The notes below the pieces were generated by a model. It was not told the DNA's origin. It ran no database searches and was given only the letters and a program-made list of their open reading frames with translations. Both the position numbers and the translations under genes were made by a program. 64,000 nucleotides of DNA from an uncultured Candidatus Melainabacteria bacterium (GTDB lineage: Bacteria > Cyanobacteriota > Vampirovibrionia > Gastranaerophilales > Gastranaerophilaceae), in NCBI GenBank assembly GCA_949841365.1, contig CATKZI010000001.1, forward strand, positions 372,001 to 436,000. Direction: 5' to 3'. Shown here piece by piece: positions 1 through 64,000 of the stretch. Numbering within the stretch: the stretch's first letter is position 1; each line of letters starts with the position of its first letter.

Positions 1-13
1 ATTTTTCTGCCAT
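1..13 (-). CDS. 5' end of an unidentified gene cut by the window edge
   Basis: On the minus strand an ATG at 13 follows a strong Shine-Dalgarno (AAAGGAG) and reads M-A-E-K before leaving the window. The leader is identical over about 20 nt to that of the nuclease gene starting at 1151. The two genes are therefore probably co-directional members of one cluster. No product can be inferred. Confidence 0.5.
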
Positions 14-41
14 AATTAACTCCTTTCGTTTGTCATCAAAA

Positions 42-1151
42 TTAAAGTTCCAATGGTTCTATATCAACTTCTTCTAAAAGTTGATTTGTTTCTTGTAAAT
101 TAATATTTTGAATAATCTTTAATATTGGAACTATATTTTCATTTAGTCTTAAAACATCTTTGTTTATTTGTTTAGCAATTTCTTCATAAGATATTTCTTG
201 CAATTCTTTTCCAAAATGTTTATCCATTTGAAAATACCTGTATATAAAATCAGGATTATAGCCGCAAAATTCTTTATATAGTGTGTTTCGTTTTGTATCT
301 TGAGTATCGTTAAACCAATATCCATTATAAAACAATTCGCTTGCTATTTTTTCTCGAGTATCTGCTGAAACATTTGGTATATTCATAAAATATCTATACT
401 GATTATTTTCAATTTGAATACCTATACTTATTTGAGATATTTCAAGTGTTTTTACAACATCAATAGTGCCTTTTTTATTATGAAAGCTATGACCTATGTA
501 TATATCATTTCGATTCAACTTTTGTTTGATATAGCTTGCAAATTCGGAAGTTCTCCATTTTACATAAATATCTTTTAACCCGATTTCATCAAGTTTATTT
601 TCTTCGTAAAAATCGTATTTTTGTAAAGAAGTTTTCGGAAAGGCTTTTACAAGTTGAGTTACAACATTTATATAATCTTCAATTAAATATTTGTCATAAT
701 CGTTTTTGTACGAAAATTTATCCTTCATTTTTTCTGCAAGGTCAGAATAATCAAGATAATTCCAAGGTTTAGGCAGCACAAGTTTGGGTGCTAATGATAA
801 AAGTATAAATCGTGTATTTTTACCAACAAAACATTCTTGATATCTGCTTAATTGTTCCTCTGTCGGGAATGATTTAAGTTTATTTTCAATAACTATATAC
901 TCTGTATCATCTCCTGTTTTAACAGTAATTAACATATCAAGTATGTTGTTTTTGCCATAGTTTACCTGTGTCTCAACTTTTATTTCAACTTTATCAATAT
1001 AATGTACGCCAGTTAAAATTTCTAAGAATTCGTGTTTATAATTATTTCCTAACCAAGACAAAAAACAAGTATGAAAGTTTTCTAAAGAACACATTGACAT
1101 GTTGTATATTGGGGAACTTAGTAAATTCCATTCTCTTTCATTAGTAACCAT
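42..1151 (-). CDS. PD-(D/E)XK nuclease superfamily protein (PDDEXK_4-like)
   Basis: 369 aa. The N-terminal half holds a PD-(D/E)XK core: Asp72 in ILDMLI, then Glu89-x-Lys91 in IENK, followed by EEQLSRYQ, which resembles the QxxxY motif of this superfamily. The N-terminal ENFHTCFLSWL segment fits the PDDEXK_4 type often found in mobile islands. The rest (about 190-369) is not recognised. It starts at an ATG with AAAGGAG upstream. A divergent 71-aa Xre regulator begins 124 bp away. The nuclease fold is fairly secure; its target and any role in defence are inference. It could equally be a stand-alone island gene of unknown function. Confidence 0.7.
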   Translation of the reverse strand: MVTNEREWNLLSSPIYNMSMCSLENFHTCFLSWLGNNYKHEFLEILTGVHYIDKVEIKVETQVNYGKNNILDMLITVKTGDDTEYIVIENKLKSFPTEEQLSRYQECFVGKNTRFILLSLAPKLVLPKPWNYLDYSDLAEKMKDKFSYKNDYDKYLIEDYINVVTQLVKAFPKTSLQKYDFYEENKLDEIGLKDIYVKWRTSEFASYIKQKLNRNDIYIGHSFHNKKGTIDVVKTLEISQISIGIQIENNQYRYFMNIPNVSADTREKIASELFYNGYWFNDTQDTKRNTLYKEFCGYNPDFIYRYFQMDKHFGKELQEISYEEIAKQINKDVLRLNENIVPILKIIQNINLQETNQLLEEVDIEPLEL

Positions 1152-1226
1152 AATTAACTCCTTTCGTTTTTAACAACACTTTAGCATAAGTCTATGTCAT
1201 TTACTGACGTAACAATTTTTGTTTGT

Positions 1227-1263
1227 TAGACTATGGGTCTATACTGTATTGTCTTGAGTATAG
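1227..1263. promoter_or_regulatory. Paired inverted repeats in the nuclease/Xre divergent region
   Basis: TAGAC-TATGG-GTCTA (1227-1241) is directly followed by CTATACT ... AGTATAG (1239-1245 and 1257-1263). The second is a perfect 7-bp inverted repeat with an 11-nt spacer. They end 12 bp before the Xre start codon. Two adjacent dyads ahead of a small Xre gene resemble the operators of restriction-modification controller proteins; the resemblance is an inference. Confidence 0.45.
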
Positions 1264-1275
1264 CACAATTAAGGT

Positions 1276-1491
1276 ATGAATAGTGATATCTGCAAGTTAT
1301 TTGCAACAAAACTACAAGAAATAAGAAAAGCAAAAAAGTTTACTAAAAGTAAGTTATCGGAACTTGCGGATGTAGATATTTCATATATTGGAAAAATCGA
1401 ACGAGGAGAGAAATTCCCTAACCTCAAAACGATTGCAAAACTTGCAGAAGCATTAGAAGTCCCCGTTAAAGATTTGTTTGATTTTGAATAA
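1276..1491 (+). CDS. Small Xre-family HTH regulator (controller-protein-like)
   Basis: 71 aa, essentially one Cro/C1-type helix-turn-helix domain: LQEIRKAKKFTKSKLSELAD, then ISYIGKIERGEKFPNLKTI. The ERGEKFPNL segment is typical of the Xre third helix and following loop. Its size matches restriction-modification controller proteins. It is divergent from the PD-(D/E)XK nuclease, with inverted repeats just upstream of its own start, so autoregulation is plausible. It ends one base before the rtcB stop codon on the other strand. Confidence 0.8.
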   Translation: MNSDICKLFATKLQEIRKAKKFTKSKLSELADVDISYIGKIERGEKFPNLKTIAKLAEALEVPVKDLFDFE

Positions 1492-2613
1492 TTATTCCTC
1501 AGCCTTAAAGTTATATAGTGGTTTCAAGTGGTCTATAATTTCAGCTGTCGGTTCAATTGATTTGATTATATCGTTGCAATTTTTATAAGCCATTGGGGCT
1601 TCATCAAGTGTTGATATTGAAACACAGCTTGAATAAATGTTTTTCATTTGTTTTTTATAGTCTTTCATTGTTAATTGGTCCTTTGCCTGAGTTCTGGATA
1701 AAGCTCTGCCTGCACCATGTGGAGCAGAGTTATTCCAATCAGAATTACCTTTTCCTATACAAATCAATGAGCCATCTGCCATATTAAGTGGGATTAAAAC
1801 TTTTTCGCCTGCATAACAAGAAATTGCACCTTTTCTAATAATATTATCTTCGCCAATATAATTGTGGATTGTTTCAAATTCCTCAACTGATTTCCAACCC
1901 ATACCGTTTAAAATCTCATGAGCTATTACAAGCCTGTTATAATATGCATATTCTCTGCAAACTTTTGTACAATCTAAATACTTTTGTGCGTTTTCACCCG
2001 TTAGATATGATAAATTTTTTAACTCGTTCTCACCATAACAATGTTCTTCTATTGCCAGTTTTTGAAAATAAATTGCAAGTTTTTTGCCAAAATTTCTTGA
2101 ACCTGTATGAATAATCAAATATGTTCCGGTTTTGCCTTTTTCAACAGATATAAAATGATTACCGCCGCCTAACGAACCTATTTTTCTTAAATCTCGATTA
2201 GGTTTTTCGCTTAGATAATCTTTAGAAATTTTACTTATTTTCTCAATTAAATCAGTTGGTACAAGCGGGCTTAATTCACTTCTGCAACTTTGTCCAAAAG
2301 GCACATTCTTTCTTATGACTTTATCTAATTTTGCAAAATCGTTTAAAGTTTTGGATTTTTTGAGTTTTATTGTAAGCATTCCACAGGATTGGTCAACCCC
2401 GATTATATTTGGAATAATTTCACCTTTTTTCGGCATTTCTGCAGTAAATCCGATTGTACAGCCTTTGCCTCTGTGACAATCCGGCATTATTCGGACTTTG
2501 CAGTCTTTAAAAATCGGATGATTACAAATCGCTAAAGTTTGTTCTGTAACATAAGTATCTTCACATTCTGTAAAAACCTTTGCTGTTGTATATTTTCCTG
2601 TAATTTCGTACAT
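1492..2613 (-). CDS. rtcB: RtcB-family RNA-splicing ligase
   Basis: 373 aa. RtcB joins RNA 2',3'-cyclic phosphate (3'-phosphate) ends to 5'-OH ends using GTP and Mn2+. Visible motifs are DCHRGKGCTIGF (45-56), GVDQSCGM with the metal ligands Asp74 and Cys77, LGGGNHF (His153), IIHTGSRNFG (His169), IHNY (His250) and SAPHGAGRALSR, whose His299 would be the guanylylated residue. All expected catalytic residues are present. It lies 2 bp after an HTH protein in one operon. No archease or RtcA is nearby. Inside a phage-like island it may repair host RNAs cut by anti-phage nucleases (inference). Confidence 0.93.
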   Translation of the reverse strand: MYEITGKYTTAKVFTECEDTYVTEQTLAICNHPIFKDCKVRIMPDCHRGKGCTIGFTAEMPKKGEIIPNIIGVDQSCGMLTIKLKKSKTLNDFAKLDKVIRKNVPFGQSCRSELSPLVPTDLIEKISKISKDYLSEKPNRDLRKIGSLGGGNHFISVEKGKTGTYLIIHTGSRNFGKKLAIYFQKLAIEEHCYGENELKNLSYLTGENAQKYLDCTKVCREYAYYNRLVIAHEILNGMGWKSVEEFETIHNYIGEDNIIRKGAISCYAGEKVLIPLNMADGSLICIGKGNSDWNNSAPHGAGRALSRTQAKDQLTMKDYKKQMKNIYSSCVSISTLDEAPMAYKNCNDIIKSIEPTAEIIDHLKPLYNFKAEE

Positions 2614-2615
2614 AA

Positions 2616-2960
2616 TTATTTCCTTAATTTCATTTTTCTAACTATTTGTGCGACAGTTCTTTCATCAATGTGGAGTCTTTTCGCAACGGATTTAATATCA
2701 AAATGACATTCACCCCAAATTTTTCTAAATTCAGAATTTGTTACAGCAGTACCTTCGCAGCGACAATTTGAAGGGATTTTATCTTTAATTGAATACCCCA
2801 TTGATTCTATGAAAGTCTTAAATTTGCCCAAATCTGTAAATTCTCCGTTTTTATCAGTCCATATTTTTGATTCTGATTTGTAAAAATCTGAGATATATTT
2901 CATTATCATTTGCATATTTCCGCTGAAGACTACTTTATTTGCACGTATCAAATATTTCAT
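2616..2960 (-). CDS. Hypothetical protein with C-terminal helix-turn-helix, first gene of the rtcB operon
   Basis: 114 aa, preceded by AAGGAG. The C-terminal 35 residues (CHFDIKSVAKRLHIDERT then VAQIVRKMKLRK) look like a homeodomain-like helix-turn-helix. The N-terminal part is not recognised. The stop codon is 2 bp from the rtcB start, so the two are co-translated. It may regulate the operon, but no DNA target can be read from the sequence. Confidence 0.6.
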   Translation of the reverse strand: MKYLIRANKVVFSGNMQMIMKYISDFYKSESKIWTDKNGEFTDLGKFKTFIESMGYSIKDKIPSNCRCEGTAVTNSEFRKIWGECHFDIKSVAKRLHIDERTVAQIVRKMKLRK

Positions 2961-3094
2961 TTTTGTTCTCCTTATGTTTTATTATTACTCATACCTATGT
3001 CAGAAAGTGGCATATTAAATAAGTGTGTATAGTAAATTAACTCTAAAGTTTTAAAATTAGTTATAAATCCCAAAATATTGAAACAAATCAACAA

Positions 3095-3117
3095 GAAACT
3101 CCCTCTGTGGGAGCTTC
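3095..3117 (-). terminator. Terminator after the terminase gene
   Basis: GAAACTCCC-TCTGT-GGGAGCTTC forms a 9-bp stem (with one G-T pair), followed on the minus strand by a T-rich stretch. It begins right after the terminase stop, so the terminase transcript ends here rather than continuing into portal genes. Confidence 0.65.
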
Positions 3118-3119
3118 TT

Positions 3120-4607
3120 TCAAAATTCGTACATACGATATTTATTATAATTATGGATCTTTAGTGCTTTTTCAAAAAAGATTTGTTTTTCACTTTTTTG
3201 TGAGGCTTTTTGTAATGCATTAGCAAGGGATTCTAAATTACAGTTATATTGTCCATCGTTAATTACTGCAATTAACTGGGTCAAAGCATCAACTTGATCA
3301 TCATGTTTTCCGTTTGGGAATGAGTTAATTTCAGATTTAAAATCATCCAACCAAGTTGCATTTCTTTGCAATAACACTCTACCGGAGCTAATAAATAATG
3401 AAGCATTATTGGCTCGGGTCACTTTATCCCCTTGAGGTTTAAATTTAATCGGGTACAAATTCAATTCCCTTTGAATATATTGAAGAAGGTGAGTACTAAT
3501 CGAACTATCCTCTATTATAAGATGATTACACCTGAAATGTTGGTGCATTTCTCTAATTTTATTTACCAGTAGAAACATATCAAGTTTAAATCTTTGAACA
3601 TTTTCAACATAAAAAAGATTATCTTTATATTTTGCAGTAATACAAACTGAATAGTCATTATCTTTACCATCTTTCAGGGCAATATCCCAACTTTGAAAAA
3701 TTTCAGCTCTGGCTGGACAACAATCAAAAAATCCAAAATCATCAAAGTTTATGACATTACCTTTTGCCGGTATTGGATTCTGTTGATACTGTGCAGAAAA
3801 GTTGTAGTTTGACATTAGTTTTCGTTGATTATCAAGAATATCCAAAGGTTCTAACGCAGGATTTAATGCCTCACCTGCTTTACGACCAACAGTTTTACCG
3901 TTGGAAAGTTCAAAACATTCATCGTATTCTGCTATTGCAGGGAGTGACAGTAAATCCCAACCATCTTGTTTAAGCAAATGACCGGTTAAATCATCAATAT
4001 GTAAGCGTTGCATAATGACAATAATTACACCGTTAACTTTATCGTTTAATCTTGAAATCAGTGTATTGTCATACCAATTATTAACATTATTTCGTTTTAC
4101 TTCAGATTGGGCATCATCTGCTTTTATAGGGTCGTCAAGTATTATCCAATTCCCACCAAAACCTGTTAATGACCCGTCAACAGATGTTGCAAATCTATAT
4201 CCGTTATAAGTTGTTTCAAACATATTTTCAGTATTTTTATCACCTAAACGAGTTTTAAAGACTTGTTTATAAAACCCCGTTTCCATAAGCTGTCTGGTTT
4301 TTCGTGACAAATCATTGGCAAGAGGTTGTGCATAACTTGCACAAATAATTCTTTCAGATGGTGAATGTCCAAGAATATACGCAGGAAATGTTATAGAAGC
4401 TATGTGAGATTTTAAATTCCTCGGTGGAATATTTATTATTAATCGTTTAATTTTACCGTTTAAACACTGCTGCAACTTATCACATATAAGTTCTAAGTGC
4501 CAATTACCTTTAAACTCCTGTGAGCCATCAATTTCATAAAATGATTTTTGCATAAACGCATAAAGATCATTCCTGCAAGCAGCATATAAAATCCCCTTGT
4601 TATTCAT
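3120..4607 (-). CDS. terL: Phage terminase large subunit
   Basis: 495 aa. The ATPase half has a Walker A-like IPPRNLKS (about 60-67) and a Walker B WIILDD (154-159). The C-terminal nuclease half has SWDIALKDGKDNDYS (Asp308), LIIEDSS (Glu366) and HDDQVDALTQL (435-445), giving the acidic set of the RNase H-like Terminase_6C nuclease. It overlaps the DUF5681 gene by 8 bp and is the last gene of a three-gene transcript with the ParB/methyltransferase gene. It would package DNA into a capsid, yet no portal or capsid gene is seen. Confidence 0.92.
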   Translation of the reverse strand: MNNKGILYAACRNDLYAFMQKSFYEIDGSQEFKGNWHLELICDKLQQCLNGKIKRLIINIPPRNLKSHIASITFPAYILGHSPSERIICASYAQPLANDLSRKTRQLMETGFYKQVFKTRLGDKNTENMFETTYNGYRFATSVDGSLTGFGGNWIILDDPIKADDAQSEVKRNNVNNWYDNTLISRLNDKVNGVIIVIMQRLHIDDLTGHLLKQDGWDLLSLPAIAEYDECFELSNGKTVGRKAGEALNPALEPLDILDNQRKLMSNYNFSAQYQQNPIPAKGNVINFDDFGFFDCCPARAEIFQSWDIALKDGKDNDYSVCITAKYKDNLFYVENVQRFKLDMFLLVNKIREMHQHFRCNHLIIEDSSISTHLLQYIQRELNLYPIKFKPQGDKVTRANNASLFISSGRVLLQRNATWLDDFKSEINSFPNGKHDDQVDALTQLIAVINDGQYNCNLESLANALQKASQKSEKQIFFEKALKIHNYNKYRMYEF

Positions 4608-4977
4608 GATTTAATCTCCTTTGTATATAATCTTCCAAAATCTGAGCATCCTGCGGTGTTAATTCTTCTTCAAAATCTTTTGTTATCTTAGTTTCTCCGG
4701 CTAAGATAGGAGTAAGAATTTTTATTGCAGAAACTTTCCCGCTGAGAGAATCTGCGATGAGTCGTTTAGCTAATGCTCGCTTTTTTGTGATTTTCTTTAA
4801 TTTCCCGTTTTCTTGAATAGTAATAACTTCATTCATTTCATCCATGACATCTTCAGCAAAGTTATTATTCTTTTTAGGACGTCCTTTCGGGTTTCCTGAC
4901 TGTCCGGGTTTAAATTGGTATTCACGAGGCGGGTGTTTATAGCCCACCTCGTATTTCTGTAAATCCTTATTCGACAT
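4600..4977 (-). CDS. DUF5681 domain protein (terminase-associated)
   Basis: About 125 aa from the ATG at 4977, chosen because GGAGG lies 7 nt upstream. An earlier in-frame ATG at 4998 lacks this. The segment YQFKPGQSGNPKGRPKK is the hallmark of DUF5681, usually encoded beside phage terminase large subunits. It possibly acts as a small-terminase-like DNA-binding partner (inference). It overlaps the methyltransferase gene by 11 bp and the terminase gene by 8 bp, so translation is likely coupled. Confidence 0.82.
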   Translation of the reverse strand: MSNKDLQKYEVGYKHPPREYQFKPGQSGNPKGRPKKNNNFAEDVMDEMNEVITIQENGKLKKITKKRALAKRLIADSLSGKVSAIKILTPILAGETKITKDFEEELTPQDAQILEDYIQRRLNHE

Positions 4978-6283
4978 CACAAACCTCCTCAAGTTCAACT
5001 ATTTCGGCAGTTTTACCTGTAAGATGCTCCCAACGATATAAAATCACATCACAATATTTAGGTTCAAGTTCAATAATTCGTGCCCTGCGTTTTGTACGTT
5101 CTGCCGCAATTAAAGTTGAACCGGAGCCGCCAAAAGAATCCAAAACAATTCCGTTTGGTGAAGAACAGTCTAAAAGTGCATCCATAATCATTGGAACGGG
5201 TTTAACTGTCGGATGCAGTTTTACCAAGGTCTTAGCTTGCGGATTGCTGGTATGCATTCCTTTATATTTCCAAACATTTGTACGATATCTTCCGTGAACC
5301 CCAAGTTCGACATTATTTATATGAGGTTTTGTGCCATTTTTGAATACAAAAATAAATTCATGCTGAGAACGATATAGTGACCCCATACCACCTGTGCCTT
5401 TATCCCAAACGCAAATATTTTTGAGCGAAGAATAAACTTCACTACCGGCATCAAGCATTTCACTAACATGACGCCAATCCATACATTGATAATGTATAGA
5501 GCCGTCAATTGAATATCTTACTTGCAAACTCATTGCAGTTTTGAGAAAATCAGTAAACTCATCTTTTTTCATTTCTCCGGAAGCAAGTTCAAATTCTTCA
5601 TGTTGTTTTTGCTTGGTAACATTCCCTTTAATTTTGACGTTATAAGGCGGATCTGTAAAAACAATCTGTGCTTGCTCATTTTTCATGAGTTTTTTGTAAC
5701 TAACTTCTTCTAATGAATTACCGCAATAAAGCAAATGCTCGCCAAGTTTCCAAAGCTCACCACGATTTACTCGTTTTGGAATATCAACTACATTTGCTAA
5801 AAATTCCATATCAGGATCTGCTTTTGCCGTTTCTTTTACACTTTCAAAAGCCTCAGGATTTAGTATTAAGTCGAGTTGAGGAATATCAAAGCCTGTAACA
5901 GTAGCATCAAATCCAATCTCAGGTTCAAGATTCATTAGAAAATCTAATTCAATTTTCAAGATTTCATTGTCCCAACCGGCTTCCTCGGCGAGTTTATTGT
6001 CTGAAATAATATAAGCCCTAATTTGTTCCTGACTCATGTGACTTAAACAAATGGTTGGAATTTCAGTCAATCCTAAATCACATGCAGCTAGTACCCTGCC
6101 ATGCCCGGCAATAATAAAGTTTTCTGCATCAATAAGTACAGGATTATTAAATCCTAACTTTTCAATACTCTGTGCAATTTTATGCAATTGCTTTTTACTG
6201 TGTGTTCTTGAATTCTTTGGGTTGAGTTTTAAGTCCATCGGATTCAAATAACGAATTTCCAAGCTCTCTTGTTGAGTTCTCAT
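4967..6283 (-). CDS. ParB-like domain / DNA methyltransferase fusion
   Basis: 438 aa. Residues 1-115 are a ParB/Sulfiredoxin-type domain (FNNPVLID, IIAGHGRVLAA). Residues about 175-430 are a DNA methyltransferase with TDPPYNV (catalytic DPPY 211-214), HPTVKPVPM and the SAM-binding LDSFGGSGSTLIA (381-393). DPPY before the FxGxG-like motif indicates a beta-class N6-adenine or N4-cytosine enzyme. This fusion is common in prophage packaging modules, where it modifies phage DNA. It is the first gene of the operon with DUF5681 and the terminase, and has a good Shine-Dalgarno. Confidence 0.9.
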   Translation of the reverse strand: MRTQQESLEIRYLNPMDLKLNPKNSRTHSKKQLHKIAQSIEKLGFNNPVLIDAENFIIAGHGRVLAACDLGLTEIPTICLSHMSQEQIRAYIISDNKLAEEAGWDNEILKIELDFLMNLEPEIGFDATVTGFDIPQLDLILNPEAFESVKETAKADPDMEFLANVVDIPKRVNRGELWKLGEHLLYCGNSLEEVSYKKLMKNEQAQIVFTDPPYNVKIKGNVTKQKQHEEFELASGEMKKDEFTDFLKTAMSLQVRYSIDGSIHYQCMDWRHVSEMLDAGSEVYSSLKNICVWDKGTGGMGSLYRSQHEFIFVFKNGTKPHINNVELGVHGRYRTNVWKYKGMHTSNPQAKTLVKLHPTVKPVPMIMDALLDCSSPNGIVLDSFGGSGSTLIAAERTKRRARIIELEPKYCDVILYRWEHLTGKTAEIVELEEVCDVE

Positions 6284-6463
6284 ATTTTTCTCCTTTTATT
6301 TTTCTACGGATTACAAATGTATCCATATAAAAATTAGGAAAAAGTTTTCGACATTAGAAAACAAAAATTTAAAGGAAGCCCAAACATACTATATGAGTGC
6401 ATTTTGATACGAATTATGTCAATGGGCTTGATTTTACTTGCAACAAGAGTGATTAATGTGAGT

Positions 6464-6862
6464 ATGGATAACTTAAAACCACTGACAACAAAGGAATTAC
6501 AAATCAAATGGCAGGAAATCTTTAAAATACCTGCACCAAAAGGTTATACTAAGTCATTCTTAATCAAAGAGATAGAATGGCATTATAAATACGGAAAATT
6601 ATCAGGCGAACTTCAAAAAAGATTAGATAAACTTGTCGAACACTATTCCGAAACAAAAACCATAGATACCAAGAAAATCAAAAAATTTGAAGTAACTATC
6701 GGAACTAAATTCATCCGTGAGTTTAAAGGTGAAAAATATGAAGTTATCGCGGTTGACGGAGGTTTTAATTTTAACGGTAAATTATACAAAACCCTTTCCG
6801 CTGTTGCAAATGTAATAACCGGGACACATTGGAATGGTAAAAAATTCTTCGGAGTGGCTTAA
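6464..6862 (+). CDS. DUF2924 domain protein
   Basis: 132 aa from the ATG at 6464 (MDNLKPLTTKELQIKW). Upstream in-frame starts at 6404 (TTG) and 6416 add a tail not expected for the family. The motif KIPAPKGYTKSFLIKEIEW matches DUF2924, which is almost always encoded just before a large serine recombinase. It overlaps the recombinase start by 1 bp (TAATG), which implies coupled translation. A role as an accessory to recombination is inferred from this association only. It is divergent from the methyltransferase operon across about 180 bp holding the promoters. Confidence 0.75.
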   Translation: MDNLKPLTTKELQIKWQEIFKIPAPKGYTKSFLIKEIEWHYKYGKLSGELQKRLDKLVEHYSETKTIDTKKIKKFEVTIGTKFIREFKGEKYEVIAVDGGFNFNGKLYKTLSAVANVITGTHWNGKKFFGVA

Positions 6863-8466
6863 TGGATAAGAAAGCGATAAGATGTGCGATTTATACAAGA
6901 AAATCCTCCGAAGAAGGTTTGGAACAAGATTTTAACTCACTTGATGCACAGAGAGAAGCCTGTGAGGCTTATATAAAATCTCAAATGCATGAGGGTTGGG
7001 TTTTGTTAGATAAACAATACAATGACGGCGGATTTTCGGGTGGAACAATGGAACGTCCTGCATTTAAAAAACTTTTAAAGGATATCGAAAACGATGAAGT
7101 TGATATTGTTGTTGTTTATAAGGTTGACCGTTTAACTCGCTCACTCATGGATTTTTCAAAAATTATTGATATATTTGACAGGCATGAAACTTCTTTTGTG
7201 TCTATAACTCAACAGTTTAATACAACTACATCTATGGGCAGATTAACATTGAATATCCTTTTATCCTTTGCACAGTTTGAACGTGAAGTTACAGGGGAAA
7301 GAATTCGGGATAAAATCGCTGCTTCCAAGAAAAAAGGAATGTGGATGGGTGGCAAAGTTCCGCTGGGTTATCTAAAAAAAGATAAAAAACTTGTTATTCA
7401 TAATGAGGATGCTCAAAAAGTTCAAATGCTTTTTGAAAAATATCTTGAATTAAAAAGTGTACCAAAATTGATGCAATATTTTAAAGGAAACGAAATCAAG
7501 ACAAAAACCGATAAATATTTTTCAAAAGGTCAATTATATCATTTGCTTGCGAACAAAGTTTATATCGGCAAAATTACGCATAAAGATAAAATTTATGACG
7601 GAGAGCATGAAGCTATTATTTGTGACGAAATTTTTGAGGAAGTTCAAAAGTTATTATATGAAAATAAAGTCGATAAAACTTGTGGGGTTAAAAGTTCTTC
7701 TAATTCCCTTCTTGCAGGCTTAATTTATGACGATTTGGGAAATAAAATGACGCCGAGTCATAGCAATAGTCATGGCAGAAGATATCGTTATTACATAAGC
7801 AGAGCTTTGAAAAACAATGAAGAAACTGGTTCAGTTTCAAAAATTCCCGCAGGTGAAGTTGAAAAATTTGTAATTGAAACAACGAAAGAATTTTTACAGG
7901 ATAAAAAACAAATTCAAAATATTGTCTCGGAATACAAAATTAGCAAGCAAAACAAATTGATTTATATAGCGCAAAATATCCAAGATTATTCAGAGCCAAA
8001 ACTTATAAGAGCAATTATTCACAGAATTGTGGTATCGAAGAATTTAATTGAAATAACATATAACGAAGCTTCAATAAAGAAAGTTTTGAATGCTTTGGCA
8101 AATAATCAAGAAATTGTTATTCCGGATAAAAATGAAGAATTGACTCCGATTGTAATTTCTAAAAATATAAAAATTACACAACCATCTAGAAATGATAATA
8201 TTTTAATTTTGAATGCTAAAGAATATGATACTCTCCAGCCAAATCCGTACCTTGTAAATGCAATAGTAAAAAGTTTTTATTATCACAAGCAAATTCAAGC
8301 AGGTAAAACTATTGAAGATTTGCAGAAAGAAGAAGGCTTAAAGGATTCCAAATACATCCGCAATATTATGAATTTAAAATACATTTCGCCAGAATTAGCC
8401 AAACAAATTTTAAACGGAACTCAGCCACAAGAATTGAGTTTGCAAAAGCTTATAAATAATGTTTAA
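6862..8466 (+). CDS. Large serine recombinase (integrase)
   Basis: 534 aa. The resolvase catalytic domain (about 5-160) has AIYTRKSSEEG with nucleophile Ser15 (Y-x-R-x-S), YNDGGFSGGTMERPAF and VDRLTRS (88-94). A Recombinase domain follows (PLGYL, then VPKLMQYF to about 270). A long C-terminal part ends in a DNA-binding-like segment (GKTIEDLQKEEGLKDSKYIR) typical of the DUF2924-linked type. It probably integrates and excises the 1-9.99 kb island. The neighbouring ssrA 3' end is the obvious candidate attachment site, but no flanking direct repeat is visible in the window. Confidence 0.93.
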   Translation: MDKKAIRCAIYTRKSSEEGLEQDFNSLDAQREACEAYIKSQMHEGWVLLDKQYNDGGFSGGTMERPAFKKLLKDIENDEVDIVVVYKVDRLTRSLMDFSKIIDIFDRHETSFVSITQQFNTTTSMGRLTLNILLSFAQFEREVTGERIRDKIAASKKKGMWMGGKVPLGYLKKDKKLVIHNEDAQKVQMLFEKYLELKSVPKLMQYFKGNEIKTKTDKYFSKGQLYHLLANKVYIGKITHKDKIYDGEHEAIICDEIFEEVQKLLYENKVDKTCGVKSSSNSLLAGLIYDDLGNKMTPSHSNSHGRRYRYYISRALKNNEETGSVSKIPAGEVEKFVIETTKEFLQDKKQIQNIVSEYKISKQNKLIYIAQNIQDYSEPKLIRAIIHRIVVSKNLIEITYNEASIKKVLNALANNQEIVIPDKNEELTPIVISKNIKITQPSRNDNILILNAKEYDTLQPNPYLVNAIVKSFYYHKQIQAGKTIEDLQKEEGLKDSKYIRNIMNLKYISPELAKQILNGTQPQELSLQKLINNV

Positions 8467-8537
8467 TCAATATTAAATTTTGTAAAAGTTTATACAAAAG
8501 CAATCAATATAGATTATTACTGAGTTTTACATGTAGT

Positions 8538-9851
8538 ATGCAAAGTACAGTTGACTATACTAATATAGATAAAACAATAGCATTGATCTCTCAAGGTGAA
8601 AATGTGTTTATTACAGGACCTGCTGGTACAGGTAAGTCATTTATTTTGTCTGAATTAAAAAAGATTTTTCAGAATTATATTACATTAACAGCAACTACGG
8701 GTATTGCTTCAAGTAATATTGAAGGAATAACAATACACTCATGGAGTGGAATTCAGCAATTACAGATACCGTTTCCTCAAATATTGTGGAAATGTAATCG
8801 ACCCAATATAAAGAGTTGTAATTTATTGGTAATTGACGAAATTTCAATGTTATCAGCATTTGTTCTGGAATATTTAGATAAATTGTTTAAAATGGTGAGA
8901 AACAATAATTATCCGTTTGGTGGTATTCAAGTAATTTTCATTGGGGATTTTTTACAATTACCTCCTGTTGCAACGAAAGAAGAATGTACAGTTTATGAAA
9001 ATAAAGGTAAATATTGTTTCGAATCAAAAGTTTGGGATGAATTGAATTTAGAAACAGTTTATTTATCTAAAATTTATAGACAGAATGATATAAAATTTTG
9101 TAATATTCTTAATAATTTTAGGCACGGTTGCTTAACTGATAATGATATAAGTGTAATTAAAAATAGATATGCTTCATCTAATTTAATAGAAAATAAGTTA
9201 CATTTGTATTCTAAAAAAACAGAAGTAAAAAATTATAATAAACAACAATTAGATAAAATTAAATCACGAGAAGTATATTTTGAATCAATCGATAGAATAA
9301 ATCCCACTTTAATTAAAAATAAGCATGCTAAAGAAATACTATTAAAACGTATGGACAAAAATATTCAAGCACAAGATGTTGTTATTTTAAAAGAGGGCTG
9401 TAGAGTAATGCTTGTAAAAAATTATCCACTTCAAAATATTTATAATGGATTTTGTGGTACGGTAATTAATATTGATGAAAGTTCTGTAACTGTAAAATTT
9501 GATAATGGATATGAAAATAAATTTTATAAAGATAAATTTGATTATTATGAAAATGAAACATATATAGGTACAAGATATCAAATTCCGTTTATCTTAGCAT
9601 ATGCAATAACGATACATAAATCACAAGGTTTGACACTAGATGAAGTTGTAGTAGATTGTTCATCAGCCTTTGAATCAGGACTTGTATATGTAGCTTTAAG
9701 TCGTGTAAGGAAACTGGAAAACCTTTATATATTAGGTTTTGATGAAAGTAAAATATATGCGGATAAAAAAGTTCAAGCATTTTATAGTAATATTCTAAGA
9801 CAAAAGAATTTAGATGAAAATTATGATTCTAATCAAAAATATTATCATTAA
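8538..9851 (+). CDS. PIF1-family ATP-dependent DNA helicase
   Basis: 437 aa, superfamily 1B. Motif I is GPAGTGKS (27-34), Walker B is LLVIDEISML (97-106), then IFIGDFLQLPPV. The C-terminal end has AYAITIHKSQGLTLDEVVVD and YVALSRVRKLENLYILGF, the PIF1/RecD2-type motifs V and VI. It is strikingly more AT-rich than the recombinase gene 71 bp upstream, which suggests a separate origin. It could unwind G-quadruplexes or replication intermediates of the mobile element. It is probably a self-contained cargo gene with its own terminator downstream. Confidence 0.9.
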   Translation: MQSTVDYTNIDKTIALISQGENVFITGPAGTGKSFILSELKKIFQNYITLTATTGIASSNIEGITIHSWSGIQQLQIPFPQILWKCNRPNIKSCNLLVIDEISMLSAFVLEYLDKLFKMVRNNNYPFGGIQVIFIGDFLQLPPVATKEECTVYENKGKYCFESKVWDELNLETVYLSKIYRQNDIKFCNILNNFRHGCLTDNDISVIKNRYASSNLIENKLHLYSKKTEVKNYNKQQLDKIKSREVYFESIDRINPTLIKNKHAKEILLKRMDKNIQAQDVVILKEGCRVMLVKNYPLQNIYNGFCGTVINIDESSVTVKFDNGYENKFYKDKFDYYENETYIGTRYQIPFILAYAITIHKSQGLTLDEVVVDCSSAFESGLVYVALSRVRKLENLYILGFDESKIYADKKVQAFYSNILRQKNLDENYDSNQKYYH

Positions 9852-9942
9852 TTGCTTCTCAAACAAAGTTTTTACAATATAATCCATTTTGGACTAGGTC
9901 TCTGGTGAAGAGAGAATTTTAATAAAAATAAGCATTGAAAAA

Positions 9943-9971
9943 CAGAGAATTTTAGTAAAATAAATTCTCTG
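9943..9971 (+). terminator. Hairpin after the helicase gene
   Basis: CAGAGAATTT / AAATTCTCTG is a perfect 10-bp stem with a 9-nt loop, followed by CTTAATTTTTGTTTT. A partial direct copy of the 5' arm (AGAGAATTTTAATAAAA) lies 34 bp upstream. It is a likely terminator for the helicase gene. Confidence 0.6.
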
Positions 9972-10056
9972 CTTAATTTTTGTTTTGTAAAGTCCGCTAA
10001 TTACGGGCTTTCAACGCGTTTAAAATGGTCTTATTACACTTTTGTGGACTAAAAAA

Positions 10057-10453
10057 TGGAGACGAGGGGAGTTGAACCCCTGTCCAAAATGGATCTTAAC
10101 AAGCTTCTACGAGTGTAGATTTTCTTTATCTCGACTAATTCAGGCGAAAATCAATACCCTATAAATTAATCAAACGTTTTATTTGAAGGAAACTTTAAAC
10201 CTTGCAAGGTTATCTTGATGCATCTACCCTGCATTAATGCACTGCGTCTTGCATAATGGACCCATAAAATCGGCAAGCTGGATTCTATGAGTAGCTATAA
10301 TTAGCGACTAAGCTGCTAAAGCATAAGCTCTAGAGAAGTCTGCTTTAATTACATTGTTAGCATTTAATTTGTTTTGCTCGTTGATAACGGAGAACAGCGC
10401 TCCGACTCGCAACCTATCTCAACCGAACATCCTGTCAAATCCAAAACGTCCCC
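10057..10453 (-). ncRNA. ssrA: tmRNA
   Basis: On the minus strand the RNA starts GGGGACGTTTTGGATTTGAC. It ends with a T-loop GGTTCAACTCCCC and acceptor CGTCTCCA, with CCA added post-transcriptionally. The tag reading frame runs from 10361 down to 10308 and encodes ANNVIKADFSRAYALAA followed by TAG, ending in the expected hydrophobic ALAA degron. The ANN start resembles cyanobacterial tags. It rescues stalled ribosomes with SmpB. Its 3' end faces the mobile island, a common integration target. Confidence 0.95.
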
Positions 10454-10507
10454 ATGTATTCTTTTTTTAATGTGCTAATTATTATTATAACTTATTTTAT
10501 TCTTTTT

Positions 10508-10912
10508 TCAAGAGTGAATTTGGAAGGAGCATTTTGTACAGTGTGCTTTGGGGGTAAGAACCAAATTATCTTCCAAATCGTATGCTTTTTGTATTCTTGT
10601 AAAAAGCGGTGCGCCGCATACAGGACATTTCAAACCGCCAGCTTCATTCAGTATTAATTCTTTCAAGCTGTCGATTATCTGCTCTGATACAATATGATTA
10701 TTGAAATCTTTTTCATATTTTTTAATTTCTTCAGGTTCACAGCGTAAAATTTTAGCTAGAGTTTGACGGACTGTGACAGATAAAAACAAATCTTTTCCGG
10801 CTTCAATATCTTCAATTGTTTCTATCGGAAGATTTGATATCATAGCCAAACATTTTACAGACAAATCTAAATTTTTTCTTTTTTGTTGAATGAATTGTGC
10901 TAATGTTTTCAT
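10508..10912 (-). CDS. Xre-type HTH protein with C-terminal zinc ribbon
   Basis: 134 aa from the ATG at 10912 (MKTLAQFIQQKRKN); a GTG at 10936 would add 8 residues. Residues 1-70 form a Cro/C1-like helix-turn-helix (LSVKCLAMISNLPIETIEDI). The C-terminus has CPVCG and CTKC, a four-Cys zinc ribbon. No Shine-Dalgarno is visible. The start lies 18 bp from the terminator of the next gene, so the promoter must be squeezed into that interval or the gene depends on readthrough. A TATCTT hexamer sits 6 nt before the ATG. Function unknown, probably a transcription regulator. Confidence 0.65.
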   Translation of the reverse strand: MKTLAQFIQQKRKNLDLSVKCLAMISNLPIETIEDIEAGKDLFLSVTVRQTLAKILRCEPEEIKKYEKDFNNHIVSEQIIDSLKELILNEAGGLKCPVCGAPLFTRIQKAYDLEDNLVLTPKAHCTKCSFQIHS

Positions 10913-10929
10913 AGTTACAAGATATAACA

Positions 10930-10960
10930 AAAACACCCTCTTATATCAAGAGGGTGTTTT
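10930..10960 (-). terminator. Terminator of the gene at 10979-11938
   Basis: AAAACACCCTCTT-ATATC-AAGAGGGTGTTTT is a perfect 13-bp stem with T-rich flanks. It lies directly after the stop of the minus-strand gene that ends at 10979. Confidence 0.85.
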
Positions 10961-10978
10961 GTTTGTGTAGAAAATTGA

Positions 10979-11938
10979 TTAATACCATACATCATAATCG
11001 TAATCTTCAGGTTTAACGGGTTGTTTGAATTTACTCCAATCAGTTTCTCTTGTCCAGATTTTACAATTATCATAATCGTAATCAATCATTTCAGGTTCAC
11101 CTGTTTCCGGATTAGTATAAATTTCGCCGTTTTCATCAAGTGCAAGTACACCATAAGTGAACATACCTGCCTGCTGACCTTTGGTTAATTGACCTTGCCA
11201 TATCATATTGCCGTCTTTATCGTAAATAGTGTTTACACCCGGTTTGTTACCTCTTGCACCGTTTGAAACGATTATTGAATATTTTTGATCATATTGCCAT
11301 GGTTCGGGTTTAGCTGTTGAATTTGTTGTGCTGAATGTATATTTAATACCTTTTCCAGGTACATCCATTGCTTTTACTTGCCACCATTCTTTTTTAGGAT
11401 TTTGAGGATCGTACAAGTCAGTAACCTTAGACACATACATCATTTGACGGCTGTTGCATCCTACGCTGTCAACTTGAAATTCTGTAACTTTGTTATCGTA
11501 TTTGTTGCGGAATTTTCCTGAAACAAGAAGTACATTTTCACCGTCAACTGGTCCGTCTACTTCTGCTCCAATATTAATGAATTGATTTTTAATTGAATCA
11601 TTAACTGCCCAGTTTACTTCTCTGATAGGTGTAGTTTGGAAGATTGTATCAGGTTTGCAATTGCATCCGCCATTGTTGATAATCCAACCCCATGCTGTTG
11701 CACCGGCATGAGCTTCAGCCCAAGCATCAGCTTTTACACAGCTTGTCATTCCTGTGCCTGCTCCTGCAGCAGCACCTAAAAGCATAAGACCTGTCATCAT
11801 ATCTCGAACTGCTTTTGATGCTTTTTTAGATGCATGACTATCCATTTGAGGATATTCTGCATTATTATTTTCTTTTCTTTTTGATTTTCCTTCAAAACTT
11901 TGTTGTAAAGACACGCTATTTACTGCTTTTACGTCCAT
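10979..11938 (-). CDS. Hypothetical protein, lineage-type, with hydrophobic N-terminal segment
   Basis: 319 aa from the ATG at 11938, selected by GGAGG 6 nt upstream. It begins MDVKAVNSVSLQQSFEGK, a VNS....F.G pattern also seen at the gene starting at 53865. After a basic stretch comes a short hydrophobic Gly/Ala segment (MMTGLMLLGAAAGAGTGM) just before a Cys. It could be a membrane anchor or lipoprotein-like signal, though it sits about 55 residues in. The C-terminus is acidic and tyrosine-rich (DYDYDVWY). No family recognised. Confidence 0.55.
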   Translation of the reverse strand: MDVKAVNSVSLQQSFEGKSKRKENNNAEYPQMDSHASKKASKAVRDMMTGLMLLGAAAGAGTGMTSCVKADAWAEAHAGATAWGWIINNGGCNCKPDTIFQTTPIREVNWAVNDSIKNQFINIGAEVDGPVDGENVLLVSGKFRNKYDNKVTEFQVDSVGCNSRQMMYVSKVTDLYDPQNPKKEWWQVKAMDVPGKGIKYTFSTTNSTAKPEPWQYDQKYSIIVSNGARGNKPGVNTIYDKDGNMIWQGQLTKGQQAGMFTYGVLALDENGEIYTNPETGEPEMIDYDYDNCKIWTRETDWSKFKQPVKPEDYDYDVWY

Positions 11939-12068
11939 GTTAACCTCCAATTAGTATTTGCAAATATATAAAAAAGAAACATGTTTTTATTTGTCATATA
12001 AATTATAACAAAAACATATTTCTTTTTAAAATCATTGATATATTTGCGTTTTAGCCACTTTACAAAAG

Positions 12069-13091
12069 TTAACTGTTCGCTAATTTTTCTCTTACAAGTG
12101 TTTCAACAGTATTTAAGATGTCAGGATTTTCAGCTAAGAAATCACGGGCTTTATCTCTGCCTTGACCGAGTTTTTCTTCGTTAAAGCTGAACCATGAACC
12201 TGCTTTTTTAACGATGTCAAGGTTTACGGCAACATCTAAGATATTACCGATTTTGCAGATGCCTTTTCCGAAAATAATATCAAATTCAGCAGTTCTGAAA
12301 GGAGGTGCAACTTTATTTTTCAAAACTCTTACTCTAACGTGGTTTCCTACATCTCCGTCGTCGCCTTTAACACCTTCTGTACGTTTAATTTCCATACGAA
12401 CTGATGCGTAATATTTTAACGCATTACCACCTGTAGTTGTTTCGGGGTTTCCGTACATAACACCGATTTTCATACGTAATTGGTTGATGAAAATTACCGT
12501 AGTGTTTGTTTTTCCGATGATACCTGTTAATTTTCTGAGAGCTTTACTCATCAAACGAGCTTGCAGACCCATTTGTTGGTCTTCCATAGAGCCTTCAATT
12601 TCGGCTTTTGGAACAAGTGCTGCAACAGAGTCAACAACAACAACATCAACTGCACCTGAGCGTACAAGTTCTTCTGTAATATCAAGAGCTTGTTCACCTG
12701 TATCAGGTTGAGAAATTAATAAATCATCGATTTGAACACCGAGGTTTCTTGCATATTCAGGGTCAAGTGCGTGTTCTGCATCGACGAATGCTGCAATACC
12801 GCCTCTTTTTTGGCATTCAGCAACGATATGCTGTGCAAGAGTTGTTTTACCCGAGCTTTCAGGTCCGTAGATTTCAATAATACGACCGCGCGGAATTCCG
12901 CCGATACCGAGAGCTACGTCTAATGACAGTGCACCTGTCGGAATTGCATCAACATTAACTGTGGCTTTGTCGCCAAGTTTCATAATTGAGCCTTTACCAA
13001 AGTCTTTTTCAATTTTTTCTATTGCAAGTTTTAAGGCTTTACTTCTTTCATCAAGTGAAGAAGTTTCGGTTTCTTTATCTTTTACTGCCAT
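12069..13091 (-). CDS. recA: Recombinase RecA
   Basis: 340 aa. RecA forms filaments on single-stranded DNA, drives strand exchange and triggers the SOS response. Walker A is GPESSGKTT (76-84). Further signatures are [19 protein letters not shown], the loop-2 region [20 protein letters not shown] and [12 protein letters not shown]. Length is typical. The gene upstream (13192-13689) is co-directional; the 100-bp gap between them is mostly occupied by a dispersed repeat. I see no LexA-box-like palindrome upstream. Confidence 0.98.
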
Positions 13092-13124
13092 TATCTAATT
13101 CCTTATCTTATTTATAGGGTTATC

Positions 13125-13190
13125 CCTTTCGCTCGCATTAAACGGGTCTTCCGGCAATGCTCAACGCATTGACCGTACGCCCTCTGCTCG
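13125..13190 (-). repeat. Dispersed constant-arm/variable-hairpin element, copy at the 13192 gene stop
   Basis: In the sense of the neighbouring minus-strand gene it starts GCGAGCAGAGGGCG and ends AGACCCGTTTAATGCGAGC. Between the arms is the hairpin CAATGC-GTTGA-GCATTG. It begins one base after the TAA of the gene ending at 13192 and fills the gap to recA. Most positions match the insert inside rnpB, and the hairpin stem covaries with that copy (CAATGC/GCATTG against CAAAGC/GCTTTG). Confidence 0.8.
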
Positions 13191-13191
13191 C

Positions 13192-13689
13192 TTATTCCCA
13201 GATGTGCTTTTCTTTTTTTTTATAAAATCCCAAACCTACAGGTTTGTATGAATTCAAATCATTTTTAAGCTGATAAATTTCTTTGTTAAGATCAATAATT
13301 TTTTGTCTTAAAGTTTCGTTATCTGTTTTGCAGCGGATAAGTTCTACAACAACTTCGTCCATGCCTTCAAGTTTTTCGTCGATAACTTTAGAAATTCTGT
13401 TGCTTAATTTATTTTCCATCTCTTTTAAAGAGTTTAGGATATTCATGATTGCTGAAGGCTGTTTTAAATCAGCTTTTACAGGGGGCATAGATGCGCCTTT
13501 CATTGCCTGAACTTTTCTCAGATTTTTCACTTCATCATAGGAAAAATAAGTTTGTCCTTTGCTGTTTTTGCGAGGTAAAATTGATGCACGTTTGCACAAT
13601 TCAACAATCTCTTTATTGTCTGTTTTTAGAATACTTCTCACTTCTTGAGGAGATAAAGTTTTTCCCTCTAACTCTTGTTCTAATATCAT
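13192..13689 (-). CDS. Hypothetical protein with MerR-like HTH and coiled coil
   Basis: 165 aa. Residues 10-55 (LSPQEVRSILKTDNKEIVEL, then YFSYDEVKNLRKV) look like a winged-helix MerR/excisionase-type domain. Residues about 80-145 are heptad-rich (ENKLSNRISKVIDEKLEG, LRQKIIDLNKEIYQLKNDL), indicating a coiled-coil dimer. It precedes recA in the same direction. A DNA-binding or nucleoid role is plausible but unproven. The stop codon abuts a dispersed repeat. Confidence 0.55.
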   Translation of the reverse strand: MILEQELEGKTLSPQEVRSILKTDNKEIVELCKRASILPRKNSKGQTYFSYDEVKNLRKVQAMKGASMPPVKADLKQPSAIMNILNSLKEMENKLSNRISKVIDEKLEGMDEVVVELIRCKTDNETLRQKIIDLNKEIYQLKNDLNSYKPVGLGFYKKKEKHIWE

Positions 13690-13823
13690 TTATTTTTATC
13701 CCTTAAAATTTCTCCACTTATATTTTATTTTATATACAAAAAAAAGACAAATATTTTCACAATCTTGTAACATCACTTAATATAAAAAATTTTATGTTAT
13801 AATAAAGGAAAAAGGCTGGTGAA

Positions 13824-14564
13824 ATGATGAAAAAATTTTTATTGTCGATTGCATTATTAATGTCTGTACTTCCGGTTTGTGCCGTTAATTGGGAGATGAT
13901 TGATACAGATATTCCTAATTTAAGTTTGTATATTGATACTGATTCCTTGATGTACATAAATAATGATGAATGTTATTATGCAATTCGATTTAAAGAGGAT
14001 GATAAGCCTGAAAAATTTGCATATTTAAAATCAAACTCGGCAACAAATTATATCGGTGTAATCCAAACGGGCGAATACGGACTTGATCCATACAAACCTC
14101 AAGTTGTTTTTAGAAATGCTCATGTATTTATGAAACCGATAAAAGAAAATTCTTTTTTAAGTTATGCTCATGAATATTCTACAACAAGACAGGAGGCAGA
14201 AAGTCTTGCACAAGAAACCCCCACACTTAGAGATAACAATGTAAAGCCTGTATCTTATACACTGGCAAATAATTTTAAAGATTATACAACCCGAACAAGT
14301 TATATTTTGTCGGAAAACTGGAATCCTCCTGCATCAGGCAGAAACACTCAGGCAACAATTGTTTTGACTATCGGAGTTGACGGCAGTTTGCAGAATTACA
14401 AATTTACAAAATCATCAGGGGATGAAGCGACAGACCGTTCGATTATCAGTGCTGTCGAACAAACTGTACCGTTTATGCAGTTTCCGAGAGTTGCATCAAG
14501 TACAGAGCCTGCAAATTTCCAATTTATATTTGATTATAAGTGGTTTACAAAATCAGTTCATTAA
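13824..14564 (+). CDS. Exported protein with TonB-like C-terminal domain
   Basis: 246 aa. A signal peptide (MMKKFLLSIALLMSVLPVCA) is followed by a middle region of unknown fold. The C-terminal 85 residues (ILSENWNPP, ATIVLTIGVDGSLQNYKF, then SIISAVEQTVPFMQFP) match the TonB/TolA C-terminal domain. There is no N-terminal proline-rich energy-transducing region, so it is unlikely to be a true TonB and more likely a periplasmic protein reusing the domain. TTATAATAAAGG at 13797 supplies a -10. Confidence 0.7.
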   Translation: MMKKFLLSIALLMSVLPVCAVNWEMIDTDIPNLSLYIDTDSLMYINNDECYYAIRFKEDDKPEKFAYLKSNSATNYIGVIQTGEYGLDPYKPQVVFRNAHVFMKPIKENSFLSYAHEYSTTRQEAESLAQETPTLRDNNVKPVSYTLANNFKDYTTRTSYILSENWNPPASGRNTQATIVLTIGVDGSLQNYKFTKSSGDEATDRSIISAVEQTVPFMQFPRVASSTEPANFQFIFDYKWFTKSVH

Positions 14565-14591
14565 AAAAGAACCCTTTAAGGGTTCTTTTTT
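14563..14591. terminator. Bidirectional terminator between the TonB-like gene and rpmB
   Basis: AAAAAAGAACCC-TTTAA-GGGTTCTTTTTT is a 12-bp perfect stem with A and T tracts on its two sides. It serves the convergent genes on both strands. Confidence 0.88.
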
Positions 14592-14608
14592 AATTGATTT
14601 TAGTTTAA

Positions 14609-14800
14609 TTAAACAGCTTTAGTTACTTTACCTGCTCTCAAGCAAGATGTGCAAACTTTAATTCTCTTAACTGTACCGTTCATGTTAACTTTTACTGATT
14701 GTAAGTTAGGTTCTTGTGTATGAACGATTTGTTTATGCGAGAAAGTTAATTTTGCTGCTTTAATCGGTTTTTTACCGCATATTTCACATTGTTTTGACAT
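14609..14800 (-). CDS. rpmB: 50S ribosomal protein L28
   Basis: 63 aa with the L28 pattern: SKQCEICGKKPI, KQIVHTQEPNLQSVKVN, then RIKVCTSCLRAGKV. It carries two CxxC pairs, so it is the zinc-binding form. AAAAGGAATAAAATT precedes the ATG. Confidence 0.95.
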   Translation of the reverse strand: MSKQCEICGKKPIKAAKLTFSHKQIVHTQEPNLQSVKVNMNGTVKRIKVCTSCLRAGKVTKAV

Positions 14801-14895
14801 AATTTTATTCCTTTTCTAGCTAGTTCGTATAACAACATAATATATTAAAAATCGTAAAAATCAAGAACCATGTTAAAAATAGTTAAGTTGTGCGA

Positions 14896-15047
14896 GGCAC
14901 TGAAAAATCCAAAAATGACAAATTTTTGAGATTTTTTAGTGCCGACCTAAGGTGTGTGAGGCGCAGTATGTGTGCGGGATAGCACACAATTGCGCCGAAA
15001 CCGTTCCCGGGAGTTTGCGAGAAAAATTTTAATTTTTCCGCAAACTC
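14896..15047. repeat. Array of three consecutive hairpins in a 305-bp gene-free stretch
   Basis: Hairpin A (14896-14943) is closed by GGCACT/AGTGCC. Hairpin B (14960-14996) has GGCGCA/TGCGCC outside GTGTGC/GCACAC. Hairpin C (15011-15047) has GAGTTTGCG/CGCAAACTC enclosing GAAAAATT/AATTTTTC. A and B are each preceded by GTGYGA. No ORF or known RNA is recognised. It could be a REP-like or MITE-like element, or a structured leader of the LysM gene at 15106. Confidence 0.6.
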
Positions 15048-15105
15048 ACTTGTATAAAAAATATGCTTATGATATATTATTTACACGAAAGATTAGGGAA
15101 ATAGC

Positions 15106-15645
15106 ATGAAAAGTTCAACTATCAGAAGATCAAATTTATCTAAGGAAAAAATGGCTGTATTGGAAGCTTTATCAAAATACAGACATGAAGCATACAACGA
15201 TTCTGTCGGAGTTTATGTAAGACCAAACAGAGAAAAAGAATTGGATTTGCTCTGGCAAAATTTTAATATTAACAAAAAATCGGAAAAATCTCCTAATGTT
15301 TATATGACAGCAGGTTTTGTTGCCGGTGCGGTTGTGATGCTTATTTTAACAGTTCTGATAAGTTTTACTGTACGCGGGATTAATTCTGTCAGAGAAAATG
15401 CGGTTGCTCCCGTTAAAAAAGAAAAGTTGAGTTTAAGCTTTATTCCTTCATCACAAAAAACAGATGAAGAAATTTCTTCAAATGAAATTTATACTGTTCA
15501 AGAAGGCGATACTATGGAAGCAATTTTAGTAAGATTTTACGGTTCTTACAGTAAAGAAAAAGAATCACTTGTTTTGAAAACAAACAATATGACAAATCCG
15601 AATAAGCTTTCAATAGGACAACAGTTGACAATTCCATTGGAATAA
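15106..15645 (+). CDS. Membrane-anchored LysM domain protein
   Basis: 179 aa. A cytoplasmic N-terminus of about 65 residues is followed by one transmembrane helix (VYMTAGFVAGAVVMLILTVL, about 65-88). A C-terminal LysM domain follows (IYTVQEGDTMEAILVRFYG, then NPNKLSIGQQLTIP). The LysM domain would bind peptidoglycan outside the membrane. The long basic N-terminus is unusual for a simple LysM anchor. AGGGAAATAGC precedes the ATG. Confidence 0.82.
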   Translation: MKSSTIRRSNLSKEKMAVLEALSKYRHEAYNDSVGVYVRPNREKELDLLWQNFNINKKSEKSPNVYMTAGFVAGAVVMLILTVLISFTVRGINSVRENAVAPVKKEKLSLSFIPSSQKTDEEISSNEIYTVQEGDTMEAILVRFYGSYSKEKESLVLKTNNMTNPNKLSIGQQLTIPLE

Positions 15646-15672
15646 AAAAGCGGGTTTAAAACCCGCTTTTTT
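15644..15672. terminator. Bidirectional terminator between the LysM gene and the prepilin gene
   Basis: AAAAAGCGGGTTT / AAACCCGCTTTTT is a near-perfect inverted repeat with A/T tracts on both sides. It overlaps the end of the minus-strand prepilin gene and follows the LysM stop directly. Confidence 0.88.
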
Positions 15673-16414
15673 AATATTCCATTTTCCAACCATCATCAAT
15701 AATTTTGCCAACAAAATTGAAAACATCTGATGTTTTAAATGTATCTTTATTGTAATCGTCAAATATGTTTCCATTTCTGTCTATATGGAAGTTAAAGTAA
15801 TCTCTGCCGTAAATATTTGGTCCTTGCTTTCCGTTTATATCAAATTCAAAACTGATAACAGAACCGGCGTGCATTTCGTGTCCATGAACATTGTTTTCTT
15901 CATTATTCTCATCTTCTATAGCATCTAAATGTGCCGTATCAACACAAATTGCAGTTCCGTCTGCAATAACAGCTGTTACCCCGCATTGCCATTCCTTTAC
16001 CTTATTAATTCCGGAACCGTCAATTGTTTTATATTCATCCGCGAAACAAGGTGCATAACTGCCATTGCAGTCTTTGACGACTTTAAAGTAACCGTTTATA
16101 AAACTCTTCATTCCGCTAATACTGTTTCTCAAAGGTGTTTCTCCAAGGTTAACAGCTTTATTATCGTTTACATAAAGTTCAATTGCTTGTGATGTTATAT
16201 TATAAAACTTATGCAATTGCGTTACATAAACCTGACGCTGGTGATTTTTAACCAGTGTTGGTAAAGTCATTGCCGAAACTACCCCGATAATACCGAGAGT
16301 TACAAGAACTTCTGCAAGTGTAAAAGCCAAGCGTGCCGCTTGACCCGACACTCGGGTTTCGCAAAAATCCCCTAACTCACTTGTTATAAGTACATTCTGT
16401 TGGGGGGGGGGCAA
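15671..16414 (-). CDS. Type IV prepilin-like protein, apparently out of frame at a poly-C tract
   Basis: About 247 aa if read from a TTG at 16414. FTLAEVLVTLGIIGVVSAMT is the prepilin cleavage site and hydrophobic helix. A DINGKQGPN motif appears later, as in other pilins of this window. The only start with a good Shine-Dalgarno (TGGAGG, 8 nt) is ATG 16437. From there the 10-C tract at 16402-16411 shifts the frame into a quick TAA; 11 or 8 Cs would join it to the pilin frame. The leader is unusually long because two tandem hairpins (16328-16357) are embedded before FTLAE. It is either a phase-variable pilin or a broken one. Confidence 0.75.
   Translation of the reverse strand: MPPPQQNVLITSELGDFCETRVSGQAARLAFTLAEVLVTLGIIGVVSAMTLPTLVKNHQRQVYVTQLHKFYNITSQAIELYVNDNKAVNLGETPLRNSISGMKSFINGYFKVVKDCNGSYAPCFADEYKTIDGSGINKVKEWQCGVTAVIADGTAICVDTAHLDAIEDENNEENNVHGHEMHAGSVISFEFDINGKQGPNIYGRDYFNFHIDRNGNIFDDYNKDTFKTSDVFNFVGKIIDDGWKMEY
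16328..16357. repeat. Two adjacent perfect hairpins inside the prepilin leader
   Basis: CAAGCG-TGC-CGCTTG (16328-16342) abuts ACCCGA-CAC-TCGGGT (16343-16357). The first hairpin and its flank resemble the GTGGCGGGT-type repeat at 22065, 29213 and 48166. The segment encodes the CETRVSGQAARLA part of the leader, just upstream of FTLAE. Confidence 0.7.
16402..16411. repeat. Homopolymer tract of ten G (C on the coding strand)
   Basis: A run of 10 G in an AT-rich genome, 26 nt inside the predicted start of a prepilin gene. It sits between the best ribosome site and the pilin frame, the geometry of slipped-strand contingency loci. The run could also be miscounted in the assembly. Confidence 0.9.
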
Positions 16415-16487
16415 TTCTTAGTAATAAATCTTAACATGTAAAATACCTCCATTTACATGTCTATTATTTGTTATTTTGGAGTATTTG

Positions 16488-17720
16488 TCAAGATGTATAC
16501 TTTTTCCCGACAAGTTCATCGGGCAGAAATTGTTGTTCAATATCGGGGGCAAGGTGTGAATATATGTAACCTTCGCCAAAACCGTATTTTTTAGCGTCTT
16601 TATAATGAGCATCTCTCAAATGCATCGGGGGCGGAAAATCTTTTCCGCTTTCAATATCGTGTAAGGCTTCGTCAATTGCCATAACTGTTTCGTTGGATTT
16701 TGGTGCGCGTGCAACATAAATTACAGCTTGTGCAAGAGGAATTCTTCCTTCGGGTAAACCAAGAAGTTCTACGGCTTTATATGCGTTCAGTGCAATATTC
16801 AACGCGTTCGGGTCTGCGTTTCCGACATCTTCTGCGGCACAGGTTATCAGCCGTCGTGCAATAAATCTCGGGTCTTCGCCCGCATAAATCATTTTTGCAA
16901 GGTAATAAATTGCCGCATCTGGATCAGAACCTCTCAAACTCTTTTGAAATGCTGAGGCGCAGTCGTAATGTTCCTGTTGTGAATATCTTGTGTTGCGTTT
17001 CTGGCAGATTTCTTCAATAATTTTCACGGTTAAATTGCGTCTGCCGTCTTTCAAATCGCTTGCGAAATAAGCGTTTTCAACAACGTTAAGTGCATATCTT
17101 GCATCACCGCGGGCTAAATTTATGATAAAATCAATTGCGCCTGTTTCGCAGTCCATAGGCAAATGATTTTTTGCAAGGTAGGCAAAACCGCGTTTGATAA
17201 TTTTATCCATACTTTCATCATCAATGGAATTTAATCTTATAACCTGCAAACGTGACAAAAGTGCGGGAACAACCTGAAATGACGGGTTTTCTGTTGTTGA
17301 ACCTATTAAAAATAATGTTCCGTTTTCAAGATGCGGAAGCAGTGCGTCCTGCTGGGTTTTGGAGTAACGGTGAATTTCATCTATAAACAGAATTGTTTTT
17401 TGACCTGCGCGCAGTGCTTCTTTTGCCTTGTCAACAGCATCTTTAATATCTTTTACACCTGATGTTACGGCAGAAATTTCAATAAAGTTTGCTTCTGTTT
17501 TTGTTGCTATAAGTCTTGCCAGTGTTGTTTTTCCGCATCCCGGAGTTCCCCAAAAAATCAACGAAAAAAGTCTGTTGGTTTTTAAAAGGTTTAAAATCGG
17601 GCTGTTTGGTGATACAACATTACTTTGACCCAAAAAATCTTCTAATGTTTTCGGGCGCAGAATTTCCGCAAGCGGTATTTGTTTATTTATATTTTCAAGT
17701 TCCGTAAACAAATTGTTCAT
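16488..17720 (-). CDS. rarA: Replication-associated recombination protein A (RarA/MgsA AAA+ ATPase)
   Basis: 410 aa from the ATG at 17720. Walker A is FWGTPGCGKTTLAR and Walker B is ILFIDEIHRYSKTQQDALLP. Then come sensor GSTTENPSF, GRGDARYALN-like ARGDARYALNVVE and the C-terminal clamp-loader-like domain (SLRGSDPDAAIYYLAKMI). RarA acts at stalled forks. Start choice: an upstream extension has no Shine-Dalgarno, whereas 17720 has TACAAT exactly 6 nt upstream, predicting a leaderless transcript. It is divergent from a solute-binding protein gene whose ATG is only 14 bp away. Confidence 0.92.
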   Translation of the reverse strand: MNNLFTELENINKQIPLAEILRPKTLEDFLGQSNVVSPNSPILNLLKTNRLFSLIFWGTPGCGKTTLARLIATKTEANFIEISAVTSGVKDIKDAVDKAKEALRAGQKTILFIDEIHRYSKTQQDALLPHLENGTLFLIGSTTENPSFQVVPALLSRLQVIRLNSIDDESMDKIIKRGFAYLAKNHLPMDCETGAIDFIINLARGDARYALNVVENAYFASDLKDGRRNLTVKIIEEICQKRNTRYSQQEHYDCASAFQKSLRGSDPDAAIYYLAKMIYAGEDPRFIARRLITCAAEDVGNADPNALNIALNAYKAVELLGLPEGRIPLAQAVIYVARAPKSNETVMAIDEALHDIESGKDFPPPMHLRDAHYKDAKKYGFGEGYIYSHLAPDIEQQFLPDELVGKKYTS

Positions 17721-17734
17721 AGTATAATTGTAGC
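17721..17734. promoter_or_regulatory. 14-bp divergent promoter with interleaved -10 hexamers
   Basis: Plus strand: TATAAT at 17723-17728, 6 nt before ATG 17735. Minus strand: TACAAT (complement of 17727-17732), 6 nt before ATG 17720. Neither gene has room for a Shine-Dalgarno. Both transcripts would start at or next to the A of the start codon, and the two polymerases could not bind at once. Confidence 0.6.
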
Positions 17735-18904
17735 ATGAAAAGTATATTAGCTGTAATTGTCGTAATATTATTATCAATTTTGTTTTTTGGCAGGTCAAAT
17801 TCAAATCAGGATGAACTTGTGTTCTGGACTTTGCAGATGGGAGATTTTGCACCTTATATGAATAGGGTTATTGAGAAGTTTGAGGCGCAGAATGATGTTA
17901 AGATTAAGTGGATTGATGTTCCGTTTTCTGAGGGTGAAAAAAGAACGCTCGCTTCTGTTTTGAGTGATAATCCGCCTGATTTGATTAATTTAAACCCTGA
18001 TTTTTCGGCACTTCTTGCTCAGCGCGGGGCACTTTATGAAATCGCGCAGGAAAATACCGAGCAGTTTAATAAATCAATCATAAATTCATTGAAATATAAC
18101 GGCAAATTGTATTCTCTGCCGTGGTATGCGACTTCTGCCGTTACAATTTATAATAAAGAGTTGTTAGGGGGGCAAAAAGTGCCGGCAACTTATGATGAAA
18201 TGGCAAAAATTGCCCCAAAACTCAAGGCTTATGCAATGCTCCCGAATATCACGGAAAATGATACAATGCTCAGAATTTTAAATAAGTATGGAGTGGAAGA
18301 TATAAATTCCGAGCAATCAATTGAGGTATTTGAGCTTTTCAAAAATATGTACGAAAAAGGATATATTCCGAAAGAAACTGTAACTCAAACTCACCGCGAA
18401 GCTTTAGAAAAATATATGGCAGAGCAGATTGTATTTTTTCAAGCAGGCGCAAATTTCTTGAATATGATTAAAGAAAATGCTCCGTCAACTTATGCAAAAA
18501 CAGACGTTGCTCCGCAATTTACAGGCAAACTCGGGCAGAACGATTTTTCTTTAATGAATTTTGTAATTCCCGCACGTGCAAAACATAAAGAGGATGCCTT
18601 AAAATTTGCATTGTTTTTGACAAATTATGAAAACCAACTTGAGCTTGCAAAGTTAACAAATGTTCTTGCGGTAAATCAACAAGCACTGGATGATGACTAT
18701 TATAAAAATTACAATGATTTGATGTCAAAAGCCCGCGTAATCAGTGCAAAACAGCTTAATAAAATTGAACCTTCACTTCATACGGCGCGTAATCAAAAAG
18801 AGATTAATACAATTGTAAACACAGCGGTTCAGCAGATTTTACTAAACAAAAACACCACCAAGAATATTCTTGATGATGTTTCAAAAAAATTAAAATCTCT
18901 TTAG
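17735..18904 (+). CDS. Extracellular solute-binding protein, family 1-like
   Basis: 389 aa. An N-terminal hydrophobic segment (SILAVIVVILLSILFF) without a lipobox Cys is followed by a type 1 periplasmic-binding fold: LVFWTLQMGDFAPYMNRV, VKIKWIDVPFSEGEKR, DLINLNPDFSALLAQRGAL and YSLPWYATSAVTIYNKELL. This resembles the MalE/UgpB sugar-binding family of ABC importers. No permease or ATPase gene is adjacent, so its transporter partner is elsewhere. The hydrophobic N-terminus may stay as a membrane anchor. It overlaps the next convergent gene by 4 bp. Confidence 0.85.
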   Translation: MKSILAVIVVILLSILFFGRSNSNQDELVFWTLQMGDFAPYMNRVIEKFEAQNDVKIKWIDVPFSEGEKRTLASVLSDNPPDLINLNPDFSALLAQRGALYEIAQENTEQFNKSIINSLKYNGKLYSLPWYATSAVTIYNKELLGGQKVPATYDEMAKIAPKLKAYAMLPNITENDTMLRILNKYGVEDINSEQSIEVFELFKNMYEKGYIPKETVTQTHREALEKYMAEQIVFFQAGANFLNMIKENAPSTYAKTDVAPQFTGKLGQNDFSLMNFVIPARAKHKEDALKFALFLTNYENQLELAKLTNVLAVNQQALDDDYYKNYNDLMSKARVISAKQLNKIEPSLHTARNQKEINTIVNTAVQQILLNKNTTKNILDDVSKKLKSL

Positions 18905-19356
18905 CACAAGAAGCCACGGCATCCGAACATACTCGGTCCGCCAAACATATATGGATTATTATAGCATCCTCCGCCGAAAAATCCGCTGTTCCAGTAACCG
19001 TATCCATAAGGTCCGCATCCGTATAGTGATGATGTCATCCAAGGAGCACATCCGAAAATATTCATAGGCATTGAAAGCATTAATGCACCCATTGTGCCGA
19101 CTGTTCCCTGATAATTTGCTACAGGGTTTCCATATCCTGCAAGGTTATTAACCGCATATCCCAAATAACTGCCCGTCATTTGTTGAATATCGCGTGATGC
19201 TTCATTTCTGATAGCACCGTTCATAATATTTAAGCCTGCATTAGACATTGCATAACCTGTCGGTACTCCGTTTTGTTTGTCATTGATAAAACCGAGTGTT
19301 CCGCCAAGCAGATTGTTAATACCGCTTAATGCATAAATCGTGTTATCTATACTCAT
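18901..19356 (-). CDS. Hypothetical glycine/tyrosine/cysteine-rich protein
   Basis: 151 aa. The first 100 residues are small-residue and Asn rich (LSGINNLLGGTLGF, MSNAGLNIMNGAI). The last 50 are rich in Gly, Tyr, Phe and Cys (GCGPYGYGYWNSGFFGGGC, then GGPSMFGCRGFLC). No signal peptide or known domain is seen. The Cys pattern in a Gly-rich tail suggests a structural, metal-binding or cross-linked protein. A TTTATATATATA stretch precedes the ATG without a Shine-Dalgarno. Confidence 0.6.
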   Translation of the reverse strand: MSIDNTIYALSGINNLLGGTLGFINDKQNGVPTGYAMSNAGLNIMNGAIRNEASRDIQQMTGSYLGYAVNNLAGYGNPVANYQGTVGTMGALMLSMPMNIFGCAPWMTSSLYGCGPYGYGYWNSGFFGGGCYNNPYMFGGPSMFGCRGFLC

Positions 19357-19430
19357 ATATATATAAAGTATATATCCATGTAAAAGTTGCGTTTTTTGTT
19401 AACAAATGTTACGAACATGACCTAAGACCT

Positions 19431-19458
19431 TAAAGTTTCAGGCAAATTATGCCGATTA
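19431..19458 (+). promoter_or_regulatory. Sigma-28 (FliA/SigD)-like promoter
   Basis: TAAAGTTT at 19431-19438, a 12-nt spacer, then GCCGATTA at 19451-19458. Both boxes closely match the flagellar sigma consensus TAAAGTTT / GCCGATAA. It lies 37 bp before the gene at 19496. A similar pair with the same spacing precedes the gene at 35685. Confidence 0.6.
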
Positions 19459-19495
19459 TATAAACAAGGAAACAGTAAAAAGGGATACAAGTATT

Positions 19496-19993
19496 ATGAC
19501 AATGAGCGTTTACAATGCACAGTACAAATTAGGAATTGATACAACAACTTTACAGCAAGTATCGCAAGAAATTCTTAAACGTGCCAACGAAAAAAATAAT
19601 CAATATAATGTTCATACGGTTAATAATATTTTCAAACCTGCTGATATTGGCGTTGATTTGTACAAAGGCAATGTTGATGTTAATACTGCAAAACAAATCG
19701 CTTTGAACAATTCAGGTTTACAAATCCAATTAAATCAAGAAGTTTTAAATTCTATTAAATATTTGAATACACAAGCAGTACAAAACATTCACAAAAAAGT
19801 GGAAGGTAAAATTACCGTTGCATTGAATGAGGGTGTTGGAAATACTCAGAAAGCAACTGAAGCCCCTAAATTCAACAGCATTATCAGTCTTGCGGCAGGA
19901 AAAGACAAAAACGGTTCAGCACCTTCATACAAAGGCGAATTCTTATTTATCAAACGTGAAAAAGAAAAAGATGAAACTGTAGCTGTAGCTTAG
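19496..19993 (+). CDS. Hypothetical protein under a sigma-28-like promoter
   Basis: 165 aa, no signal peptide and no transmembrane helix. It is rich in Asn, Gln and Lys, with a predicted mixed helical middle (VNTAKQIALNNSGLQIQLNQ) and a basic/acidic tail (FIKREKEKDETVAVA). A weak AAAGGGA Shine-Dalgarno precedes ATG 19496; a second in-frame ATG follows two codons later. No family recognised. The promoter suggests co-regulation with motility or surface-structure genes. It overlaps the next convergent gene by 4 bp. Confidence 0.6.
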   Translation: MTMSVYNAQYKLGIDTTTLQQVSQEILKRANEKNNQYNVHTVNNIFKPADIGVDLYKGNVDVNTAKQIALNNSGLQIQLNQEVLNSIKYLNTQAVQNIHKKVEGKITVALNEGVGNTQKATEAPKFNSIISLAAGKDKNGSAPSYKGEFLFIKREKEKDETVAVA

Positions 19994-20358
19994 GCTTCTT
20001 CATCACTGTCTTTTGCAAGGTTTAAAAATTCTTTTTCAAGTTCTTCTCTTATTTTATCGGATGAGGGATTCTTGCGTTGTTTTTGTTCTTCAAACGCTTT
20101 TTTTCTGGAGTTGATAACATTTGCAACATTCATCATGGCAAGAGAATTTAATGTCGCACGAAGTTGGGCACTTCTGTCCGTATATTTTTCGCTTTCTGAA
20201 TTTTCTTCCTCTTCTTCTCTTTTCTGCTGTGCGAAATATTCGTTGCCTTGTCCCATTTTATCATCCTGGGTTTTTGCAGCTGTGCCTGAAATATCTCCGC
20301 TTTTGAAATTGAAAGAGCCTCCGATTCCGAAGAATCCGGCTGATCTGTTATCGACCAT
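19990..20358 (-). CDS. Hypothetical acidic protein
   Basis: 122 aa from the ATG at 20358, chosen for AGAGGA upstream; longer in-frame starts lack a ribosome site. It begins MVDNRSAGFFGIGGSFNF, then a charged EEEEN segment, a basic helix (SRKKAFEEQKQRKNP) and an acidic C-terminus (LAKDSDEEA). No known domain. Convergent with the preceding gene. Confidence 0.55.
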   Translation of the reverse strand: MVDNRSAGFFGIGGSFNFKSGDISGTAAKTQDDKMGQGNEYFAQQKREEEEENSESEKYTDRSAQLRATLNSLAMMNVANVINSRKKAFEEQKQRKNPSSDKIREELEKEFLNLAKDSDEEA

Positions 20359-20668
20359 TTTTCTATCCTCTTTGTAGAATTTGGTATTACTTTTTCTGTT
20401 TAGGACAGTCACTCGCTTTTGCTAGTTCCCGTTTCTACCATTCTTTGTAGATTCTGACTCGACCTGTGAAATTTTGGTCTGTCTTCTACCCTCTGTTTAT
20501 CCAATAGTGATTCTATCAAATTGAATGGTATATTAACTCGTCTAAATATATTATTTTGCTATTATGTTAATAAATGTTTACAAAAATTCAATTACTCTTT
20601 AGAGTTATGATTTTATATTGAAAAATGCGGGCATATATGTTATTATAGAGTATATGGAAAGGATATTT
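20359..20668. other. 310-bp gene-free stretch before the third prepilin
   Basis: It holds the leader of the minus-strand gene ending at 19990 and the promoter region of the prepilin at 20669. Small imperfect dyads are visible (CTAC ... GTAG near 20436, GACC ... GGTC near 20461), but there is no convincing RNA gene, ORF or named element. Confidence 0.5.
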
Positions 20669-21379
20669 ATGAGAAGATTTAAAGGTTTTACTCTTACTGA
20701 ACTTATGGTTGCTTTGGCAGTTATTGGTATTCTTGTAGCAGTTGTTACACCTGCAATTATGAAAACCAGACCGAATAAAAATAAAATGATGGTTAAGAAA
20801 ACATTCTATGCAACCGAACAGATTGTTAATTCGTTAATTAATGATGATATTCTTTATCCTGATATGCGTGAAGCATGTAGAGTCGGAGCACAACCAAGCG
20901 ATGAAGATTATATTTATTGCGCCTGGGGGTTTGATTATGTATATGAAGCGGATCAGGAAGGCGATATATATGAAGGTGAAAACAAATTTGGCGCATTGTT
21001 TAAATCAAGATTAAATGTTTCAAGAAATTCCGGTCAACAAAGCGGTGAAGGACCGAATGGTCAGGATTTCTATCCTGTTTTCTTTACATCAGATGGTGTT
21101 AAATGGGATTTGACAGACACTATTGATGCTTGGGACAGTGAAAAAGACAGAGTTGGAACATTTGATGATCAAGATGCAAATACGGCAGGTGTCGGTACAA
21201 TTCTTATTGATGTTAACGGAGATGAAGGCCCTGATCAGGTATGTACAAATGATGAGGGTACGGAGGATTGTGACCAGTATGAGATTCAAATTCTTGCAAA
21301 CGGCAAATTGAGAATTAATCCTGACCATGCAAGAGCTGTTAATTGGGCAACAATTAACACATCAATTCGTGATAATTAA
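20669..21379 (+). CDS. Type IV prepilin-like protein
   Basis: 236 aa from the ATG at 20669, with GGAAAGGATATTT upstream; an earlier in-frame ATG adds 17 residues. The short basic leader MRRFKG precedes FTLTELMVALAVIGILVAVV, giving a cleavage site after Gly6 and Glu5 of the mature protein. The C-terminal domain has Cys pairs and a DVNGDEGPD motif like the other pilins here. It is probably a minor pilin or pseudopilin, exported and assembled by a type IV pilus or type II machinery encoded elsewhere. rnpB follows directly. Confidence 0.88.
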   Translation: MRRFKGFTLTELMVALAVIGILVAVVTPAIMKTRPNKNKMMVKKTFYATEQIVNSLINDDILYPDMREACRVGAQPSDEDYIYCAWGFDYVYEADQEGDIYEGENKFGALFKSRLNVSRNSGQQSGEGPNGQDFYPVFFTSDGVKWDLTDTIDAWDSEKDRVGTFDDQDANTAGVGTILIDVNGDEGPDQVCTNDEGTEDCDQYEIQILANGKLRINPDHARAVNWATINTSIRDN

Positions 21380-21796
21380 ATAAAGTAATCGAATAATCGC
21401 GCCTTTTTTGGGGTGAGGAAAGTCCGTGCATTCAAGGACAGGCAGCCGGAGAAACTTCCGGACGGCGTGAGCCGGTGGATAGGACCACAGAAATGCGGAT
21501 TGCGAGCTGAGGGCGAACGGTCAAAGCGTTGAGCTTTGCCGGCAGACCCGTTAAACGCGAGCAACCAAGAACTGCCGATGGGCGTAAGCCACAGGCGATG
21601 GTGCAACGGTGAGGTAAGAGCTTACCAGCGGTATTGAGAAATATCGGCTAGGCAACCCCCTGCAGAATGCAAGGTTAAATTGAAGGTTATAAAGGCTGTC
21701 CGCCAACTTCAGAAGAACCGCTAGAGATTGGGAGTAATCCCAATACCAGACAGATGATTATTTAGAAACAGAACACGGCTTATGAGTTACTTTATT
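21380..21796 (+). ncRNA. rnpB: RNase P RNA (type A)
   Basis: About 417 nt. P1 is formed by ATAAAGTAA (21380) and TTACTTTAT (near 21787). The conserved GAGGAAAGTCCG lies at 21415-21426. Also present are GGATAGGACCACAGAAA, CTGCCGATGG, GAGGTAAGAGC, and near the 3' end AGACAGATGAT ... ACAGAACACGGCTTA. It is the catalytic RNA that matures tRNA 5' ends. Unusually, 75 nt (21495-21569) interrupt the conserved core between ACAGAAAT and AACTGCCGATGG. Removing them restores a standard cyanobacteria-like sequence. Confidence 0.95.
21495..21569 (+). repeat. Dispersed constant-arm/variable-hairpin element inserted in the rnpB core
   Basis: It starts GCGGATTGCGAGCTGAGGGC and ends AGACCCGTTAAACGCGAGC plus AACCAAG. 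The central hairpin is CAAAGC-GTTGA-GCTTTG. The arms align with the nrdJ insert (29468-29540) over about 20 nt on each side, in the same sense. Length 75 nt. The element sits in the J11/12 region of the specificity/catalytic core. Confidence 0.85.
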
Positions 21797-21803
21797 TTTT
21801 AAA

Positions 21804-21830
21804 AAAACCACCTCATTATGAGGTGGTTTT
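21804..21830 (+). terminator. rnpB terminator
   Basis: AAAACCACCTC-ATTAT-GAGGTGGTTTT: an 11-bp perfect stem ending in T residues, starting 8 nt after the RNase P RNA 3' end. Confidence 0.88.
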
Positions 21831-21851
21831 CATAATAGATATTATAAGTAT

Positions 21852-22041
21852 GTGGGGACTGTGCATCCCCACACCCCGCAGCAGTAATTCTTTCTCTTTG
21901 GGCGATGCAAAGAGAAAGAACTCTGCACAAGAAAGAGAAACACGCTAACCGTTTAATCACTACTAAACTCAACCTAAGTCAGTCAAACTCGCTGCGCTCA
22001 AACAATGACTGACCTGTTATTGTTTCGTTAAGTAGTGATTA
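21852..22041. repeat. Cluster of nested hairpins in a 319-bp gene-free stretch
   Basis: GTGGGGA/TCCCCAC (21852-21872). TTCTTTCTCTTTG/CAAAGAGAAAGAA (21888-21920), a perfect 13-bp stem. TAATCACTACT/AGTAGTGATTA (21954-21964 and 22031-22041), a perfect 11-bp stem enclosing GTCAGTC/GACTGAC and AAACAAT/ATTGTTT. No ORF or known RNA family recognised. It may be a small mobile element or structured RNA between rnpB and the foldase gene. Confidence 0.6.
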
Positions 22042-22051
22042 TCGTTAAAAT

Positions 22052-22093
22052 TTATACAAAATCTAATGTGGCGGGTCGAGCGGCACGGTCGAT
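22052..22093. repeat. GTGGCGGGT-arm hairpin repeat, copy 1
   Basis: It reads TTATACAAAATCTAATGTGG then CGGGTCGAGCGGCACGGTCG. The hairpin CGAGCG-GCA-CGGTCG has one mismatch. It shares about 22 nt with the copy at 29205. It lies 28 bp before the terminator of the foldase gene. Confidence 0.7.
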
Positions 22094-22120
22094 AATATTT
22101 ATTATGTTAATTATAATAAC

Positions 22121-22147
22121 AAAAAAGCCCTCATTAGAGGGCTTTTT
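22121..22147 (-). terminator. Terminator of the PpiC foldase gene
   Basis: AAAAAAGCCCTC-ATTA-GAGGGCTTTTTT: a 12-bp perfect stem with A/T tracts, 3 bp after the stop codon. Confidence 0.88.
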
Positions 22148-22149
22148 TG

Positions 22150-23289
22150 TTATTTTTTATTTTGTTCTTTAACTTTTTTTGCTGTTTCTTCGCTGTTTTT
22201 TATTGATTCCTGAATTGCTTTTTTACCTGCTTCGGGTGAATATTCAGGATTTACATAATCAATTTTTGCATTTTTCTTTAATGATTCAATCAAATTATCA
22301 ACCAATTCGATTTGTTTTTGATTTTCAAGGTAACCTTTAATATCAGGTTTTGCTTTTTCAAACGGAGTTGTGCTTGCTGCAGCTCTGTCTGTAACCATAA
22401 TGATATGATAACCGTATTGAGTTCTTACAGGTTTGTCTGAAATTGTGTTTGGTTTCATTGAAAATGCTGCTTTTGAAAATTCCGGAACCATTTCTTTATC
22501 GTTAAAGAAGCCCAAATCTCCGCCTTTTACAGCTGAAGTTGTGTCTTCTGAATTTTCTTTAGCAAGTTTTGCAAATTTTGACGGGTCTTTTTTTGCTTCT
22601 GCCAATAATTGATTTGCTTTAGCTTCTTTTGCTTTAATTTCTTCGTCAACTTTTGCTTTTATTGCAGAATCATCAAGATCTTTATTTTTTGCATCTGATT
22701 TAATAATTTCCGTAATTTCTTCAGGGTTAACAGAAATCAAAATATGAGATGCTCTTACTTTTTCCGGATGTTTGAAGTTTTTCGGATTTTCGTTATAGAA
22801 TTTTTTAGCTTCAGCATCAGATACATTTGATGAGCCTAATTCTTTAGCAAGTTTTTTCATTTTAACTTCTTCTTTTAAATCTTGTTTGAATTGAGAAGCT
22901 GTAATTCCGTGTTCTTTCAATAATGTATCGAGCTGCTCTTTTGAACCTAATTTATCAACGATTTCTTTAACTGCATTATCAACATCTTTATTTGTAACTT
23001 CTATACCGCGTTTTGCGATTTCATCTTCAAGCAATGCTTTAACAATTAATTCGTTTACAACTCTTTCTTTAATCAAAAGATAGATAAAGCTGTTTGTATC
23101 GCTTTTAACGTCAATGCCGAGGGCTTTCATCATGCCGTTGTTAGCTTGTTTGTTGAACATTTCGTCAAACTGACCTTGAGTAATTTTTTTGTCATTAACG
23201 GTGATAATTGTTTCACCTGATTTTAGACCGCATCCTGCAAAAAGTACGGCAGATACAGCTAATGTAGCCAGTAGTTTTTTCCCTCTCAT
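22150..23289 (-). CDS. Lipoprotein peptidyl-prolyl isomerase (PrsA/SurA-like foldase)
   Basis: 379 aa. A lipoprotein signal ends in LFAGC (Cys20). A SurA-N-like chaperone region (about 30-165; ITQGQFDEMFNKQ, ASQFKQDLKEEVKM) is followed by one PpiC parvulin domain (VRASHILISV, then GGDLGFFNDKEMVPEFSKAA and RTQYGYHIIMVTDR). It probably folds exported proteins at the outer face of the inner membrane. It is next to mfd (9-bp gap) in the same direction, but has its own AAGGAG. Confidence 0.9.
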   Translation of the reverse strand: MRGKKLLATLAVSAVLFAGCGLKSGETIITVNDKKITQGQFDEMFNKQANNGMMKALGIDVKSDTNSFIYLLIKERVVNELIVKALLEDEIAKRGIEVTNKDVDNAVKEIVDKLGSKEQLDTLLKEHGITASQFKQDLKEEVKMKKLAKELGSSNVSDAEAKKFYNENPKNFKHPEKVRASHILISVNPEEITEIIKSDAKNKDLDDSAIKAKVDEEIKAKEAKANQLLAEAKKDPSKFAKLAKENSEDTTSAVKGGDLGFFNDKEMVPEFSKAAFSMKPNTISDKPVRTQYGYHIIMVTDRAAASTTPFEKAKPDIKGYLENQKQIELVDNLIESLKKNAKIDYVNPEYSPEAGKKAIQESIKNSEETAKKVKEQNKK

Positions 23290-23298
23290 AATGTCTCC

Positions 23299-26200
23299 TT
23301 ATTTTTTCGTATAGTCGTTTTTAGTTTTATTTATATAATAGAACAAATCTGTTAAAATGTTAAATACTTCATTAAAATTCATATAAGAATTGTTCAGAAG
23401 CAGGATAGAATTTCCCTCTGTGCAGGAGTTTGGTGCGATTGTAAATTTTATACGTTTTAGAATTTCCGACGGTAAAGCGCGCTGAATAATCTGCCATTCG
23501 GCTTTGTTGTAAGGTGTATAAATCCTTATGTTGTCGTCGGTTTCACGGATTACGGAAATTTTTGCATCTGTTGCACAGAGTCTTATCTTTATAAGTTTTA
23601 TTAAGTTTTCAACACTTTCGGGCGGTTTTGCAAAACGGTCTTTCCATTCCTCTGTAATATAATCCAGTTCAATATCGGATTTTACATCCGCCAGACGCTT
23701 ATATTCAATCATTTTTTGCTCTGCCGAACCCACCCACTCATCAGGAATAAAGGCTGTGACGTTAATATCAACGATTGTCGGATTAGTTTTGTCAACGACT
23801 TCGCCTTGAAGCTCTTGAACGGTTTCTTCTAACAACTGGCAGTATGTGTCAAATCCGACGTTAACCATGTGACCGTGCTGTTTTGTGCCCAGAATATTTC
23901 CGACACCGCGGATTTCGACGTCGCGCATTGCGATTTGATAACCGCTTCCGAGTGTTGTAAATTCTTTGATTGCTTTTAGGCGCTGAACGGCATCTGTCGT
24001 AATCTGTTTTGATTTTGTATATAAACAATAGCAGTATGCCTGTCTTTGGGAGCGTCCGACACGTCCTCTGAGTTGATAAAGCTGTGCAAGTCCGAATTTG
24101 TCGGCATTGTGGATAATCATTGTATTGGCGTTGGGGATATCTATGCCGTTTTCAATGATTGTTGTGGCAAGCAAGATATCATATTCTTTGTTTGCAAAGT
24201 CAATGATAACTTTTTCAAGCATTTTTTCATCCATCTGCCCGTGACCGATTGCAATTCTGGCGTTTGGAACAAGTTTTTGCAATTGCATTCTAAACTCGTC
24301 AATTGTTTCCACTCGGTTGTAAAGATAAAACACCTGTCCTTCGCGGTCAAGCTCGTGGACAATTGCATTTTTAACCATATTTTCGTTCCACTCGCCGACA
24401 TAGGTTCTGATTGGAAGTCTGTTTTTGGGCGGAGTGTTGATAATCGACATATACTTAATCCCGGATAAAGACATGTAAAGAGTTCTTGGAATAGGGGTTG
24501 CAGACATTGTGATAATATCGATATTTTCGCGCAAAGATTTAAGTTTTTCTTTGTGGCGGACGCCGAAACGGTGCTCTTCATCAATTACAAGAAGTCCCAA
24601 ATCCTTAAAAATTATTCCTTCCTGCAAAAGTCTGTGAGTGCCGACTACAACGTCGCATTCGCCTGTTGCAAGTTTTTTAATGGTTTCTTTTTGTTCTTTT
24701 TGAGAACGAAAACGCGACAGAAGTTCGACATTAACCCCGAAAGGTTTAAATCTTTCCGAAATTGTTTGAAAATGTTGAAAGGCTAAAATCGTTGTCGGCA
24801 CAACTACAGCAACCTGTTTTCCCGAAGTTACCGCCTTGAAAATTCCGCGCATTGCAACTTCTGTTTTGCCAAAACCGACATCTCCGCAAATCAGCCTGTC
24901 CATAGGCTGGGAACTCTCCATATCGGATTTAATGTCATTGATAGCTTTCATCTGGTCCGGAGTTTCCGTAAATTCAAACGCTTCCTCCATTTCAACCTGC
25001 CATGTTGTATCGGGTAAAAATTCAATACCTTTTTGCATTTTACGTTTTGCATAAAGTCTTAAAAGATCGTAGGCAACCTGTTCAACTTCCTTTTTAACGC
25101 GGGTTTTGGTGTTTTCCCAATCTTTTCCGCCCATTCTGGAAAGTTTCGGCTTCAGTGCGCCCGAACCGCGATAGCGTACCAGAAGGTTTATTTGTTCGGC
25201 GGGAATGTGAAGTCTGTCTTTGTTTGCGTATTCAATTGTCAGGTAATCCTTTAACTGTCCGTCAATTTCTTGCTGTGAAAGCCCTTTATATACGCCGACC
25301 CCGTGGATTGAGTGGACAACGTATTCCCCCTCTTTAATATCATTTATGCTTTCGATATATTCGGCTTTTTCCTTGTAATATGATCGTTTGGATGATGTAA
25401 CTTCTTTTGTGCGTTTGTTAAAAAGTTCTCTGTCGGTAAGAACAATTGTTTTAAAATCTTCTAAAATTGTACCCGCAGACGAGATGCTTTCTGAATATTC
25501 AACATTAAATATATTTCGTTCGGACAAGATTTCTTTCACGCGCTCGGGGTAATCCGTTGCGATAACGATATTATAATTTTGTTTTCCGCTGATGAAATTT
25601 GCAATATCATCAAGGTTTGCGCCGAAGTTTTGCACAGGCTGAGTGTCAAATTCAATAACTTCATCCATTTCGCTGTCTAAAAAGTTATTTAATGCAACTT
25701 TAACAAATCCTGCCGATTTTTTAATAAAATTCTCAAAAGGAATATGATTTCTGCCTTTAAGGTCAATATTCAAGCCGAGTTTTAGGTTTTCCTGCATCTG
25801 TTCTTCAAAGTTTTTATCAACAAATTCGTATTTTGAATAAAGTTCTGAAGTTTCGTCATATACAAGGATATAGTCTTTGAAGTAATCCAAAATTCCGACC
25901 ATATCGTTATTAAAATAATTTTGATAAACTTCAATTCCCTCAAAATATCCGTCCTCGTCCTCAGGCTTAATCTCTTTCGGTACACCGTTTTCGAGTGTGA
26001 ACTTATACATCGGCATAATTTTTGCAAACTTTATTTTTTCAACAGATTTTTGGGTTTCATTGTTAAAATATCTTATATCAACGATTTCATCGCCCCAGAG
26101 TTCTATGCGGACAGGGTGTTTGTCCAGTGAATAAAAATCTATAATATCGCCCCTGATACTGAATTCGCCTATGTCAGACACCATTGTTGAGCGTTTATAT

Positions 26201-26655
26201 CCCAAATCGACAAATTTTTGTGCAATGTCATTTATTTCATCGCCGATTTTTAAAGTAAAAGAATTTTTGTCATAAAAGTTTTGGGTTGGGAATTTTTCCA
26301 AAAGAGTTTTGACAGGTGCGATTATAATATCGGGTTTTTCTTGTAAAATTCTTACCTGCTCCGCGTAGTCATAGAGGTTTGGCGAAACAGCCTCATACAT
26401 TGAGATGTTTTGAAACGGGATTAAATCTGATTTTTCACCGAACGCTTTCAACAAATCGTTTTGGTATTTAAGAGCGTTCTGTTCGGTTGATGTTATTACA
26501 AGGATTTTTTTATCAGTAATCTTTTTGATTTTAGTGATTAAAAGCAATCTCAAAAGTGTTGTCAAACCCGTTACGGCAAACGAAAATTTCCGTGTCAGAA
26601 AACTTTCAAACAAGGAGTAATTTTCGTTATTCTCGGGTGCAATTACTTTAAACAT
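23299..26655 (-). CDS. mfd: Transcription-repair coupling factor Mfd
   Basis: 1118 aa. It removes RNA polymerase stalled at lesions and recruits UvrA. In order: a degenerate UvrB-like N-terminus; an RNAP-interaction (CarD-like) domain (EGEYVVHSIHGVGVYKGL, DRLHIPAEQINLLVRYRG, about 440-500); a RecG-like translocase with Walker A GDVGFGKTEVAMR and Walker B LLVIDEEHRFGVRHKEK, then IITMSATPIPRTLY; the TRG motif region; and a C-terminal TRCF domain. No Shine-Dalgarno; TAAAAT lies 6 nt upstream of the ATG. Divergent from a RgpF-like gene 37 bp away. Confidence 0.97.
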   Translation of the reverse strand: MFKVIAPENNENYSLFESFLTRKFSFAVTGLTTLLRLLLITKIKKITDKKILVITSTEQNALKYQNDLLKAFGEKSDLIPFQNISMYEAVSPNLYDYAEQVRILQEKPDIIIAPVKTLLEKFPTQNFYDKNSFTLKIGDEINDIAQKFVDLGYKRSTMVSDIGEFSIRGDIIDFYSLDKHPVRIELWGDEIVDIRYFNNETQKSVEKIKFAKIMPMYKFTLENGVPKEIKPEDEDGYFEGIEVYQNYFNNDMVGILDYFKDYILVYDETSELYSKYEFVDKNFEEQMQENLKLGLNIDLKGRNHIPFENFIKKSAGFVKVALNNFLDSEMDEVIEFDTQPVQNFGANLDDIANFISGKQNYNIVIATDYPERVKEILSERNIFNVEYSESISSAGTILEDFKTIVLTDRELFNKRTKEVTSSKRSYYKEKAEYIESINDIKEGEYVVHSIHGVGVYKGLSQQEIDGQLKDYLTIEYANKDRLHIPAEQINLLVRYRGSGALKPKLSRMGGKDWENTKTRVKKEVEQVAYDLLRLYAKRKMQKGIEFLPDTTWQVEMEEAFEFTETPDQMKAINDIKSDMESSQPMDRLICGDVGFGKTEVAMRGIFKAVTSGKQVAVVVPTTILAFQHFQTISERFKPFGVNVELLSRFRSQKEQKETIKKLATGECDVVVGTHRLLQEGIIFKDLGLLVIDEEHRFGVRHKEKLKSLRENIDIITMSATPIPRTLYMSLSGIKYMSIINTPPKNRLPIRTYVGEWNENMVKNAIVHELDREGQVFYLYNRVETIDEFRMQLQKLVPNARIAIGHGQMDEKMLEKVIIDFANKEYDILLATTIIENGIDIPNANTMIIHNADKFGLAQLYQLRGRVGRSQRQAYCYCLYTKSKQITTDAVQRLKAIKEFTTLGSGYQIAMRDVEIRGVGNILGTKQHGHMVNVGFDTYCQLLEETVQELQGEVVDKTNPTIVDINVTAFIPDEWVGSAEQKMIEYKRLADVKSDIELDYITEEWKDRFAKPPESVENLIKLIKIRLCATDAKISVIRETDDNIRIYTPYNKAEWQIIQRALPSEILKRIKFTIAPNSCTEGNSILLLNNSYMNFNEVFNILTDLFYYINKTKNDYTKK

Positions 26656-26692
26656 ATTATTATTTTATCATAAATTATGTTATAATTGCATT
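26656..26692. promoter_or_regulatory. 37-bp divergent region with two leaderless-type promoters
   Basis: Plus strand: TGTTATAAT with the -10 hexamer at 26681-26686, 6 nt before ATG 26693. Minus strand: TAAAAT (complement of 26662-26667), 6 nt before the mfd ATG at 26655. No Shine-Dalgarno on either side. Confidence 0.55.
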
Positions 26693-27610
26693 ATGAAAAG
26701 AGCTGTAGTTTTTGCACATTACGATAAACAAAATCTGGTTGATGATTATGTGATTTATTATCTCAAAGCTTTGAAAGAAATTGCACAGGAGATAGTTTTT
26801 GTTTCCTGCTGTAATATTGAAAACCCCGAAAAGCTGGAAGGAATTGTATCTCACATTATCGCAGAACCTCATAACGAATATGATTTCGGCTCATATAAAC
26901 GCGGATTTTTATATCTTTTGCCACGTTTGGATGAATTTGACGAACTTATTTTTGCAAATGACAGTTGTTTCGGTCCATTCCATCCGTTAGCCGAAATTTT
27001 TGATGAAATGGATGCTAAAGATTGCGATTTCTGGGGAATGACAAGAAACAAGTTTGGGATAAACAAACATTTTAGAATAATTGAATACACCCAGCCGCAT
27101 GTTCAAAGTTATTTTCTTGTTTTTAAGAAAAATATTTTGATGTCGCAATTTTTTAAAGATTTTATCAGCAATATAAAACACGAAGAAATTAAATCAGATA
27201 TTATCAACAAATACGAAATAGGGCTGACCGAATCTCTTGTTAAAGAAGGATTTAGTTACAAAGTTTATGTCAATGCGTTTGAAAATGTTTCAAATATTGC
27301 GATTAACAAATGGCGTCAGATTATTTTAGAACACAATATGCCTATAATGAAATGCTCACTCCCGCGCTTGATTAACAAAAATTCCACAACAGTTGAGGGC
27401 TGGCAGAAGATAATAAAACAGGTTAGCGATTATCCCGTTGAGCTTATGGAAAATAATGTTAAAAGAATTCCCTATGTCAGAAAAGGTAAACACACAAGTC
27501 CGATTTTTGTTAAAAGATTTCTCTTTGACTGCCTTGCTCCCTGCCCTTTTATTGTCAGAAAAATTTCCTCGCTTATTATTGCAAAATGCTTGCCGTTCCT
27601 AAGAGATTAA
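26693..27610 (+). CDS. RgpF-family rhamnan synthesis protein
   Basis: 305 aa. RAVVFAHYDKQNLVDDYVIY, EYDFGSYKRGF, LIFANDSCFGPF and DCDFWGMTRNK match the RgpF family (PF05045), which acts in rhamnose-containing wall or O-antigen polysaccharide synthesis. It probably adds or modifies sugars at the cytoplasmic face. It converges with a family 2 glycosyltransferase gene with a 12-bp overlap of 3' ends. Together the pair suggests a small surface-glycan locus. The ATG is predicted leaderless. Confidence 0.85.
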   Translation: MKRAVVFAHYDKQNLVDDYVIYYLKALKEIAQEIVFVSCCNIENPEKLEGIVSHIIAEPHNEYDFGSYKRGFLYLLPRLDEFDELIFANDSCFGPFHPLAEIFDEMDAKDCDFWGMTRNKFGINKHFRIIEYTQPHVQSYFLVFKKNILMSQFFKDFISNIKHEEIKSDIINKYEIGLTESLVKEGFSYKVYVNAFENVSNIAINKWRQIILEHNMPIMKCSLPRLINKNSTTVEGWQKIIKQVSDYPVELMENNVKRIPYVRKGKHTSPIFVKRFLFDCLAPCPFIVRKISSLIIAKCLPFLRD

Positions 27611-28399
27611 AAACTTTTTAACCTGTCTTGCATACCACAAAGGTAAAAGTCCTAAAATTTTGAGGATGATTTTGAAATCTTTGCTTTGTTTGAAAACATC
27701 TGAATATGATTTTAGCTGTAAATCAAACGGTGATTTGTATTGAGAATTTTTGATATAACTTTCGGTGTGCAAGCGCCATTTGGTTAATTGTTCATCCACA
27801 TAATAAAATTTCCCCCTGTACGCAAGCTGTATCCATAAATGCCAATCCAACAGATAGTCAAGTTTCGGGTCAAAGTTTATTTGTAAAAGTTCTTCGCGTT
27901 TTACCATTACAGATGAGAATGTAAAAATTTTGTTGCTTACAAAAAAATCGTAAAATAAATTACAAGGGTATTTTTTCCCGCTTAAAATTTTTCTTGTTTT
28001 TTTCAGTCTTTTAGAAAAAAGTTCTATCCTTTTTTCATCTCCAAAAAATTCGCAGTCATTGAAAATTAAATTTACTTCGGGATATTTTTGAGCGATTTCA
28101 ACTTTTTTTTCAAGATAATCAGGTGTAATCATATCGTCGCTTTCAAGAAAAACAACCCAATCACCTTTGGCTTCTTCAATCCCTTTTTCTATAGTTCCTT
28201 TAAGTCCGAGATTTTTCTCATTCACAAAAAGTTTAATTCTCTCATCATTGAATGATTTAATCACCTCAACAGAATTATCTGTGGAGCAGTCGTCGACAAC
28301 AATAAGCTCCCAATCGGTATATGTTTGATTAATAACTGACTGAATTGTTTCTACGATATATTGTTCGTAATTATAGCTCGCTGTGACAATTGAAATCAT
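27599..28399 (-). CDS. Glycosyltransferase family 2
   Basis: 266 aa. The GT-A fold is clear: ISIVTASYNYEQYIVETIQS, WELIVVDDCSTDNSVEVI, GDWVVFLESDDMITPDYLEK (with the DxD-like ESDD), then DYLLDWHLWIQLAYRGKFYY. It would transfer a nucleotide sugar to a glycan or lipid acceptor. No transmembrane helix is seen. It lacks a Shine-Dalgarno; TATGAT is 6 nt before the ATG. Confidence 0.92.
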   Translation of the reverse strand: MISIVTASYNYEQYIVETIQSVINQTYTDWELIVVDDCSTDNSVEVIKSFNDERIKLFVNEKNLGLKGTIEKGIEEAKGDWVVFLESDDMITPDYLEKKVEIAQKYPEVNLIFNDCEFFGDEKRIELFSKRLKKTRKILSGKKYPCNLFYDFFVSNKIFTFSSVMVKREELLQINFDPKLDYLLDWHLWIQLAYRGKFYYVDEQLTKWRLHTESYIKNSQYKSPFDLQLKSYSDVFKQSKDFKIILKILGLLPLWYARQVKKFLIS

Positions 28400-28412
28400 A
28401 AATTAATCATAT

Positions 28413-28447
28413 AAAAAACTCACCCTGTTATCAAGGTGAGTTTTTTT
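28413..28447 (-). terminator. Terminator of the gene at 28466-29047
   Basis: AAAAACTCACC ... GGTGAGTTTTT is an 11-bp stem with a 10-nt loop and T tracts. It overlaps the promoter region of the downstream glycosyltransferase gene. Confidence 0.8.
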
Positions 28448-28465
28448 TGTTGTTGTGTAAATTTG

Positions 28466-29047
28466 TTATTTTTTTTCAGCAAATAATCTTTCGTACATTC
28501 GTTGTTTTTGTTTGTGAACAGCCCCTCGTGTTCTTTTTACCATTTTATCAAATTGTTCAAGATTATAGTGTGTCATATCTGCAATAGTTTGTTCTTTCAA
28601 GGCTAATGTTTCTCTTGCTACTTTAGCATCAGATGCATTGTATGCAATAACTTTTTCACCATCAAAGACAGTATTAGTTAATTTTTTGGCAGGCTTTTCT
28701 TTTTTTACGGGTTTGAACAAATCTTTAATATCATTCCACAATTTTTTGAAAGAGAAGTTTTTCATATATCTTGCAATTTCTTTGCGGTAGATAATACCTG
28801 TTACAACAGCAGCTGTTCCTACTGCTGCACCTGCAATTTTTAATGCTTTATGATCTTTTTTATATTCAAATTCTTCACCATTTTGAAGTTTATCAATATT
28901 TTTTAATGTTTGTTTTTGGAATTGGTCTTGTGACAAAGTTATAACTTTACCTTTAGGATTAGTTACCTGAATTTTTCCTTTAGTTGTCACTTGAACTTCA
29001 TTACCGCCTACCATTACTGCGGGTCCGATTGTCATGTTGTTAGCCAT
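28466..29047 (-). CDS. Hypothetical protein with one hydrophobic segment
   Basis: 193 aa. Residues 1-60 form a beta-rich region (VQVTTKGKIQVTNPKGKVIT). One transmembrane helix follows (LKIAGAAVGTAAVVTGIIY, about 69-87), then a strongly basic cytoplasmic-type tail (KPVKKEKPAKK) and a helical C-terminus (GAVHKQKQRMYERLFAEKK). No family recognised; it has the look of the lineage-type hypotheticals at 10979 and 58333. AGGTAGAATTT precedes the ATG. Confidence 0.55.
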   Translation of the reverse strand: MANNMTIGPAVMVGGNEVQVTTKGKIQVTNPKGKVITLSQDQFQKQTLKNIDKLQNGEEFEYKKDHKALKIAGAAVGTAAVVTGIIYRKEIARYMKNFSFKKLWNDIKDLFKPVKKEKPAKKLTNTVFDGEKVIAYNASDAKVARETLALKEQTIADMTHYNLEQFDKMVKRTRGAVHKQKQRMYERLFAEKK

Positions 29048-29139
29048 AAATTCTACCTTTCAAATTTACACAATACCATGAAATCATGTGAATAAATTTT
29101 TGTGCTATTTGTTAAGCAAGATATTAACAAATATTTACA

Positions 29140-29167
29140 AAACAGGGTGCTTATAAGCACCCTGTTT
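29140..29167 (-). terminator. Terminator-like palindrome between nrdJ and the next gene
   Basis: AAACAGGGTGCTTATAAGCA followed by CCCTGTTT is fully self-complementary over 28 nt. On the minus strand it is followed by TTTTGTAAAT. It lies about 160 bp after the nrdJ stop, beyond two repeat elements. Confidence 0.7.
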
Positions 29168-29204
29168 GCTCTCTCTTTTTAACCATTATTCATTAAGTTT
29201 TTTA

Positions 29205-29326
29205 CAAAACCTAATGTGGCGGGTGGAGCGTGCTCCGTCTTGCTTGCTCGCGTTTAACGGGTCTGCGGTTGTTATCTGCAATGGCTTTGCCATTTTGCTA
29301 ACAAGCCTCGCCCTCAGCTCGCTCGC
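29205..29326. repeat. Composite of both dispersed repeat families after the nrdJ stop
   Basis: 29205-29239: TACAAAACCTAATGTGGCGG then GTGGAGC-GT-GCTCC, copy 2 of the GTGGCGGGT-arm hairpin. 29238-29326: copy of the GCTCGC element, starting TCTTGCTTGCTCGCG and TTTAACGGGTCTGC, with a two-tier hairpin (GTTGTTA/TAACAAG and AATGG/CCATT), ending GCCCTCAGCTCGC. On the minus strand the second element starts immediately after the TAG of nrdJ. Confidence 0.78.
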
Positions 29327-29327
29327 G

Positions 29328-31352
29328 CTAAGAACAACCTGAGTATCCGCATTTCAAACAGATGAAACATCCTTCTGCCATTTGAATTTCGTTTCCGCAT
29401 TCAGGACATTTTACTGTTTTAATTTCACCTGTCGGGTTGTATTCCTCAACTTCAACCTTTTCTTCTGCTTGGTGGCTCGCGTTAAACGGGTCTTCAGATG
29501 CCGCCTTCGCGTCATCTTGCGCCCTCTGCTCGCCATCCGCTTTTTTATCCAAATTCATAGGTTGGAATTGACGTGAGTTGTTTCTGTAAACAGTTATACC
29601 TTTAAGATTGTTTTCGAATGCCAATACATAAGCTTCTTCGATATCTTTGCGAGTTGCATGTTCTTCAAAGTTTACTGTTTTTGATACAGCGTTGTCTGTG
29701 TGAAGCTGGAATGCAGCCTGCATTTTTACGTGCCAGTATGGTGAAACGTCGTGTGCTGTTACAAAGATATGTTTAGCAGTTTCGGGCACTCCGTCAACGT
29801 GAGCTACAGAACCTGTTTTTGCAATTTCTTTCATAAGGTTTTCTGAATAAAATCCGTGTTCAACCGCATAATCCTTAAATATAGGATTAATTTCAAGCAT
29901 TTCTGTACCGTCCATAATCAATCTTGAGAATACAAGACCGAATAAAGGTTCAACACCGCCTGAAGCTGAAGCTATCATAGAAATTGTACCTGTTGGAGCA
30001 ATACATGTTGTTGTAGCATTTCTGATACCGAATTTTTCGATTTGGCTATCAAGTTCTTTCCATTGTTCATCAGAAATTTTACCTGCTGATTTACCTTTGT
30101 ATTTGTTATACAAGAAGTTTTGACCGTCGTAAACGCTCCCTTTAAAGTTGTTAAATTTACCTCTTTCTTTAGAAAGTTCAATAGATTCGCATTTTGATTC
30201 GTAATCAATAAATTCCATGACTTCAGAAGCTAATTGAGTACCTTCTTTTGAAGCATAAGAGATGCCCATTTTCATAAGCATATCAGCCCAACCCATTACG
30301 CCTAAGCCGATTTTTCTATTGTTTTGAACCATTTCGGAGATTTGGGGGAGCGGATAGTTATTAACTGCAATAACGTTATCCAAGAAACGGATAGCTGTTC
30401 TTGTTGTTTCAGCCAATAAATCCCAGTTGATAGAACCGTTTTCTACCATTCTGCCAAGGTTGATTGAACCCAAGTTACATGCTTCATAAGAAAGCAATGG
30501 AACTTCACCGCAAGGGTTAGTTGATTCAATTGCGCCGACAAGCGGTGTCGGGTTATCTGCATTCATTTTATCAATAAATATAATACCCGGTTCACCTGTT
30601 CTCCAAGCACCGTCGATAATCATATCAAATACTTTTTTCGCATCCATTGTACCTGCAACTTCGCCGGTATGAGGTGCGATAAGTTCGTATTCAGTTCCGT
30701 TTTTAACAGCTTCCATAAATTTGTCTGTCAAAGCTACTGAAATATTGAAGTTGTTTAATTTAGAAGTATCGTTTTTGCAGTTGATAAAATCTAAAATATC
30801 AGGGTGATCAACTCTTAAGATACCCATATTAGCGCCGCGTCTTGTACCGCCTTGTTTAACGGCTTCGGTAGCTGCGTTAAATACTTCCATAAATGAAACA
30901 GGGCCTGATGATACACCCATAGTTGAGCGTACAACACTGTTTTTAGGTCTTAAATTAGAGAATGAAAAACCTGTACCGCCGCCTGATTTGTGAATAAGTG
31001 CTGTATTTTTAACTGTTTCGAAAATTCCTTCCAAACTGTCTTCTACAGGAAGCACAAAACAAGCTGCCAATTGTCCTAATTCTCTGCCTGCGTTCATCAA
31101 AGTTGGTGAATTTGGCATAAAATATCTGTTTGTAATAGCTTTATAAAATCTGTCAGATAATTTATCCACATCAGCTTGAGATTTACCGAATTTCAAATCT
31201 CCTGAAGCAATAGTATCAGCAACACGTCTGAACATATCAGCCGGTGTTTCTACACAATTTCCGTCTTTATCTCTTTTTAAATACCTCTTTTCAAGAACTT
31301 TCACTGCGTTTTCAGAAAGTTCAAGTTTTTCAATACATGTTGTATCAGTCAC
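29328..31352 (-). CDS. nrdJ: Adenosylcobalamin-dependent (class II) ribonucleotide reductase
   Basis: 674 aa from GTG 31352 with GGGGAGG upstream. It reduces nucleotides to deoxynucleotides using B12. Motifs: GGTGFSFSNLRP, KQGGTRRGANMGIL, NPCGEVPLLSYEACNLGSIN (active-site Cys), RNATTTCIAPTGTISMIAS and SGGVEPLFG. The C-terminus is a zinc ribbon (CPECGNEIQ, CLKCGYSGCS) with the redox cysteines. Between about residues 612 and 636 the linker is encoded by a dispersed repeat element that also interrupts rnpB. This is the only RNR in the window, and no cobalamin riboswitch is visible upstream. Confidence 0.96.
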   Translation of the reverse strand: MTDTTCIEKLELSENAVKVLEKRYLKRDKDGNCVETPADMFRRVADTIASGDLKFGKSQADVDKLSDRFYKAITNRYFMPNSPTLMNAGRELGQLAACFVLPVEDSLEGIFETVKNTALIHKSGGGTGFSFSNLRPKNSVVRSTMGVSSGPVSFMEVFNAATEAVKQGGTRRGANMGILRVDHPDILDFINCKNDTSKLNNFNISVALTDKFMEAVKNGTEYELIAPHTGEVAGTMDAKKVFDMIIDGAWRTGEPGIIFIDKMNADNPTPLVGAIESTNPCGEVPLLSYEACNLGSINLGRMVENGSINWDLLAETTRTAIRFLDNVIAVNNYPLPQISEMVQNNRKIGLGVMGWADMLMKMGISYASKEGTQLASEVMEFIDYESKCESIELSKERGKFNNFKGSVYDGQNFLYNKYKGKSAGKISDEQWKELDSQIEKFGIRNATTTCIAPTGTISMIASASGGVEPLFGLVFSRLIMDGTEMLEINPIFKDYAVEHGFYSENLMKEIAKTGSVAHVDGVPETAKHIFVTAHDVSPYWHVKMQAAFQLHTDNAVSKTVNFEEHATRKDIEEAYVLAFENNLKGITVYRNNSRQFQPMNLDKKADGEQRAQDDAKAASEDPFNASHQAEEKVEVEEYNPTGEIKTVKCPECGNEIQMAEGCFICLKCGYSGCS
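29468..29540 (-). repeat. Dispersed element inside the nrdJ reading frame
   Basis: In the nrdJ sense it starts GCGGATGGCGAGCAGAGGGC and ends AGACCCGTTTAACGCGAGCC plus ACCAAG. It encodes the linker ADGEQRAQDDAK then AASEDPFNASHQ. Both arms match the rnpB insert in the same orientation; the middle is a different hairpin (AGATG/CATCT). The frame is kept, and the insert falls between the catalytic domain and the zinc ribbon. Confidence 0.82.
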
Positions 31353-31486
31353 ATTAACCTCCCCTGTTTTCTATTATTCTATAATATAACAATTTTATTG
31401 GGGCATGGGTTAATGTGTTAAAAAAGATTTACAAAACTTATATGTATAATTATGTTTGTAGTACAATAAGCCTTGAGGTACCTATA

Positions 31487-32734
31487 TTGAAACATTCAAA
31501 ACTTACAGCCCTGATATTTATAGCGTTGGTTTTAGGCGTTATAGTCGGACACTTTGCCCCCGATTTTGCGGTTAAGATGAAACCTTTTGCCGTAATATTT
31601 TTGCGAATGGTTAAAATGATTATTGCCCCCTTGCTTTTTGCGACACTGGCTGTAGGAATTGCAGGACATGGTGATGCAAAAAGATTAGGTAAAATCGGGC
31701 TTAAAACAGTTATTTATTTTGAAATTGTAACAACGCTTGCGCTTATTATCGGGCTTACAATGGCAAATATTTTCAAACCCGGTGTCGGATTTGTTACGGG
31801 TAATACTCCGCATGCTCTGCATATGCAGGAAGCGGGTTTAATGGCAGGAGCTCAGGCTCATACTTCTATCAGTGAAATGGTTACGAGTATTTTTCCGACA
31901 AGTATAGTTGACGCTATGGCACAGGGAAATTTATTGCAAATTGTTGTATTTTCAATATTCTTTGCGCTTGCAATAATTGCAGTGGGCAAAAAAGCTGAGC
32001 CTGTCGTTAATATCTTAAACTCCGTATCACAAATAATGTTTAAGTTTACGGAATACGTAATGTATTTTGCACCTTTAGGCATATTTGGCGCAATTGCATC
32101 TACAATTGGTGCTAACGGATTGTCAGTATTGAAAAGTTATTTCAAGATAATCGGTGCGCTATATGTTGCACTTGCTGTGTTTGTATTATTGGTTTTGATT
32201 ATTGCCTGCAAAATCGTAAGGATTTCATTTAGAAGTTTGATTAAAGCCTTGCAAGAACCTGCTTTACTTGCTTTTACCACTGCCAGTTCAGAAGCAGCGT
32301 TTCCAAAAGCTATGGATATTATGGAACGTTTCGGAGTTCCGAAAAATATCGTAAGTTTTGTAATGCCTACAGGATATACGTTCAATTTGGACGGAAGCAC
32401 TTTGTATCTTGCAATGGCTGTAATATTTTCATCACAGATTGTTGGTATAAATCTTGACTTAAACCAGCAGTTAATTATAATGTTGGCATTGATGCTTACA
32501 AGCAAAGGTGTTGCAGGAGTTCCGAGAGTGTCATTGATTGTTTTGGCAGGAACTTTGGCAAGTTTTAATATTCCAATCCTCGGGGTTGCAATACTTTTGG
32601 GTATTGACCAAATCCTTGATATGGGAAGAACAACGGTAAATTTAATCGGAAACTGTGTTGCAACGGTTGTAATTGCACGTTGGGAACGAGTTTTTGATTA
32701 TGATAAAATGAAGGAATTTGTAAAAAGAGGGTAA
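31487..32734 (+). CDS. Dicarboxylate/amino acid:cation symporter (DAACS family)
   Basis: 415 aa from the TTG at 31487, chosen because GAGGT lies 7 nt upstream and it gives the usual N-terminus (KHSKLTALIFIALVLGVIVG). A GTG at 31415 would add 24 residues. About 8 transmembrane helices, with VKMIIAPLLFATLAVGIAG, the serine-rich TASSEAAFPKAMD reentrant loop, GYTFNLDGSTLYLAMAVIF and the C-terminal GRTTVNLIGNCVATVV. It takes up glutamate, aspartate or C4-dicarboxylates with Na+ or H+. It sits 5 bp before ileS, possibly cotranscribed. Confidence 0.9.
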   Translation: MKHSKLTALIFIALVLGVIVGHFAPDFAVKMKPFAVIFLRMVKMIIAPLLFATLAVGIAGHGDAKRLGKIGLKTVIYFEIVTTLALIIGLTMANIFKPGVGFVTGNTPHALHMQEAGLMAGAQAHTSISEMVTSIFPTSIVDAMAQGNLLQIVVFSIFFALAIIAVGKKAEPVVNILNSVSQIMFKFTEYVMYFAPLGIFGAIASTIGANGLSVLKSYFKIIGALYVALAVFVLLVLIIACKIVRISFRSLIKALQEPALLAFTTASSEAAFPKAMDIMERFGVPKNIVSFVMPTGYTFNLDGSTLYLAMAVIFSSQIVGINLDLNQQLIIMLALMLTSKGVAGVPRVSLIVLAGTLASFNIPILGVAILLGIDQILDMGRTTVNLIGNCVATVVIARWERVFDYDKMKEFVKRG

Positions 32735-32739
32735 AAATA

Positions 32740-35538
32740 ATGAGTACAAAAACTGAGTATAAAGAAACTTTAAATCTGCCTCAAACTACTCTTGCAATGA
32801 GAGCGAATGCTACTGTGAGAGAACTTGAAATCCAAAAATTCTGGGCAGAACATGATATTTATAACAAAATTATCAATCAGCGTGATAAAGCTAACAAATT
32901 TATTCTTCATGACGGTCCTCCGTATTTGAGTTCTGAAAAAATTCACGTTGGTACTGCTTTGAACAAAATTCTTAAAGATATTCTTTTGAAATACAAAGCT
33001 CAAGCAGGTTTTTATACTCCGTATGTTCCCGGCTATGACGGTCACGGTTTGCCGATTGAAAACGCTGTTGTAAAAAATATTAAAGGCGGTAGAAGTGCTT
33101 TAACACCTTACGAGTTAAGACAAAAATGCCGTGAATTTGCTCATAAAAACTTGAAAGGACAAGAAAGCGAATTTAAACGTCTTGGTGTTTTAGGTAATTG
33201 GGAAAATCCTTATTTGACTATTAATCCTGAATTTGAAGCTGAACAGGTTAGAGTTTTTGGCGATATGTACAAAAAAGGTTATGTTGAAAAAGGTTTGAAA
33301 CCTGTTTACTGGTGCGCATCTTGCGAAACCGCACTAGCTGAAGCTGAGGTTGAATATGCTGACCATACATCAACTTCTATTTACGTAAGATTTAAGTTTG
33401 ACAAAGAAAGCACAGAAAAAATTAATAAAATTGTTGACCTTGGCGGAAAAGATGCTTATGCAATCATCTGGACAACAACTCCTTGGACAATTCCTTCAAA
33501 TATGGCAATCAGTATGCACCCGAAATTTGAATATACTTGGTTTGAAAAAGACGGTGATGTTTATGTTGTTGCTCAGGAATTGTTAGGCTCATTCTTGTCT
33601 GACGTTGAGTGGCAGGAAAGCGATATTAAAGTTATCGGGTCTTGTATCGGACAAGATTTGGAACTTTTGAACACAACTCATCCGCTTGTTGACAGAAAAT
33701 CTCCGATTATCCTTGGTGAACACGTTACTTTGGAAGCCGGTACAGGTTCTGTTCACACAGCTCCCGGTCATGGTCTTGAGGACTACGAAGTCGGATGCAG
33801 ATACGGTATTGAAGTATTTTCACCGCTTGACAGCAAAGGTGTTTGGACAGAAGCCGTTAACGATAAAGATTTGGAAGGTGTTCCATATTATAAAGGAAAT
33901 TCTATTGTTATCGAAAAACTTCAAAACTGCGGTGCATTGTTGAAACAACAAGATATCAACCACAGTTATCCGCACTGTTGGAGATGTAAAAACCCTGTAA
34001 TTTACCGTGCAACACCTCAATGGTTTGTTAAGGTAGACAAATTCAGAGATACAACTCTTGATGCAATCAAAAATGTAAAATGGATTCCTGCAAGCGGTGA
34101 AGCAAGAATTTCCAACATGGTTGCAGGACGTACAGATTGGTGTATTTCACGTCAACGTGCCTGGGGTGTTCCAATCCCCGTATTCTACTGCGACGATTGC
34201 GGAGAAGTTATTGTAACAGACGAAACTATCGAAAATGTTGCAAAAATCTTTGAAAAAGAAAGTTCTGATGCTTGGGTTAACCACTCAGTAGAAGAATTAC
34301 TGCCACAAGGTTTCAAATGCCCGAAATGCGGTAAAACTCATTTCCATAAAGAAAACGATATTATGGACGTTTGGTTTGATTCAGGTATTACTTGGCGCGC
34401 AGTTGTTAACAAACGTTCTGAGGAACTCGGCACAACTCCTGTTGAAATGTATTTGGAAGGTTCTGACCAGCACAGAGGCTGGTTCCAGTCATCATTGTTG
34501 ACATCAATCGCAACTCAGGGAATTGCGCCTTACAAATCAGTTTTAACACACGGTTTTGTATTCGGTGAAGACGGCAGAAAAATGTCAAAATCTTTAGGCA
34601 ACTATATCAGACCTGATGAAATTATTAACACCTACGGCGCTGATATCTTAAGACTCTGGGCAGCATCAGTCGATTACAGAAACGATACAAAAATCGGTAA
34701 CAATATTATTAAACAGCTTGCAGAAATCTTTAAGAAAACAAGAAATACATCACGTTTCTTGCTAGGAAACTTGTTTGATTTCGACCCTGCTGTTGACTAT
34801 GTTGAATACAAGGACTTGAAAGCAATCGATAAATTCGCATTGCATAAATTAAACGCATTAATTGAAAGTGTTACAGAAGCATTCGACAATTACGAATTCT
34901 ACAAATACTTCCAACAATTACAAAACTTTGCGGCTGTTGATTTAAGCTCATTCTATCTTGATATTGTAAAAGACAGATTGTATACAGCAGGTAAAAAATC
35001 ACTTTCACGTCGTGCTTGTCAAACAGTATTGTTTGAAATTCTTCAAACATTAGTCAGAATGCTTGTTCCCGTAATGCCCCATCAGGCTGAAGATATTTGG
35101 ATGAGCGTTCCTGAATGCCAGCGTGGCGGACTTGAAAGCATTTTACTTTCTGATTGGGTAAAAGCAAATCCTGAATGGAAAAATGCTCAATTGGAAGAAG
35201 ATTTTGCAAAAATCTTGAAGGCTCGTGAAGTTGTTACACGCGCAATTGAACCTTTGAGAGCTGAAAAACAAGTCGGAAGTTCACTGGAAGTTGCAGTTTA
35301 TGTAAACTCTGACGAACCGGTTTTGAAAGCAAACGAGGATGAACTTTGCAATATATTTATCACATCACAGGCTTATGTAACAAGTGAAAAACCTGAAAAT
35401 GTATTGAATGAATACACAGAAGACGGCTACACCGTATGGGTTACAAAAGCAGAAGGCGAAAAATGCGAACGCTGTTGGAAATATAGAAAACTTAATTCTG
35501 ACGGAATTTGCGAAGAATGTTGCGAAGCAGTTAAATAA
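32740..35538 (+). CDS. ileS: Isoleucyl-tRNA synthetase
   Basis: 932 aa, class I synthetase with CP1 editing domain (YAIIWTTTPWTIPSNMAI, GTGSVHTAPGHGLEDYEVG). The KMSKS loop is DGRKMSKSLGN. Anticodon-binding domain and a C-terminal zinc finger (CERCWKYRKL, CEECCEAVK). The normal HIGH signature is HVGT here (69-72, in SSEKIHVGTALNKILKD), so the second His is replaced by Thr. Such a form is known in some GluRS enzymes but is uncommon for IleRS. All other core regions look intact. Confidence 0.97.
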   Translation: MSTKTEYKETLNLPQTTLAMRANATVRELEIQKFWAEHDIYNKIINQRDKANKFILHDGPPYLSSEKIHVGTALNKILKDILLKYKAQAGFYTPYVPGYDGHGLPIENAVVKNIKGGRSALTPYELRQKCREFAHKNLKGQESEFKRLGVLGNWENPYLTINPEFEAEQVRVFGDMYKKGYVEKGLKPVYWCASCETALAEAEVEYADHTSTSIYVRFKFDKESTEKINKIVDLGGKDAYAIIWTTTPWTIPSNMAISMHPKFEYTWFEKDGDVYVVAQELLGSFLSDVEWQESDIKVIGSCIGQDLELLNTTHPLVDRKSPIILGEHVTLEAGTGSVHTAPGHGLEDYEVGCRYGIEVFSPLDSKGVWTEAVNDKDLEGVPYYKGNSIVIEKLQNCGALLKQQDINHSYPHCWRCKNPVIYRATPQWFVKVDKFRDTTLDAIKNVKWIPASGEARISNMVAGRTDWCISRQRAWGVPIPVFYCDDCGEVIVTDETIENVAKIFEKESSDAWVNHSVEELLPQGFKCPKCGKTHFHKENDIMDVWFDSGITWRAVVNKRSEELGTTPVEMYLEGSDQHRGWFQSSLLTSIATQGIAPYKSVLTHGFVFGEDGRKMSKSLGNYIRPDEIINTYGADILRLWAASVDYRNDTKIGNNIIKQLAEIFKKTRNTSRFLLGNLFDFDPAVDYVEYKDLKAIDKFALHKLNALIESVTEAFDNYEFYKYFQQLQNFAAVDLSSFYLDIVKDRLYTAGKKSLSRRACQTVLFEILQTLVRMLVPVMPHQAEDIWMSVPECQRGGLESILLSDWVKANPEWKNAQLEEDFAKILKAREVVTRAIEPLRAEKQVGSSLEVAVYVNSDEPVLKANEDELCNIFITSQAYVTSEKPENVLNEYTEDGYTVWVTKAEGEKCERCWKYRKLNSDGICEECCEAVK

Positions 35539-35541
35539 AGG

Positions 35542-35565
35542 AAGAGCCGAAAGGCTCTTTTTTTA
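35542..35565 (+). terminator. ileS terminator
   Basis: AAGAGCC-GAAA-GGCTCTT with a GNRA-type loop and a seven-T tract, 4 bp after the ileS stop. Confidence 0.9.
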
Positions 35566-35598
35566 TATTACAAAATGTTAACAATTGCTGTCATGTTT

Positions 35599-35626
35599 TA
35601 AAGATTTTGTTAAAAAGTGCCGTAGA
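35599..35626 (+). promoter_or_regulatory. Sigma-28-like promoter
   Basis: TAAAGATT (35599-35606), 12-nt spacer, GCCGTAGA (35619-35626). The spacing is identical to that of the better match at 19431. It lies 58 bp before the ATG of the gene at 35685. Confidence 0.45.
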
Positions 35627-35642
35627 CATGAGTAAAAGTAGT

Positions 35643-35656
35643 GCTACGCACGTAGC
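35643..35656. repeat. Short perfect hairpin in the leader of the 35685 gene
   Basis: GCTACG-CA-CGTAGC. The string TACGCACGTAGCCA is shared with the insertion inside the prepilin gene at 40642-41448 (minus strand), which suggests a common small element. Confidence 0.5.
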
Positions 35657-35684
35657 CAACAAAACCTAGGAAAGGGTCAAAAAA

Positions 35685-37028
35685 ATGGGAATGGCAGCAT
35701 CACAAGCAAGATTACTAAGCATAACAGCCCGATTGACAAACAACGAAAATACGGGTCAGGCAGTTTCGTATTCTAAACAAAGACTTGCAGATCAAACTCA
35801 ACAGATTACCAACGAGTATAATGAGGCGCTTGATGCTACCAAATTGACCGTATTAACAGGTTTTAACGGTGCTCAAGCTAACTATGAGGATATTTCTTAT
35901 AACCTTATGACAGGCATGCAAATGGCTTCAACAACAAAACAATATGTTGTAACTGATACCAAAGGCAAAGTTTTAGTCACAAACCAGATTGCAGAAGCTT
36001 ATGAAAGAAGTAAAGGTGATTTCAACAGTTTCCTTGCAAAATTGGGATACTCTCAATCTGACATGACTGTTCAGGATACTGATGCTTATACAAATGAACA
36101 GAAAAATGATGCAGGAAAGAAAATTCATGAAGCATGGGATAAATATTTTGCAACTGTTGGAATAAATCTTGGCGACTATGAGCATGATACATTCCTGGAT
36201 GAATTCCAGTGGAATAATACTTGGGCTACAGTTGTTGATAAAAACGGTGATTTAAAATACACAGATAAAGATGGTAATGTTATAGAAATTCCGGCAGGAA
36301 CTACTGATGTTGAAGGATATCTCAAAGGTCATGGTGGTATTTCACAAGTAGGCGACGGCTATACTGCATACAAAGATAAAAACGGTGAATGGCAGCCAAT
36401 TAACTATGAAGGTACAACTGAGGAGTCACGTAATTTGTACGAATATGCAATGTCCATCACAGAAGCATTCTTACGTACAACTAATGATGCTAATAACAAA
36501 CCTTATATTATGGGTACAGGTGTTGATGCTATCAAAGATGCATCAAATCCTGATAATGCCAGTGCTATAAAATATTATCAAAATATTTTTAATAAAATTC
36601 AATCAAGCGGATACTTTACTTACACAAATACACCTGCAAAAGTTGATGAAAATCACCTATACACATCTGAAGGTACAGGAACAAAAGGTAACGTAAAGAA
36701 AAATCCGCTTCAAGATAATTACACATTTGAAGCAGCATTACGCGACGGTTCTTTGAGACTTGAATACTATTCATCTACAGACAAAGCATTCAAATCAACT
36801 ACAATTTCTGAAGATAATTGTATTCAGGAAGTTGCAGACGAAAGAGCAATTGCAAGAGCTGAAACAAAATATACTCAGGATATGGCTGATTTAGAAAACA
36901 AAGATAAAAAATTAGACCTTGAGCTCAAAAAACTTGATACAGAACACAGTGCACTTCAAACAGAATATGATGCAGTTAAAAATGTTGTAGATAAAAACGT
37001 TGAAAGTTCATTTAAAATCTTTTCATAA
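35685..37028 (+). CDS. Lineage-type protein of unknown function (MGMAASQARLL start)
   Basis: 447 aa. The N-terminus MGMAASQARLLSITARLTNN and following helix (SYSKQRLADQTQQITNEYNE, ALDATKLTVL) have the look of flagellar hook/filament-type N-terminal helices. From memory this start recurs in several proteins of Gastranaerophilales, with no known function. A central Asn/Asp/Tyr-rich region follows, then a C-terminal coiled coil (LDLELKKLDTEHSALQTEYD). No classical signal peptide. A sigma-28-like promoter lies upstream. AAAGGGTC precedes the ATG. Secretion or surface assembly is a guess. Confidence 0.6.
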   Translation: MGMAASQARLLSITARLTNNENTGQAVSYSKQRLADQTQQITNEYNEALDATKLTVLTGFNGAQANYEDISYNLMTGMQMASTTKQYVVTDTKGKVLVTNQIAEAYERSKGDFNSFLAKLGYSQSDMTVQDTDAYTNEQKNDAGKKIHEAWDKYFATVGINLGDYEHDTFLDEFQWNNTWATVVDKNGDLKYTDKDGNVIEIPAGTTDVEGYLKGHGGISQVGDGYTAYKDKNGEWQPINYEGTTEESRNLYEYAMSITEAFLRTTNDANNKPYIMGTGVDAIKDASNPDNASAIKYYQNIFNKIQSSGYFTYTNTPAKVDENHLYTSEGTGTKGNVKKNPLQDNYTFEAALRDGSLRLEYYSSTDKAFKSTTISEDNCIQEVADERAIARAETKYTQDMADLENKDKKLDLELKKLDTEHSALQTEYDAVKNVVDKNVESSFKIFS

Positions 37029-37058
37029 AAAAAGACCCTCGTTTGAGGGTCTTTTTTT
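37027..37058. terminator. Bidirectional terminator between the 35685 gene and fusA
   Basis: AAAAAAAGACCCTC-GTTT-GAGGGTCTTTTTTT: a 14-bp stem with A and T tracts shared by convergent genes. Confidence 0.9.
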
Positions 37059-39148
37059 TATGCTTTACTTGCTCCTGATTTCTCGATGATTTCTTTCTCA
37101 ACGTTAGCAGGAACTTGTTCGTAATGGTCGAATTCCATTGAGAATGTTCCGCGTCCTTGAGTGTTTGATCTCAAGTCTGTTGCGTAACCGAACATATTTG
37201 CAAGAGGAACCATTGATCTTACGATTACGTTTCCTGTGTTGCCTTGAGGTTCTTGACCTTCAATACGTCCGCGTCTTCTTGAAATATCACCGATGATTGT
37301 ACCTGTGAATTCGTCAGGAATTTCGATTTCAACTTTCATCATAGGTTCAAGAATACATGGCTGAGCTTTACGGCAGCCTTCTTTGATTGCCATAGAACCA
37401 GCGATTTTGAACGCCATTTCTGAAGAGTCAACTTCGTGGTATGAACCATCATAAAGTTCAACTTTAACGTCAATCATTGGGAAGCCTGCTAAGATACCGC
37501 CTTCAAGAGCTTCTTCCATACCTTTTCTTGCAGGTTCGATGTATTCACGAGGAACAGCACCACCAACGATTTTGTTTTCGAATACAAATCCTGCATTTTC
37601 TTCAGCAGGTGAAATTCTAACTTTAACGTGACCGTATTGACCTTTACCACCTGATTGACGGATGAATTTAGAGTCTTGGTCAGCGTTTCCGCGAATTGTT
37701 TCACGGTAAGCAACCTGTGGTTTACCGATGTTAGCTTCAACTTTGAATTCTCTTAACATACGGTCAACAATGATATCGAGGTGAAGTTCACCCATACCTG
37801 AAATGATTGTTTGACCGGTTTCAGTATCAGATTTAACTCTGAATGAAGGATCTTCTTCAGCCAATTTTTGAAGAGCGATACCCATTTTATCTTGGTCAGC
37901 TTTTGTTTTTGGTTCGATAGCAACAGAGATAACCGGTTCAGGGAAGCTCATTCTTTCAAGGATGATAGGAGCTTTTTCGTCACACAATGTATCACCTGTA
38001 GTTGTGTCTTTCAAACCAACTGCTGCACAGATGTCGCCTGCGTAAACTTCTTGTTCTTCTTGTCTTTGGTCAGCATACATACGAACCAAACGAGCGATAC
38101 GTTCTTTTTTGCCGTTAGTAGCGTTAAGAACATAAGAACCTGAAGTGATTACGCCTGAGTAAACTCTTAAGAATGTTAAACGACCTACATAAGGGTCAGT
38201 CATAACTTTGAACGCAAGAGCTGAGAAAGGTTCATCATCTGAAGAGTGTCTTTCAGTTTTTGTTCCGTCTTCAAGTTCGCCTTCAATAGCTTTTACGTCA
38301 ACAGGTGATGGCATGTAGTAAACAACGTTGTTTAACAACAATTGAACACCTTTGTTTTTGAATGCTGTACCACAGCAAACAGGAACAATTTTGTTTTCGC
38401 AAACAGCTTTTCTCAAACCTGCTCTTAATTCGTCAACTGTAATAGATTCAGGATCTTCAAAGAATTTTTCCATTAAAGCATCATCTTCTGATGCGATAGC
38501 TTCAACCATTGCATCTCTGTATTCTTTAGCTTTTTCAGTCAATTCAGCAGGAATTTCTTCTTCTCTGATGTCTGTACCTAAGTCGTTTGTATAGATTTCA
38601 GCTTTCATTGTCATAAGGTCAACTAAGCCTGTAAATTTATCTTCAGCACCGATAGGCAATTGGATAGGAACAGCGTTTCCGCCTAATCTTGTTTTGATTT
38701 GTTCTACTACACGGTAGAAATCAGCACCTGTTCTGTCCATTTTGTTTACGAATACCATACGGGGAACTTCGTATCTGTTAGCTTGTCTCCAAACAGTTTC
38801 TGATTGTGATTGAACACCACCAACTGCGCAGAATACAGCAACAACGCCGTCTAATACACGCAATGAACGTTCAACTTCAATTGTGAAGTCAACGTGACCC
38901 GGGGTGTCGATAATGTTAATCTGGTGTCCTTTCCATTCAGCAGTAACAGCAGCTGATTGGATTGTGATACCACGTTCTTTTTCTTGTTCCATAAAGTCAG
39001 TTACAGCAGCACCATCGTGAGTTTCACCGATTTTGTGGGTTTTACCTGTGTAAAACAAAATACGTTCAGTAGTAGTGGTTTTACCTGCGTCGATGTGAGC
39101 GGCAATACCAATGTTTCTGATTTTTTCTAATGGAGTTTTTCTTGCCAT
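37058..39148 (-). CDS. fusA: Elongation factor G
   Basis: 696 aa. GTPase that translocates the ribosome. G1 is [16 protein letters not shown], then the switch region [34 protein letters not shown] and [12 protein letters not shown]. Domain IV ([19 protein letters not shown]) and the C-terminal domain are complete. It stands alone here, not next to rpsL, rpsG or tufA. AAGGAAAAACAAAAA precedes the ATG. Confidence 0.98.
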
Positions 39149-39282
39149 TTTTTGTTTTTCCTTTTTTATATTGTGTACTTCGCTAGTTATAAATTTTTAG
39201 CTTTAATAAAATTATCACACAAACATGTATTTTTACAAACGGATTTATTGAAAATTTTAATATTTGCAATATAATAAGTGTT

Positions 39283-39984
39283 ATGAATACGTTGGATATA
39301 GTTAATCAGACAAATTTACAGCATATTGCAATAATTATGGACGGTAACAGAAGATGGGCTAAAGAGCGTAATCTTCCGTCTGCCATGGGGCACAAGAAAG
39401 GTGTTGATGCTTTAAAAGAAACTCTTCGCGCATGTAATGATTTTGGTATAAAATATTTAACTGTATATGCGTTTTCAACTGAAAACTGGAACAGAAAAAA
39501 AGAAGAAGTTGACTTTTTGATGGAGCTTCTTGCTTTGACTTTAACAAATGAACTTGCGGAAATGCACGCAGAAGGTGTTGTTATTAATTTCATCGGCGAT
39601 ATTTCAAAATTAAGCCCTAAATTGCAAAAAATTCTTGCGCATTCTGTTGAAACTACAAAAAATAACAAAGGTGTTCATTTGCAAATTGCGTTTAATTACG
39701 GTTCGCGCGATGAGATTGTGAATGCCGTGAAAACTATTATTGATAAAGGTATTACAGATATTACCGAAGAAACGATTTCTGAAAATCTATATACAAGCGG
39801 AATTCCCGATCCTGATTTATTAATCAGAACGGGCGGTGAGTTGAGGGTTTCAAATTATCTTTTGTGGCAGATTGCGTATTCTGAAATTCTTGTTGTAAAA
39901 GAATTTTGGCCTGAATTTGGCAGAGAATCTTTAGCAAGTGCTATTGAGGAGTTTCAAAACCGCCAGAGAAGGTTCGGAAAATGA
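39283..39984 (+). CDS. uppS: Isoprenyl transferase (undecaprenyl diphosphate synthase)
   Basis: 233 aa. Makes the C55 lipid carrier for peptidoglycan and other glycans. IAIIMDGNRRWAKERN holds the catalytic Asp and phosphate-binding Arg residues; then YLTVYAFSTENWNR, LLIRTGGELRVSNYLLWQ and YSEI. Length typical. No Shine-Dalgarno; TATAAT at 39270-39275 is 7 nt before the ATG, so the transcript is predicted leaderless. Overlaps rdgB by 4 bp (ATGA). Confidence 0.96.
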   Translation: MNTLDIVNQTNLQHIAIIMDGNRRWAKERNLPSAMGHKKGVDALKETLRACNDFGIKYLTVYAFSTENWNRKKEEVDFLMELLALTLTNELAEMHAEGVVINFIGDISKLSPKLQKILAHSVETTKNNKGVHLQIAFNYGSRDEIVNAVKTIIDKGITDITEETISENLYTSGIPDPDLLIRTGGELRVSNYLLWQIAYSEILVVKEFWPEFGRESLASAIEEFQNRQRRFGK

Positions 39985-40538
39985 AGATAACATTTGCGAC
40001 AGGAAATGCACATAAGCTTCAAGAAATAAACGAAATTGCCGCGGGGACAAATATTGAATTTGTATTACCGCCTGAGGGTTTTGACCCTGTAGAGGACGGT
40101 GAAACTTTCGAGGAAAACTCTTTGATAAAAGCTCAAGAGGCAGCGCGTTTAAGCGGAATGATGTCATTGGCGGATGATTCCGGATTGTGTGTGGAAGCTT
40201 TAAACGGCGCACCGGGGATTCATTCTGCAAGATACGCTGAAACAGCTCAAGCACGTATTGATAAATTGCTCGGGGTGCTTGAAAATATTGAAAACCGTCG
40301 TGCGAAGTTTGTTTGTGTAATGACTTTAGTGGATGCTGACGGAAAAGTTCTGTTTCAAACCCGCGGAGAATGTCAGGGGGAAATTGCAAGAGAGCAGTCG
40401 GGTGTGAACGGTTTTGGTTATGATCCGATATTTCTTATAGGAAACACGACAATGGCTGAGATGTCAGAGGAAGAAAAGAACGAGATTTCTCACCGTGGCA
40501 GAGCATTGAAGGAAGTGTTGGAATTTTTAAATAAATAG
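39981..40538 (+). CDS. rdgB: XTP/dITP diphosphatase (RdgB/HAM1)
   Basis: 185 aa. Hydrolyses non-canonical purine nucleoside triphosphates to protect DNA. Motifs: ITFATGNAHKLQEINEI, TFEENSLIKAQEAARLSG, LADDSGLCVEALNGAPGIHS, then GFGYDPIFLIGN and SHRGRALKEVLEFL. Translationally coupled to uppS through a 4-bp overlap. Confidence 0.96.
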   Translation: MKITFATGNAHKLQEINEIAAGTNIEFVLPPEGFDPVEDGETFEENSLIKAQEAARLSGMMSLADDSGLCVEALNGAPGIHSARYAETAQARIDKLLGVLENIENRRAKFVCVMTLVDADGKVLFQTRGECQGEIAREQSGVNGFGYDPIFLIGNTTMAEMSEEEKNEISHRGRALKEVLEFLNK

Positions 40539-40570
40539 TTTTTTGCCCTTGCTTTTGCAAGGGCAAAAAA
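40539..40570 (+). terminator. uppS-rdgB terminator
   Basis: TTTTTTGCCCTTG-CTTTTG-CAAGGGCAAAAAA: a 13-bp perfect stem. A second small stem (GACCGG 40573 / CCGGTC 40593) follows and may serve the opposing prepilin gene. Confidence 0.8.
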
Positions 40571-40641
40571 AAGACCGGCGTGAAAAGATTTTCCGGTCTA
40601 CAAAAAGATTCGATTTTTGTTTATTCCCGTGGGAATTGTTT

Positions 40642-41448
40642 TTATTTACCATACAATACAGCTTTAGCAGCATTTGTTGCAGGTGTAACTGTTTGGTCAT
40701 AGAAAAATACAGGATAAACATCTGTAGGATTGCCAACTTCACATGAAGTAGCTTCAGTTTTTACACCTGTCGTAGCATCAAAAGTATCCTTAGCAGTTGC
40801 GGTAGCTCCTGTACCAGAGTTACATTTTACAACCTTGTTTGGTCCTTTTTGCCCGTTCACATCGATTGCACCATAGCAAACTTTATCTTTTCCGCCTGAT
40901 TGAGATGCAACATTTGTACAACCAGTATCAGCTTTATCAAAAGCAAAAACAATACCATCATTTAAGAATAAAAACATATCTAAATTTAAAGCTACTGATG
41001 TTGCTGTAGTCCCATCTGCGCAGGGTATTACATGTTTATTTGCATCTTGACAAACTTCAGCTTTTACATCTGGGAATGCATATCCGGCAGTAGTATCAGA
41101 TTTCACAACATTCATACGAGATCTTAATAAATCCGCTGTATTTAATTTTCCATCTGTATTAGCCGTTGTCGCAGAAGCTACTTCCGTATCAGCAAAACTA
41201 CCACCATCTAGAGCTACATTTAATGTAACTGCCTGACCTAAAGCAGACAATGCTTTTTTGTAAGCTGCTTTGTACTGTGCGCCTTGTGTTGAGTTCATCA
41301 ACGTAGGCATTGTCATTGCTGCTACAACACCAATAATACCAAGTGTAATCAGAACCTCAGCCAATGTAAACCCGAAGCTTTGTTTGTTGTTCGGTGTGGC
41401 TACGTGCGTAACACCTTCTGCCAATGTGAATGCATTAAATTTTCTCAT
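40642..41448 (-). CDS. Type IV prepilin-like protein with duplicated FTLAE leader
   Basis: 268 aa. The N-terminus reads MRKFNAFTLAEGVTHVATPN then NKQSFGFTLAEVLITLGIIG, so the prepilin peptidase site FTLAE occurs twice, 20 residues apart. Only the second is followed by the hydrophobic helix. The C-terminal region has paired Cys residues and DVNGQKGPN. The 60-nt insertion contains an ACGCACGTAGCC string shared with 35643-35656. Cleavage at the second site would give a normal pilin with a long leader. GAGGATT precedes the ATG. Probably a minor pilin. Confidence 0.88.
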   Translation of the reverse strand: MRKFNAFTLAEGVTHVATPNNKQSFGFTLAEVLITLGIIGVVAAMTMPTLMNSTQGAQYKAAYKKALSALGQAVTLNVALDGGSFADTEVASATTANTDGKLNTADLLRSRMNVVKSDTTAGYAFPDVKAEVCQDANKHVIPCADGTTATSVALNLDMFLFLNDGIVFAFDKADTGCTNVASQSGGKDKVCYGAIDVNGQKGPNKVVKCNSGTGATATAKDTFDATTGVKTEATSCEVGNPTDVYPVFFYDQTVTPATNAAKAVLYGK

Positions 41449-41578
41449 AATCCTCTATGTCCTTTCATAATTAGCTACATGTTTATTATACGATATCTAT
41501 ATCAATTTGTCAAGATTATTGATATAAATATCATTATATCATCTTAAACTTATCTATATATTTTAATAGAGGTTTGAG

Positions 41579-41905
41579 ATGAATTTAGATAAAGAAACAA
41601 TAGGTAAAAAAATAAGACAAATCCGCAAAGAGAAAGGTTTTTCGCAAGAAGAACTCTCCGAAAAAATTGATATTTCTCCAAGGCACATGTGTACGATTGA
41701 AAACGGAAATTCTTTCCCTTCTATTGAAACTTTTATCAAAATTGCCGAAATTCTTGATATTAATATCAATAATTTTTTTAACTTGAATGTCGAAAGCAAC
41801 GATAATTTAAGAGCCGAAATTTATAGTCTTATTCAAACTTCTACTGTTCAAGAATTGAAACTAATACAAAATATTATTACTGCAATTCATAATAATCGCG
41901 GTTAA
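41579..41905 (+). CDS. Xre-family transcriptional regulator
   Basis: 108 aa. The N-terminal Cro/C1 helix-turn-helix (IRQIRKEKGFSQEELSEKID, ISPRHMCTIENGNSFPSIET) covers residues 10-65. The C-terminal 40 residues may be a dimerisation helix (LKLIQNIITAIHNN). It is 75 bp ahead of the adaptor gene of an RND efflux operon, in the same direction, so it is a strong candidate local regulator. Its own upstream region holds TATCAAT/ATTGATA and GATATAAATATC dyads. GAGG precedes the ATG. Confidence 0.85.
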   Translation: MNLDKETIGKKIRQIRKEKGFSQEELSEKIDISPRHMCTIENGNSFPSIETFIKIAEILDININNFFNLNVESNDNLRAEIYSLIQTSTVQELKLIQNIITAIHNNRG

Positions 41906-41912
41906 ATTCTTA

Positions 41913-41965
41913 TTGACACAAACTCTTTTTTTATTATAAAATAAATGTGTTGCAAAAGCAACACA
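41913..41965 (+). promoter_or_regulatory. RND operon promoter with adjacent palindrome
   Basis: -35 TTGACA (41913-41918) and -10 TATAAA (41935-41940, 16-nt spacer). The perfect hairpin TGTGTTGC-AAAA-GCAACACA (41946-41965) covers the likely transcription start. It may be an operator for the Xre regulator or a 5'-UTR structure. Confidence 0.65.
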
Positions 41966-41980
41966 GATGAGGGAGAGTCA

Positions 41981-43150
41981 ATGAAGAAAAATATTATAAT
42001 ATTTTTGTCGGTAATTATTGCCGCAATTTTAATAAGGTACGGATTTTCACTTGTAGGAAGCATTATGCAGGGAAAAGCTATGAAAAACAAACCTGCCCCT
42101 TCTGTTTCTGTTCAGGAAATTGAAAATCAAAAAGTTATAAGAAATTTTGAAGCTCCGGGAAGGGTTGTTTCAAAATACAGAGTTGATGTGATGGCACGTA
42201 TTGCAGGTTATTTGCAGGAAAGCTATTTTAAAGAAGGTGATTTTGTAAAAAAGGGTCAGGTTTTGTTTCGAATTGAACCTACAGAATATGCAAACGCTTC
42301 TGCTACAGCAGGTGCTAATGTAAAAAATATTTCGGCACAGCTTGATTATGCTGAAAAACAGCTTGCACGTGCAAGTGAACTTGTAAAAAAAGATTATATT
42401 GCAAAAGCTCAGTATGACCAGATGCTTTCCAACAGAGATGCATTAAGAGCACAATTGGCATCTGCAAAAGCTCAATATAATGATGCGAACAGAAATTTGG
42501 GATATACAAATGTTAAAGCTCCCGTTGACGGCAAGGTCGGTATAATTAATGTTACGGTCGGAAACTATGTTTCACCGTCATCAGGCGCGTTGACAACAAT
42601 TAACAGTACAAATCCGATTTATATTACTTTCCCGTTGGATTCAAGTGATTTTCAGTCACTTGCGTCATCTGACGGAGGAGCTAACAAAAATCGCCGTGTT
42701 GAATTACTGCTAACAGGCGGTACTAAATATAAAATAGACGGTGTTCAGGATTTTCAGGACAACAAAGTAGATGTTTCAACGGGTACTGTGACAATGCGTG
42801 CAACTTTTGACAATCCTAATAACGAGCTTATCCATGGTGAATTTGTTACCGTAAAACTTTATGCTAACAAGCCTGTTGATGTTCCTGTTGCTCCGGTTAC
42901 AGCGGTTATGGAAAATCAGGCGGGCAAATATGTTTATAAGCTTGATGAAAATGATATTCCTCAGCTTGTTTACGTAAAGACCGGTGAACAGAACGGACAA
43001 AATTGGATTATAACCGAAGGGCTGCAAAAAGGTGACAGAATTATTACTGAAGGTTTCCAGAAGGTTATACCGGGAAAACCTGTCAAAATTGTGTCTGATG
43101 AGGAAATGAAAAAAATTAAAACAGAACAGGTTACTGAAACTAAAAAATAA
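41981..43150 (+). CDS. RND efflux periplasmic adaptor subunit (MFP)
   Basis: 389 aa from the ATG at 41981 (GGGAGAG upstream; an earlier ATG lacks it). N-terminal anchor (IIIFLSVIIAAILI), then barrel and lipoyl domains (VMARIAGYLQESYFKEGDFV, KKGQVLFRIEP), an alpha-hairpin (LDYAEKQLARASELVKKDYI) and NVKAPVDGKVG-like YTNVKAPVDGKVGIINVTVG. It links the inner-membrane pump to the TolC channel. First gene of a three-gene operon: permease 9 bp later, channel protein next. Confidence 0.93.
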   Translation: MKKNIIIFLSVIIAAILIRYGFSLVGSIMQGKAMKNKPAPSVSVQEIENQKVIRNFEAPGRVVSKYRVDVMARIAGYLQESYFKEGDFVKKGQVLFRIEPTEYANASATAGANVKNISAQLDYAEKQLARASELVKKDYIAKAQYDQMLSNRDALRAQLASAKAQYNDANRNLGYTNVKAPVDGKVGIINVTVGNYVSPSSGALTTINSTNPIYITFPLDSSDFQSLASSDGGANKNRRVELLLTGGTKYKIDGVQDFQDNKVDVSTGTVTMRATFDNPNNELIHGEFVTVKLYANKPVDVPVAPVTAVMENQAGKYVYKLDENDIPQLVYVKTGEQNGQNWIITEGLQKGDRIITEGFQKVIPGKPVKIVSDEEMKKIKTEQVTETKK

Positions 43151-43159
43151 AGGGATATA

Positions 43160-46100
43160 ATGGAAAATTCGGGAAATATGTTTATAAAACGCCCCAAGCT
43201 TGCGATTGTAATTTCGCTTGCTATTATGCTTGCGGGGATTTTGATGCTTACACAGCTTCCTCTGGAAGAATATCCGTCGATTACTCCGCCACAGGTTGTC
43301 GTAACGGCTACTTATGCGGGTGCAAGTTCTGACGTTGTAGCTGATACTATTGCCGCTCCTGTTGAAGCGCAATTAAACGGGGTTGAGGATATGATTTATA
43401 TGTCGTCAACTTCTCAAAACGGTCAGTATCAATTAACTTTATATTTTAATATAGGTTCTGATCCTGATATGGCGGTTGTTAATGTTCAAAACCAGCTTCA
43501 ATTGGTTACTCCGCGTCTGCCGGAAGATGTTAAGCGTTACGGGTTGTCGGTTAAAAAATCCACAGGCGGCCCCGGTATTATGATGATTGCCGTAAATTCT
43601 CCGACACATACTTATGATTCTTTATATGTTGCAAACTACGCATCTATATATATTAAAGATGAACTTGCCCGTATCAAAGGTATTGGTAAAGTTCAGGTTT
43701 TCGGATCTTCCGATTATTCAATGAGAATTTGGCTTGATGCAGGCAAAATGTCAAATCTAGGTGTATCGGTTTCAGAGGTTAATACGGCAATTCAGTCGCA
43801 GAACACGCAGGTTCCAGCAGGTGATTTGGGTGTTGAACCTATGAAAAACAAGCAGATGATTAAACTTACAATGCGTACCAAAGGGCGTTTGAAAGATGTA
43901 ACAGAATTTGAAAATATTATTGTACGTTCAAAACCCGACGGTTCGCAGATTAGACTTAAAGATATTGCTCGCGTTGAACTCGGGGCTGAAAGTTATTCGT
44001 TCTTCTCACGCAGAGGCGGAAAAGATACGGCTATTATTTCGATAAGTCAGCTGCCTGAAGCTAATGCTATTGATCTTTCTAAAAAAATCAGGGCGAAGAT
44101 CGCTGAACTCAGTAAGAGTTTTCCGCAGGGAATTGTATATGAAATAGCCCGTGATGAAACTGAATTTGTTAGTGAGTCAATAAAAGAGGTTATCAGTGCA
44201 ATCGGACTTGCCGTTATTCTGGTAGGGTTGGTTACTTATTTATTCCTCGGAAGCGGACGTGCGGCATTAATCCCGTTTGCGGCAATTCCCGTTTCGTTAA
44301 TCGGGGTGTTTATATTTATGAATATACTCGGTTTTTCGGTAAATCTTTTAATATTGTTCGGACTTGTACTTGCAGTAGGCTTGGTAGTTGACGATGCTAT
44401 CGTTGTGCTTGAAAATACTCAAAGACATATTCAGGAAGGCAAAGATCCGATAACTGCCACCGAAATTACTATGAAAGAAGTTTTTAGTGCGGTACTTGCA
44501 ACATCACTTGTTTTGATGGCGGTATTTGTGCCAGTTTCGTTTATGGCGGGTATTACGGGGCAAATGTTCAGACAGTTTGCGCTGTGTATTGCATCATCTA
44601 TCGGTTTGTCAACGCTTGTTGCATTAACTCTTGCACCTGCTTTGTGTGCAATGATTTTAAAATCAGGTGAAGAAAAAGCCGATTTTGAATTTATACAAAA
44701 ATTTGATAACTGGTTTAACGGTATTAGAGATAAATATCTTGAGGGTGTAAAAATCTTTACTGGTTCTACAAAACTTACTATGACAGTATTTGCAGGAATT
44801 GTATTGTTTACGCTTTTAATGTTTTATTTAATTCCGAAAGGATTTTTACCGACAGAGGATAAAGGTGCAGTGTTTGCTCAAGTGCAATTACCTGACGGTT
44901 CTTCGGCATCAAGAACTGAAATTGTTGCAAATGAAATTGAAGACAGAATTCTTAACATCCCGGGAGTTGATACTACAATTAATCTTGTAGGGTTCTCGGG
45001 CGAAAATACAGCTCTGGTTATTGCAGAATTGGAACCATGGTCAAAACGTAAGAGCAAAGAATTGCAGATGCAGACTATTATGAGCAAAATGCAAAAAGAA
45101 TTTGCAAACTATCCGTCTGCAACAATTGCTGTTTTTGCACCGCCTTCTATTTCAGGTTTGGGTATGTTCGGAGGTTTTGAATATCAATTACTTGATAAAG
45201 GTGACAGAACTTCACAAGAACTTTATGATGAAGCAGTTAAATTAATTGCGGATGCGAATAAAGATTCGGCATTCCAGATGGTATACACATCATTTACAGC
45301 TAACCTGCCTCAGTTAATGATTAAAGTTGATGAAGCTAAAGCTCTTGCACAGGGTGTTGATATTTCCGAAATTTATTCGGCATTATCGGGATATTTCGGA
45401 AAATCTTATGTAAACGACTTTAATAAATACGGTCGTGTTTATCGTGTATACTTGCAGGCGGATTCTGAATACAGAGAAAAACCATCGGATATTGATAAAA
45501 TTTATGTTAAAAACAGACAGGGTTCAATGGTGCCTTTGTCTGCGCTTGTAAGTGTTAAAAACGTTGTAGGACCATATAGTATTACAAGGTTTAATATGTA
45601 CCCGTCAATTACAATTAACGGTATGGCAAGATCAGGTGTAAGTTCGGGTCAGGCAATGAATACGATGGAAAGAATTTCCGATGAAGTTTTACCGAAAGAT
45701 ATGGGTTATAACTGGTCGGGAAGTTCACTGCAGGAAAAACAATCAAGCGGTCAAATCGGTCCGATTTTGGCAATGTCTTTGGTATTTATCTACTTGTTCC
45801 TTGTAGGTTTATACGAAAGCTGGATGCTTCCGATTGCGGTACTTTTGATTTCACCTGTTGCGTTAGTCGGAGCGTTGTTCTTCCAATATGTTTCAGGGTA
45901 TTCACTCGACTTGTATTCTCAAATCGGACTTGTAATGTTAATCGGTTTATCTACAAAACAGGCAATTTTGATTATCGAGTTTGCAAAAGAAGCCCACGAA
46001 AACGGTATGAGCATAATGGAATCTGCTATGCAGGCAGCTAAATTAAGGTTTAGAGCCGTAATGATGACAAATATTGCGTTTATTTTAGGTTTGTTGCCTC

Positions 46101-46270
46101 TTGTATTTGCAAAAGGTGCAGGTGCTGCGAGCCGTAACTCTGTCGGTATGACGGTATTTGGCGGAATGATGGCGGTTGCATTTATCGGAACATTCCTTGT
46201 ACCAGCGTTTTTCGTTATGATTGAAAATTTGAAAGTTTATACTGCGAAAAAATTTAAAAAGGATAAATAA
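43160..46270 (+). CDS. RND multidrug efflux permease (AcrB/HAE1 family)
   Basis: 1036 aa, full length, 12 transmembrane helices in two halves with two large periplasmic loops. Signatures: LPLEEYPSITPPQVVVTATY, GIGKVQVFGSSDYSMRIWLD, GLVLAVGLVVDDAIVVLENT with the proton-relay Asp pair in helix 4, PVSFMAGITGQMFRQFALCI, and in the second half GLSTKQAILIIEFAKEAHEN. The AcrB-like length and GAASRNSVGMTVFGGMMA support a drug/solvent exporter, not a metal CusA-type. Needs the adjacent adaptor and TolC-like proteins. Confidence 0.96.
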   Translation: MENSGNMFIKRPKLAIVISLAIMLAGILMLTQLPLEEYPSITPPQVVVTATYAGASSDVVADTIAAPVEAQLNGVEDMIYMSSTSQNGQYQLTLYFNIGSDPDMAVVNVQNQLQLVTPRLPEDVKRYGLSVKKSTGGPGIMMIAVNSPTHTYDSLYVANYASIYIKDELARIKGIGKVQVFGSSDYSMRIWLDAGKMSNLGVSVSEVNTAIQSQNTQVPAGDLGVEPMKNKQMIKLTMRTKGRLKDVTEFENIIVRSKPDGSQIRLKDIARVELGAESYSFFSRRGGKDTAIISISQLPEANAIDLSKKIRAKIAELSKSFPQGIVYEIARDETEFVSESIKEVISAIGLAVILVGLVTYLFLGSGRAALIPFAAIPVSLIGVFIFMNILGFSVNLLILFGLVLAVGLVVDDAIVVLENTQRHIQEGKDPITATEITMKEVFSAVLATSLVLMAVFVPVSFMAGITGQMFRQFALCIASSIGLSTLVALTLAPALCAMILKSGEEKADFEFIQKFDNWFNGIRDKYLEGVKIFTGSTKLTMTVFAGIVLFTLLMFYLIPKGFLPTEDKGAVFAQVQLPDGSSASRTEIVANEIEDRILNIPGVDTTINLVGFSGENTALVIAELEPWSKRKSKELQMQTIMSKMQKEFANYPSATIAVFAPPSISGLGMFGGFEYQLLDKGDRTSQELYDEAVKLIADANKDSAFQMVYTSFTANLPQLMIKVDEAKALAQGVDISEIYSALSGYFGKSYVNDFNKYGRVYRVYLQADSEYREKPSDIDKIYVKNRQGSMVPLSALVSVKNVVGPYSITRFNMYPSITINGMARSGVSSGQAMNTMERISDEVLPKDMGYNWSGSSLQEKQSSGQIGPILAMSLVFIYLFLVGLYESWMLPIAVLLISPVALVGALFFQYVSGYSLDLYSQIGLVMLIGLSTKQAILIIEFAKEAHENGMSIMESAMQAAKLRFRAVMMTNIAFILGLLPLVFAKGAGAASRNSVGMTVFGGMMAVAFIGTFLVPAFFVMIENLKVYTAKKFKKDK

Positions 46271-47677
46271 ATGTATAAAAAAATATTACTTTTACTGTTA
46301 ATATTAAGTATCGGAACCGCTTTTGCAGACGAAATCGGCAATAAAGTTAATGAGAAGGAATATCCCGCAGCTGATGCTGTTTTACCCCAAAAATCGGATG
46401 CTGATTTTATTATAGAAGGTTCTGTTGAAAAAAATATTGATATGACGCTTGATAAATGTATTGAACTTGCGCTTGGAAACAATCCTCAGATTAATTCGGC
46501 TTTTCATGATATTCTTGCATCTGATGCGCGTATAAAACAAGTTTGGTCAAATTATTTCCCGCAATTAAGCTGGCAGACAGGTTATACAAGAATTCGTCAA
46601 TTGCAATTGTCTGACGCTTTAGGGCAAAACCTTACGTTTAATTACTATACATTGGGGCAAATTACCCTTCAACAAATGCTTTATGACTTCGGTGTAACCC
46701 AAAATCAGGCTACTATTAAACGTTTGGATTATGAAGCTTATAAAACAACTCTCAGTGCAACGATTAATGATGTAATTTATCAGACAAAAGATGCTTATTA
46801 CAATCTTTTATATGCATTTGAAAATAAAAAAGTTGCACAGGATACGGTTGATAAGTTTGAAATGTTCTATAATCAGGCAAAAGCGTTTTACGAAATCGGT
46901 ATGAACCCGAAAGTTGATGTTACAATTGCCGAGGTTAACTTGAGTAATGCAAAATTACAGTTAATTCAGGCTGACAATGCGGTAAATCTTGCCGTTGCAC
47001 GTTTGAATAACATTATGGGAGTACCGTTTATTGATCAGTATAATGTTCAAGAAAGATTAAAATATCAGCCTGTAGATATAACTTTTAATCAGTCCGTCGA
47101 AATTGCACGCGAAGCTCGTCCGGAATTAAAACTTGCAGAACTGAAAGTTGAAAGTGCAAAGCAGACAATGAAACTTGTTAAAAAATCATATTTTCCGACT
47201 TTGTCTGTTGAAGGACAGTACCAGCGAGGCGGTAAAAGCTGGAATTCTAACTATGGTTATAATTTCGGCGGATATTTAAACTTCCCGACAATTAACGGAA
47301 TGTTGATTAAAAATGAAATTAAAGAAGCAAGATATTTGTATGACAAAGAAATTGCAAATGCTAAAAATACCCAAAATCAGATTTATTTAGAAATTCAAAA
47401 TGCATTTTTGAAGCTTCAGGAAAAGAAAAACCAAATGCCTGTTGCTATGCTTAACGTAAAACAGTCAAAAGAAAATTATGAACTTTCTTACGGCAGATAC
47501 AGAGTAGGCGAAGCAAGTCCGACCGAGCTTAAAGATGCACAAATAAATTATCAGCAGGCTCAGTTGAGTTATTACAACGCATTGTACCAGTATAATTCCG
47601 CAAAAGCAGAACTTGAAAAATCAATCGGTAAAAACTTAACCGCCAACGAAGATGATATTATAGAGCTTGGTGAATAG
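46271..47677 (+). CDS. TolC-family outer-membrane channel protein
   Basis: 468 aa. Signal peptide (YKKILLLLLILSIGTAFA), then two outer-membrane-efflux-protein repeats: LDKCIELALGNNPQINSA and SVEIAREARPELKLAELK, each with long heptad helices, and the typical YRVGEASPTELKDAQINYQQ near the end. Starts directly after the permease stop with no gap. Its presence implies a diderm envelope. Confidence 0.93.
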   Translation: MYKKILLLLLILSIGTAFADEIGNKVNEKEYPAADAVLPQKSDADFIIEGSVEKNIDMTLDKCIELALGNNPQINSAFHDILASDARIKQVWSNYFPQLSWQTGYTRIRQLQLSDALGQNLTFNYYTLGQITLQQMLYDFGVTQNQATIKRLDYEAYKTTLSATINDVIYQTKDAYYNLLYAFENKKVAQDTVDKFEMFYNQAKAFYEIGMNPKVDVTIAEVNLSNAKLQLIQADNAVNLAVARLNNIMGVPFIDQYNVQERLKYQPVDITFNQSVEIAREARPELKLAELKVESAKQTMKLVKKSYFPTLSVEGQYQRGGKSWNSNYGYNFGGYLNFPTINGMLIKNEIKEARYLYDKEIANAKNTQNQIYLEIQNAFLKLQEKKNQMPVAMLNVKQSKENYELSYGRYRVGEASPTELKDAQINYQQAQLSYYNALYQYNSAKAELEKSIGKNLTANEDDIIELGE

Positions 47678-47775
47678 AATATTACAAATTGTAAACTTAA
47701 CCAAAACCCAAAAGGCAATTTTTTTGAACTTATATCCTTTATATATATGTAAGAGATAAGAGAGAGAAAAAGAAA

Positions 47776-48036
47776 ATGGCAAACGGTCAATTCGGAACTT
47801 TGGTAAGAAGTAATAAAATAAAGAAAGTAAGCATTAAAGATATTACAAGTGAAAACTTGGAAGATTATACATTCATCGGTAAAAACGATAAAAGAATGCG
47901 TTTCAATAACTCAAAAGATCCAATCTTCTACGTATTCGATGTAATTGAGAACAGACCAATCAAAACTTTGGCAAAAGAGTTTGTAAAAGATTCATTTTTT
48001 GAAGCAGTAAACTTCGTTTCAAAAGTCGTTAGATAA
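47776..48036 (+). CDS. Hypothetical small basic protein
   Basis: 86 aa (MANGQFGTLVRSNKIKKVSI ... VKDSFFEAVNFVSKVVR). No signal peptide, transmembrane helix or known motif. AGAGAGAGAAAAAG precedes the ATG and a TATATATATG-rich promoter-like stretch lies upstream, so it is probably expressed on its own. It is followed by a strong terminator at 48102. Confidence 0.55.
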   Translation: MANGQFGTLVRSNKIKKVSIKDITSENLEDYTFIGKNDKRMRFNNSKDPIFYVFDVIENRPIKTLAKEFVKDSFFEAVNFVSKVVR

Positions 48037-48101
48037 TCAATCAGGAAATTGGAAAAAGAGAAAAAGTTTTAGGAAATCAAGGAAATTAGGGATAGGATAA
48101 C

Positions 48102-48132
48102 AAAAAAGATGGTTTTATAAAACCATCTTTTT
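48102..48132 (+). terminator. Terminator after the 86-aa gene
   Basis: AAAAAAGATGGTTTT-ATA-AAACCATCTTTTTT: a long perfect stem with A and T tracts. Confidence 0.85.
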
Positions 48133-48160
48133 TTGTCAATATCCGTAAAATCAAACCAAA

Positions 48161-48191
48161 ACACAAGTGGCGGATGAAACGGCTACGTTTC
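48161..48191. repeat. GTGGCGGGT-arm hairpin repeat, copy 3, over a stop codon
   Basis: ACACAAGTGGCGGAT followed by GAAACG-GCTA-CGTTTC. The arm matches the copies at 22065 and 29213, while the stem sequence differs yet keeps its pairing. The loop contains the TAG stop (48183-48185) of the minus-strand gene. Confidence 0.68.
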
Positions 48192-48518
48192 TGTTTTTGG
48201 CTCGTATTCTATTCCCATTTCTTTCAGGGTTCTTATAAAGTTTTGAGCGCATATTTTTTGAGCTTCAGGCGGTACAATTCTTAAAATTTCAACTGTTTTG
48301 GAAATAACAGGGTCTTTATCGTACCAACGGTTATTTGCATTTACCGGTTTGACCATTGCATAAAATTTATCTACAGTTTCTTTTGAAACTTTTTCTTCAA
48401 TTTTTTGCAGGAAAATTTCAGCTTGTGCTCTTAATTCCGTTTGATAATTTCTTAAAAGCTCAATGACTTCCAGCAATAATGGATCGTGATCGTACCAGCG
48501 TTTGTATGCAGGTGACAT
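48183..48518 (-). CDS. Hypothetical protein with two RWYDxDP repeats
   Basis: 111 aa. KRWYDHDPLLLEVIELLRNY (6-25) recurs as NRWYDKDPVISKTVEILRIV, about 57 residues later. Each is followed by a helix with similar Ala/Gln content (LRAQAEIFLQKI and EAQKICAQNFIRTL). This is an internal duplication of one helical unit. The ATG overlaps the murA stop (TAATG), so translation is coupled to murA. No family recognised. The last residues are encoded by a repeat element. Confidence 0.65.
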   Translation of the reverse strand: MSPAYKRWYDHDPLLLEVIELLRNYQTELRAQAEIFLQKIEEKVSKETVDKFYAMVKPVNANNRWYDKDPVISKTVEILRIVPPEAQKICAQNFIRTLKEMGIEYEPKTET

Positions 48519-49837
48519 TAGAGTAAGCCCTCCGTAATTTTAGGTTCGACAGGAGTCTGAATGATTTCTTCATTTTTTCTCTCTATCTTCGCTCCTAATA
48601 ATCTTAACTTACTTTCGAAATTTTCGTATCCTCTATCTATATGATGTAGTTTTTCGATAGTGGAATTCCCGTCAGCCATTAATGCCGCAACAACAAGTGA
48701 TGCACCTGCTCTCAGGTCACTTGCACAAAGAGTTGCGCCTGTAAGTTTTTTAACCCCTTTGATAATCGCGTGGTTTCTGTCTTGGTGAATATCAGCACCC
48801 ATTCTGCGCAGTTCGGGAACTTGCATAAATCTGTTTTCGTACAAGCTTTCCGTGATAATTCCGACTCCGTTTGCGGTTGTCAAAAGTGTCATTGCCATTG
48901 ATTGTAAGTCTGTAGGGAAACCGGGATACGGCTGAGTTACAAAGTTGATAGAATTTAATTTATTTCTGCATGAAACTTCTAAAGAATTGGGTTCGATAAG
49001 TTTAATATTTGCGCCCATTTTTAAAAGTTTATCCGTAAAGAATGTCAAATGCGCAGGGAAAACGTTTTTAATAATTGCTTTACCCTTTGTTGCGATAATC
49101 GCTGACATAAACGTACCGGCTTCAATTCTGTCGGGAATTGTAGTGTATTCAATAGCGTGTAAATTTTCTTGTTTAACGCCGTTGATAACGATTTCGGAAG
49201 TTCCTGCTCCGTTAACGTCTGCACCCATTGTGTTTAAGAAGTTTGCAAGGTCAACGATTTCAGGTTCTTGTGCAGCATTTTGAATTGTTGTAGAGCCTTC
49301 TGCAAGAATTGATGCAAGCATAAGGTTTTCTGTTGCGCCCACTGACGGGATATCAAGATAGATATTTGCGCCTGCAAGTTTTGAAGCTTTTGCGTGAACA
49401 TAGCCGTTTTCGATTTTTATCTTAGCTCCGAGTGCTTCCAAACCTTTGATGTGGAAATCAACGCGTCTTTCGCCGATTGCACAACCGCCGGGGAGTGCAA
49501 CGATTGCTTCTTTGCATCTTGAAACTAAAGCTCCGAGAACGATAAATGAAGCTCTCATTTTGCTTACCAGTTCATATTTTGCAGTAACGCTTGTCAAATC
49601 TGTCGCGTCGATTGTAACTGATTTCTCAATTTTGTCATAAGATGTTTTTGCGCCCAATTCTGCAATAACGCTGAGCATAATTTCAACATCAGTTAAATCG
49701 GGGACGTTATAAATCTTTGTTTCACCTTTAGCCAATAATGCGGCAGCCATTAATTTTAAAACCGAATTTTTTGCCCCGCCTATTGAAACTTCACCTCTTA
49801 AAGGGGTACCGCCTTTTATATAATATTTATCTGTCAA
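48518..49837 (-). CDS. murA: UDP-N-acetylglucosamine 1-carboxyvinyltransferase
   Basis: 439 aa. First committed step of peptidoglycan synthesis: transfer of enolpyruvate from PEP to UDP-GlcNAc. GGTPLRGEVSIGGAKNSVLK with the conserved Lys-Asn, RASFIVLGALVSR, ALPGGCAIGERRVDFHIKGL (with the Cys targeted by fosfomycin), IPDRIEAGTFM, QPYPGFPTDLQ. It uses a TTG start with CAGGTAAG upstream. Coupled to the 111-aa gene downstream. Confidence 0.96.
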   Translation of the reverse strand: MTDKYYIKGGTPLRGEVSIGGAKNSVLKLMAAALLAKGETKIYNVPDLTDVEIMLSVIAELGAKTSYDKIEKSVTIDATDLTSVTAKYELVSKMRASFIVLGALVSRCKEAIVALPGGCAIGERRVDFHIKGLEALGAKIKIENGYVHAKASKLAGANIYLDIPSVGATENLMLASILAEGSTTIQNAAQEPEIVDLANFLNTMGADVNGAGTSEIVINGVKQENLHAIEYTTIPDRIEAGTFMSAIIATKGKAIIKNVFPAHLTFFTDKLLKMGANIKLIEPNSLEVSCRNKLNSINFVTQPYPGFPTDLQSMAMTLLTTANGVGIITESLYENRFMQVPELRRMGADIHQDRNHAIIKGVKKLTGATLCASDLRAGASLVVAALMADGNSTIEKLHHIDRGYENFESKLRLLGAKIERKNEEIIQTPVEPKITEGLL

Positions 49838-50002
49838 TTTATCTTACCTGTAAAAAATATCTAACTATACTTATAATAATACAACTATACAAACTTGGTG
49901 TAAATAAGTTAAATTATGTAAAGAAATTAAATATTAAAAAATAATAAATTTTTCTTGTTTATGAGCCTTGATAACTTATAATATATTCAAGAGGGAAAGA
50001 AA

Positions 50003-50575
50003 ATGTCACATAAACACGATAAAAAAAGCAATAATCCGTTTAAAAATGACGATTTAGACGAACAAATTAACGAAGCTTCTGCTGAGGAGAATGCAGAAGA
50101 AATTCAAGAGGAAGCAAAAAAAGAGGACGACGAACTTCAAAAAAAGTTTGATGAGTTAAATAATCAATATTTAAGGCTTGCGGCAGATTTTGACAACTAC
50201 CGTAAACGTCAGGAACATGAGCGCGAAGAACTTTTGAAATTCGGTACGGAAAGTGCGCTTAAAAAAATGATTGAAGTTCTTGATAACTTTGAACGCGGTA
50301 AAAAAGCACTTGAAAGTGTTGAAGATTGTCAAAAAGTTAAAGAAAGTTTTGATTTGGTTCACAAGCAGACCGTTGAAGCTTTGAAAAAACTCGGACTTGA
50401 AGAAATTGAAGCTGAGGGAAAAGAATTTGATCCTAATTTCCATGAGGCCGTAATGCAGACACCATCAGCAGAGCATCCTGAACATACTGTTATTAATGAA
50501 TTGCAAAAAGGCTACAAAATGGGTGATAAGGTTTTAAGACCTACGCTTGTAAATGTTGCAACTTCACAAGATTAA
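50003..50575 (+). CDS. grpE: Nucleotide exchange factor GrpE
   Basis: 190 aa. An acidic disordered N-terminus (EEIQEEAKKEDDELQKKF), a long coiled coil with DFDNYRKRQEHEREELLKFG, and the beta-wing domain ending in LQKGYKMGDKVLRPTLVNVA. Releases ADP from DnaK. dnaJ follows 42 bp later; dnaK and hrcA are not in the window. TTATAATATATTC at 49976 gives a -10, and GAGGGAAAG is the ribosome site. Confidence 0.95.
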   Translation: MSHKHDKKSNNPFKNDDLDEQINEASAEENAEEIQEEAKKEDDELQKKFDELNNQYLRLAADFDNYRKRQEHEREELLKFGTESALKKMIEVLDNFERGKKALESVEDCQKVKESFDLVHKQTVEALKKLGLEEIEAEGKEFDPNFHEAVMQTPSAEHPEHTVINELQKGYKMGDKVLRPTLVNVATSQD

Positions 50576-50617
50576 TTTTGCATGGTAAAATAATATTATC
50601 GGAATAGGGAAGGATTA

Positions 50618-51751
50618 ATGACAGATTACTATGAAATATTGGGCGTTTCAAAAGACGCTTCCAAAGATGAAATAAAATCGGCTTTCAGAAGAAAAGCCAG
50701 AACATTGCACCCCGATGTTAATAAAGCCCCTGATGCAGAGGAAAAATTTAAAGAACTCGGCAAAGCTTATGAAACTTTGTCTGATGATAACAAACGTGCA
50801 ACTTATGACAGATACGGCGAAGACGGCTTGAAAAATGCAGGTTTTGATACAGGCGGACCGTTTGCGGGCGGTTTTGGCGACTTGAATGATATTTTTAATT
50901 CGTTCTTTGGCGGAATGGGCGGTTTCGGATTTGGCGGAGGACGTCCTGATCCTAACGCTCCGATGGAAGGTGACGATTTAAGACTTGATATTGAAATTGA
51001 TTTTGAACAGGCAGTTTTCGGATGTGAAAAAGAGATTACATTTGACCATTTGGAAGTTTGTACCGAATGCGGTGGAACAGGTGCTCAAAAAGGAACAAAA
51101 CCCGTAATTTGTCCGACATGTCACGGTACAGGTCAGGTTCAGCAGGTTATGAGAACACCTTTGGGTGCTATTTCGCAGATTGTTACTTGTCCCGATTGTC
51201 ATGGTGCAGGTAAAAAGATTACAAATCCTTGTAAAGCTTGCGGAGGACATGGAAAAGTCGAAAAAGAAAAGAAAATTAAAATCAAAATCCCTGCAGGGGT
51301 TGATAATATGTCTAAAATCAGAGTTTCCCGCGAAGGTGATGCGGGTACAAACGGCGGGCCTGCAGGAGATTTATATGTAGTCTTGCATGTTAAAGCTTCC
51401 GATTACTTCAAGCGTGACGGAAACGATGTATATACAAGACTTGATATTACACCGGCTCAGGCAGTTCTTGGCGACAAGGTTGTTATCAAAACTCTTGATG
51501 GCGAGAAAGAAATTGCTGTTCAGGCAGGTGTTCAGAGCGGAAACACAATCAAAGTAAAAGGTGCAGGTGTTCCTTATGTTGCAAAACCGTCACAGAGAGG
51601 CGACCATATTATCGTTGTTTCTGTCGTTACACCGACAAAACTCTCTGATGAAGAAAGAAACTTATATAAAAAATTATATGAAATTCAACACGGTGTAAAA
51701 TCTCATCATTTTTCTGTGATGGATAAAGTTAAGGGAGTGTTTCATGCGTAA
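50618..51751 (+). CDS. dnaJ: Chaperone DnaJ
   Basis: 377 aa, type I. J-domain with the HPD motif (TLHPDVNK), a Gly/Phe-rich linker ([11 protein letters not shown]), a zinc domain with four CxxCxGxG-type motifs ([32 protein letters not shown]) and a C-terminal substrate domain. Stimulates DnaK ATPase. GGAAGGATTA precedes the ATG. The end overlaps the next gene by 8 bp. Confidence 0.97.
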
Positions 51752-53204
51752 GCTTTTAATTTGTTTGGGAATAATTTTGATGACATCAACTGCCGCATTT
51801 TCAGCGACAATTCCTGAAAATGTTCAACAGGTAATCAATAATGATTTCCCTAAAACAAATTTCCGCTTTGACGGACTTGTAATTTTGCCTGATAATACGG
51901 TTTATTTGCCGTTGTTTCCGGCAAAAATCCTTGAACCTGAAACGCTTGGTATAAAAGAAACAGTTCCCGCGTCAAAAACTCTTGCGTCAAAACCGAATAT
52001 TGTAATTTTCAATAACGATTTTGTACTCTTGAAAGTTATGACAGATACAAAAGGTAACAGAACTGTTTATTCAATGGCAAATCCTCCGTTGGAAGTCAGA
52101 ACAGGTTTGCTTCCTCAGGATTTGTTAGTGCCGAAAGGTCTGGTAATTCCCGATAACTTAAAATCAATTATCGGAAATCTTCATATTCCGACAATTAATG
52201 ATCCCGGGATAAGAATTGAACGCACAAAACCTGTTGTGACACAGCTTAACGGTACAACTTTAAAAACTCTGGCACAAATTCCTGCATTGAGAAACAAAAA
52301 TTTCTATGTATCATCCCCTTATTCTAAAAATATTCAGGTTTTGAACATGGGTGCAAAAACTCCCGAATATTCTTTAAAACAAAATAACGTGCCGATTTCA
52401 ATGAAAGCATATAATAATGAATTTTTGCTTGTTACATCTTATGACAAACCTTCTGTGGATATAATTTCGCTTGCTGATGATGAAATTATAAAACAGGTTT
52501 ATACAAAAACTCAGCCCGATGAGATTTTAATTGACAAAAATAAAAATGTCGCTTATATTTCAAGCTCATTGGATTCATCAATTTATTTGCTTAATCTTGA
52601 AACAATGACTTTGTCAAAACAGATTAAGATTACGGGTATGTGCGAAAAATTAACTCTGTCTGATGACGGAACGAAATTGTTTTATTATGACAAGAAAACC
52701 CGCGATATTTGGGCAATTGAGCTTGATAATAATTATTTGTTAAAAGAAATCGGAAGATTCCCGAATGTTTCTAAAATTCTTTATTCAAACAACAAAATTT
52801 ATATTACAAGCAGAACAAAAAACCGCCTTGCAATAATCGATTATGATACAATCGGGCTTATGTCGGAAACCGAAATTTGCGACAAACCTATTGATATGAT
52901 TGCATTCCACGACAGAATTTATATTCTCGGTGCAGGGGATAATTCTATTCAAGTGTTGGATGCAAAAACCGATGAATTAACAAACTCGATTTATCTTGGC
53001 ACAAACGGTTTTTCAACAAAGATTTCGCACATAAAAAATACGAATATTGCGCTTATCACTGATACAAAAGCATCTTTGTATACTGTATTTGATTTGGGAA
53101 CAAATACGGTTATAAAAACTGTTCCGATTGATATTCCCGCAAATTCGATTGTAGTGACTGAAAAGGTGAAGAAGCTTTCTCCAAACAATGTTAAATCTAA
53201 ATAA
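51744..53204 (+). CDS. Exported beta-propeller (YVTN-type repeat) protein
   Basis: 486 aa. Signal peptide ([20 protein letters not shown]). From about residue 180 there are repeated blade-like units ([60 protein letters not shown]) of the YVTN/lactonase-like seven-bladed propeller type. Probably periplasmic; partner unknown. It overlaps dnaJ by 8 bp, an odd operon partner for a chaperone, so coupling to heat-shock expression is possible. Confidence 0.78.
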
Positions 53205-53227
53205 AGTCGTCAGAGAGGGTAAAAGAA

Positions 53228-53794
53228 TTGTTAAATAAATTTGACGGGCAAACCCAAAAAGTATTATTAGAGCTGGAAAAAACGCAGAAACAGTTTTGGA
53301 ATATTTCGCGTGTTACGGCAGAATTCTTGTACACGTTAATCCGTGACAAAAAAGCTAAAAATGTGTTGGAAATCGGAACTTCTAACGGATATTCGGGAAT
53401 TTGGCTCGGCAAAGCTGTTAAAGAAAACGGCGGACACCTTACCACAATTGAATTTTATGACAAACGCCTTGATGTTGCAAAAGAAAATTTCAAAACCTGC
53501 GGAGTTGATGATGTAATCACAACTTTGCAGGGTTCAGCTTTGATGCATTTGGAATATTTACCTGAGGATTTTGAGATTGATTTTGCGTTTGTTGATGCAA
53601 ACAAATCCGAGTATATCAAGTATTTTGAATTTATAGATAAACATTTGAAAAAAGGCGGGATTATTGCTTGTGATAACGTTTTGTCACACGAGGCAAAATG
53701 TAAACCGTTTATTGATGCGATAAATGCTGATTCTAATTATGAAAATGTAGTTCTTCCTTTGCCTGCGGGTTTGTCGCTTGGAAGAAAGCTTTAA
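53228..53794 (+). CDS. O-methyltransferase (SAM-dependent, family 3)
   Basis: 188 aa from TTG 53228 (GAGGG upstream). NVLEIGTSNGYSGIWLGKAV is the SAM-binding motif I, then HLTTIEFYDKRLDVAKENF, FEIDFAFVDANKSEYIKYFE and KKGGIIACDNVL. It matches the catechol/caffeoyl-CoA O-methyltransferase-like bacterial family (PF01596). Substrate unknown. 23 bp after the beta-propeller gene, probably cotranscribed. Confidence 0.9.
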   Translation: MLNKFDGQTQKVLLELEKTQKQFWNISRVTAEFLYTLIRDKKAKNVLEIGTSNGYSGIWLGKAVKENGGHLTTIEFYDKRLDVAKENFKTCGVDDVITTLQGSALMHLEYLPEDFEIDFAFVDANKSEYIKYFEFIDKHLKKGGIIACDNVLSHEAKCKPFIDAINADSNYENVVLPLPAGLSLGRKL

Positions 53795-53864
53795 TGTAAA
53801 TAATTGTTAATTTGCGCGCAAAAATTTATATTTACCGATTTTCATGCAAAAAAGGAGTATAAAT

Positions 53865-54206
53865 ATGCAAGTAAATTCAATTAACAATTCTCAACCAAAT
53901 TTTCAAGCACGAGTTTCAAGTGATTTTACAACTTCTGCTAAAAAATTATATCAGAGTATCGGCAGAGAAAGACGCTTTGATGCTTTTGAAGAACAATTAG
54001 GCAGATTTAACAATTTTGGTACTGATGATATGGAAGTCGTGTACAAAAAAGTTTTTAAAGACGATAAACGCCAGTTTGCTTTAGTTGCACGTAAAGACGG
54101 CAAGGAAGTTACTTTGTCCGTAAAAGACCAGTTTAGAAAACTTGTTGAAAAATTTATGCACATCAACGAATATGAGTTTAATGTAAAAACTAAAGACTTG
54201 ATGTAA
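53865..54206 (+). CDS. Hypothetical lineage-type protein (VNSI..FQA start)
   Basis: 113 aa from the ATG at 53865, with AAAGGAG ideally placed; an upstream ATG lacks it. The N-terminus MQVNSINNSQPNFQAR follows the same VNS....F pattern as the gene starting at 11938. The rest is a soluble alpha/beta domain (MEVVYKKVFKDDKRQFALVA, then VTLSVKDQFRKLVEKFM). Function unknown. Confidence 0.6.
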   Translation: MQVNSINNSQPNFQARVSSDFTTSAKKLYQSIGRERRFDAFEEQLGRFNNFGTDDMEVVYKKVFKDDKRQFALVARKDGKEVTLSVKDQFRKLVEKFMHINEYEFNVKTKDLM

Positions 54207-54215
54207 TAATTATGT

Positions 54216-54221
54216 TATAAT
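54216..54221 (+). promoter_or_regulatory. Leaderless-type extended -10 of ruvC
   Basis: TATGTTATAAT ends 6 nt before the ruvC ATG at 54228, with no Shine-Dalgarno. The same layout recurs 6 nt before the ATG at 54709 (TATGGTATGAT). Confidence 0.6.
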
Positions 54222-54227
54222 TTTCAT

Positions 54228-54701
54228 ATGAAAATTCTCGGTATAGATCCCGGTATGGCAATAGTCGGTTATTCCGTTGTTGAGTATGACGGAAATACCC
54301 CTGTGCTTTTGCATTCGGGTTCTGTTCAAACTTCCAAAGATAAAAAAGAACCCGCAAGACTCTTGGAAATCTGGGAAGATATGAATGTAATTATCGACAA
54401 ATATAAACCTGATGTTTGCGCGATAGAAAAATTGTTTTTCTTTAGAAACCAAACTACAGTTATGCCTGTTGCACACGCACGCGGTGTAATTCTTGCAGTG
54501 CTTGAAAAGTATAATGTTCCTGTTTTTGAATACACGCCTATGGAGGTTAAACAAGTTTTGACGGGTTACGGCCGCGCGGATAAAAAAGAGGTTGAGCAGA
54601 TGGTTAAACTGTCGCTCGGGGTTGATAAATTACCGAAACTTGACGATACTGTGGATTCAATTGCGATTGCAATTTGTCATACGCGTTCGGTTATGGTATG
54701 A
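54228..54701 (+). CDS. ruvC: Holliday junction resolvase RuvC
   Basis: 157 aa. ILGIDPGMAIVGYSVVEY carries the first catalytic Asp; CAIEKLFFFRNQTTVMPVAH the Glu; KQVLTGYGRADKKEV and DDTVDSIAIAICH the last acidic residues. Cuts Holliday junctions together with RuvAB, which are not in the window. No Shine-Dalgarno; predicted leaderless. The membrane-protein gene starts 7 bp after its stop. Confidence 0.96.
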   Translation: MKILGIDPGMAIVGYSVVEYDGNTPVLLHSGSVQTSKDKKEPARLLEIWEDMNVIIDKYKPDVCAIEKLFFFRNQTTVMPVAHARGVILAVLEKYNVPVFEYTPMEVKQVLTGYGRADKKEVEQMVKLSLGVDKLPKLDDTVDSIAIAICHTRSVMV

Positions 54702-54708
54702 TAGCTTT

Positions 54709-55149
54709 ATGAATATTGATTTTATTTTATTGAAACGAATTTCAATTTTGAGCGCATTTTTCGGTGCAATTTTGGGATTTGTAACTCTAATCCCGTTTAT
54801 CGGAACTTTTTCATTCGTATTTTTATTCTGTTTTGTTGCACCGTTGGTGATTTGGATTTTAATTAAATATAATTGTCTTTCTTTATCATCAATTAAAGAA
54901 AGCGTTATTGTCGGTGCAATTGCGGGTGCGGTTGCTTATTTGGGATTTTCGATAATTTATATTCCGATTTCCGTTATTTTGATGAAATTTTTCCATTTGA
55001 GTGCAAATTACGGTATCGGTATAACCCTGATGAATGCAAACTTTTTTATACTTGTTGTATTGTCACTTTTTATGAGTGTTTTGGGAGCAACGGTTAATGC
55101 ATTTACGGGATTTTTGACTTTTTATGTTTTAGAACTTGTAAGGAGATAA
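54709..55149 (+). CDS. Hypothetical membrane protein, four transmembrane helices
   Basis: 146 aa from the ATG at 54709 (TATGAT 6 nt upstream, predicted leaderless). Four hydrophobic spans: about 10-28, 32-50, 63-90 (ESVIVGAIAGAVAYLGFSII) and 113-140 (FFILVVLSLFMSVLGATVNA). Gly/Ala-rich helices, no charged loops of note. No family recognised. mtnA follows 1 bp later with its own AAGGAG. Confidence 0.65.
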   Translation: MNIDFILLKRISILSAFFGAILGFVTLIPFIGTFSFVFLFCFVAPLVIWILIKYNCLSLSSIKESVIVGAIAGAVAYLGFSIIYIPISVILMKFFHLSANYGIGITLMNANFFILVVLSLFMSVLGATVNAFTGFLTFYVLELVRR

Positions 55150-55150
55150 A

Positions 55151-56209
55151 ATGGCAGAATTTAAATCAAAAATTAAAACTATAGAATGGGTGGATAATTA
55201 TTCAAAAATGGTTGATCAGACAATTTTACCCGAACATTTTGAGTATGTGAATATCAAAACAGGTCAGCAAATGTTTGATGCAATCAAAACAATGATTGTC
55301 AGAGGAGCTCCGGCAATTGGTGTTGCAGGTGCGCATGGCGTTGTTTTGTATGCGCAGGAACTTGCAAAAGAAAATTTGAGCCGTGATGAATTTGTTAAAA
55401 AATTACTTGAAAAAGCTGATTATATGGCAACATCACGTCCCACAGCCGTAAATCTTATGTGGGCTGTTAAAAAACAAAAAGAAATTATTGAAAATTCAAC
55501 ATCTGATATCGCGGGAATTGTTGAAGAATTAAAACAAAACGGTATAAAACTTGAAAATGAAGATATTGAAATTAACAAAAAAATTGGTGATTACGGTGCA
55601 GAAGTTGTTCCAAAAGGGGCAACAATTCTAACTCACTGTAACGCAGGGGCTTTAGCTACTGTAGGTTACGGAACTGCACTGGGTGTTGTGCGTTCTGCTT
55701 TTGCAAACGACCCGACTGTTCAGGTTTTTGCAGATGAAACCCGTCCTCGTCAACAGGGTGCAAGAATTACGACTTTAGAGCTTACAATGGACGGTATTCC
55801 GACAACTTTAATCACTGACGGTATGTGCTCATATTTTATGAAAAAAGGTATGATTGATATGGTTGTTGTCGGTGCTGACAGAATTGCCGCAAACGGCGAC
55901 GCTGCAAACAAAATCGGAACTTATACGGTTGCAATTGCCGCAAAATATCACAATGTACCTTTCTATGTTGCTGCACCTTTGTCAACAATTGATACAAGTA
56001 TCAAAACAGGTGACGAAATTGTGATAGAGGAACGCTCAAGAGAAGAAGTTACGCATATTAACGGCAAAATTATCTGTGCGCCTGAGGTTAATATAATTAA
56101 CCCCGGATTTGACGTAACTCCGCATGAATTAATTGCAGGTATTATCACAGAAAAAGGTATTTTAAGACCTGATTATGTGAAATCAATTGCACAAGCGTTT
56201 GCTAATTAA
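55151..56209 (+). CDS. mtnA: S-methyl-5-thioribose-1-phosphate isomerase
   Basis: 352 aa. Methionine salvage. IKTMIVRGAPAIGVAGAHGV, SRPTAVNLMWAVKK, ILTHCNAGALATVGYGTALG with the catalytic Cys, FADETRPRQQGARIT and VVVGADRIAANGDAANKIGT with the catalytic Asp all match MtnA. Converges with tyrA with an 8-bp overlap. AAGGAGATAAA precedes the ATG. Confidence 0.95.
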   Translation: MAEFKSKIKTIEWVDNYSKMVDQTILPEHFEYVNIKTGQQMFDAIKTMIVRGAPAIGVAGAHGVVLYAQELAKENLSRDEFVKKLLEKADYMATSRPTAVNLMWAVKKQKEIIENSTSDIAGIVEELKQNGIKLENEDIEINKKIGDYGAEVVPKGATILTHCNAGALATVGYGTALGVVRSAFANDPTVQVFADETRPRQQGARITTLELTMDGIPTTLITDGMCSYFMKKGMIDMVVVGADRIAANGDAANKIGTYTVAIAAKYHNVPFYVAAPLSTIDTSIKTGDEIVIEERSREEVTHINGKIICAPEVNIINPGFDVTPHELIAGIITEKGILRPDYVKSIAQAFAN

Positions 56210-56945
56210 ACATTTTTGAACGAATATTTTTAACTTCGGCGATTGTCTTTGGATAGTCGCCGTTTGTTAATTCTCCGATTGATTTGTAAAGTTTCAAAAT
56301 TGCCTGCTCTATATTTTGTGAATTCATAGAAACCATATCACAAGCCATTTCCTCGTTGGAGAGTGCAAGTCTTGTCATATCGCGAAATCCGCTTGACGCA
56401 ATTTCGAGTGCCAGCGGATTGTCTTTTGCACAAAGCATTAAGCCTTGCGCGATTACCATCGGCATGTGAGAAATCATTGCAACAGCTTCGTCGTGTTTTT
56501 CCGCTGTTGTAAAAACGGGTTTTGCTCCGACAAAATTGATTATTTCTGTCAAAAGCGGATTTTCTTCTCCCGTAATGACCCATTTTGCACCTTTAAACAG
56601 TCCTTCAAAAGAGTTTTCAAATCCTTTGTGTTCTGTTCCTGCCATCGGGTGTGAGGGAATAAATTTATAAGGTCGTTGTTTTTGGCAGACAAATTTTTTC
56701 AGACTGCAAACGTCTGTCACAACAGTTTCCGGTGAAAGTATACCTTCCAGTTCATCAAGTACAGAAAGAGTTTTGTTCATCGGAGTGCAGACAAATACCA
56801 AGTCTCTGTCTTTTAAAACATCATAGGTTTTATAAATATTTTCCCCGTTTTGTGATTTTGAAACAGCGATTACATCATAATTTTTTCTTAAATCTTTAAA
56901 TAACGAGCCGCCGATTAGCCCTAAACCGATAATCCCTATTTTCAT
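56202..56945 (-). CDS. tyrA: Prephenate dehydrogenase
   Basis: 247 aa. Tyrosine synthesis. Rossmann start IGIIGLGLIGGSLFKDLR, VFVCTPMNKTLSVLDEL, VTDVCSLKKFV, FIPSHPMAGTEHKGFENS with the catalytic His, and ISHMPMVIAQGLMLCAK. Slightly short and without an ACT domain. Whether it uses prephenate or arogenate cannot be told. AAGGAG upstream. Confidence 0.92.
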   Translation of the reverse strand: MKIGIIGLGLIGGSLFKDLRKNYDVIAVSKSQNGENIYKTYDVLKDRDLVFVCTPMNKTLSVLDELEGILSPETVVTDVCSLKKFVCQKQRPYKFIPSHPMAGTEHKGFENSFEGLFKGAKWVITGEENPLLTEIINFVGAKPVFTTAEKHDEAVAMISHMPMVIAQGLMLCAKDNPLALEIASSGFRDMTRLALSNEEMACDMVSMNSQNIEQAILKLYKSIGELTNGDYPKTIAEVKNIRSKMFN

Positions 56946-56960
56946 AAAACTCCTTAAAAG

Positions 56961-56979
56961 AAGGGGGCAAAGCCCCCTT
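56961..56979 (-). terminator. pgi terminator
   Basis: AAGGGGGC-AAA-GCCCCCTT, 5 bp after the pgi stop on the minus strand, followed by CTTTTAAGG. Confidence 0.75.
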
Positions 56980-56983
56980 ATAA

Positions 56984-58285
56984 TTATTTTGAAATTCTGC
57001 CCGGAACAACTACTCCGCCTTTTAAATTCTTTTTATAGAATTCTACGTGCGGTTGTAATACGCTGTCCAAAACTTCAGGGAATTCAATTCCTGACATGAT
57101 TTTTGTGACGATTTCCTGATAAACTGTTGCGAATGCTCTTAATTGAGTCAGCGCACCTGCTGTTGCAGGAGTTAAGCCCATAGTGCGTGTTTGAGCAGTT
57201 TCCAAGAAGAAGTTTCCTGAAACTTCATAAGATTTTGTCAAAGCATCAATGTAGCTTTCAGCATTTTCTCTGCAAACACCGTTATCTTGCGGAACAGTTA
57301 GAGCAAATGCCAATTTGTTTGCAGGGTTGAAGTGTGCTTCTGCTGAGTGGTGCATTGCATCAGGAACTTTTGCAACCTGTTTCAATGTATCTTTAACAGA
57401 TTCATTTTGCATTTGAGCATGCCAATATACAGTGTTTTCAAAGATTGAACCCATATACTGATGAACTGAAGCTTCTGTACCGTTCATTTTTGCATCTGCC
57501 CAGAAAATACCTTCTTTTAATGCATCATTGATTGACAAATCTGCAGTTAAAGATTCTGTTGAAATTTCTTGAGCTGAATTCAACATTGTAATCATATCTT
57601 CTTTTTTCATTCCTGCATAAGCAAGTGTGAACAAAGCGTGATCGTCAAATGCTGAGAAACGTCCGCCTACATCATCATGGATGTAAAGATCGCCTAACCA
57701 GCCGTTTTCGTTAGAAGTTCTTCTGAGTTCGCTTTTTTCTGCGTTAGCGTCAGTTACTGCGATAAAGTGTTTGTTAGCAGATTTTAGAGCTTCTTCTTCT
57801 GATTGTCCTTTAGCAATGTATGCATCTTTCAACATTTCAAGAACTCTTAAGAAACCGTCTTTAGTTTCAAAAGTTGAACCTGATTTTGATGCGATAAGGT
57901 AGTTTGATGATAAAACGTCGTTGCCTAATCTGTATAAAAATCTTTCCAAGCTTGCGCTGTCAACATCTGAATAAAATTCTATTGCATCCCCTTTTACGTT
58001 CAAACCGTTGATTGAAAGCATGTGTTCAACAGTGTGTTTTGAACCGCCGATACCCATTACGCTTAATTTTGTTGCAGAAGTTGCTGATTTTAAACTTTCT
58101 GCAAGTTCATAAATTTCGTCAACTCTTTTAGCTTGTTCTGAAGGTAAATTTACCCAGTTTAAGAATTGTCCTTTTTTGTTAGCGCGTGATGAAAATTCGC
58201 TTACGAATTCTGAAACTTTAGAAGAATATTTTCCAAAATCCACGCCTGAAAATTTTACTGTAACATTTGAATTTTTGGTCAACAT
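56984..58285 (-). CDS. pgi: Glucose-6-phosphate isomerase
   Basis: 433 aa. Interconverts glucose-6-phosphate and fructose-6-phosphate. LSVMGIGGSKHTVEHMLS, LIASKSGSTFETKDGFLRV, HDDVGGRFSAFDDHALF (usually ENVGGRxSV), GTEASVHQYMGSIFENTVYW, and a C-terminal Lys-rich end. Shorter than the E. coli enzyme, like many bacterial short forms. GAAAGGGACTATT precedes the ATG. Confidence 0.92.
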   Translation of the reverse strand: MLTKNSNVTVKFSGVDFGKYSSKVSEFVSEFSSRANKKGQFLNWVNLPSEQAKRVDEIYELAESLKSATSATKLSVMGIGGSKHTVEHMLSINGLNVKGDAIEFYSDVDSASLERFLYRLGNDVLSSNYLIASKSGSTFETKDGFLRVLEMLKDAYIAKGQSEEEALKSANKHFIAVTDANAEKSELRRTSNENGWLGDLYIHDDVGGRFSAFDDHALFTLAYAGMKKEDMITMLNSAQEISTESLTADLSINDALKEGIFWADAKMNGTEASVHQYMGSIFENTVYWHAQMQNESVKDTLKQVAKVPDAMHHSAEAHFNPANKLAFALTVPQDNGVCRENAESYIDALTKSYEVSGNFFLETAQTRTMGLTPATAGALTQLRAFATVYQEIVTKIMSGIEFPEVLDSVLQPHVEFYKKNLKGGVVVPGRISK

Positions 58286-58332
58286 AATAGTCCCTTTCTT
58301 TTGTTAATCATATTTTACTATAAAAATATATT

Positions 58333-59613
58333 TTAGGGTTTATTTGTTGTTAAATCAACTTTAAATCCTTGAAAACTCGGATTTAATTCGGCAATATTCT
58401 GAGGTTTTTGCTGATGATCGTATCTGTATTTTGTCCAAATCCTTGAAACTGCGCTTAATGTAAAGCCCATTGCAACCAGACTGAATAAGAACGGAACTCC
58501 TGTTATTATTGATTTTTGTTTGATGAGTTTTGCAAGTTCTGTCTCTGCTGATGTGTTATTTGCTTTTGCAAGTTTTTCTGCTATCTGCGGTAATTCTTGG
58601 CGGGTCGGAACATTTTGGATATTACCTTTTTTATCGCGTTTTATAAGTTCGGGGAATTTACCTTTATTTGCAAGATATTTTTTAAATCCTGCATCAAGGA
58701 TTGATGAGCCGAAAATTGTGTATAAAACTACAAGCGGAACTCGTGTCCAAACTTCATAAAAATCAAGTTTACCTCTGTCTTTTGCGGCACTTGAATATCC
58801 GAATAAACCCGTAATACAAGTTACTGCAAGCTGTCCTTTGCTTAGCGCGAGTTTGCCGTTGTTGTTTACAAAATCAAGTTTGAGATACTCTTTTAGGAAT
58901 TTATTTGTTTTTTCTGATTTTATGTTAAACAATTTTGAGATTTGTTCGCCCGGTTCAAGGAGAATTTCCGAAAATTTACGCGCAGATTTATATTTATGTC
59001 CTTTGCTTGCCAAAAGCAAACCTGCACCGATGCCGCCTGCTGAAAGAAGTCCTGTTTTTAGCAAAACACTTTTTGCATGAGTTTCAACACGTTTTTGCTG
59101 TTGTGTGTTTTCGGTTTTTTCTTTGTTTAAGTTTGCGACGTTATTAAAATCACTAACTTTGAAAACTTTTAATGTAAAAAGGTTTTTGGCAAATCCGAGT
59201 GCATATTCCATTGCAGGAATTGTTATACAGCCTAAAATTATACCGCCTTTTGTTGTTGTAAGTCTATTTTTTACCTCTTTATCAAGTTTTGATTTTTTGA
59301 TTTCTTCAAGACTTTTCGGGATATTTTTTGTAATTGTTTTTTGAAGTTTTTTAGGCTGAATTTTTTTGAAAATACCGTTTCTGAATGCATGTTCGCCAAA
59401 AAATGGAGCTGCAAAATAAAATATTCCCGATTCCAAAAATTCAAGAAACGTAAATTCGCTAAAATCAATAAGACTTCTTGACAGGACTGCTTTTGGAAAC
59501 CAGTTTGTCAATGTTCCTTGAATAAATCTTGTGTGTGAGAGGTTTTCCTGAGATTTTAAAAATTTGTCTAAGTGTTTTGTTGTTGGAGTAAATCCGTTTA
59601 CTTTTGTTATCAT
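58333..59613 (-). CDS. Hypothetical multi-span membrane protein
   Basis: 426 aa. The N-terminus MITKVNGFTPTTKHLDKFLK is soluble and basic. Hydrophobic segments follow near 140-160 (GGIILGCITIPAMEYALGFA), 195-210 (GLLSAGGIGAGLLLA), about 285-310 (VPLVVLYTIFGSSILDAGF) and about 375-395 (GVPFLFSLVAMGFTLSAVSR). Lys-rich loops. No family recognised. AAAAGGAAT precedes the ATG, and pgi lies 47 bp downstream. Confidence 0.6.
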   Translation of the reverse strand: MITKVNGFTPTTKHLDKFLKSQENLSHTRFIQGTLTNWFPKAVLSRSLIDFSEFTFLEFLESGIFYFAAPFFGEHAFRNGIFKKIQPKKLQKTITKNIPKSLEEIKKSKLDKEVKNRLTTTKGGIILGCITIPAMEYALGFAKNLFTLKVFKVSDFNNVANLNKEKTENTQQQKRVETHAKSVLLKTGLLSAGGIGAGLLLASKGHKYKSARKFSEILLEPGEQISKLFNIKSEKTNKFLKEYLKLDFVNNNGKLALSKGQLAVTCITGLFGYSSAAKDRGKLDFYEVWTRVPLVVLYTIFGSSILDAGFKKYLANKGKFPELIKRDKKGNIQNVPTRQELPQIAEKLAKANNTSAETELAKLIKQKSIITGVPFLFSLVAMGFTLSAVSRIWTKYRYDHQQKPQNIAELNPSFQGFKVDLTTNKP

Positions 59614-59641
59614 ATTCCTTTTCCCTTATTTTCATACTAAA

Positions 59642-59668
59642 AAAGACCGCCTCTTAGAGGCGGTCTTT
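59642..59668 (-). terminator. Terminator of the 28-aa ORF
   Basis: AAAGACCGCCTC-TTA-GAGGCGGTCTTT: a 12-bp perfect stem, 20 bp after the small ORF stop and ahead of the gene starting at 59613. Confidence 0.85.
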
Positions 59669-59688
59669 GAAATCTTGTTTAAATCTTA

Positions 59689-59775
59689 TTAACACATTCG
59701 ATTTGCACAACAATGACCACCTCTTATAAGGCTTTGCATCATCATTTGCATCATCATTGTGTTAGTGTAAATCAT
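59689..59775 (-). CDS. Small Met- and Cys-rich protein, 28 aa
   Basis: The frame starts MIYTNTMMMQMMMQSLIRG and ends GHCCANRMC. It has a ribosome-site candidate (AAAGGGAAAA), an upstream promoter (TTGACA and a TAGTAT/TATAAA -10) and a dedicated terminator. Together these make translation likely despite the size. Eight or more Met, His-Cys-Cys and a terminal Cys suggest copper, silver or other soft-metal binding, or a redox role. This is inferred from composition only. Confidence 0.5.
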   Translation of the reverse strand: MIYTNTMMMQMMMQSLIRGGHCCANRMC

Positions 59776-59803
59776 TTAAAATTTTCCCTTTTTCCGAATT
59801 TAT

Positions 59804-59820
59804 ACTATTACAATAATAGT
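59804..59820 (-). promoter_or_regulatory. Palindrome between -35 and -10 of the small ORF
   Basis: ACTATTA-CAA-TAATAGT is a perfect 7-bp dyad placed between TTGACA (minus strand, near 59825) and the -10 region, the position of a repressor or MerR-type operator. Confidence 0.5.
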
Positions 59821-59930
59821 TTTTTGTCAAATTAATATATTAAAAAATATTAATACTGTATTAATAATTAAGCAATTTTTATTGTTTATAGTTTTTAATT
59901 TGCGTGTAGTGTGTAACGAAAGGAATTTAT

Positions 59931-61127
59931 ATGAATATTGGACCCGCTTTGTGTAGAGATGTTGATGCAAATTTATTTGCTAATCTTGTAAAAAAATCAC
60001 CTGATGTTTCAGCATCGGTTGAACGTTTAAAAAATATGGGTTTAACTCAAAAAGATATATTAATTAAGACTATTTCTGAAAATATTGATTCGCAAAATCC
60101 TCAAATAAGTACCGGTATCAAAGGTATGCTTGATAAACTTATGGCAGGTGATACTGCAGGTGCTTTTGATATGGTAAGAGGAATATTGCCGAAAAATGCC
60201 GCAATTAAAGAAACATCTTTGGGAACTGCTGTAATGGCTGATAACTGGCGTTTGCCCGTAGTATTCCCGAAAGCTGAAGGGTTTAAAATGCTCGGCTGGG
60301 CTGACAGACCTGCCGAATTAACTACTGAACAATTGTGGAAAGGTGCTTACGGAGAACAGCCTGCGCATATTTTCGGAGCTGTAGGCAACAGTAATATTAA
60401 ACCTGAGCAGGTTAGAGGCGGTTCTTCACTTACCAAAAAAGAATTATCCGCTAAATATGAAGGTGCAATTACAGACTTTTTTGAACCGATTGTAAAATAT
60501 TTAAAAGAATTGGGTGCAAAAAGTGAAGATATAGGTTTTGCATTTGCACACAGTGACTGCGGTGTTGATAAAGCTGCAAGAGATGTTGTAGAAAAACACG
60601 GCTTACGCGGATTTGCAACAACTCCGACAGAATATACTCAATATTTGAGAGGTAAAGAATGTCCGCCCAGTGCAGAATTCCCTAACGGATTTATTCTTGC
60701 AGACTGCCCGTTCCCGACAGTTTTAACCCGTGGGGTAAGCCAGATTGAAGATTATGCTCAAACTTACGGAAAAATGGTAGGTAAAGGTAATGTCGAATCT
60801 ATTTTTGGCGGCGGCGAACATGCATTTATCAGAGATGCAAGAGAATCTTTGGTTAGCAAAGACGGTGCTCAATGGGTTCCTGTCGATATTATGAAAGATA
60901 AATTCGGTATTATCATTCCAGCAACTAATGAAAACGGTGTTGTAACAAATGCTGCTGCTAATGTGTTGGAAAGAGTAAACGGCAATCCGTATGAACAGTA
61001 CAAATTTGCTTTCAGACATTATTTACCCGAATCAAGAATTAAAGAAGACATTGCACAATATGATCCGCAGGCATCAGTTGCAACTATTGCTTATACAAAC
61101 TTGAAAAAAGCAGGTAAAATTCAATAG
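59931..61127 (+). CDS. Conserved-looking protein of unknown function
   Basis: 398 aa, soluble. An N-terminal helical region (1-75: VERLKNMGLTQKDILIKTI) is followed by a probable alpha/beta domain with HIFGAVGNSNIKPEQVRGGS, FAFAHSDCGVDKAARDVVEK and SIFGGGEHAFIRDARESLVS. The Gly-rich GGGEHAF and HSDCG motifs recall Rossmann-type nucleotide-binding proteins, but I cannot name a family. CGAAAGGAATTT precedes the ATG, and a strong terminator follows. Confidence 0.6.
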   Translation: MNIGPALCRDVDANLFANLVKKSPDVSASVERLKNMGLTQKDILIKTISENIDSQNPQISTGIKGMLDKLMAGDTAGAFDMVRGILPKNAAIKETSLGTAVMADNWRLPVVFPKAEGFKMLGWADRPAELTTEQLWKGAYGEQPAHIFGAVGNSNIKPEQVRGGSSLTKKELSAKYEGAITDFFEPIVKYLKELGAKSEDIGFAFAHSDCGVDKAARDVVEKHGLRGFATTPTEYTQYLRGKECPPSAEFPNGFILADCPFPTVLTRGVSQIEDYAQTYGKMVGKGNVESIFGGGEHAFIRDARESLVSKDGAQWVPVDIMKDKFGIIIPATNENGVVTNAAANVLERVNGNPYEQYKFAFRHYLPESRIKEDIAQYDPQASVATIAYTNLKKAGKIQ

Positions 61128-61148
61128 AACTAAAATTATAAATTAATT

Positions 61149-61182
61149 CGGCAAACATCTTTTAAAGATGTTTGCCGTTTTT
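61149..61182 (+). terminator. Terminator of the 398-aa gene
   Basis: CGGCAAACATCTT-TTAA-AGATGTTTGCCG with a T tract, 22 bp after the stop. Confidence 0.9.
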
Positions 61183-61281
61183 ATGCAAATGATAGAATCA
61201 GATAAGAAAAAGGTCGAATTAGGTCTTAAAATTTTTTCAAAATATTGAATAATATAATTATTGGTAAATGTGAGGATTTAT

Positions 61282-61898
61282 ATGAAGAAAATAATTGCGT
61301 TAATTGTTATGGTTTTAATATTATCAGGAGGTAATTGTATGGCTGAGAGTTTGAATAACAAACAGCAGAATATTGTAATGATTGCATCTTACACTGCAAA
61401 CGGTGATTTACAAAATCTGGAAAGAGCCCTTAATTAAAGGACTTGATGCAGGATTGACAGCAAACGAGATTAAAGAAATTCTTGTTCAGATGTATGCTTA
61501 TTGCGGTTTCCCCGAGAAGTCTTAATGCATTGAATACTTTTATGAAAGTCGCAGATGCAAGAAAAGATGTTAAAGCAGGGAGCGAAGGTAAAGTTTTGCC
61601 GAAGGAAACGGACAAATTTGCATATGGTGATAATGTTCAGGTTGAGTTGACCGGCGGACATATTAAAGGCGGAGTTTTGGAATTTGCGCCCGCAATAGAT
61701 CAGTATTTGAAAGAACATTTATTTGCCGATATTTTTGCAAGAGGTGTTTTAACTTATCAGGAAAGAGAGATTGCAACAATTTCTGCATTATCTTCAATAC
61801 AAGGGGTTATGCTTAAGTTAAGTGTATTAATTGTTTTAACTATATTATTTGTCGCAGGATTTGCTTATGCTATCACACAAAACAACAAAGGAGATATT
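61282..61898 (+). pseudogene. Frameshifted secreted carboxymuconolactone decarboxylase-like gene
   Basis: A good start (TGAGGATTTAT before ATG 61282) opens a signal peptide and the CMD-type segment LNNKQQNIVMIASYTANGDL, then stops after 51 codons. One extra C at 61426-61429 shifts the frame: IKGLDAGLTANEIKEILVQM continues in the next frame. A second extra C at 61510-61513 shifts again to PRSLNALNTFMKVADARKDV and EFAPAIDQYLKEHLFADIFA. The CMD domain then breaks off at ALSSIQG and runs into a hydrophobic segment and the flavodoxin. It is decayed, or the assembly has two homopolymer errors. Confidence 0.8.
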
Positions 61899-62375
61899 AT
61901 GGATAATAAAAAAATTCTGGTTGCTTATTTTTCATGGGGCGGTAACACAAAATTTATCGCCGAAAAAATTCATTCACAAGTCGGCGGAGATATGTTCAGA
62001 ATAGAAACAGCTGTTCCATATCCGACTGATTATAATGAAGCAGCATACGGGGTTGCAAAGAAACAGCATGATGAAAATATTCATCCTGAATTAAAAGACA
62101 ATGGCGATGTCAGTGAATATGACGTGATTTTTGTCGGTACTCCCGCATGGTGGTATACTATGGCTCCTGCTGTAATGACTTTTCTGGAAGTAAATAATTT
62201 TGAAGGTAAAACAATAGTTCCGTTCATAACTCATGGCGGCGGGGGTAAGTACAATATTGCTCAAGAGATGGGTCAGCTTGCAAAAGGTGCAAAAGTTCTC
62301 ACTCCTTTTGTTGTTTACGGAAAAGGTGACTCTCAAACTGATAAAGAACTTGAAAATTGGTTAAAAAAGCTATAA
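61899..62375 (+). CDS. Flavodoxin family protein
   Basis: 158 aa from the ATG at 61899, chosen because AAAGGAGATATT is ideally placed. KKILVAYFSWGGNTKFIAEK is the FMN phosphate-binding loop, then YDVIFVGTPAWWYTMAPAVM and GKTIVPFITHGGGGKYN, as in the Flavodoxin_4-like family. An upstream in-frame ATG at 61809 adds a hydrophobic segment (KLSVLIVLTILFVAGFAYA) that could make an exported form. That segment is fused to the remains of the CMD gene. Confidence 0.9.
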   Translation: MDNKKILVAYFSWGGNTKFIAEKIHSQVGGDMFRIETAVPYPTDYNEAAYGVAKKQHDENIHPELKDNGDVSEYDVIFVGTPAWWYTMAPAVMTFLEVNNFEGKTIVPFITHGGGGKYNIAQEMGQLAKGAKVLTPFVVYGKGDSQTDKELENWLKKL

Positions 62376-62386
62376 TAAAAGCTTAA

Positions 62387-62416
62387 AATAAGAAAGCCTA
62401 TACAGGCTTTCTTATT
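62387..62416. terminator. Bidirectional terminator between the flavodoxin and acetyltransferase genes
   Basis: AATAAGAAAGCCT-ATAC-AGGCTTTCTTATT: a 13-bp stem overlapping the acetyltransferase stop. Confidence 0.85.
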
Positions 62417-62957
62417 TCTGAAATTTTTCTCCATCCTGATATTTAATAACTTTTGCAGGATTTCCGACAACAACTGCATTATCCGGAACATCTTTTGTTA
62501 CAACAGAACATGCTCCGACTATAGCATTTTCGCCTATTGTTACTCCAGGTAAAATAGTTACGTTTGCACCAATCCAAACATTTTTCTTTATATGTACAGG
62601 TTTACAAGTGATTACGGGTCTGTCATAAAAATCGTGATTGTTTGTCAGAATAGTACAATTTATGGCTATCAATGTATCATCTTCAATTGTAAGTCCGCCT
62701 GAAGACATACATTTAAAACCGTTCATCAGTGTAATACCTTTACCGAGTTTTATTTTATCGCCCAATAATGCAAATACGGGCGGATTGATTGTTGTGCTTT
62801 TGTCAACTCCTTGGCTGAATAAGTCTTCAATTAACTCTCTGCATTCGGGAGTACCCGGCATTGTATGATTAATTTTGAAACAAAGTTCAGCACTTCGTTT
62901 CATTTCTTTATCACGTTTATCATCAGGTATTCTCAAATCAATTCTTACTTCTTCCAT
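62412..62957 (-). CDS. Sugar O-acetyltransferase (LacA/Maa-like, hexapeptide repeat)
   Basis: 181 aa. An N-terminal Mac domain-like helix (DKEMKRSAELCFKINHTMPG) is followed by left-handed beta-helix repeats (GKGITLMNGFKCMSSGGLTI, HIKKNVWIGANVTILPGVTI, GENAIVGACSVVTKDVPDNA) and the end VVVGNPAKVIK. NNHDFYDR carries the catalytic His. Transfers acetyl from acetyl-CoA to a sugar; substrate unknown. Confidence 0.9.
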   Translation of the reverse strand: MEEVRIDLRIPDDKRDKEMKRSAELCFKINHTMPGTPECRELIEDLFSQGVDKSTTINPPVFALLGDKIKLGKGITLMNGFKCMSSGGLTIEDDTLIAINCTILTNNHDFYDRPVITCKPVHIKKNVWIGANVTILPGVTIGENAIVGACSVVTKDVPDNAVVVGNPAKVIKYQDGEKFQK

Positions 62958-63265
62958 TGTTTTCTCCTAATTAACTTTTACATTAATTATTTTACAACTT
63001 GAGTGTAAAGTAACACTACAGATGATTATTTGTAACAGTAAAAACAAGTATTTTGAGCTTATAATTTCACATATTTAGCAATCTTTATAAAAAATTCAAC
63101 TGCTCTTTTTACTTACCGATATATGAAAAATATTAAGATGGACATATTAAATTGCAAGTATAAACTTAAATATTTGTTGAAAATATATAAATTTGCGAAT
63201 TCCCAAAACATGAACTAAATAATTTTTGTGTTATAATTCATTATATCAACAAAATAAGGGAATGT
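62958..63265. other. 308-bp AT-rich gene-free stretch
   Basis: It contains the leader of the acetyltransferase gene (AGGAGAAAACA) and a promoter for the gene at 63266 (TTATAAT near 63232). No RNA gene, repeat or dyad above background is seen. It marks the switch to more AT-rich DNA. Confidence 0.6.
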
Positions 63266-63862
63266 ATGAACTTAAAAGAAAAAATTATAAATAATTTTTT
63301 AAATGGATGTAGCGTTGCTGTTGGTCTTGTTTTTACAGTAATATTTGCGTTTGGAATATGTTCGGTATTTCTTAAACATTGTCCTGGGATAAATACTTTT
63401 TTAAAAGATCAATATACTGTAACTGTTACAAATGAACAATTAGCTCCAAAGGATAAAATAGCTTTGTCTCAATTATTAGAAAAAAATAAAATTGTAAGCA
63501 CAAAAGATTTATATGAAAATATACTTGAATATTATAATGCATTAATATCATTTTTAATTGCTATTATAGGTGTATTTGGTATTGTGTCATTTGTGTCATT
63601 TCAAAGTAAAATTAAATATGAAGCAGAACAACATGTTGAGAATAAAATCAAACATGATGATTTCAATGATAAAATTAAATTACTTATTGAAAAACAAACT
63701 GATAAGGTATTTAGTGATCAAAAGGATGATATTATGGAAAGTTTAACAGACGCAATATTAAATAATATTATTGATAATGAAGAATTAGACAACAGAATTA
63801 AACGAATTATTGAACAAAATGCTAAAAGTTTAAATATAGTAGGAGCTGAAAATGGCAACTAA
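63266..63862 (+). CDS. Hypothetical membrane protein with long helical tail
   Basis: 198 aa. Transmembrane helices at about 14-36 (SVAVGLVFTVIFAFGICSVF) and 90-111 (NALISFLIAIIGVFGIVSFV) enclose a loop of about 50 residues. A charged, helical C-terminal half follows (SDQKDDIMESLTDAILNNII). GGGAATGT precedes the ATG. Overlaps the next gene by 11 bp. No family recognised; the AT-rich composition suggests an accessory gene pair. Confidence 0.65.
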   Translation: MNLKEKIINNFLNGCSVAVGLVFTVIFAFGICSVFLKHCPGINTFLKDQYTVTVTNEQLAPKDKIALSQLLEKNKIVSTKDLYENILEYYNALISFLIAIIGVFGIVSFVSFQSKIKYEAEQHVENKIKHDDFNDKIKLLIEKQTDKVFSDQKDDIMESLTDAILNNIIDNEELDNRIKRIIEQNAKSLNIVGAENGN

Positions 63863-64000
63863 TATTGATGAACAAGATTGGTTAAATTATTTAGAAACAG
63901 GTAATACGACACCAAAAGAAAAAACAAATGAAAATTGTATTTGTGAAGGATCTAGTATAGATGAAATTTACAAAAAATCAGAAGAATTAGGTATTGAAAC
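63852..64000 (+). CDS. 5' part of an unidentified gene cut by the window edge
   Basis: ATG 63852 follows AGGAGCTGAAA and reads MATNIDEQDWLNYLETGNTT, then a Lys/Glu/Asn-rich stretch to the edge. It is translationally coupled to the membrane-protein gene (11-bp overlap). No domain is visible in the 49 codons available. Confidence 0.6.
   Translation, partial: MATNIDEQDWLNYLETGNTTPKEKTNENCICEGSSIDEIYKKSEELGIE

Follow-up and report, generated by a model that had tools for sequence, protein, structure and literature searches.

Neisseria keeps in pilE/pilS a bank of mostly silent pilin sequences, from which gene conversion feeds one expressed locus. The pilin genes described here would likewise form a mostly silent bank, but every copy is a complete gene that carries a Shine-Dalgarno sequence (SD) and ATG itself. 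Phase variation of Neisseria pilC depends on an in-frame poly-G/C tract of 9–20 bases (Jonsson 1991, cited in PMC5953494). Shared with the present case are a G/C homopolymer within the coding frame of a type IV pilus gene and a frame that sets ON or OFF; pilC, however, accounts for one or two genes, encoding a protein associated with the pilus, whereas here there are dozens of pilin-like genes, with 88% of tracts at exactly 10. About 30 G/C tracts occur in the small AT-rich genome of Campylobacter jejuni, where tracts below a preferred length are biased toward insertions and those above it toward deletions (PMC4965091, PMC8224891). Many G/C tracts in one small AT-rich genome are common to both cases, but the C. 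jejuni contingency loci lie in mixed genes, with surface structures stressed, and a broad spread of lengths is expected, whereas here one family and one length dominate. In Bifidobacterium breve, the G tract of a sortase-dependent pilus undergoes replication slippage; the gene is out of frame in the reference genome, and an in-frame version makes pili (PMC9187656). A gut commensal, a G tract in a pilus gene and an out-of-frame reference are shared with the present case, in which the sequence suggests slippage; by contrast, B. breve has sortase pili in one or two clusters per genome, whereas here type IV pilin-like genes make up a large bank. Our literature search turned up no account of phase-variable pilins in Gastranaerophilales or Melainabacteria. 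The system works like known contingency loci, and is new in its scale, its default-OFF frame rule, its uniform tract length and its strand rule.

Anatomy of the locus

The window is a 64,000-nucleotide stretch of DNA (GC 35%) from an uncultured Candidatus Melainabacteria bacterium with a genome of 1.69 Mb; its RecA is 95% identical to that of the Candidatus Gastranaerophilales bacterium genome that holds locus L174, which makes it probably a member of the Gastranaerophilales. Reading of the minus strand placed an ATG at 16437-16435 and the bases AATTG directly before ten C (16411-16402), the sole C or G run of seven or more within the window (Table 1). An earlier note on this DNA had described an ATG with an SD that leads into ten C and stops after 17 codons, and direct reading confirmed this: frame 0 at C10 gives MLRFITKNCPPPNRMYL, 17 codons closed by TAA at 16386-16384. 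The prepilin frame, from FTLAEVLVTLG at 16324 to a stop at 15673-15671, is reached with 11 or 8 C, as the note had also stated. A TTGACA...AATAAT pair of similar kind occurs 5' of other C-run leaders in the same genome, and endings resembling that of the leader extension recur at L013, L014, L017, L026, L041 and L047. Repeat-like in-frame inserts between the tract or start and FTLAEV were seen in the window (16325-16401) and at L117, L129 and L159, with endings like GQAARLAFTLAEV and a duplicated FTLAEGATHVA...FTLAEV with the palindrome TGCTACGCACGTAGC.

Table 1. Features of the prepilin locus and its surroundings (positions within the window).
Feature	Position	Strand	Basis
C10 tract, proposed switch (G10 on the plus strand)	16402..16411	-	Direct reading; one of at least 46 in the genome
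Leader ORF, frame 0 at length 10, OFF reading; ATG to TAA, 17 codons	16384..16437	-	Direct reading
Shine-Dalgarno GGAGG, 8 nt 5' of the ATG	16446..16450	-	Direct reading
Promoter-like TTGACA (16491-16486), 17 nt, AATAAT (16468-16463), at the end of the rarA-like gene	16463..16491	-	Direct reading; putative function
Leader extension from tract to FTLAEV, 77 nt; prepilin frame without stops; repeat-like ending RVSGQAARLA	16325..16401	-	
Prepilin body, 217 aa from FTLAEVLVTLG	15671..16324	-	TIGR02532 match and structure model
rarA-like ATPase gene directly upstream; same-locus marker in G004 and G028	16488..17720	-	
Second prepilin of the window (L113), tract-free, ordinary leader MRRFKG-FTLTELMVALA; control	20618..21379	+	

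The product has the features of a class III signal, with a processing site before F, E at +5 and a hydrophobic stretch (FTLAEVLVTLGIIGVV). The prepilin body scored 18.1 bits against TIGR02532, above the cut-off of 16.3, and 17.3 bits against PF07963, under the cut-off of 21.2. In an AlphaFold model (pLDDT 84.9), the body was predicted to form one long N-terminal helix (3-54) and a beta-strand domain; this long helix followed by a globular beta domain is the fold of a type IV prepilin-like protein. A Foldseek search of the model against the PDB gave no significant match. A prepilin peptidase is present, and type IV pilus genes have been reported in a single-cell study of a relative (PMC5877343).

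Tracts across the genome

The earlier note had pointed to ten identical bases in AT-rich DNA at this exact position. By a first-order Markov estimate, 0.0004–0.0005 C or G runs of ten or more are expected in the window and about 0.02 in the genome, and the run is thus beyond chance length in a coding or promoter region. The genome gave 106 nine-mer matches, 100 of which are accounted for by 46 distinct runs (C9-C13); about three more runs lie behind the remaining matches, and the total is at least 46. These 46 comprised 39 runs of 10, four of 11 and one each of 9, 12 and 13. Most (33/46) sit between the ATG and the FTLAEV motif of a prepilin, and further runs lie in prepilin leaders with a diverged motif or longer spacing, for example L016 and L018. 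None of the 63 prepilin matches in the genome contained an internal stop, which argues that the OFF genes are not decaying. The tract-free prepilins inspected mostly had ordinary short in-frame leaders such as MKKA-FTLAEV, and two of them, L124 and L126, showed eroded tracts.

Tract length sets the reading frame

Among the loci of this genome with a clear SD, 27 of 30 with a tract of 10 needed +1 to reach the prepilin, both loci with 11 were in frame, and the single locus with 9 was out of frame. When all fetched loci outside G041 were pooled (nearly all from the genus and G053), those in frame numbered 4/4 at length 8, 1/24 at 9, 4/78 at 10, with the other 74 OFF, and 25/30 at 11, counts that are not independent draws because the loci were partly selected by tract length and are paralogs. 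Loci with 12 were mostly out of frame. For 130 of the 147 prepilin loci, the ON length was 2 mod 3 (8 or 11). Every pairing of run base (C or G) with codon phase followed this rule, which therefore does not reflect one inherited arrangement. It was repeated in G053, from another genus, where all 12 loci with a tract of 10 needed +1 and five of six prepilins with 11 were in frame. The leader extension after the tract averaged 138 nt. Between tract and FTLAEV, the prepilin frame was free of stops at 64 of 66 loci, compared with 0/66 and 1/66 for the other two frames, and translation therefore seems to start above the tract and to exit in the prepilin frame at least sometimes. Run length, at these loci, sets the reading frame of an intact gene.

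Tract length among related genomes

Across the 33 genomes of the genus, exact runs of 8, 9, 10, 11 and 12 numbered 8, 79, 1458, 95 and 21 when counted with a G-flanked search pattern, which biases flank comparison of the loci from other genomes. Length was exactly 10 in 1458 of 1661 runs, and 9 was as rare as 11. In G041, from another genus, the length was 11 in 33 runs and 10 in one; G053, from a third, had 59 runs of 10 and 11 runs of 11. The equilibrium computed from C. jejuni rates (PMC8224891) has its mode at 9, with ratios of 0.14 for 11/10 and 1.8 for 9/10, whereas the ratios in the genus were 0.065 and 0.054, much sharper on the short side. Lengths 9, 10 and 12 all leave a gene OFF and ought to serve equally well; the tract is therefore kept at 10 by more than simple neutral slippage. 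The spread was broader in G002, with runs of 10 to 14; these carry other flanks, and some lie close to contig ends. G002, G021 and G029, of the same genus, each have about 100 prepilin homologs and only 1, 2 and 0 C10 runs, perhaps through lost tracts or assembly breaks at tracts.

Matched runs of related species differ by one base. At the locus behind the rarA-like gene, the tract is C10 in the window species and C9 in G004, and G028 is tract-free with a normal MFKTG-FTLSEV leader. At four matched loci of G003 and G016 (82–91% identity over aligned stretches), the lengths were 11 versus 10 twice and 9 versus 10 twice. Leaders also differ in three of the four pairs, and L291/L298 is therefore the sole clean pair, with 91% identity over 2 kb spanning the tract; here a long ORF spans the tract and is broken at 11 (L291) and open at 10 (L298). 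Run length thus differs at the same locus between related genomes, which belong to different species and not to strains of one.

Strand orientation

In the genome holding the window (contigs C1-C7; L009-L052 and L269-L280), C runs lay on one strand per replication segment, and that strand switched once in C1, between 260 and 298 kb (about 282 kb). Third-codon-position GC skew, corrected for gene direction, had the matching sign in all tested stretches, weakly in C4 and near the C1 switch. Its sign change in C1 coincided with the switch of the C-run strand, and this point at about 282 kb is a likely replication origin. As skew sign matches run strand, the G strand lies on the G-rich, presumably leading, strand in 46/46 runs and C on the presumably lagging one. 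Genes read the run as G or C depending on their own direction. The listed run positions of G053 and G041 showed blockwise orientation likewise. The shared orientation prompted us to consider a mobile element carrying the tract, which was unsupported, only the G...GA flanks being strongly conserved. The results support enlarging the single-locus view of the earlier note to a genome-wide system, in which length is far more uniform than under usual free slippage and the orientation of the run follows replication rather than the gene.

Proposed switch and alternative explanations

We consider it likely that this tract switches a phase-variable prepilin gene, and that it represents one of many copies, spread through the genome, of a default-OFF device operated by slipped-strand mispairing. 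An on/off switch of this kind, at present OFF, had been put forward in the earlier note, and the sharing of the pattern by dozens of paralogs and about 30 species speaks in its favor. From the anatomy and the length variation between species, we infer that the tract would change length by mispairing during replication, with a bias toward 10. The default state of each pilin would be OFF; on rare occasions a +1 slip to 11 would turn it ON until a slip back. A cell would then show few, changing pilins, drawn from some 35 switchable genes, with a few dozen further genes being tract-free. If this holds, few single-family phase-variable repertoires known to us are as large as that of these uncultured gut bacteria, default-OFF through frame, and gene callers will mis-annotate such genes, with alternative starts and lost leaders. 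The question raised is what keeps the length of a homopolymer so exactly constant in about 30 species.

The uniformity of length 10 (1458/1661) and an ON state that lies +1 from 10 (130 loci) and hardly ever -1 (6 loci) would also be accounted for by programmed recoding, in which +1 slippage of RNA polymerase or a -1 ribosomal shift gives a fixed share of prepilin from C10/G10 and length 10 is conserved for that. On a homopolymer, the -1 shift is the easy direction, and the sharp length peak keeps this explanation alive. We nevertheless judge it unlikely: internal in-frame tracts with no need for recoding are also 10 long (L022, L031, L039, L040 and L050), in-frame alleles of 11 and 8 and one-base differences between relatives exist, G041 keeps 11 and not 10, and bacterial transcriptional slippage has been described chiefly for A/T runs (PMC1088944).

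An assembly or sequencing artefact, by which a real length of 11 with the genes ON is called one short in long C runs, is very unlikely. A uniform -1 error would give the same picture, and poly-G runs do trouble Illumina reads (PMC9187656), but the same genome yielded calls of 11, 12 and 13, runs in G041 were called as 11 in 33 cases and as 10 in one, a tract of 10 puts non-pilin genes in frame, and the pattern is consistent over about 30 assemblies. Least credible is translation from TTG 16414, which the earlier note had set against the switch and which would make the run merely part of a proline-rich leader: the codon adjoins the tract in the prepilin frame but has no SD, G-run and ATCG-C10 leaders of paralogs have no start codon at its position and often a stop just upstream, and the SD-ATG is kept at nearly all loci, with those of 8 and 11 in frame with it.

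A second architecture in G041

In G041, the G11 run lies inside a short leader ORF, mostly MQK..IERISGGGAT[ND] followed by a stop; about 140 nt further on, a separate SD-ATG serves the prepilin. CCTCCG stands exactly 39 nt past the run at 23/23 loci (L229-L248). Pairing of this motif with the prepilin SD is predicted, with a mean probability of 0.99 compared with 0.80 when the middle is shuffled. With start codons assigned by position, and doubtful at two or three loci, the leader at 11 meets a stop 8–11 nt after the run at 22/23 loci, and at 12 it would read through CCTCCG at 21/23. On the evidence of this one genome, G041 may have a leader-peptide phase switch, OFF at the modal length and ON at +1, that acts through a different output.

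More tentatively, the phase-variable prepilin switch may belong to a lineage-wide pilin lottery in non-photosynthetic gut cyanobacterial relatives, an extension that we hold with less confidence than we would an even wager. Tens to more than 100 genes would lie one base off, with the tract held at exactly 10 (11 in another genus) and G always on the leading strand. There would be two outputs. One is a leader-pilin fusion; the other, in genus g10, is a leader peptide under phase variation, which at +1 would be read through an anti-Shine-Dalgarno and would free the pilin ribosome-binding site.

Tracts in other genes

Internal tracts in other genes of the genome holding the window, namely L022 and L031 (the first tract of each), L039, L040 and L050, were in frame at 10, and length 10 therefore means ON there and OFF in the pilins. 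C10/G10 tracts were also seen inside long non-pilin ORFs of relatives (L061, L063 and L291/L298), in frame at 10 except for L291, which has 11. All of these are possible candidates for ON-default phase-variable genes. At L174 of Candidatus Gastranaerophilales (about 5181-5200, minus strand), a non-prepilin membrane-protein gene carries a leader of the same type (SD-ATG...C10) and is one base out of frame.
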